Positions 1 to 32,061 of a stretch of DNA of 32,061 bases are shown one piece after another. The stretch's first letter is position 1. Every line of letters starts with the position of its first letter. The notes beneath the pieces are model-generated. The model was not told where the DNA came from. It saw only the letters and a list, made by a program, of their open reading frames with translations, and did no database searches. The translations under genes and the position numbers were made by a program. This DNA comes from Candidatus Nomurabacteria bacterium (GTDB taxonomy: Bacteria > Patescibacteriota > Minisyncoccia > Phycocordibacterales > UBA2100): the NCBI GenBank assembly GCA_943356775.1, contig CALRFU010000010.1, forward strand, positions 1 through 32,061, written 5' to 3'.

Positions 1-1345
1 GCGAACGTGCGGAAGAAATATGTGAGCCAGAAATATTTCCGCCGTTCAACGTTGGATTCGTCAGGTCGAGCCCGTCGAGATGTTCTATTCTGCCCACGGC
101 GGCGGCGGACGAATATATATTGGTGATATTTGTGGTGTTTGCGGCAGAAGAAACGAGCATTCTCGAAGAGATTTGCCTGTCGAGTGCGGCAAGCTTTTTA
201 TCAAGCATTTCCTCGCTAATTCCACCGACACTGAGGAGACGGGTCGTCTCCGCAATGCGCTCTATGACCCGTTCGACACGCTCAGGGTAAACGGGATTCG
301 TGATGATTGTTGTAGGTCCGCTTGGCCGCCCTGTGGTCGCAACGGCACGAATGTCGCTCTTCGCGACATTCGCATCATTCGTATACGGTACGACGGACAC
401 CGTGACGGAACCTTTTTCATTTCGCGCGGCGATACCGCGCGAGCTCACAAGGTCGAGAGGAAACGCGACCGCATACACAAAATCATTCACGCCTGAATTC
501 ACGGCGCGGGCGAATGATGCAAACATAGTTGGAATATTTTCCATGAACGCAGCCTGCACCGAAGCGAGTGCAGCTTCCGGATTTTCTGCGGCGGCGGCGA
601 CTTGTGTCTGTGCGCGATTTGCAAACTCGTTCAGTCCCCCGCCTGTCGCCGCGTGATACGAATAGAAAGCAGCATCCACATGCTCTCGCACAGAGTCCGC
701 AGCGAATCGTGCGTATGATGGATCGACCGCAGCATAGGTACCGAAGGTGAGCATGAATGCGAGCGCGAGTGCCACGACCTTGTGGAAAAATTCCATAAGC
801 GGCGTGAGCGTGTAGGCCGGCACATTCGACAGGCTCAGTGCAGGCACATGCGCTCCTGAAAGTGCGGCGTGGGCGAGCCCACCCGGTGTATTCAAAAAAT
901 GTTTTGCGTGCCCGAATCCTTGACGTGTCTGCCCAGCGACCGCAGCCGCCATTTTATTTTTTATTTCATCGGCCCGGCTTGAGATGACGCGGGAAATTTG
1001 GGCAGCCACCGGCGCGGCCACTACGGGCGCCACACTGCTCATCAGCGCGGAAGGCGACTGGACGGAGGGTGTTTTTTCTATGAATTGATTTCCCGTCGCT
1101 TCCTGATACTGTCGCGCCCGCTCGGTGGCGAGGGATTCGCTGCGGAGAGTTTTTGCATATTCTTGAGTGACGAGGAAATTCTTGAGCGACTCCTGTTCAA
1201 CGTACCAATGTTTGCCGACTCGCCTACCTGAGATTTTTCCGTCTCTGCAAAGCCGGGCGACATAGTCTCGAGTGAGGTCGGCTGAGGCAGCCGCATCATT
1301 TGCGGAAATGTAGCGTTTACCGTCAAAAAAGATTTCGTCACTCAT
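1..1345 (-). CDS. Large surface protein, partial (C-terminus beyond window edge): N-terminal excisionase/MerR-like HTH domain, central TM helix, then adhesin/tail-fibre-like repeats
   Basis: Not in ORF track because it has no stop in the window. Reverse-strand reading from ATG at 1345 is open to base 1 (about 448 codons): MSDEIFFDGKRYISANDAAASADLTRDYVARLCRDGKISGRRVGKHWYVEQESL...FFHKVVALALAFMLTFGTYAAVDPSYARF...NTTNITNIYSSAAAVGRIEHLDGLDLTNPTLNGGNISGSHISSAR. Confidence 0.85.
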   Translation of the reverse strand, partial: MSDEIFFDGKRYISANDAAASADLTRDYVARLCRDGKISGRRVGKHWYVEQESLKNFLVTQEYAKTLRSESLATERARQYQEATGNQFIEKTPSVQSPSALMSSVAPVVAAPVAAQISRVISSRADEIKNKMAAAVAGQTRQGFGHAKHFLNTPGGLAHAALSGAHVPALSLSNVPAYTLTPLMEFFHKVVALALAFMLTFGTYAAVDPSYARFAADSVREHVDAAFYSYHAATGGGLNEFANRAQTQVAAAAENPEAALASVQAAFMENIPTMFASFARAVNSGVNDFVYAVAFPLDLVSSRGIAARNEKGSVTVSVVPYTNDANVAKSDIRAVATTGRPSGPTTIITNPVYPERVERVIERIAETTRLLSVGGISEEMLDKKLAALDRQISSRMLVSSAANTTNITNIYSSAAAVGRIEHLDGLDLTNPTLNGGNISGSHISSARS

Positions 1346-1368
1346 GCATGTTCGGATGCCCGATATAT

Positions 1369-1793
1369 CTAGTATTTTACTAGTTATTCTGGATATCCTG
1401 TGGACATCGAGTGGAGAAACGTGTGGATAAGCGAAACCGCCGCGAGGCGCCCGTAGGGGCATCATGTCGGCTAATGTCGACATGATGAGTTTCGGGCACG
1501 AACGAGCACGTTCGGGCCGCCGCGAGGCGCACGAGGAGTTTCGGGCACGCATGAGCACATGCGGGCCGCACGAGGAGTCAACGCTACCTCGCGAGGTCGC
1601 CCGCAGGAGCCGGCCGGCACACGCTTGTGCCGGCACAAACCTCTCGCATCGGCCTTCGGCGGACACACTCTCGTGCGGGTTTAGATATCTCGGCATTCCG
1701 AGATACGTATTCACAACCTATCTCGGCCAATAGTTCATGGCCGGGAACCGCACCAGGTATCTTGTTCCATGTTCGACTTCGTAAGTCGAACAT
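1369..1793. repeat. Hairpin-dense intergenic region with about ten perfect inverted repeats
   Basis: Perfect arms include CTAGTA/TACTAG (1369-1383), CATCATGTCG/CGACATGATG (1460-1487), CGAACG/CGTTCG (1499-1514), CGCATG/CATGCG (1548-1563), ACCTCGCGAGGT (1586-1597), GCCGGCACA/TGTGCCGGC (1613-1634), TATCTCGG/CCGAGATA (1686-1705), CGGCCA/TGGCCG (1724-1743), ATGTTCGACTT/AAGTCGAACAT (1769-1793). Confidence 0.85.
1488..1569. repeat. Two 33-nt direct repeat units (period 49) AGTTTCGGGCACG-[hairpin]-GGGCCGC with compensatory stem difference
   Basis: Unit 1 at 1488-1520 and unit 2 at 1537-1569 differ only by AAC/GTT versus CAT/ATG in the two stem arms. Confidence 0.85.
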
Positions 1794-1815
1794 ATACGAG
1801 CTCAAAGACCAACAC

Positions 1816-2808
1816 CTACTGTACCCTCTTGTAGATGAGTTCTTTTACCAAGAAATTCTGCAGGAAATTCTCAATCCGTTCGAGGGCACCGGCCGCACCG
1901 GCTGTAAACATATTCCTTTCAATAGCTACTCCCCCCCGTATTGTATTCGTGCCATACACTGAACTATTCTTCAGCGTGACGAAGCCGAAGGAGAGGACAA
2001 TGACGATTGTCAGTGCTGCGACTCCAAGAGTCCGGAATGTCCCTTTATATATAGTCTTTCCGGATGTCCGGACTCTCGCTGGGATATGTTTCTCGGTACT
2101 TCTATCCCCAGAATAAGGGTGCGTAGAAGTGGTCATTGTTCGTACCTTACGAATTGGAACCACATACTCTTTATCCAAATCCTCCTCTTGAAAATGAATG
2201 CTTTTTACTTCTTCGTTCTCTGGAATCTCCTTAGCTTTTGGCATTACAGGCAAAAGGTCTCTATTATCACTTGTATAGTTTAAAAATGGTCCTGGGCCAT
2301 TGTAGTGGCTTTTATGGGGCTCTTCCGCGGGGATTGAAACATCATTATTCCTAGAAATACCGACAGATTCTGCCTGTACAGCTCCTAAAAGGTTGTCTTT
2401 TTCTTTTTTATGGGCAAGAATGCCTTCCCTGTCGATATACCATCGATTGCCTACCTGACGCGAGATTATGGCTCCGGAGCGCGCAAGTTGCCCCACGTAA
2501 TCAGGGTGGTATCCCGTTATACTTGCGGCACGGGAGGCAGAAATATGGTCCTTCCCGTCGAACGTGACGAGAGAATCAGCTTCAGGGGCGGTTTTTCTTT
2601 CCGGCTGAGGAGGTACATAGGTATCAGCGTTTGATTTATACTCTGTAAGTGAGACCATCGAGACAAACCAGAGGCCGCCGACTCTTTGAGCATCGATGAG
2701 TCCTTTTCTTGCAAGTTGTCCGATATAATCCTGAGCATAACCGCTTAACTGCGATGCTCGTTTAGACGATATGTACTCCTTACCCTCTAACCACATGGCA
2801 TCAGACAT
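1816..2808 (-). CDS. Membrane protein with tandem N-terminal HTH (excisionase-like) domains, one TM segment and a short C-terminal tail
   Basis: ORF 330 aa; two copies of the motif [F/L]xGKxxISxxRAxxxxGYxxDYxGQLARxGxIxxxxVGxxW[F/Y]; hydrophobic stretch LGVAALTIVIVLSFGFVTL near the C-terminus. Confidence 0.8.
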   Translation of the reverse strand: MSDAMWLEGKEYISSKRASQLSGYAQDYIGQLARKGLIDAQRVGGLWFVSMVSLTEYKSNADTYVPPQPERKTAPEADSLVTFDGKDHISASRAASITGYHPDYVGQLARSGAIISRQVGNRWYIDREGILAHKKEKDNLLGAVQAESVGISRNNDVSIPAEEPHKSHYNGPGPFLNYTSDNRDLLPVMPKAKEIPENEEVKSIHFQEEDLDKEYVVPIRKVRTMTTSTHPYSGDRSTEKHIPARVRTSGKTIYKGTFRTLGVAALTIVIVLSFGFVTLKNSSVYGTNTIRGGVAIERNMFTAGAAGALERIENFLQNFLVKELIYKRVQ

Positions 2809-2872
2809 CCGAGAAGTGTACCTCGGGGTGCCAATATCGGTTAATGAAACTGTGGATAATGATGGGGATTGC

Positions 2873-4306
2873 TTAGGAGGCTATTTTCTCCTTCAGGAGT
2901 TCCCTAAGCTTCTCAGGATTACCGGCTCCTTTGAGGGCTTTCATGCATTGTCCCAAAAGAAATTCAAGAGCTGCACCCTTACCAGCCTTGAAATCTTCCA
3001 CCACTGAGGTGTTTTTCGTCAGGACGTCATCTACTATCGTTCCGATATCTGCGCCTGTAAAACTGAATAATCCCCTCTCTTCCGCCAGGACATCCGGATC
3101 CTTACCACTCCGCATAGATTCAATCAACAAATCCTTTGCCGCCCGCGAAGAAATTCTCTTACCGGCAACCATCTCGATTATCTTTTTGAAATTCTCCGCT
3201 GATATTGTGATTTTGGATTGATATCCTGTATCTCGTTTCTCGATATCTCGCACAATCTTTACGAGGTCATTAGCAATGTAGTTACTCGCGAGAAGTATGC
3301 CCGCACTGTCTGATTTCATCAAGGCTATAACGTCCTCAAAGAAGCTCCCAAGCGCTGATTCCTGAACATACAGCTGCGCATCGTCAGCCTTGATACCGAT
3401 TGCCAGATATCGCTCCCGTCGCTCCCACGGAAGCTCTGGCATCGTTGCGTTGAGAGATTCCTTGCTGAATTCTGGCACTTCCGAGAGCTTAAGCGATGGC
3501 AAATCAGGATCAGGGAAAAACCGATAGTCAGCGCTCCCCTCCTTGATACGCTGAGAGAACGTGGCCTGCTTACCGTCATCCCAGCCGCGCGTCTCTTTCA
3601 CGATCAACCCGCCACTTTCCAATTCGTCTATCTGGCGCTGTATCTCGTACTTTACGGCGCGTTCCATGGCGTTAAAAGAGTTTATGTTCTTGAGCTCTAC
3701 ATATGCCTGCGCTCGCGATCCATCTTTGCTCACGGAGACGTTGGCCTCCACGCGCATCTCCCCTTTCTCCATATTTGCGTTACTCGCTCCCAAATATTTG
3801 AGGAGCAACTGCAATTCACGCGCAAATGCCCCAGCCTGTTCTGCACTCTTTATCACGGGCTCAGTCACGAGTTCCATGAGTGGTACTCCCGCGCGATTGT
3901 AATCAATCGTCGTGCCTACCCCCTCCTGATGCATAGAGCTTGCTGTATCTTCTTCGAGATGGATACGTGTGATTTGTACACCTGCGAGTTCTCCGCCTGA
4001 AACAAGAGGAAATTCAAATTGGCTCAGCTGATAGCCTTTTGGGAGGTCGGGATAGAAATAATTCTTGCGATCAAACTCCGTGTAATCAGCGAGCTCAGCG
4101 CCAAGAGCAAGGCCAACGCGCAAAACCTGTCGCACGGCTTCCCCGTTGATTACAGGTAACGTACCCGGATGTGCCATGCACACGGGGCAGATATTTACAT
4201 TGGGCTCTGTTGCGTCTGCATCGTTCTTGGAGCAGCAAAACATCTTGGTATGCGTCTTGAGCTCTGCGTGTATCTCCAAACCGATTGTGGGCTCGTATAT
4301 CGCCAT
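2873..4306 (-). CDS. gatB: Aspartyl/glutamyl-tRNA(Asn/Gln) amidotransferase subunit B
   Basis: MAIYEPTIGLEIHAELKTHTKMFCCSKNDADATEPNVNICPVCMAHPGTLPVIN... with GatB/YqeY C-terminal domain. ORF could extend to 4342, but MAIYEPT is the family-like start. Confidence 0.95.
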   Translation of the reverse strand: MAIYEPTIGLEIHAELKTHTKMFCCSKNDADATEPNVNICPVCMAHPGTLPVINGEAVRQVLRVGLALGAELADYTEFDRKNYFYPDLPKGYQLSQFEFPLVSGGELAGVQITRIHLEEDTASSMHQEGVGTTIDYNRAGVPLMELVTEPVIKSAEQAGAFARELQLLLKYLGASNANMEKGEMRVEANVSVSKDGSRAQAYVELKNINSFNAMERAVKYEIQRQIDELESGGLIVKETRGWDDGKQATFSQRIKEGSADYRFFPDPDLPSLKLSEVPEFSKESLNATMPELPWERRERYLAIGIKADDAQLYVQESALGSFFEDVIALMKSDSAGILLASNYIANDLVKIVRDIEKRDTGYQSKITISAENFKKIIEMVAGKRISSRAAKDLLIESMRSGKDPDVLAEERGLFSFTGADIGTIVDDVLTKNTSVVEDFKAGKGAALEFLLGQCMKALKGAGNPEKLRELLKEKIAS

Positions 4307-4353
4307 ATGGGCGTACTCTACCACCCCAACACCCCCAACCAAAAACCTCGAAG

Positions 4354-4484
4354 GGGCGGCGTTCGAGAGGGCTCAGAGAACCTCGCGCAGCAAACAAAGA
4401 AGCGTGAAAGAAATCGCGCAGTGGTGATGCGCGTTGGAAACACCATGAACATTATGTTCGGTTGAGTTCTCTCGAGCGCCGCCC
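4354..4484 (+). ncRNA. Candidate structured RNA (unknown family) with 21-bp closing helix
   Basis: Arms GGGCGGCGTTCGAGAGGGCTC (4354-4374) and GAGTTCTCTCGAGCGCCGCCC (4464-4484) pair at all 21 positions as + strand RNA (3 G-U); as - strand RNA the same three positions are A/C mismatches. Internal hairpins CGCGCA/TGCGCG (4415-4433) and GAACAT/ATGTTC (4447-4459). Confidence 0.5.
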
Positions 4485-4544
4485 AATCATCAAATGCTAC
4501 CGTCTCGCACATTCGAGAATCCGAGATTCTATGAAAAATAAGCC

Positions 4545-4563
4545 TATCTCGGCATCCGAGATA
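4545..4563. terminator. Hairpin terminator just after secA stop
   Basis: TATCTCGG-CAT-CCGAGATA two bases past the secA stop codon; followed on the - strand by GGCTTATTTTTC and on the + strand by ATTATTCTTT, so possibly bidirectional. Confidence 0.6.
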
Positions 4564-4564
4564 A

Positions 4565-7075
4565 TTATTCTTTGGCAATTTGCCACTCGCCGCTCGCAAG
4601 CAAAGGCTCTGCTTTCTTAAATTTCATCTCACGTCGCTCAGTACCATTCGTGATTGTTACCTTATCATTGCGACCGTGTCCGGTATTCGAAGGCACCCCC
4701 GAAGGTGCAGAAATCGTCCGTACCGCCTTGTGGATAACCTGCTCGGCTTTCGGTGCCCGTACTCCCCCCGTGGTCATGTTCGGCAGCACATTTGCAACCT
4801 GCGCCATATACGAATTCTCCATCGTCTGAAATAGTTTGAGGCCTTCTTTTTTGTACTCAACAAGCGGGTCACGTTGACCATATGCGCGAAGATTCACCGA
4901 GTTGCGGAGATACTCCATCGCCTCCAAATGTTCTACCCAAAGAAAATCTACTGTTTGCAAAAGGAATCGCCGCGTCATTGGATAGAACCCGTCTCCCAAT
5001 TCTTTTTTCTTCGATTCAATCATCTCTGCGAATCCTTCGTTCGATTCTGCAATACGCGTGAGCTCTTCGTCTATCGCGGAAATATCCCCGGTGAGGAGCG
5101 CACGACGACGCGTGTATATGCTTTGGCGTTGGATATTGAGAACGTCGTCGTACGAGAGTACGTGTTTGCGTGCATCAAAATTTAACTCTTCGATGCGCGT
5201 TTGCGCCTTCTCGAGCGCACGCGTTATCATCGAATTATAAATAGGCTCATCCTCGGGAATCTTAAACGTGCCCATGACACGCTTGATGACATCTGAGGCA
5301 AAGACACGCATGAGTGAATCCTCGAGCGAGACGAAAAACTGCGTCTCCCCTGGGTCTCCCTGTCGCCCGCTTCTTCCTCGCAGCTGATTGTCTATGCGAC
5401 GTGCTTCATGGCGCTCGGTGCCCAAGAGGAAGAGTCCGCCAGTCTTTTTTACTTCTTCAGACGCCTCATCACTCCCCGGATTCCCACCGAGCTTGATGTC
5501 GACACCGCGACCAGCCATGTTGGTCGCGATGGTGACGCCCCCCCTCTTCCCTGCCTGTGCGATGATTTCACCTTCTCGTTCGTGATTCTTCGCATTCAAT
5601 ATTTCGTGCGGGATTCCTTCCTGTTTAAAATGCGCTGAGAGGATTTCATTCTTCTCGACGGATACGGTACCGACCAAGACAGGCTGCCCTTTCTCATGCA
5701 ATTCGCGCACATGCCGCGCAATGGCCTTCATTTTTCCAGATTCGCTTTGGAAGATAAGGTCCTCGTGGTCTTTTCGCACCGCTACTTTGTTGGTCGGGAC
5801 GACGACGGTATTGAGCCCATAGACCTTGTAAAACTCCTCTGAGGAGGTCACCGCTGTACCTGTCATGCCCGCAAGTTTTTTATATAGACGGAAGTAATTC
5901 TGGAAAGTAATCGAAGCAAACGTTCTCGATTCTTGCTGCATCTCTACCCCCTCTTTTGATTCGATCGCTTGATGCAAGCCTTCAGACCAGCGTCTGCCCG
6001 GTTGTAAGCGGCCGGTAAACTCATCCACGATAACAATTGCGCCATCCTTCACGACATATTCCTTATCCCGCGCAAAAAGCGCCTTGGCACGGACGGCAGT
6101 CTCCAGGTGGTGCACGTACTTGATACCCGCATCGGTATAGATATTCTCAACACCGAGCGCACGCTGCGCCTTCTCGATGCCGCTATCGGTCAAGGATATT
6201 TGCTTGTGCTTGTGCTCAACCTCATAGTCTTCGTCTTGTATGAGCGACGCTGCTATCTGAGTGAAGCGTCCGTAGAGGGATTCAGCGTCGGAAACGGGAG
6301 CAGAAATGATGAGCGGCGTACGGGCTTCATCGATGAGGATGGAGTCTATCTCGTCGACGATAGCAAAGTGATAGGTATGCTGTCGTAAATTCCCTGATTC
6401 GTATTCCAGATTATCGCGCAGATAGTCGAAGCCGAATTCGTTGTTGGTACCGTAGGTGATATCAGCGGCATACGCCTCCCGTCTCGTACAAGGCCTGAGA
6501 AAATCCTGCATGACCTTGAATGCGCCCATCGTATCCCTTTCCGCATCCTCCTGCGCCAAAACTTCAGAGGACATGTGCGTGGGGTCATAGATGAATGATG
6601 CTTCGTGATTAATGATGCCCACCGAGAGCCCGAGCGCGTAGTAAATCTCGCCCATCCAGACTGCGTCGCGTCGCGAGAGGTAGTCGTTGACGGTAACAAT
6701 GTGCACGCCCTTCCCCGAAAGTGCGTTGAGGTACGCGGGGAGAGTCGCGACGAGAGTCTTTCCTTCTCCGGTGCGCATCTCGGCAATATCGCCGCGATGA
6801 AGTATCATGCCTCCTATAAGCTGAACGTCGAAATGTCTCTGACCCAAGGTACGCCGCGACGCCTCCCGCACCGCAGCAAAGGCTTCCGGGGCAATCTCAT
6901 CCAAGGTGGCACCCTCAAGAAGCCGCCCCTTGAATTCAGCGGTCTTTTCTTTCAGCGCCAGGTCGGAGAGCGCTTTCATTCCCTCCTCCTGCGCATTGGT
7001 GACCGCAACGATAGGCTCGGCGGCCCGTAGAGCTGCGAGATTCTCATCCCCAAATAGCCTCTTCCAAAATGTCAT
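4565..7075 (-). CDS. secA: Preprotein translocase ATPase SecA
   Basis: 836 aa; MRTGEGKTLVATLPAYLNAL, VDEIDSILIDEARTPLIIS, TIATNMAGRGVDIKLGG, GTERHEARRIDNQLRGRSGRQGDPG. Confidence 0.98.
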   Translation of the reverse strand: MTFWKRLFGDENLAALRAAEPIVAVTNAQEEGMKALSDLALKEKTAEFKGRLLEGATLDEIAPEAFAAVREASRRTLGQRHFDVQLIGGMILHRGDIAEMRTGEGKTLVATLPAYLNALSGKGVHIVTVNDYLSRRDAVWMGEIYYALGLSVGIINHEASFIYDPTHMSSEVLAQEDAERDTMGAFKVMQDFLRPCTRREAYAADITYGTNNEFGFDYLRDNLEYESGNLRQHTYHFAIVDEIDSILIDEARTPLIISAPVSDAESLYGRFTQIAASLIQDEDYEVEHKHKQISLTDSGIEKAQRALGVENIYTDAGIKYVHHLETAVRAKALFARDKEYVVKDGAIVIVDEFTGRLQPGRRWSEGLHQAIESKEGVEMQQESRTFASITFQNYFRLYKKLAGMTGTAVTSSEEFYKVYGLNTVVVPTNKVAVRKDHEDLIFQSESGKMKAIARHVRELHEKGQPVLVGTVSVEKNEILSAHFKQEGIPHEILNAKNHEREGEIIAQAGKRGGVTIATNMAGRGVDIKLGGNPGSDEASEEVKKTGGLFLLGTERHEARRIDNQLRGRSGRQGDPGETQFFVSLEDSLMRVFASDVIKRVMGTFKIPEDEPIYNSMITRALEKAQTRIEELNFDARKHVLSYDDVLNIQRQSIYTRRRALLTGDISAIDEELTRIAESNEGFAEMIESKKKELGDGFYPMTRRFLLQTVDFLWVEHLEAMEYLRNSVNLRAYGQRDPLVEYKKEGLKLFQTMENSYMAQVANVLPNMTTGGVRAPKAEQVIHKAVRTISAPSGVPSNTGHGRNDKVTITNGTERREMKFKKAEPLLASGEWQIAKE

Positions 7076-7135
7076 TGGACAATCCTACATCAAATCGACT
7101 CCTATTGCGATTCAAGTAAACACTCTGAAATGAAA

Positions 7136-7159
7136 ACGACCCCCCTTGCGGGGAGTCGT
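7136..7159 (-). terminator. Rho-independent terminator with GCAA tetraloop, downstream of the micro-ORF
   Basis: - strand: ACGACTCCCC-GCAA-GGGGGGTCGT-TTTCATTT; the one non-Watson-Crick pair is G-U on the - strand, C/A on the + strand. Confidence 0.85.
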
Positions 7160-7199
7160 CTTGAAGAAGTACCCACATCCAAGGGATGCAGGCAGCACG

Positions 7200-7250
7200 C
7201 TATCGGTGCTTCTTTGCCGTCTTCTTTGTTGCCTTCTTTTTCTTTGCCAT
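7200..7250 (-). CDS. 16-aa polybasic micro-ORF MAKKKKATKKTAKKHR
   Basis: - strand ATGGCAAAGAAAAAGAAGGCAACAAAGAAGACGGCAAAGAAGCACCGATAG in its own intergenic unit, with a terminator about 40 nt downstream; no clear Shine-Dalgarno. Confidence 0.5.
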   Translation of the reverse strand: MAKKKKATKKTAKKHR

Positions 7251-7442
7251 ATAAATATTTTTTGTTTGAGTGTTAAGCTCGACCCGCACTTGCGCAGTGA
7301 TGCGAAGGTGCGATTACTATTTCATTATTGCACTCAAGCGCTCACACATCACAAACATCGCAGAGGAATGTGGATAACTTTTCTTTTGTTTTCTTCGAAG
7401 TGTCGACAAAAAAATCTAGAGAAAAAAATATTGTACGCTCAG

Positions 7443-7463
7443 AAAAAATCCTGTACGACAGGA
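7443..7463 (-). terminator. Rho-independent terminator downstream of O-antigen ligase gene
   Basis: - strand TCCTGT-CGT-ACAGGA followed by TTTTTTC. Confidence 0.75.
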
Positions 7464-7486
7464 AGCGGGGTCTAAAACGGCAATGG

Positions 7487-9715
7487 TTATTGGAGCTGGA
7501 GTGTGCCGTTGCGTATTTGTTCGATAAACCTTGCTGCTTGGAGCGCGACATCGGTAGAGAGCTTCGATGCGGCTTCGAGCGCCGCGATGGCTTTCGTGCG
7601 CTCACCCATTCCATAGTAGGCAGCCGCGAGCGTGAAATATCCTTGGACATCTTCTGGATGCGCTTTCACGTATGGCTCCCAGATGGCAGCTATTTTGTCG
7701 TATCGTTTTTGTGCAAGGTAGGCGCTTGTGATGCGTGCGTCTGCTGCCTCGCCCGTCGGAATAATAGGTGCGATCAATTCATTCGCGAGTGCGTCGTTCT
7801 TGGTAGCCAACGCTGCTGCTGCATACAAAATGCGAGCTTGTACATTCTCTGTTTCCAATTCGTAGGCCGAACTGAGATATCGCATCATGCCCGAGACATC
7901 CCCTCGCATCTGCGCATTGCGCGCCAATTCATACAAAATGGATTGCTTTGTCGGAGAAAGAGCAAGTGCATGCTTGAGCGCCTCAGCTCCCGCAACGTAA
8001 TTTCCGAACGAATCGTGGAGAAGTCCCAGGAAGAGCGCCGGTCGCGCATCGAGGGGTGATGCTTCTTGTTGGAGTTTTATTTCTGCCACCGCAAGGTCAT
8101 AGAACGCCTGCTTGGTCTTCACATCGACTCCGGAGATGGAGGATATCTTCGTCGCCATTTGCACGAGCTGCTCCCGCGCTTCCTGCGTGCCCACCGAGCC
8201 TTCAGCTATCGCCTTTTTAATATATTCGAGATTCTTCGAGACTCCTTCGGTGTGAGGACTAATCGCTTGAATGAGTAGACGATTCTGCGCCAAGGCCGAA
8301 GCATTTATCCACGAGGCGGCTCCCCATACGATAAGCGCCGCGACAACGGCGACGACGGGCATGCTCTGCTCTGGCAACGACACGCTCCAGAGGGGGCGGG
8401 CTCCGGCGCTCTTGCGCCACGCGATATAAGCAATAATGAAACCAAAAAGAATATAGCTCATCACGTTGTCGAACACGAACAGGTTGTGGAAAAAGTACCC
8501 AGCCAAGACTCCCGTCAGGATGCTGCTCTCGACAACCGTGAAAGCGGGCGCGACCTTGGCATCCCGTGAACGGCGCCACAGTGCGAGAAGTGCTGCCGCA
8601 AAAATGCTGAGATAGCTGAGGAGGCCGAGAATGCCGCCCGCGACAAGCCAATCGAAGACGACGTTATGCACGCGGTCAAACCATGGCTCTGCTGAATACA
8701 TGCGCGGGTCGTAGTATTTGTCGAATACGACGGCATAATTCTCCTGCCCCCAGCCGAGGAGCGGACGCTCCTTTACCCCTTCCCACGCCATTCCCCAATT
8801 ATAGAAACGAGCTTTGGTCGTACTGTCTGATGCGGAAATTGTCCCAAGACGCTGCAAGAAACTCACATGCTGCACCCATGCTGCGTCGCGCACCAAGAAA
8901 AATCCTCCCGCGAGCACGACGAGACCTACCGTAATACCGAGTGCTGCGCGAGCGAGTTTCTGATGAGAATCGCGCGCAAAGAGCGCAATGAGGACAGCCG
9001 AAATAAAAGCCCCTCCAATAAGCCCGAGAATCGTTCCGCGCGTCGCTGTCAAAAGTAAAACGATACAATCGATGACAAGTACCGAACCATACGCGAAGGA
9101 AAATCCAGATCTCGAACCAGGACGGCTCGCGCCCCAGGCCTGCGCCCACAAGAGAGCTGCAATGAATACGTGGAAGAGCATATACACCGCCAAGTAGATA
9201 GGGTTGCCGAAGGTCGCATCAAGGCGGGAGAGCGACGAGAATCCTGCGGTAAGGCTCGCGACCCCGAAGAGCTGGAGGAAACCATACCCCGCAACTGCGA
9301 TAGAAACCCCGAGCGTGCTCTGAAAGAAAGCGCGCCAGAGCTTCTCGGTATTCAGCATCGAAGAGGCGACGACGACGAGCGTAAAGAGGTGCGCAAGCGT
9401 CACCCACCCATCCATGCGCTCGTAATTGCTCCAAAAACTTTTGAACGGATACGCGCCGAAGGCGTCGGCGAGTGCGATGATGAAGACGAAGAGCGCGAAG
9501 GCAGCGAGTATCCATGACCGGCGCGGACGATACTGCGGATATACGAGCGCGAGCGCGAGCCAGCCCCCCGCCATCACTTCGACGAGAATACGGAAGGCGA
9601 AGTTCTTGCCGGTGATGAATGGGAAGAAGAGTGTCTGTGGAACCAAGAACGGAATAAGAGTGAGGAGGAATAGAAGAGCGATGACGGTCCAGCGGAGAGT
9701 CTTCTCAAGTATCAT
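7487..9715 (-). CDS. O-antigen ligase/polymerase-like polytopic membrane protein with C-terminal TPR domain
   Basis: Likely start MILEKTLRWTVIALLFLLTLIPFLVPQ; GWGQENYAVVFDKYYDPRMYSAEPWFDRVHNVVFDWLVAGGILGLLSYL is Wzy/WaaL-like; TPR-like C-terminus. Track ORF extends to 9958 over the upstream gene. Confidence 0.85.
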   Translation of the reverse strand: MILEKTLRWTVIALLFLLTLIPFLVPQTLFFPFITGKNFAFRILVEVMAGGWLALALVYPQYRPRRSWILAAFALFVFIIALADAFGAYPFKSFWSNYERMDGWVTLAHLFTLVVVASSMLNTEKLWRAFFQSTLGVSIAVAGYGFLQLFGVASLTAGFSSLSRLDATFGNPIYLAVYMLFHVFIAALLWAQAWGASRPGSRSGFSFAYGSVLVIDCIVLLLTATRGTILGLIGGAFISAVLIALFARDSHQKLARAALGITVGLVVLAGGFFLVRDAAWVQHVSFLQRLGTISASDSTTKARFYNWGMAWEGVKERPLLGWGQENYAVVFDKYYDPRMYSAEPWFDRVHNVVFDWLVAGGILGLLSYLSIFAAALLALWRRSRDAKVAPAFTVVESSILTGVLAGYFFHNLFVFDNVMSYILFGFIIAYIAWRKSAGARPLWSVSLPEQSMPVVAVVAALIVWGAASWINASALAQNRLLIQAISPHTEGVSKNLEYIKKAIAEGSVGTQEAREQLVQMATKISSISGVDVKTKQAFYDLAVAEIKLQQEASPLDARPALFLGLLHDSFGNYVAGAEALKHALALSPTKQSILYELARNAQMRGDVSGMMRYLSSAYELETENVQARILYAAAALATKNDALANELIAPIIPTGEAADARITSAYLAQKRYDKIAAIWEPYVKAHPEDVQGYFTLAAAYYGMGERTKAIAALEAASKLSTDVALQAARFIEQIRNGTLQLQ

Positions 9716-9728
9716 AGCGGCAAGTATA

Positions 9729-10595
9729 TCACTGGGTTTTCCGTTTTCTATTTGGGACGCGACCGTGGTCATCCTCGAGCCGGACGATGTCTTCTTCACT
9801 AAATGTCCCGTATGCGACTTCGACAATAACTCCGCCCCTCTTAGAAGACAGCCGGTGTACCTGCTTTTTTCCGACACGGAATACTTCCCCCTTGCGAAGA
9901 GGTATCGTGAGTTCTTCTTTGCCTTCGTGCACTGTTGCGGTCGCGTCGCCCTCGACAAGCAGCCACCATTCTTCGCGATGATGGTGGTACTGCAAGCTCA
10001 AGCGCTTCCCCGGCTTCACATAAATAGTTTTAAGGTTCCATTCTTCGCCTTGATCCCATCCGTAATATTCCCCCCACGGACGGACGCTCTTAGATGCGGG
10101 ACGTCGCGAATTACTAATCATCCATGAAGACGATTGCACCTTGCCTCCCTGTCCCACATTAAAAACCATTTTGATTCCCAGCTTCTTGCACACAGCGACT
10201 TCTGGGACATTTTTTGAGAATCTGTCGCCGCCATTCGCGAAAATATCCGGTCGTACCTTTTCGAGCGTCCGCGAGACGCTTTTGTCGGCATCACCTTTCT
10301 TGTGGTCGGTAAATACGACTTTATCAACGAACGGAAGGTGGCGAATTATTTCTGCACGCTCTTTCTGCGGCATAAATGTAAAGCCCTTCTTGCTGCGGAG
10401 CCAATTGTCATTGTTCATAATGACGACGAGCTTGTCACCGAGCTGCCTCGCTTCGCGAAACATCCGTATATGCCCGATGTGAATCGGGTCAAAGCCGCCC
10501 GATACCGCTACCCAGACGGGACTGCGATTTGTAGCCGCGCTCAGCGCGGACAAATCGGGAGCCCAGACAGGAGATTTCTTCTTCTGCTTCTGCAT
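9729..10595 (-). CDS. Fusion: HIGH-type cytidylyltransferase (N) + mannose-6-phosphate isomerase type II cupin (C)
   Basis: VSGGFDPIHIGHIRMFREARQLGDKLVVIMNND (nucleotidyltransferase) followed by RPWGEYYGWDQGEEWNLKTIYVKPGKRLSLQYHHHREEWWLLVEGDATATV (ManC-type cupin). Start MQKQKKKSP at 10595; alternative at 10631. Confidence 0.88.
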   Translation of the reverse strand: MQKQKKKSPVWAPDLSALSAATNRSPVWVAVSGGFDPIHIGHIRMFREARQLGDKLVVIMNNDNWLRSKKGFTFMPQKERAEIIRHLPFVDKVVFTDHKKGDADKSVSRTLEKVRPDIFANGGDRFSKNVPEVAVCKKLGIKMVFNVGQGGKVQSSSWMISNSRRPASKSVRPWGEYYGWDQGEEWNLKTIYVKPGKRLSLQYHHHREEWWLLVEGDATATVHEGKEELTIPLRKGEVFRVGKKQVHRLSSKRGGVIVEVAYGTFSEEDIVRLEDDHGRVPNRKRKTQ

Positions 10596-10657
10596 TGGCA
10601 GAAGTATGCACTTCCCGGCCTTCCCGTGCAACCAAATCTCCCGTCCGTCCTTATTCT

Positions 10658-10888
10658 TTATTTACCCAGAAGTCTCAGGAAATCCTGCAGGCTAATTCCC
10701 GCTTGTTTCAATATTGTCGCAACCATTTTTCGTGATAAATCGCCCGCATGCATTGGTAGCGTGACCAATTTCTTCGTCAGAGGGTTCTCGAGCCTTAGGT
10801 GGCTACCGACTTGGCGTACAACGAAAAAGCCGGCCCTTTGGAGTACCCGCAGCATAATGCGTACTCCGATTATCGGAATGATGCTCAT
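10658..10888 (-). CDS. hicA: HicA/YcfA-family mRNA interferase toxin
   Basis: LRVLQRAGFFVVRQVGSHLRLENPLTKKLVTLPMHAGDLSRKMVATILKQAGIS, with the GSH catalytic-His motif. Confidence 0.85.
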   Translation of the reverse strand: MSIIPIIGVRIMLRVLQRAGFFVVRQVGSHLRLENPLTKKLVTLPMHAGDLSRKMVATILKQAGISLQDFLRLLGK

Positions 10889-11130
10889 GCTACCTGGTAT
10901 TTATTATTCTTTACGGCAACAGACAGCGGAGACTCGATGGCAGTCGTCTCGATCATGAGCTCAAGCGCTTCTTTGGCCATCGCTTTCGCATGAGTCAAAT
11001 TCTTACCCCACGTCACGACACCTTTGATATCTTTTGCTACCACGACGTATCCTTTTGTATCCTTTTCGAACACGCAGACGTGAGATCCGAATCGAGTCTT
11101 GATTATGTGGTTCTCCTTCTTAATAGCCAT
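10885..11130 (-). CDS. hicB: HicB-family antitoxin
   Basis: MAIKKENHIIKTRFGSHVCVFEKDTKGYVVVAKDIKGVVTWGKNLTHAKAMAKEALELMIE; 4-nt overlap with hicA start. Confidence 0.75.
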   Translation of the reverse strand: MAIKKENHIIKTRFGSHVCVFEKDTKGYVVVAKDIKGVVTWGKNLTHAKAMAKEALELMIETTAIESPLSVAVKNNKYQVA

Positions 11131-11239
11131 AAGTATATTATCAGGATAGCTTTCACGCAATACACTGAAGGCGGGGTCCGATGACTGATTTCCCTTGCGA
11201 AATAAGCCCGCCGAGGCTACCATGCACAGACAAATCACT

Positions 11240-12280
11240 ATGAAAAAAGCCCTTATAACAGGAATCACCGGCCAAGACGGCTCCTACCTCGCAGAATTGC
11301 TGCTTGAAAAGGGCTATGAGGTGCATGGAATCATTCGCCGTTCCAGCAGCTTCAACACCGGTCGCATCGAGAATATCCTGCAAGATCCTCACGAGAAGGA
11401 TGTCCGGCTGTTTCTCCATTACGGCGACCTATCTGATACAAGTAGTTTGAACCGCATCCTCGAGAGAGTGAAGCCGGATGAGATATATCACCTCGGCGCG
11501 CAAAGCCATGTGCGCGTAAGCTTCGACATCCCCGAATATACCGCCGATGTGGATGCGCTCGGTACGTTGCGCATGCTCGATGCGATTCGTGAGACCGGAA
11601 TCAAGACGCGTTTCTATCAGGCCTCATCTTCCGAGATGTTTGGCAAGGCTGCGGAGGTTCCGCAAAAGGAGACAACCCCATTCCATCCGCGCTCACCGTA
11701 TGGATGCGCGAAGGTTTTCGGATTCTGGATTGCGAAGAATTATCGCGAGAGCTACGGGCTCTTTGCAGTCAACGGAATCCTCTTCAATCACGAATCACCT
11801 CGTCGTGGCGAGACATTCGTCACACGCAAAGTGACCGCAGGAATGTCGCGGATCAAGTGTGGTATGCAGGAAAAGATCTACCTCGGCAATCTCGACGCAA
11901 AACGAGATTGGGGCTACGCAAAAGATTATGTGGAAGGTATGTGGCGCATGCTTCAGCAGAAAACGCCCGATGATTACATCCTTGCGACGGGCGAGACACA
12001 CTCCGTCCGCGAGCTCGTCGAAGAGGCGGGGAAGATTTTGGGATTTGATATCGTGTGGAAAGGAAAAGGTAAGGAAGAAAAAGGTATCGACAAGAAGACA
12101 GGCAAGACGCTCGTCGAAATAGACCCGCACTACTACCGCCCCGCAGAAGTCGACATCCTCCTCGGTGACGCAACGAAGGCGAAGAAAAAACTCGGCTGGA
12201 AGCCGAAGGTCAAATTCAAAGAGCTTATCCGCATCATGATAGAAGCTGACCTCGCGAGTTTGGACAAAAAAGACGCATGA
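11240..12280 (+). CDS. gmd: GDP-mannose 4,6-dehydratase
   Basis: [81 protein letters not shown]. Confidence 0.96.
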
Positions 12281-12753
12281 GTGAAAAACGTGTAGGAGGA
12301 ATGGTGCCGCTTGAGCGCTACCGCGCTGCGATGGAGGAGTTCCCTATCGTTACCGTCGACGTCGTCTTCCTGAGCGCGGACAAGAAGAAGATTCTTCTAG
12401 GCAAGCGCCTCAATGAACCGTACGCGGGAATGTTCTACAGCTTTGGCGGACGCTTCTATAAGAACGAAAGTTTCTTGGAAGCTGCAGAACGCATTCCGAA
12501 GCAGGAACTTGGCCTTTCGGTTCCTCCAGAGAGACTTTTATTTGCGGGCGTTCTGAACGAGATAAACGACTCTTCAATCTTTGAAGGGGTGAACTACCAC
12601 GCCGTCGATGTATACTTTGTATGTATTCTCGAAGACGAGGCAGTGACACTCGACAGTCAGCACAGTGAGGTGCAGTGGTTGCCTATCGACGCGCCCGACC
12701 TGCACCCCAACGTCCGTGCCCGCATTACCGGCGCACTTGCGGCACTCAAGTAA
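12277..12753 (+). CDS. GDP-mannose mannosyl hydrolase-like Nudix protein
   Basis: [59 protein letters not shown]; Gmm/NudD-like; ATGA overlap with gmd. Confidence 0.88.
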
Positions 12754-12756
12754 GAC

Positions 12757-13692
12757 ATGGAGAAAGATGCAAAAATTTATGTCGCAGGGCACCGCGGACT
12801 AGCGGGCTCTGCCATCGTGCGCAATCTGGAGAAAAACGGCTATACGAATATAGTCGCACGCACGCACGAGGAGCTCGAACTCATGGATGCGGAAGCGGTC
12901 CGACTCTTTTTCGAGACTGAGAAACCCGAGTATGTCTTCCTCGCAGCCGCTCGCGTTGGTGGCATTCTTGCCAACAATACGTATCCAGCGGATTTCTTCC
13001 GTGAGAATATCATCGTTCAGACCAACGTGCTGCATCAGGCGCATCTCTCTGGCGTAAAAAAACTCCTTTTCCTTGGCAGCTCCTGCATCTATCCCAAACT
13101 CGCTCCTCAGCCGATAAAAGAGGAATACCTCATGACAGGGCCTTTGGAGGAGACGAACAGTGGCTATGCGCTAGCCAAGATTGCCGGCATAGAGATGTGT
13201 CAGGCCTACAGACGCCAATTCGGTTCCAACTTTATCGCCGTGATGCCGACGAATCTCTATGGTCCCTACGACAACTTCTCTCCCGAGCGCGGACACGTGC
13301 TGCCAGCCCTCTTGAGACGTTTCCACGAAGCGAAAAACTCGGGCATCTCTTCGGTCACCGTGTGGGGCACAGGCGCGCCGAAACGGGAGTTTTTGCATTC
13401 TGAAGATCTGGGGAACGCCTCTGTATTCCTCATGGAAACGTACAATGACCCCTCAATTATCAACGTCGGCGCGGGCACTGACGTATCAATCAAGGAATTG
13501 GCCGAGCAGGTAAAGGATACGGTGGGATACTCCGGAGATATCATGTGGGACACCTCGAAACCCGACGGAACACCGCGCAAGCTTCTCGACGTGAGCAAGC
13601 TTCACGCTCTCGGCTGGCATCACTCCATAGAGCTGCCGGAGGGCCTCAGAAGTACGTACGAATGGTACGTGAAGAACGTGGCAGAGAAATAA
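12757..13692 (+). CDS. fcl: GDP-L-fucose synthase
   Basis: [89 protein letters not shown]. Confidence 0.95.
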
Positions 13693-13788
13693 TCTCACTA
13701 AAAACTGCCCGCACCGAAGTCATTCTAAGAGGATTCGAAGATGGGTTAAAAACTCACTAATGTGTGATATTATGTTGGTCTTTCCCAT

Positions 13789-14760
13789 ATGAAAAAAGCG
13801 ATCATTAGCGGAGTAACTGGTCAGGATGGTTCATATTTGGCGGAGCTTCTTCTCTCAAAAGGATACGAGGTGCACGGGATAATGCGCCGCCTCTCTTCTT
13901 TTGCCTCAGCTCGGATAGATCATCTCATTGTCGGAAATCCAAATTTTCACACGTACCACGGTGATCTTACCGACAGCCCATCAATATCCGGCATAATTTC
14001 AGAAGTTAAGCCTGATGAATTCTATAACCTCGGGGCCATGTCTCACGTAAAAGTATCCTTCGAGGTGCCGCAATACACCCTCGAGTCGAACGCGGTCGGT
14101 GTATTAAATGTTCTTGAAGCCCTAAGGAAATTATCCCCTCATACCAAATTTTATCAGGCGTCGAGTTCGGAAATGTTTGGTGTGCCGGGGACGCCTGCTC
14201 CATATAACGAAAATACTCCGATGATACCCCAGAGTCCTTATGGACTCTCGAAACTGGCGGCCTTTCACCTCACGAGACAGTACAGAGATGGGTATGGCAT
14301 GTTTGCCACCACGGGAATACTCTTCAATCACGAGAGCCCGAGACGTGGGGGTACGTTCGTCACAAAAAAGGTCAGCAAGGCGGTGGCAAAGATTAAGCTC
14401 GGTCTACAAGATTCTCTCGTATTAGGCAATTTGGACGCCAAGCGCGACTGGGGATGGGCGCCCGAGTTTGTGGAGGCTATCTATCTGATAATGCAGCAGG
14501 AAAAGCCTGATATCTACGTCGTGGCGACTGGAGAGACTCATACAATAAGAGAGTTCGTCGAAGAAGCGTTCTCATATGTGGGGCTTGAGTCGAAAAAGTT
14601 CGTACGAATAGACGACAAATACAAACGACCCAACGAAGTGCCCTTGCTTTTGGGAGATGCCTCGAAGATAGAGAAGCTTGGATGGAAACCGAAAATGAAG
14701 TTCCACGAAATCGTCCGAGCAATGGTGGATTATGACCTAGCGCACCCAAATGAGAACTGA
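13789..14760 (+). CDS. Second GDP-mannose 4,6-dehydratase-like SDR (paralog)
   Basis: [81 protein letters not shown]. Confidence 0.92.
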   Translation: MKKAIISGVTGQDGSYLAELLLSKGYEVHGIMRRLSSFASARIDHLIVGNPNFHTYHGDLTDSPSISGIISEVKPDEFYNLGAMSHVKVSFEVPQYTLESNAVGVLNVLEALRKLSPHTKFYQASSSEMFGVPGTPAPYNENTPMIPQSPYGLSKLAAFHLTRQYRDGYGMFATTGILFNHESPRRGGTFVTKKVSKAVAKIKLGLQDSLVLGNLDAKRDWGWAPEFVEAIYLIMQQEKPDIYVVATGETHTIREFVEEAFSYVGLESKKFVRIDDKYKRPNEVPLLLGDASKIEKLGWKPKMKFHEIVRAMVDYDLAHPNEN

Positions 14761-15139
14761 AATTAAATCGGGAGGAGAAATCTTTGCAGTTATCGTGGAC
14801 CTTGCATCAATCCAAGAGGGCGCGTTTCCTGCCACGGATCCGGCGTGGTCCATCCAATTACTCCTCATGAACCGCAAGAAAGACCATGTGGTCGCAAAAC
14901 ACACCCACAAAAAAATCGCGAAGACTACCCAGCAACCTCAGGAGGCTATCGTTGTGATGAAGGGTGCGATCGAGGCCAGTATTTTTGATGAGAAAGGAGA
15001 CCTGATTGAGAAGAAGAACATTACGGCTGGCCAATGTCTGCTCATGATACGGGGTGGTCACGAAGTGGGGATCATCGAAGATGCCCTCATGTACGCATTT
15101 AAAGATGGTCCCTTTATCGAAGATACAATCACCCTATGA
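14750..15139 (+). CDS. Small cupin-like protein
   Basis: 129 aa; HVVAKHTHKK...EAIVVMKGAIEASIFDEKGDLIEKKNITAGQCLLMIRGGHEV; overlaps neighbours at both ends. Confidence 0.65.
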   Translation: MRTEIKSGGEIFAVIVDLASIQEGAFPATDPAWSIQLLLMNRKKDHVVAKHTHKKIAKTTQQPQEAIVVMKGAIEASIFDEKGDLIEKKNITAGQCLLMIRGGHEVGIIEDALMYAFKDGPFIEDTITL

Positions 15140-16341
15140 AGGTCACGAATTGTCATCTGTGCGGCTCTAGCGAGCTGGAGAAGGTCCTCGACCTTGGATT
15201 CCATCCGCTCGCGGACTTCTTTCTCAAAGAGAGTCAGCTTCAAGAAGCGGAGAGACGCTATCCTCTTTCCGTACTTCTCTGCCGGAATTGCGGACATGGG
15301 ATGAACAGTTTCGTCGTCCCCGCAGAAGTCCGCTATCAAGAAAACGACTACAGCTACGACTCCGGCAATTCTAAAATCTCAGTAGGACACTTCACCGATA
15401 TGGCGAAGGAGGTAAGCGAGCGAGCGGGAGTACAGAAGGGAGAACTCGTAGTGGATATCGGCAGCAACATAGGCACTCTCCTCGGTGCATTCAAAGATCT
15501 TGGGGCATCTATCCAAGGAGTAGATCCAGCTCCAAACATCGTAGCGCTTGCCGAGAAGAATGGCATTCCTACGATCAACGATTTCTTCAACGATTCGTCC
15601 GCCAAAATGATCTTGAAAAAAGGTCGTGCAAAAGCAATTACGATAACGAACGCATTCAATCACATTTCCCCTCTCGATGAATTCATGGAATCCGTAGTTT
15701 CCGTCTTGGACAAAAGCGGCAGCTTCGTAATTGAACTTCCTTACTTCCTAGAAGTCATCAGGAAAAAACATTTTGACGTCGTGTACCTTGAGCACGTCTC
15801 GTATGTCGCGGTGAAGCCTCTCGTACCCTTTTTCAAAAAGTTCGGTCTTTCTATAACCCATCTTGAGGAAAATGACTACATGAGCGGATCGATACGGATC
15901 TTTGTCGGATATGGTGAGGAAAGTCCGCTGGTAAAAAAGCAGATCGCGCTCGAACAGGAGTCGGGACTCTACGATGTGGACACTTGGAAGAAATTCGCGG
16001 CAAGCGTTCGAGACTGCAAGATACATTTGCTGAAAGAATTGGTTGATGCTCGATCAGGAGGCGGGAAAGTTGTCGCGATAGGTGCAGCTGCAAAAGGAAA
16101 TACGCTTTTAAACTACTGCGGCATAGACACCACATTGATCGACTTCGCCACCGACGCATCCCCATTAAAAATCGGCAAATATACTCCCGGTTCACACCTT
16201 CCGATACGCTCTGACGACGCTATAAGCGAAGAGGTCACTCACGCTCTCATTCTCGCTTGGAATATCGCAGATTTCTTGAAAAGCAAAATCTCTCCCAAAT
16301 TTCCCCACTTGAAATTCATCACCCCTCACGTCGTAGAGTGA
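15136..16341 (+). CDS. NDP-sugar C-methyltransferase family protein
   Basis: N-terminal CxxC zinc site CHLCGSSELEKVLDLGFHPLADFF...CRNCGH, SAM motif VVDIGSNIGTLLGAFK, C-terminal domain GAAAKGNTLLNYCGID. Confidence 0.9.
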   Translation: MKVTNCHLCGSSELEKVLDLGFHPLADFFLKESQLQEAERRYPLSVLLCRNCGHGMNSFVVPAEVRYQENDYSYDSGNSKISVGHFTDMAKEVSERAGVQKGELVVDIGSNIGTLLGAFKDLGASIQGVDPAPNIVALAEKNGIPTINDFFNDSSAKMILKKGRAKAITITNAFNHISPLDEFMESVVSVLDKSGSFVIELPYFLEVIRKKHFDVVYLEHVSYVAVKPLVPFFKKFGLSITHLEENDYMSGSIRIFVGYGEESPLVKKQIALEQESGLYDVDTWKKFAASVRDCKIHLLKELVDARSGGGKVVAIGAAAKGNTLLNYCGIDTTLIDFATDASPLKIGKYTPGSHLPIRSDDAISEEVTHALILAWNIADFLKSKISPKFPHLKFITPHVVE

Positions 16342-16347
16342 CCGGCT

Positions 16348-17448
16348 CTAGTGGATTCCCGTGAAATCCAGAACTTTGTTCGTAAACTGAGCCCACCCGT
16401 GTTTCTCTTCCGCAATCGCCCGGTGAGCTTTCGCTTGCATAAGTAGTTCTGCCTCATTCACTTCCTGTAGGTGCTGTAGAACGCGGATATTGTGCTCCGT
16501 ATCGTTGGTGCGCAGAGTTGCGAGGGCTGGATAGTCGTACCCCGTTTCCGGCGTACACGCAATCGCAAGCCCGAAACACATCTGTTCCACGATGGTCGTC
16601 GCCTGAGGGTCAGCAGTGCTGACATTCACAAAGATGTCGTACTCGCTCGCAAGCTTTTTCATATATTCAGGCGTGAGCGTTGCAAAGTTCGCAAGCTTCT
16701 TCCACCCCGCTACCTCGCCACCGCCTATATGAGCAAATTCGTACTGCGGCATTGCTGCTGCAATCCGCTCTAATTCAGCAGTATTTTTGTACCACGCTGT
16801 ATGGCCGATATAGAGATACTTGCGCTTGCCCTTTGGATTGAAACTCTTTTTGACGAGCGGATACTCTGATGCGTCAATACCCATGCGGGTTACGTGGATT
16901 TTCTTAAGTTGTCCGAGATCCGCAAACGGTGATTTTTTCTCCCAATCACGCTCCCAAATCTCCCCACCTATGAAAACAGCTCCACCGCCTGCGACATTGT
17001 TATCCCGCAACAAATCCTTCCAGAAGAGTGAGTATTGGGCATCGTGCGAGTAGGGCATCATCAGAAAGTTTCGAGCGCCCGGGTACTTGCGTATGGTCCT
17101 CGAGGTCACCGACTCGGTGTCGTCTGTATCCGCTCGTGTGACACCGAAGCCGCCGCGTGGCACGGGCTGCCCGATAAATATATCCCCCGGCATAAGACGC
17201 GCGACTGTGTGCTCATACAAACTATAGAGCCGGACATCGTATCCGCGTGCGCGAATGGCGTCGAGAAGGTTGTGCGTGATGCTATGCGGCGCACGTATCG
17301 GGTGCTGCCACGGAATGAGTGCATCGTGTGCAAACCGATGGAGCGGAGTTATGTGCATCAGTCGAAGCGCTTTGTCGAGCGCGCGCCTGGCGCGCGTTCG
17401 ACCGAATGGGATCGTATACGCGAGATGCACGATGGGCTTTCGCGACAT
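16348..17448 (-). CDS. Glycosyltransferase (GT4-like)
   Basis: KYLYIGHTAWYKNTAELERIAAAMPQYEFAHIGGGE; EYDIFVNVSTADPQATTIVEQMCFGLAIACTPETGYDYP. Confidence 0.8.
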   Translation of the reverse strand: MSRKPIVHLAYTIPFGRTRARRALDKALRLMHITPLHRFAHDALIPWQHPIRAPHSITHNLLDAIRARGYDVRLYSLYEHTVARLMPGDIFIGQPVPRGGFGVTRADTDDTESVTSRTIRKYPGARNFLMMPYSHDAQYSLFWKDLLRDNNVAGGGAVFIGGEIWERDWEKKSPFADLGQLKKIHVTRMGIDASEYPLVKKSFNPKGKRKYLYIGHTAWYKNTAELERIAAAMPQYEFAHIGGGEVAGWKKLANFATLTPEYMKKLASEYDIFVNVSTADPQATTIVEQMCFGLAIACTPETGYDYPALATLRTNDTEHNIRVLQHLQEVNEAELLMQAKAHRAIAEEKHGWAQFTNKVLDFTGIH

Positions 17449-17449
17449 A

Positions 17450-18634
17450 TTAAATCGGTAGATTTACGTAATCGAGAATGAAGGAATCCATCGTGAGAGC
17501 CGCAAGCACGTAGAGAATGACAACGGGTAAGAACGCATACCAATATCGTTCGAAGCGTTTGATAAAGAGTCCTGCAAGGAGGATAAGCCCCGGTACCGCC
17601 AAGAAAAGGACGCGCTGCGTGATAGCCGGCCAGAGTGCTGCAGGAATCGCGGATATAAGGACTGAAACGAGAAATACCTGTTTTTTGGTTCCAAAAGATG
17701 GGTCAAAAAACCTCCGAACAAATTCATAGGCTCCAAAGAGTGAGAGTGGCGCGAGCAACGTGAGGAGTGAGCCAAAGCTTTTGAAATACTCGACGAGGAC
17801 AGAGTCGTATTCGTAAAAATCTTGACTTAAATTTACCCAATATGAGTACGTGTATCCATACTCACGATAAATGTGGATATGCTGTACCACTGCCGGCAAG
17901 ATGACGATTAAAGCGAGAGGCACTGATCGTGCGAGAAAAGCGAGTGGTGTGCGGTAGTGTTGAAACAACAATATTGTCCCGATCGGGATACACGCCATAT
18001 ACGCATTTTCCTTAAAAAGACCACCGCACGCGATAATGAGCGCTGCGATTACGAGCATCCGGTAATTGGAAGATTCTATGTAGAGATAGACCAGAAGGAG
18101 GGCGAGGAGGTAGAAGAACCATCCTCCGATATCCATGAAATACCCCATTCCCTGCGAAAGCATTGAATAATTCCCAGCGAAGAAGAGGCCGCCGATAAAT
18201 GCCACGCTCTCACTTTCGTAGAATCGCGCAAGGAGCAGATACAGTACGATGCTGCCGCCGAAGAGCAGGAATGTATCCATGACAAGCCACCCCACCTCAA
18301 ACGAACCCGTAATCCACGCGAAGAACCGTAATATCTCAATACCTAACGTCGAGGTAAGCATGCGATGCACCGAGACGATCTCGGGAGTAACGGTCTCACG
18401 GGTCAGGGGTCCGGGGGGAAGGTCGATATTTAGATGGACATTTCCTGCATACGCCTTCGCTGCATCGACATAGCTAATTGCATCACCCTGAAGGACATGC
18501 GGTAGAAGGTAGAGCGAGAGACTTGCGATGACAATGAGGCAGGAGATGTAGGCGACAAAAAAAGGCTGTCGCAAAGTCGTACTGATGGAATTCCCCGCCC
18601 GTGATGAGGTGGTCACACCTACGACATCATTCAT
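17450..18634 (-). CDS. Polytopic membrane protein, possible GT-C-fold glycosyltransferase
   Basis: 394 aa with many hydrophobic segments; LLPHVLQGDAISYVDAAKAYAG loop after TM1. Confidence 0.65.
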   Translation of the reverse strand: MNDVVGVTTSSRAGNSISTTLRQPFFVAYISCLIVIASLSLYLLPHVLQGDAISYVDAAKAYAGNVHLNIDLPPGPLTRETVTPEIVSVHRMLTSTLGIEILRFFAWITGSFEVGWLVMDTFLLFGGSIVLYLLLARFYESESVAFIGGLFFAGNYSMLSQGMGYFMDIGGWFFYLLALLLVYLYIESSNYRMLVIAALIIACGGLFKENAYMACIPIGTILLFQHYRTPLAFLARSVPLALIVILPAVVQHIHIYREYGYTYSYWVNLSQDFYEYDSVLVEYFKSFGSLLTLLAPLSLFGAYEFVRRFFDPSFGTKKQVFLVSVLISAIPAALWPAITQRVLFLAVPGLILLAGLFIKRFERYWYAFLPVVILYVLAALTMDSFILDYVNLPI

Positions 18635-18692
18635 ACGTGCGGGATTGTATCATACGTGATATTACTGGCACGCAGAGAGCTTTCACTGTAGC

Positions 18693-19973
18693 ATGGACGG
18701 AATGTTTAGGTCGCTCAAACATGGGCTTTATAAAGCACTTCGCTGGAGCGAGACGTATACCAAGACCGACATGCTCTACATGGTGCAGGGAGGATTTTGG
18801 CTTACGCTTGCAAAGGGTGTCGGAATGTTCTCCTCGCTTCTTCTCGCCGCCGCGATGGCTAATCTTATTCCCCCCGAAGTATTCGGTACGTATAAGTTCG
18901 TGCTCGCGGGAGCGGGCGTTATCGCAGCCTTCGCTCTCACGGGGATGAGTACCGGAATTACCCAAGCTGTTGCGCGCGGTTATGAAGGCGCACTGCGCTC
19001 AGGCATCTCCGCATACATGAAATGGGGACTGGGTATGACGGGAATCTCGTTAGCAGTCGCTTTGTATTACTTCGTCAATGGCAACAACGTACTTGCGATT
19101 TCGTTCCTTGTTGTCGCCCTATGCAATTCGCTTCTTACGGGATCCTCCTTCTTCAGCCAATTCATCTCAGGGAAAAAAGACTTCAAGACACAATCGATAT
19201 TCGACAGTATTGCTGATTTCATTCCGGCTCTCATATTGATAAGCTCCCTCTTTCTCACACAAAACCCGATACACCTGATACTCGTGTATTTTGTCTCTGG
19301 CATAGCGGTAAACCTTATACTTCACTACTTCACAGTACAGAAATACCGGCCGAACCACTCCGTAGATCCCGAGACTATCCCCTTCGTAAAACATCTCAGC
19401 TTTATGGGAATACTCGGGAAAGTCGGCGAAAACATCGACAAGGTTCTCGTCTTCCATTACTTGGGTGCCGCACCGCTCGCGCTCTACGCCTTCGCGCAGA
19501 CCCCTATCGCGCAACTCAAATTGCTCGTCGATATTCCCGTGAAGCTCGCCTTCCCCAAACTAAGCGAGCGCAATTTTTCGGAGCTGCAAAAATCTCTTCC
19601 GAGAAAAATACTGTTCCTCGTGGGTGTGATGCTTGCCATTGTCGTCTGCTACATCCTTCTTGCGCCTCTCCTTTTCAAGCTTCTCTTCCCCGCGTACGTC
19701 GGAGCAGTCATCTATACCCAAATACTGGCTCTTTCTCTCGTACTCACTCCCGTTTCGATATTGAGCAGTGCCTTGGTGGCGCACATGAAGAAAAAGGAGC
19801 TCTACATCTCGCAAGCGATACTGCCTATCGTGAAAATCGCTCTTTTTATCCTCCTCCTTCCGCCCTTCGGTATTTGGGGAGCTATATGGGCTACTATCAT
19901 CTCCCAAGCAATCACGTTTATAGTCTTCGGGTACCTCTTTTGGCAAGCGAGACAGGAGGCAATAATCGTATGA
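18693..19973 (+). CDS. Polysaccharide flippase (Wzx/MATE-like)
   Basis: GGFWLTLAKGVGMFSSLLLAAAMANLIPPEVFGTYKFVLAGAGVIAAFALTGMSTGITQAVARG. Confidence 0.88.
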   Translation: MDGMFRSLKHGLYKALRWSETYTKTDMLYMVQGGFWLTLAKGVGMFSSLLLAAAMANLIPPEVFGTYKFVLAGAGVIAAFALTGMSTGITQAVARGYEGALRSGISAYMKWGLGMTGISLAVALYYFVNGNNVLAISFLVVALCNSLLTGSSFFSQFISGKKDFKTQSIFDSIADFIPALILISSLFLTQNPIHLILVYFVSGIAVNLILHYFTVQKYRPNHSVDPETIPFVKHLSFMGILGKVGENIDKVLVFHYLGAAPLALYAFAQTPIAQLKLLVDIPVKLAFPKLSERNFSELQKSLPRKILFLVGVMLAIVVCYILLAPLLFKLLFPAYVGAVIYTQILALSLVLTPVSILSSALVAHMKKKELYISQAILPIVKIALFILLLPPFGIWGAIWATIISQAITFIVFGYLFWQARQEAIIV

Positions 19974-20734
19974 TGAAGCCTATGGAGACAAAAAAATTCT
20001 TTCGACTTTTGAAGGTGCGTGGGGGTAAGAAACTTCTCCACCTCCTCTACTCTCCCCTGTGGCTAATATTCAAGCTCAGGAATTTGGGCTTTACCTACGC
20101 TCAGAAAAACGCGGGAGAAGATCCGAGGGTGAGCAAAGAGAGGAGCATCAGAACATTGCTTGAAGGTATATCGGGCGGGAAATTTCTAGAAATCGGTATC
20201 GGGGAATTCCCCCACTTCGAGCGGTTGAAGTTCGTGGGTGAAAAAAATATCTCTTACGTCGGTTGTGACTTCAAGAGTGTGTGCGAGGCTCACAAAGAGG
20301 AGCTCGCCATCAAAGAATTGGATACGAAGAACATTTCTTTCGCGATGAACTCCACTGGCACGTATTCGTGGACGCTTTTTGAGATGCTCCAAAGGGGCGA
20401 GCAGTTCGACGTCATTTACGTCGACGGTCATCACACCTTCTATATAGACCTCCCCGCAATAGTGCTCGCGGACAAACTCTTGAAACCGGGCGGCCACCTC
20501 TTGCTCGACGATATGCAATGGACGCTATCCTTCCTCAAAGGAAATATGCTCAGGAGTCTCAGCCAGTGGTACTTCTACCGCACGATGTACAACTTCTCTG
20601 ACTACACGAAAGCTCAGCAATCTCTGCCGCATATCAGAATGATAGCGGACGAGCTTCTCATAAAACACTCGAATTATACAAAAGAAGAGAGCCTCTCATT
20701 CCCCCACTGGTGGGTACTGCGGAAGAAAGCCTAA
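19970..20734 (+). CDS. Class I SAM-dependent methyltransferase
   Basis: KFLEIGIGEFPHFERLKFVGEKNISYVGCDFK...FDVIYVDGHHTFYIDLPAIVLADKLLKPGGHLLLDDMQ; AGGAGG Shine-Dalgarno upstream of ATGATG; ATGA overlap with flippase stop. Track start 19874 is an over-extension. Confidence 0.8.
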   Translation: MMKPMETKKFFRLLKVRGGKKLLHLLYSPLWLIFKLRNLGFTYAQKNAGEDPRVSKERSIRTLLEGISGGKFLEIGIGEFPHFERLKFVGEKNISYVGCDFKSVCEAHKEELAIKELDTKNISFAMNSTGTYSWTLFEMLQRGEQFDVIYVDGHHTFYIDLPAIVLADKLLKPGGHLLLDDMQWTLSFLKGNMLRSLSQWYFYRTMYNFSDYTKAQQSLPHIRMIADELLIKHSNYTKEESLSFPHWWVLRKKA

Positions 20735-21993
20735 CCTAATCGCTCCTCGCCGTTTTTGGTGACCACGTGCGGGTACGGCATCGGGAAGAATAATTTCCCG
20801 CCATCTTCAAGATACTGTCGCTCCCGCTTTAAAAGTTCCTCTTTGAAGAACCATATGAGTACGAGCATTGCCGATGGCTTCATGTCGCGCGCTTCCTCCT
20901 CGGATACGACGCGGATATCCGTGCCAAGCGTGCGCAAGCCTACCTTCTCCGCATACCGGTCCGAGATGACGGGGAGCGTATCTTTCGTGATACCGAAATA
21001 TTGCAGGAGCACGTTGCCCTTGGTCGACGCACCGAGTCCGACGACGAGACCACCGTTTTTTCTCTCAGCCTCTATGAAATCAAGCGTGACGCGCTTGAGG
21101 TCTTGAATCGACGCATTAAAGCGCTCGTACGTGGCGGGCTCGCCAAGACCAAGTGATTCCTCCGCCTTTTCAATCTCGCGGAAAGCGGGCGAGGCTGCCC
21201 GCGGGTCGTCATCGTGAACCGCAAAGAATCGCAGACTTCCCCCGTTCACCTCATTGAGTGAAGCGTCGATTATCTTGAGCCCGTGTTTCTCCATGAGGAA
21301 CTTGAGCGTCCGTAAGGAATAGTACAAAAGATGTTCGTGGCAAATGTCGTAGAAATTCATCGTCTGCACCGTCGTCGCAAGGTAGCTCAGTTGTACACAC
21401 CACGTCCCACCCGGAGCGAGGACAGATTTCACTTCAGCGACGAATGCATTCGGATCATCGAGGTCATAAAACATCGCCACGGATGAAACTGACTGAAAAA
21501 GGCCTCCGTTGTTCGCGGCACTCGCTTTCTCCGCGGAGAAGTAATCCTCGATAACGGTAATTGAGGAATCGAGCGCGTGCCTGTTGATGTTCTGCGCGGG
21601 GTCCATGCCGATGCGGCGCATGGTTATCGGGAAGTACGTAAGCATCGTTCCGTCATTGCAGCCGATATCAAGTACCGAATCCCCTTCTTTAAGAGAAGCG
21701 TGTGCTTTGATATCCCGCGTCACGTCGGCGAGTGCATCCCGCATCATCGGATTAACTCCCGAGCGATAGAAGTAGCTTCGGTACATCAAATCGCGGTCTA
21801 CCGTTTCCCTCAGTTGGACCAAGCCGCAGGTATCACACAAAAGGAGCGTAAGCGGGACGCGAGTCTTTGAAGTCTCACCGACTTCGTCGTTGCTCTTCAC
21901 AAAAGAGGAGGAAAGATACTGCTCCCCGAGATCGAGGACTTGTTTCAGCTCTGTATTGCCGCAGATGCGGCAGCTGGAAATGTTCTTATACAT
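20731..21993 (-). CDS. NDP-sugar C-methyltransferase family protein (paralog of 15136-16341)
   Basis: SCRICGNTELKQVLDLGEQYLSSSF...CDTCGL; VLDIGCNDGTMLTYFP; DICHEHLLYYS; GLGASTKGNVLLQYFGI. Confidence 0.9.
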   Translation of the reverse strand: MYKNISSCRICGNTELKQVLDLGEQYLSSSFVKSNDEVGETSKTRVPLTLLLCDTCGLVQLRETVDRDLMYRSYFYRSGVNPMMRDALADVTRDIKAHASLKEGDSVLDIGCNDGTMLTYFPITMRRIGMDPAQNINRHALDSSITVIEDYFSAEKASAANNGGLFQSVSSVAMFYDLDDPNAFVAEVKSVLAPGGTWCVQLSYLATTVQTMNFYDICHEHLLYYSLRTLKFLMEKHGLKIIDASLNEVNGGSLRFFAVHDDDPRAASPAFREIEKAEESLGLGEPATYERFNASIQDLKRVTLDFIEAERKNGGLVVGLGASTKGNVLLQYFGITKDTLPVISDRYAEKVGLRTLGTDIRVVSEEEARDMKPSAMLVLIWFFKEELLKRERQYLEDGGKLFFPMPYPHVVTKNGEERLG

Positions 21994-21997
21994 ACTA

Positions 21998-22666
21998 CTA
22001 GTATAGAGTACAACGCTCCTTGATGAGTGTCTTCAGTATCCGCACGCCGGTCTGAAATGGCCGCATCTTGCGCACCCCGCCGATACGCGCGGGCTCGATT
22101 GCGGGAATATCTGCGACGCGCAGTCTTTTTTTTCTGAACTGTATCGGCATCTGTATAGACCAGTCGAGTCCCGTTGCCGTCATGTCGAGTTTCGCGTAGG
22201 CGCCCTTCCGGTAGCCACGAAAGCCGACAAGCACGTCGGTATACCTGCTTCCAAAGAGAATGTTGGTCAGGAGCGTAAATCCCCAATTCCCTATCGCAGT
22301 CAAGAAATCATCATCATCGCTTCTCGCTCCCGGCGCGTAGCGCGAGGCGATAACGAAGTCATACCCTTCCTGTAATTTCTTGATGACGTCGGGAACTTTC
22401 TCTGGAAGTGAATTGCCGTCGGGCGGAAACTCTATCACCAGTTCCCCTTGCGCCATCGCCCCCGCCTCTTTCATCGCGGCTCCGTAGCCACGCTCTTTTT
22501 GAGTAAATACGGTATAGCCCTGCGACTGACAGAATTCCACCGTGCCATCGGTCGAACCGCCGTCTACGACGATAATTTCGTCCACCCACTTCCGGTCTAT
22601 GCGCGGCAAGACGACCCTCGCGGCCTCAAGCTCATTCCACGTCGCTGCGATGAGTGTTACAGACAT
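21998..22666 (-). CDS. Glycosyltransferase family 2 (dolichol-phosphate mannosyltransferase-like)
   Basis: MSVTLIAATWNELEAARVVLPRIDRKWVDEIIVVDGGSTDGTVEF; start 2 nt past the upstream stop. Confidence 0.88.
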   Translation of the reverse strand: MSVTLIAATWNELEAARVVLPRIDRKWVDEIIVVDGGSTDGTVEFCQSQGYTVFTQKERGYGAAMKEAGAMAQGELVIEFPPDGNSLPEKVPDVIKKLQEGYDFVIASRYAPGARSDDDDFLTAIGNWGFTLLTNILFGSRYTDVLVGFRGYRKGAYAKLDMTATGLDWSIQMPIQFRKKRLRVADIPAIEPARIGGVRKMRPFQTGVRILKTLIKERCTLY

Positions 22667-22668
22667 GT

Positions 22669-23640
22669 TTACTTGTGCGCTTGGTACCACTCGATGCTTT
22701 TCTTCAACCCTTCGCGCAAGGGCATTTGCGAACGGAAGCCCGTCTTTTCAAATGCCTTTGTTGTGTCCGCGCTCCGGCGGAGCGGGCCATCCGGTTTTGA
22801 TGTATCAAATTTGACCTCCACATTCTTTCCGGAAAGTTCAATGAGAAGGCGCGCGAGGTCGGCGATAGATATCTCCTCATCACTCCCGATATTGAGCGGG
22901 TCGGCGACAGCGTATTTCTCGCATACGTCGAGTACTCCGCGCGCAAAATCGGTAGCATAGACAAAAGAGCGCGTCTGCGTGCCCGTCCCCCACACGACGA
23001 GCGGATTCTCGCCTTCGAATATCCGCTTGATGAGACCGGGAATGACGTGACTATATTCGGCAAAAAAATCGTCTCGCGGACCGTATCCGTTGTACGTGCG
23101 CGCGATAGCGATCTTCATACCGAATTCCTCTGCGTATGCTTGGCCCATATATTCCTCCATGCGCTTGGACCACCCGTAGCCGGCATTGGCCGCTTCCGGA
23201 GTGCCCAAAAATCCTTCCGATTCGAGGGCGTGATTGCTCGCATCACGCGAATACACGCAGGCTGAGCTCACCACCAAAAATCGCTCGACACCGGCTTCAC
23301 GAGCCGAATCAAGGACTTGTAAAAAAGGCTGCATATTATCGCGGAAGAGGCTGCCATGATGCTTCATGCTATGCGCGATGCCCCCGCCCTTGGCGGCGGC
23401 GAGGTTGAATACAATTTCCTGTCCTTTCATGATTTCATCGACGCGCGGCCGGTCGCGTAGGTCCGCTTCGACGAGAGAGATTCGGTCACGTACGGAGTCC
23501 AAGAAATTCGTCTTGGTAGTTGAGCGTACCGGGACAGTTATTCGTGCGCCTCGCTCTACCAGCATTTCGACGACGTGACTGCCGATAAAACCGGCCCCGC
23601 CGGTCACCAGCACCTTTTTTCCTTCATAAAAATCAGACAT
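22669..23640 (-). CDS. NAD-dependent epimerase/dehydratase (SDR; Fcl/ColC-like)
   Basis: KKVLVTGGAGFIGSHVVEMLVERG; SSACVYSRDASNHALESEGF; YGWSKRMEEYMGQAY; VKFDTSKPDGPLRRSADTTKAFEKTGF. Confidence 0.9.
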   Translation of the reverse strand: MSDFYEGKKVLVTGGAGFIGSHVVEMLVERGARITVPVRSTTKTNFLDSVRDRISLVEADLRDRPRVDEIMKGQEIVFNLAAAKGGGIAHSMKHHGSLFRDNMQPFLQVLDSAREAGVERFLVVSSACVYSRDASNHALESEGFLGTPEAANAGYGWSKRMEEYMGQAYAEEFGMKIAIARTYNGYGPRDDFFAEYSHVIPGLIKRIFEGENPLVVWGTGTQTRSFVYATDFARGVLDVCEKYAVADPLNIGSDEEISIADLARLLIELSGKNVEVKFDTSKPDGPLRRSADTTKAFEKTGFRSQMPLREGLKKSIEWYQAHK

Positions 23641-23716
23641 AGACTACTGTAAGAGCGTTTAGGGGTACACTATACCATCGGGTGAAATGCGGAGCTAGAA
23701 CAAGATTCTAAGCCAT

Positions 23717-24205
23717 ATGCTACACTTCGGCCTACGTATGGTTGCCAACCTCTTGCTCCTGATCAAAGAGGCTCGCGCTCGCGCCAACACCCTCTACCCA
23801 TCACCGATGCGCATCGCCCGATTCTGTATCTCTGGAGGTATTGCGACTCTCGTGAACCTCAGTACTCTCTTTTTGCTTACGCACTTCTTGAGCGTCTGGT
23901 ACGTATTTTCATCGATAGTTGCATTTTTACTCGCTTTTTGGGTAAGTTTCTCGCTGCAAAAACTCTGGACCTTTAAGGACGCGTCTCGGGATCATCTGTA
24001 CGCTCAGGCTCTTACATTTTTGACCATTGTGCTCGTTGGGCTCGGAATCAATACGACACTCGTCTTTGTGCTCGTGGAATACGGAAGTGTGCACTATCTT
24101 GTCGCCCAGCTCATAAGCGGCGTCTTCATTGCGATCATGAACTATTTCAGCTACAAGCACCTCGTCTTTAGAGATACGGGCACTCAGGAGAATTTCTTGG
24201 CGTAA
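23717..24205 (+). CDS. GtrA-family membrane protein
   Basis: MRIARFCISGGIATLVNLSTLFLLTHFL...WVSFSLQKLWTFKD...FIAIMNYFSYKHLVFRD; true start may be internal. Confidence 0.88.
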   Translation: MLHFGLRMVANLLLLIKEARARANTLYPSPMRIARFCISGGIATLVNLSTLFLLTHFLSVWYVFSSIVAFLLAFWVSFSLQKLWTFKDASRDHLYAQALTFLTIVLVGLGINTTLVFVLVEYGSVHYLVAQLISGVFIAIMNYFSYKHLVFRDTGTQENFLA

Positions 24206-24240
24206 GAAGTTTGAAGGAACTGTTCCGTCGGGCGCGTATA

Positions 24241-25221
24241 TTATCGCTTGAGAACACGCACAAATCTAAGAAGACTTCTGCCTCGCTGAGCCTGGCGCCT
24301 CATAACGCGACGCATCCTTTCGTCGCTCCATCGTAGAGTGAAAACGATGTTGGAAACAATAAGATGACGTCGAAGAGCCGAGCGATTAAACCCCTTGGGA
24401 TAATCTATTTCGCTTTCCGGAACAATGCGATCTTCCGAGTGCGATTCTTTTCTCTCGAAGTGACCCGCGTGGTCTGCGCGAATACGATCGATGTTGCGTA
24501 CGCGATTACCACTCTCATTCATGGTCGAATCCTTTGATTTGGACTTGCTCCATGACGGCTTCGAGAGGTAATCGATCCAATAGAGCCCACTACGGAGACC
24601 GAATTGCTCCCACGCACGCATCTGTATATCCGCTTCGTCGAGCGTGCTCGGCGCATATGCTTCATTCAGGTAATTGAGTTTTCTCAAATAGTCCGCGCGA
24701 AACGCAACAGGACTTCGCATAGCGATATCGCGGATATATAAAACGCCGCGACGGGCATTAAAATATTTTCGTCCTCGCGCATTCCTGTATTGTTCGACCG
24801 GCGGCCTAAAATACTCGAAATCTGGATCATGCCCAATGTACGCACCTGTAGAAAATACGTCGTCGAATTTCCGTATGGGGTACGTCATTCTCACCTCCCA
24901 CCCGGGCTCCTGTATCTCCATGTCGTCCTGCATCGTGATGATGTAGTCCTCCTTGCCGAGCCTAAGACCGATATTTGTTGCCTTCGTCTCATACACGTTC
25001 GGCGCGTCTGTCGTAACGAGCTCCAGCATAGAGCTGGGCCGGTTCTTTTCCAGCCACGCGAGGGCTTTGGGCTTCGTTTGATCAACACATCCGTCGAAGA
25101 CAAGGATGAGATTGAATGGCGTAAGGGTATTGCGGCACACACCGGCGAGTATACGCTCGATGATTTTCTCTTGATTGAAAATGCTTATGACGATGTCGAT
25201 TCGCTCAAGCGGCTTTACCAT
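24241..25221 (-). CDS. Glycosyltransferase family 2
   Basis: IDIVISIFNQEKIIERILAGVCRNTLTPFNLILVFDGCVDQT; DYIITMQDDMEIQEPGWE. Confidence 0.85.
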   Translation of the reverse strand: MVKPLERIDIVISIFNQEKIIERILAGVCRNTLTPFNLILVFDGCVDQTKPKALAWLEKNRPSSMLELVTTDAPNVYETKATNIGLRLGKEDYIITMQDDMEIQEPGWEVRMTYPIRKFDDVFSTGAYIGHDPDFEYFRPPVEQYRNARGRKYFNARRGVLYIRDIAMRSPVAFRADYLRKLNYLNEAYAPSTLDEADIQMRAWEQFGLRSGLYWIDYLSKPSWSKSKSKDSTMNESGNRVRNIDRIRADHAGHFERKESHSEDRIVPESEIDYPKGFNRSALRRHLIVSNIVFTLRWSDERMRRVMRRQAQRGRSLLRFVRVLKR

Positions 25222-25232
25222 ATCCGTATATA

Positions 25233-26459
25233 TTACCGCTTCTTAGCCGAAACGTTATGTTTTTTCTCCCATTTCTTGAAATACTCACTGAACGTGCGGA
25301 CGATGTACGCAAGTTCCGGTAAGCCGATTTTCTGGTGGCACCCGATGTAAAAGCCGTTACCATTTATCCACTCAGCGACTGGATAGTCGCTTTCTTTCAA
25401 CTTGTACAACTTCTTCAGATACGGCTGGTTGATGAGCGGCATGAGATCACGCGTCTCGATACCCCTTTCCTCGAGATAGTTCACGAGATCCTGTTTGTCG
25501 ATGCCGCTTCCTTTTTGCACAACGATGGGATACATCATGAATGCGTGGTTCGAGTGCGCGGGAAACCAAGGCAACTGGATATAATTTTCGAGGTGCTTTA
25601 GGTGCTTCGTGAGATACGTACCGTTGCGTTTCCGGACTTTCATCATCCCCGGCGCCGTCTCTAATGCTGCGCAGCCGAGTGCTCCTTCAAATTCTGTAAC
25701 GCGAAAACTGTATCCCGGCCGTACGAAACGAAATCGACGCGCAATGATTTGTTTAAAAAGCTTCCCCTTTTTATTATCGTCGTCGTCGATGCTGATATAG
25801 ATATTATCGCGTCCGTGATTGGCAAGACTGCGCAACACCTCGGCATACTTAGGATTACTCGTCACCGCGAGACCCCCGACTCCGGCAATGATGAGGTGCG
25901 CTATATAGGTGGAGAAACACGAGATATCGCCGAAGCTGCCCACGACCTGACCTCGGTCTTTCGTAAACATCGTTTCGCAAGAGTCCTCAACTACTTTCAG
26001 CTTGTGTTTCTTCACGAGCTTCATGATAGGCGCCATGTCGCACGGTTGTCCCATCATGTGCACAGGAACGATGGCACGGGTTCTTTTTGTGATCTTTTCT
26101 TCTATTTTTTTGGGGTCAATATTGTAGGTTCGCGGATCCACGTCGACAAAAACGGGTTTGAGACCATTGCTGATAATCGTGTTGACGGTCGCGACAAAAG
26201 TGATGGTCGGTACAAGGACTTCGTCACCGTCTTTCCATCCTTCGACTTCTTTGAGACAGGCAAAGGCGATGCGGAGCGCCGAGGTGCCGCTGTTGACCAT
26301 CACTGCGTATTTTGAATCGTGCGCTCTGGCGAACTTCCTCTCGAAACGCTGTATGAAAGGCCCGTACGTGAGCCGTCCGCTTCTGAGTACTTTGAGGACG
26401 TACTGCTCAGCCTTCTTTGTCGGCTCGAAACATCCGACACCGAGATTTTCCTTATTCAT
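25233..26459 (-). CDS. DegT/DnrJ/EryC1/StrS-fold PLP enzyme, ColD/RfbH-like (catalytic Lys replaced by His)
   Basis: VMVNSGTSALRIAF, VPTITFVATVNTI, VVEDSCETMFT, SCFSTYIAHLIIAGVGGLAVTSNP (His at the Lys position), GYSFRVTEFEGALG. Confidence 0.9.
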   Translation of the reverse strand: MNKENLGVGCFEPTKKAEQYVLKVLRSGRLTYGPFIQRFERKFARAHDSKYAVMVNSGTSALRIAFACLKEVEGWKDGDEVLVPTITFVATVNTIISNGLKPVFVDVDPRTYNIDPKKIEEKITKRTRAIVPVHMMGQPCDMAPIMKLVKKHKLKVVEDSCETMFTKDRGQVVGSFGDISCFSTYIAHLIIAGVGGLAVTSNPKYAEVLRSLANHGRDNIYISIDDDDNKKGKLFKQIIARRFRFVRPGYSFRVTEFEGALGCAALETAPGMMKVRKRNGTYLTKHLKHLENYIQLPWFPAHSNHAFMMYPIVVQKGSGIDKQDLVNYLEERGIETRDLMPLINQPYLKKLYKLKESDYPVAEWINGNGFYIGCHQKIGLPELAYIVRTFSEYFKKWEKKHNVSAKKR

Positions 26460-26516
26460 CGCCAGTGGATAATAGCCGAGGGGAGGCATTCTAACAAGTT
26501 GCCGCTTATCCCGTCG

Positions 26517-27185
26517 CTAGCGCTTGAGTACCCAGTACACGACGAAGCCAAGACGGCGCAGGAGTGGCGAGCGGTGGAAGCGTGCGTTGATCCAGTCCGA
26601 TCCCGGAATCTTCTTGGGGACAAGGAGCCGGAAACCCCGTTCGGCGAGCGTAAATCCGCACGCACGAAAGATGCGTTCGGTCTCTTGTATTGAATCGCGA
26701 GTATGCGGGCCTTCGGGCATTTTCATATGCAGCTTCTCGGCGAGCATGAGGACGGGCTCCCACAGCGGGTTGGCGACGGAGATAACGACAGTGCTACCGG
26801 AGTCCGTGCGAGCGGCAAGTTGTTGCACAAAATTCCCCAAGTCTCCGACGTGCTCCAGTACGTCCGCGAGAAAGATGTACGGGTATCCGAATGACTTCGT
26901 GCTTTCGAATATATCCTCGCGCTCGAACTGGAGATTTGGTTTTCCAGCATATTTTTGTCGAGCAATCTCTACCATCTCCTCGCTCACGTCAACTCCCCTT
27001 CCTTCTCTCGGTTCGAGACGGGCGAGAATGTCTCCCGTACCACAACCTATCTCTAAGACTCGCTCGCCTTTCGGTATATAGCTCCCGTATAACGCTTTTA
27101 GATTTTCGTGATAGTACGCATTCTTTTTCTTCCAGTAATCGTAATCCTCCGCGATTGCGTCAAAATGTCCTTCTGAATAGGTCAT
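26517..27185 (-). CDS. Class I SAM-dependent methyltransferase
   Basis: MTYSEGHFDAIAEDYDYWKKKNAYYHENLKALYGSYIPKGERVLEIGCGTGDILARLEPREGRGVDVSEEMV; ATGA overlap with the upstream stop. Confidence 0.88.
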   Translation of the reverse strand: MTYSEGHFDAIAEDYDYWKKKNAYYHENLKALYGSYIPKGERVLEIGCGTGDILARLEPREGRGVDVSEEMVEIARQKYAGKPNLQFEREDIFESTKSFGYPYIFLADVLEHVGDLGNFVQQLAARTDSGSTVVISVANPLWEPVLMLAEKLHMKMPEGPHTRDSIQETERIFRACGFTLAERGFRLLVPKKIPGSDWINARFHRSPLLRRLGFVVYWVLKR

Positions 27186-28597
27186 ATGAATTTTATTTTG
27201 CGCATTGCGAAGACTACCATTTTGAGAAGCAACCATCCGTGTCGCCACCGCTGGATGTTGGTCGTGCCGTAGGTGCGCTCGCCGTAATGCACCGGCATAT
27301 CTACGATCTTGCGATTCAGCTTGGCCGCTCCGAAGAGCAAGTCAAAATCACCGAATGGGTCGAAGTCGCCGAAAAATGCTCGGCCTGTTTGTATCTCGTG
27401 ATAATCCTCCCGCCAGAGCATCTTCGTGCCGCAGAGCGTGTCTTTGAGTCGCGAGTTCAAAAGCCAGCTGAATGCGAGGCTGAAGAATTTGTTGCCGAGG
27501 AAATTCAAAAAACGCATTGATTGTTTCTCGAGCGGGTACACGAGTCGCGAACCGTTGATGAAATCGCCTCTGTTCTCCACGATTGCACGATAAAACTTCG
27601 GCATATCGGCCGCAGGTACAGTCATGTCTGCATCGAAGATTGTAATGATATCGCTCGTCGCCATATCAAATCCTTTCCGCACGGCATCTCCCTTCCCCTT
27701 TCCCGTCTGCTTCGCGTAGAGGATCTTTTTATCACCCTTGTAACTCGATACCGCACGCTCAATCGCTTCATACGTTTCGTCGCTCGAATGTCCCTCGACG
27801 AAAATAAGCTCGGTCATGCAATCGAGCACTGTGAGGTCACGGAGAATCGTATCAATCATCCCCGCTTCGTTGCGTGCCGGCACAACGATAGAAAGCGACG
27901 GATTCGATAGAGGCGAGCGCGCATCCTGCTTGCGCAGGACGACATAGTGGTAGAGGCCGAGGCGTGTAAATGGAAACACGTTCGCGAGGTACGTATTGAA
28001 GAAAGTACTGAGGAGTGGAACGTGCTTGGGAAGAAGCATTCGCGTACCGCTTCGTACCGCCTCAAGCCCCGCGAGGTGCGCGAGATTCTCGAGGTCGGCG
28101 CGTGATATCCAGTTTTCCGTGCGATACGGCACGCGGAGCCCGAGCGCCGAGGCGAGCCGCAGTACGGGGCCCCAGAGCGCGCTATGCTGTGTCACCACAA
28201 CGCGTCCGCGCCACGAGATACGCTCAGCAGCCTCACGCAAGAGCGTTTCGACATCGTCTACATACCCGAGCAAATCCGAGATTACTGCATAGTCGAATAC
28301 TCCTTCCACATCAGCGAGTTCTGCCTGCTTGAAAGAAAGCCTCGGCAATACCCCCTGCTTATTGACTTGCTCGATGACCTGCGCGCTCGCGTGAATACCT
28401 AGGCCCCGCTTCGGGGCGAGTAGATTGAGGAGCGAAGGAGAGTCCGCGCCGATGTGGAGTACGGAGCTTCCGCGCGGCACGAGAAATCCGATGAAGGCTT
28501 GGAGTGAATCGTGATAGTAGCTATTGTGGCGCTGCCATATAAGGCGCTCGCCTGCTTTCGTATCAAAATACTCGCGTGCTGCAGGACTGAGGTGCAT
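27182..28597 (-). CDS. Fusion: degenerate methyltransferase-like domain (N) + glycosyltransferase family 2 (C)
   Basis: N: SSVLHIGADSPSLLNLLAPKRGLGIHASAQVIE; C: SLSIVVPARNEAGMIDTILRDLTVLDCMTELIFVEGHSSDET...TIFDADMTVP. Confidence 0.88.
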   Translation of the reverse strand: MHLSPAAREYFDTKAGERLIWQRHNSYYHDSLQAFIGFLVPRGSSVLHIGADSPSLLNLLAPKRGLGIHASAQVIEQVNKQGVLPRLSFKQAELADVEGVFDYAVISDLLGYVDDVETLLREAAERISWRGRVVVTQHSALWGPVLRLASALGLRVPYRTENWISRADLENLAHLAGLEAVRSGTRMLLPKHVPLLSTFFNTYLANVFPFTRLGLYHYVVLRKQDARSPLSNPSLSIVVPARNEAGMIDTILRDLTVLDCMTELIFVEGHSSDETYEAIERAVSSYKGDKKILYAKQTGKGKGDAVRKGFDMATSDIITIFDADMTVPAADMPKFYRAIVENRGDFINGSRLVYPLEKQSMRFLNFLGNKFFSLAFSWLLNSRLKDTLCGTKMLWREDYHEIQTGRAFFGDFDPFGDFDLLFGAAKLNRKIVDMPVHYGERTYGTTNIQRWRHGWLLLKMVVFAMRKIKFI

Positions 28598-28610
28598 ACC
28601 TGATTGTAGA

Positions 28611-31358
28611 TTACTTTATAGCGTATGGATCGCTCCCTGCACAGTCATATACATGCGCTTGAATAACGCCGGATGAAGTCGCGAAGACGGGAGTGCATGT
28701 CTTGAAAAACTTTGCATAAAAACTTTCGTCGTTCAAATGCGGCACGTCAACGACTAGGTACTGCCCCGTGTGCTTCGCAAAGAGTACCCGATGACCCTCT
28801 TCGTAGCCCGGAACCGCATAGAACCTCCCCGCGAACTTCCCCATCCCCCGAAGCTCGTACGCGCCAGCTTCCCCATGAGAGATGACGCTCTTTACATCGC
28901 TATCTGCGATATACGCGAGGCTCGCTCGGAGCGCATCAGGCGCACTGCCGTTGATGCGACCAAAAAGGAGCTCCTCGATGAATACCGCGTTGGACGCAAT
29001 GCCGACCACAATAAACGCGACGAGGAATGCGCGCCGCGCTCGCGGCATGAGTCGTGCTGCAAAAACGAGAATCCCCGAAATGAGGTACCCACCCGCGAGG
29101 AAAATGAATGAGACATAGACGCCTATCGGCCCGTCGCCACCGGTAAATGGAAATAGAATGTTCCAATTCCCGTGCGCTATAGCAGAGAGCCACTCCGTCT
29201 TCGGGTAGAGCGGCAAGACTTGGGGCGAGAGGAAATTGAGCGCTACGAGCACTGCCGCGCATCCGAGGCCGAGGAGAGTCCCGAGGGCGAGCGTTCGCAT
29301 AGTGAGTCCTCGTAATGCGTCTGCCAAAATCGTCCCGACAAGCGCCGCAAGTGGCACGATGGTATACATTAAATATTTATCGAGTGCCCCTTGCGAGAAA
29401 TCAAACAGGACGAAATAAAAGAACGCGCCGAGGGCAAGGTACACGACAAATATCCGATTCTTCGCGAGTGAGTCTTTCGACATAAACACGAGGGGGACGA
29501 GAAGCAACGGCGATAGATAGAAGACCGCTTTGACAGCCTGTATCAGGATTTGCAGATATCCCCGTCCCTCAAAACGCACATAGTAAAGCGCGTGCATCAC
29601 CGTCTGGCTCACGTCGAAAGAAGGAAGAAAAAAGTGAGCGCTCGCGATGGCGATCAGTCCAACGCCTCCGCAGGCAAGAACGGCGAACGACGCACGAATG
29701 ACGAGCGCGCGAGTGAGTCTGTGGCGCACTTCTAAGAGGTAATCGATAATCAAAGCACCGAGAACAAGTACGAAACTAAGCTTGGTTAAAAATCCGACGA
29801 CGAGGGCGAGGGCGAGCAGAGAGAGCCATACGTACGAATCACGCGAGGATGCGGCAGTACGGAAACGGTCGTATGCGTACACCGCAGCGAGAAAAAGTGT
29901 GGGTAGTACCGCTCCGTCCGTATCTACCATCAGAGAGGCAAATACGCCGTACATACAGATAGCGTAGAGGGATAGTGCGGCGAGAGCGGCATGTACGCCC
30001 GCTCTTCGCCGTACTATCGCGTACAAAAGAATTGCCGACAAAACTCCGAACGCGAGCGGTATAAGTCGCAAATGGTCTGAGCCGACTATGTCGCCGGCAG
30101 AGAGGTATAAGAGCTCCGTAAGGGGTGGGTGTCCGGAGAGTGCCCCGACCATGTGCGAGCGGACGAGTTCACCGATTTTCGCTTCGTCTTGGTGATACGG
30201 AAGAGAAAGGCCGGGAATGCGAATCGCGATGAATGCCGCAAGCAAGACTAGTACGACCGCCACCTCGCGTTTCCCGATCCTCTGAAAGCTTCGTGTGACC
30301 GGCTTTTGCTTTACTTCGATGCATGCGGCGGAGATAGCGGTAATTGCGGAAGAAATAACACGGGCCGATGCACGTGATTCGTACACCACCCGCGCCTTCT
30401 CCGCGAGCCGCTTTCCAAGCGGGCGGTCATCTCTTAGCCGCTCAAGAGCCGCTTTGATTGCATCTGAATTCTCGAGCGGCACCATAAGACACGACACCTC
30501 ATCCTCAAGAAGTTCAGATATCCCCGGTACTCGTGCCGTAAGATACGGAATGCCCATAGAGATCGACTCATATGCTTTGTGCGGTATGTTGCGATCCGAG
30601 CGCGCATTATCCCCAAACTGACCGAGACTCACGTCCGCATCAAGCGTCAAGCGGCGCATTCTCTCAAAAGAAATGTGCTCCGAGATCAATTCTACATTCG
30701 ATAATCCGCCGGCACGCTCACGCACGGCCTTAAGCAATGGACCATATCCGATAATCCGGAATGCGAACCGTTTGTCGTTTTGTAAACTTTCTGCGGCGTC
30801 CAATACGTGCATGATGCCCGACTGGGGAATCAGCCTGCCTCGGAACAACACAACAAACGGCTCAGTATGCGTAACGTCCCGCTCCCCGCGCGGTCCGAAT
30901 ACCTCTTCATCCGCCCCTGTGTAGACAACCCGATATTTATTCCCGCTACCAAAGCGCCTCTGTAAATACTCCTTCTGAAGTTCACTGTCGACGAGAACGG
31001 CATCTGAGAGAGCGATTGCGAGACGATCTACCCATGAGTACCACGTCCGCACAAAAAATCCGGCATCGTACGTATGCTCCGCAGCGTCCGAAAGAGAGCC
31101 GAGAAGATCGGACACAACTGGAGCCGCGCCAAAGAGCCGCGCAAGAGGCACGACGATGTGACCGGGATATCCGACAATAATCGCGTCATACGAACCTTCC
31201 AGTGATCTCAATCGCCATGCGAGACGGATGTACTTCATCGGGCCGCGCGATGTATCGCGACATTCGGAGACGGTGTGCCCCGCACCCCGAAGCGCGCGCA
31301 TATATATCCGGTTGCGTGAAAATTCAGGATCGTAGATGCCGAAATAGCAGAATCGCAT
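28611..31358 (-). CDS. Fusion: GT4 glycosyltransferase (N) + GT-C/ArnT-PMT-like polytopic glycosyltransferase (C)
   Basis: N: FVVLFRGRLIPQSGIMHVLDAAESLQ...ADVSLGQFGDNARSDRNIPHKAYESISMGIPYLTARVPGISELLED; C: IRIPGLSLPYHQDEAKIGELVRSHMVGALSGHPPLTELLYL plus many TM segments. Confidence 0.88.
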   Translation of the reverse strand: MRFCYFGIYDPEFSRNRIYMRALRGAGHTVSECRDTSRGPMKYIRLAWRLRSLEGSYDAIIVGYPGHIVVPLARLFGAAPVVSDLLGSLSDAAEHTYDAGFFVRTWYSWVDRLAIALSDAVLVDSELQKEYLQRRFGSGNKYRVVYTGADEEVFGPRGERDVTHTEPFVVLFRGRLIPQSGIMHVLDAAESLQNDKRFAFRIIGYGPLLKAVRERAGGLSNVELISEHISFERMRRLTLDADVSLGQFGDNARSDRNIPHKAYESISMGIPYLTARVPGISELLEDEVSCLMVPLENSDAIKAALERLRDDRPLGKRLAEKARVVYESRASARVISSAITAISAACIEVKQKPVTRSFQRIGKREVAVVLVLLAAFIAIRIPGLSLPYHQDEAKIGELVRSHMVGALSGHPPLTELLYLSAGDIVGSDHLRLIPLAFGVLSAILLYAIVRRRAGVHAALAALSLYAICMYGVFASLMVDTDGAVLPTLFLAAVYAYDRFRTAASSRDSYVWLSLLALALVVGFLTKLSFVLVLGALIIDYLLEVRHRLTRALVIRASFAVLACGGVGLIAIASAHFFLPSFDVSQTVMHALYYVRFEGRGYLQILIQAVKAVFYLSPLLLVPLVFMSKDSLAKNRIFVVYLALGAFFYFVLFDFSQGALDKYLMYTIVPLAALVGTILADALRGLTMRTLALGTLLGLGCAAVLVALNFLSPQVLPLYPKTEWLSAIAHGNWNILFPFTGGDGPIGVYVSFIFLAGGYLISGILVFAARLMPRARRAFLVAFIVVGIASNAVFIEELLFGRINGSAPDALRASLAYIADSDVKSVISHGEAGAYELRGMGKFAGRFYAVPGYEEGHRVLFAKHTGQYLVVDVPHLNDESFYAKFFKTCTPVFATSSGVIQAHVYDCAGSDPYAIK

Positions 31359-31366
31359 ACTTAGTA

Positions 31367-32061
31367 TTATTTTGAGGACATTTCCGCAGCCAGCCGCTCT
31401 CCGAGGATTTTCAGGCTTTGTCCCACGAGTACTTTCTCCCGTAATTGAGCTGCAAGAGCCGTACGCTCGCCCGCAGGCAACACGAGCGTCTCGCGGAGCT
31501 TCTCCGCTACCGTCGGCGCGTCTTCGGCATCCGTAAGACGAAAACGCTTTCCCGCGACAGTCTCAAAGTCCTCACTTGCCGCAAGGACGAGACATCCACA
31601 GGCGGCAGCTTCAAAAATAGCCTTGTCATAGGTACCGCTCGAGGACAGATTCACGTATATCTCATACTGACTGAAAATGCTGGGAGCTTGCGCATGTGGA
31701 ACGCCTTCAAAAAACTTTACTTTGTCGTCGAGAGCAAGCTCCGAACTGCGCCTCATCACCTCCTCACGATACTCGGCATCTGTCGAAAGCGAAGCGCCAT
31801 AGAATGACGCTCTAAATTCCACGCCTTCGCGCGCAATCATTCCAAGCGCCTCAAGAAGAACGTGGGGGCGCTTGGCTGGGGCAAAGCGGCCGAAGAATAG
31901 TACTGAGCGTGGCATCCGCTCAATCCGCTGCTGCGGTGCAAACAGGCGCGTATCGATGCCGACAGGCATGAGAATCGTGTTTTTATACTTCGCGGTATAA
32001 GAGAATTTGGAGGTGCAAAATACCTTCTCACAAAACTTTGCTGCCATATCGGTCAGCAATC
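31367..32061 (-). CDS. GT4 glycosyltransferase, partial (N-terminus beyond window edge)
   Basis: VLFFGRFAPAKRPHVLLEALGMIA...VPHAQAPSIFSQYEIYVNLSSSGTYDKAIFEAAACGCLVLAASEDFETVAG. Confidence 0.88.
   Translation of the reverse strand, partial: LLTDMAAKFCEKVFCTSKFSYTAKYKNTILMPVGIDTRLFAPQQRIERMPRSVLFFGRFAPAKRPHVLLEALGMIAREGVEFRASFYGASLSTDAEYREEVMRRSSELALDDKVKFFEGVPHAQAPSIFSQYEIYVNLSSSGTYDKAIFEAAACGCLVLAASEDFETVAGKRFRLTDAEDAPTVAEKLRETLVLPAGERTALAAQLREKVLVGQSLKILGERLAAEMSSK

Follow-up and report, generated by a model that had tools for sequence, protein, structure and literature searches.

The spacer between secA and gatB in the window (the entire 32,061-nucleotide stretch of Candidatus Nomurabacteria DNA analyzed here) contains a segment, 4354-4484, that raises the question of whether it specifies a structured RNA of its own, as a preliminary description made from the sequence had suggested, or is an element of another kind. 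Reading and folding of the sequence showed that 4354-4375 and 4463-4484 form 22 base pairs, all of them standard when the + strand is read, and bore out the earlier statements that the arms pair at every position on this strand, that its three G-U positions become A/C on the - strand, and that the feature lies antisense to both of its neighbors, gatB (2873-4342) and secA (4565-7075) being encoded on the - strand. RNA folding gave the + strand an MFE of -72 kcal/mol (z -7.25; 0 of 200 shuffles were as low) and the - strand a weaker fold (-59.3, z -4.72), and DNA folding parameters keep this order of the strands (z -6.45 for + and -4.73 for -). The failure to recognize a known RNA also stood: no family of Rfam 15 matches the feature even at E<=5, related loci yielded no credible match in the same collection, ARAGORN detected no tRNA or tmRNA at the feature, and terminator scanning likewise gave nothing of use. 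In the window alone, three G-U pairs against no A-C are compatible with chance, so that polarity had to be judged on the whole family of related sequences. Taken together, our results indicate, with a probability of roughly 0.7, that 4354-4484 represents a copy of a mobile DNA element that is short, non-coding and non-autonomous, and not a regulatory RNA of secA or gatB.

A search of 60 relatives with a 151-base stretch returned partial matches scattered across their genomes, and the box GAACMTCGCGCAGCAAA, with up to 2 mismatches allowed, occurs as many as 18 times per genome. Of the two forms of the feature, one lacks and the other has a GA/GGK internal loop between the arm and GAAC/GTTC, and they served to build the models R1 and R2, respectively; R1 has matches in 21 of the 53 genomes of the genus (Kaiserbacteria/Adlerbacteria lineage, Paceibacteria), and 76 copies were taken into the analysis. 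One genome, G022, has 17 copies of the window family. The SecA of L214, the nearest named record, is 90% identical to that of the window. The extracted copies share a common plan, in which a conserved core of ~75-80 nt lies within long inverted arms of copy-specific sequence (Table 1). The core, near-constant in length, starts with the 5' box GAAC(A/C)TCGCGCAG and ends with GTTC, and the arms span 16-34 aligned positions. The preliminary description had proposed examining the fold by covariation, and the arms, hypervariable in sequence yet paired, do covary, 17 of the 19 pairs in the RNAalifold model showing double changes. The inner structure that it had drawn did not hold up: nearly all copies pair GAAC (4378-4381) with GTTC (4456-4459) in place of the suggested AACC/GGTT, neither of the two inner hairpins is conserved in the family, and no pair of the core covaries convincingly. 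Many copies keep outer boundaries of the form AGCGA(G)/GAGCG, which on the + strand could form tandem G.A pairs. Some copies of G017 and G009 (L061, L086, L140, L141, L150) are enclosed by a further inverted repeat, AGTATGTTTGAAA, so that palindromes are nested, and pairs of copies in opposite orientation, ~130-210 bp apart, are seen in four genomes (L048 at 1501 and 1708; L089 at 4609 and 4766; L074 at 1289 and 1501; L376 at 532 and 660).

Table 1. Parts of the feature in the window, with positions and conservation across the family
Part	Positions	Strand	Remarks
Left arm, GGGCGGCGTTCGAGAGGGCTCA	4354..4375	+	Hypervariable from copy to copy; folding, arm covariation
GA, left half of GA/GGK internal loop	4376..4377	+	Seen in the majority of loop-form copies
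GAAC, partner of GTTC 4456-4459	4378..4381	+	Nearly invariant, 63-64 of 65 sequences
Conserved 5' core box, CTCGCGCAGCAAA (family version MTCGCGCAGCRAA)	4382..4394	+	Family comparison
Remaining core, near-constant length, motif GCAGTGGTGAT conserved near the middle	4395..4455	+	No conserved base pairing
GTTC, 3' partner of GAAC	4456..4459	+	Family comparison
GGT, right half of GA/GGK internal loop	4460..4462	+	Family comparison
Right arm, complement of 4354-4375	4463..4484	+	Sequence reading, folding

Comparison of the arms in 74 copies upheld the polarity toward the + strand, although not by way of the G-U pairs to which it had been ascribed. The GU:AC ratio is 65:40 (p 0.019), a weak bias, and the strong signal comes from purine-purine against pyrimidine-pyrimidine mismatches, which stand at 103:22 (p 1e-13; 43:15 for isolated mismatches), p-values that overstate independence because the copies are related. 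Since purine-purine mismatches exceed pyrimidine-pyrimidine ones, the + strand is the one whose mismatches look tolerated, which supports it as the probable folded strand.

The distribution of the copies argues for mobility. Core identity is 0.60 within genomes (0.81 in G022) and 0.51 between genomes. The neighboring genes are ordinary housekeeping genes, and certain sites recur, namely the spacers at dnaA (7 genomes), secA (4), tsf (3) and pilC (3). When copies occupying one locus are compared across genomes, their identity (core 0.508, arm 0.31) does not exceed that of unrelated copies (core 0.509, arm 0.31); hence, we take this recurrence to reflect a preference for particular sites and not vertical inheritance, and on the same comparison (0.508 vs 0.509) we reject a regulatory RNA conserved at its locus. 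Thus the feature, earlier proposed as an RNA proper to the spacer between secA and gatB, appears as one of many dispersed mobile copies. A copy between L25 and pfkB in G000 has no counterpart in the orthologous spacers of either G003 or G061, empty sites in relatives that are 82-84% identical at the protein level, a distance at which other indel histories might still account for the difference; G003 retains one copy of the family and G061 none. The secA site itself is occupied in close relatives by a copy with other arms (G003), a decayed, different-armed copy (L214) and a member of the wider class described below (G061). In G022 a recent burst has left copies that share both arms and core, with arms never found alone. 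The notion of a core inserting into pre-existing arm hairpins is unsupported in G022 (zero arms-only copies), though it may apply in other genomes. The window family is thus short, non-coding, multi-copy, bounded by inverted repeats and polymorphic in insertion, as are MITEs, and no 8-bp TSD could be established for it, most of the exact matches going back to the AGCGAGCG motif or to palindromes in the arms.

The nearest gene on the 3' side is convergent for 48 of 73 copies and, in about half of those, lies 9-18 nt from the model end. That many copies begin 9-18 nt past the stop codon of the convergent gene, and that in G003, G061 and L214 the arm leads into a run of T on the secA strand, is what would be expected of a giant intrinsic terminator, or a stabilizer of the mRNA 3' end, that serves the convergent gene on the - strand and is selected locus by locus. 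We regard this as very improbable, in that the mismatch polarity points to the opposite strand, A-richness upstream of the left arm is weak overall, only a subset of copies has a GC stem with a U-run behind it on one strand, and many copies are located elsewhere, for instance in the divergent L25|pfkB spacer. The copies in the rnpA/dnaA (oriC) spacer of seven genomes (L047, L048, L051, L053, L067, L136, L152) lie near the DnaA-box-like TTATCCACA.

Weak R1 matches outside the genus are elements that share the 5' box (CCTCGCGCAG in L294), with L294 and L295 containing an additional second hairpin with the loop CAGCAG. The core of this wider class is also found inside long arms in G061, G071, G032 and L222, and a model built from it, R3, has matches in 187 of the 349 genomes and 96 of the 172 genera sampled in the order. 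Its two hairpins covary (98.5% paired, double changes in 12 of 13 pairs), and slid controls gave no such signal. The window family probably belongs with this class and looks like a derived branch of it; the two have the 5' box and the architecture in common, with L294-L296 as a bridge, and the relationship does not rest on full-length homology. In G075, from the genus of the window, at least 8 wider-class copies, with termini of the form (A/G)GTGCCTATCCCC..., show a perfect direct repeat of 8 bp, located at the same pair of offsets in each (e.g. TATTACGA, TGCGTATC, TATATCTT, GAGATGTG, GAGTTATT, CGACTATC and GACAGCTT). TSDs were not detected in five further wider-class genomes, where 2 of 30 copies gave a match against a null of 0.6. 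Six copies in G323 agree completely over a 58-nt core, while several of their arms (L360, L362, L364) are unrelated, each being at least 96% paired; set against G022 and G075, this indicates that arms accompany the core in some cases and are exchanged as a whole in others. A search with the arms in G075 recovered both complete and cut-off copies, none of which enclosed a transposase gene in the short stretches read. In five of its loci (L391, L394, L399, L400, L401) the left arm is kept and the core ends at various points, the search pattern being one that favors left ends. Several G075 insertion targets also resemble DnaA boxes. A scan of viral contigs for the core box gave only weak best matches (<20 bits), without arms.

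The composition of the helices bears on whether the folded molecule is RNA or DNA. Stems of tRNAs from the same genomes contain 5.3% G-U, with 16 G-U against 1 A-C (from only 14 tRNAs). The wider-class arms repeat the polarity (purine-purine to pyrimidine-pyrimidine, 85:18), its conserved helices contain G-U in only 4 of ~523 paired cells, and in the 7 bp of hairpin B, adjoining the loop, 238 of 238 pairs are Watson-Crick. This near-absence of G-U from the conserved helices favors folded single-stranded DNA, which would fit these patterns better than RNA, and the low G-U of the window family likewise suits it better than an RNA of the spacer. A family of structured non-coding RNAs, whose + strand is transcribed at many loci, whose core binds protein or acts in trans, and for which dispersal merely makes new gene copies, would agree with the strongly strand-polar fold, the covarying arms and the strongly covarying hairpins of the wider class. 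We nevertheless find it unlikely: the window family's core lacks conserved pairing, G-U is scarce relative to tRNA stems, a scan of 4200-4700 for sigma-70-like promoters found no site around the window copy, T is not enriched past the right arm across copies, and there are empty sites and TSDs, though transcription and mobility can coexist. Of the structured-RNA proposal, what survives is a real, non-random and strand-polar fold; for its identity as RNA we would substitute a family of mobile DNA hairpins.

RAYT transposases (TnpA-REP, Y1 HUH) work on folded single-stranded DNA, and strand polarity would also fit a REP/REPIN-like element mobilized by them. RAYTs are abundant in these genomes too: 47 of the 53 genomes of the genus have a PF01797 match, multi-copy in most, and the genes frequently have perfect, hypervariable palindromes beside them, are convergent to the next gene in 12 of 16 cases, and in G067 and G029 also lie immediately 3' of secA. 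The REP/REPIN/BIME systems with their RAYTs (REPtrons) share with our family intergenic, palindromic, dispersed and strand-polar hairpins, often just past stop codons, as in E. coli (PMC12306157). However, REPs are palindromes of 20-50 nt with a GTAG-type head (PMC8266576, PMC2817692), the reverse of a conserved ~80-nt core with free stems, and the family does not fit the definition by a short conserved palindrome with a GTAG/CGTC-type head repeated in inverted pairs around a RAYT gene, the RAYT flanks here bearing other palindromes. The hairpins at RAYT genes of the same genomes are unlike the element's arms or core on inspection, and CM searches combined with inspection gave no direct match between RAYT flanks and the element. 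Gene counts do not follow the presence of the element, G064 having the element without a PF01797 match, and the 8-bp TSDs of the wider class are unexpected for HUH enzymes and argue for an enzyme other than RAYT, at least in G075. Hence, we hold movement by RAYTs to be doubtful. The RAYT (Y1) genes in L195, L198, L205, L206, L208, L209, L211 and L212 each have the same perfect palindrome on both sides, different for each RAYT copy.

For the mobile DNA hairpins that we favor, we propose a putative enzyme acting in trans that would recognize the core and the folded + strand rather than the arm sequence, with recognition probably at the level of folded single-stranded DNA and not RNA. Such an enzyme would insert the element into intergenic DNA, preferring positions just past stop codons and the dnaA/oriC spacer, and the arms may be renewed wholesale during or after insertion. 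An 8-bp TSD points to a staggered-cut transposase and the strand polarity to a single-stranded DNA process, two indications at odds with each other. We tentatively entertain an order-wide class of Paceibacteria hairpins that is propagated by its core and gains or makes new, perfectly complementary arms of 25-30 bp on insertion, thus having sequence-free, structure-bound ends instead of conserved terminal repeats.

In MITEs (e.g. Correia elements) the terminal repeats are the conserved part. Our elements resemble them in being short, non-coding, multi-copy, intergenic and bounded by inverted repeats, with the G075 relatives having TIRs and 8-bp TSDs, and differ in that conservation is lowest in the terminal repeats and resides in the core, which in the wider class is conserved even across the order. 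Integron attC sites are recognized as folded single-stranded DNA with little need for a particular stem sequence, and a comparable recognition with free stem sequence may be supposed for the element from its sequence; unlike attC, it forms no cassette arrays, and its conserved core with a free outer stem is the reverse of the attC arrangement. This kind of element, in ultrasmall bacteria, is previously undescribed and absent from Rfam, and a literature search found no description of such an element in Patescibacteria. It constitutes an abundant repeat class in the streamlined, largely uncultured Paceibacteria, in about half of the sampled genomes of the order, with a pattern of conservation opposite to that of known miniature elements, a fixed middle and free ends. 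Were the arms indeed renewed at insertion, an unusual insertion chemistry would be implied. More generally, a spacer with strong covariation and strand polarity may be a mobile DNA hairpin rather than a regulatory RNA.

Other repeats were seen in the same material. Short repeated palindromes, ATCTCGG...CCGAGAT, directly follow the secA stop codon (window 4500-4564; secA 3' spacers L096-L110, L118, L125) and are kept in many species of the genus, possibly as a terminator or a separate conserved element. A perfect inverted repeat of 88 bp at a contig end (L090, 9234-9458) is probably an assembly artefact, and a tandem repeat with a 15-nt unit in 2.7 copies occupies 7209-7248 of the window.
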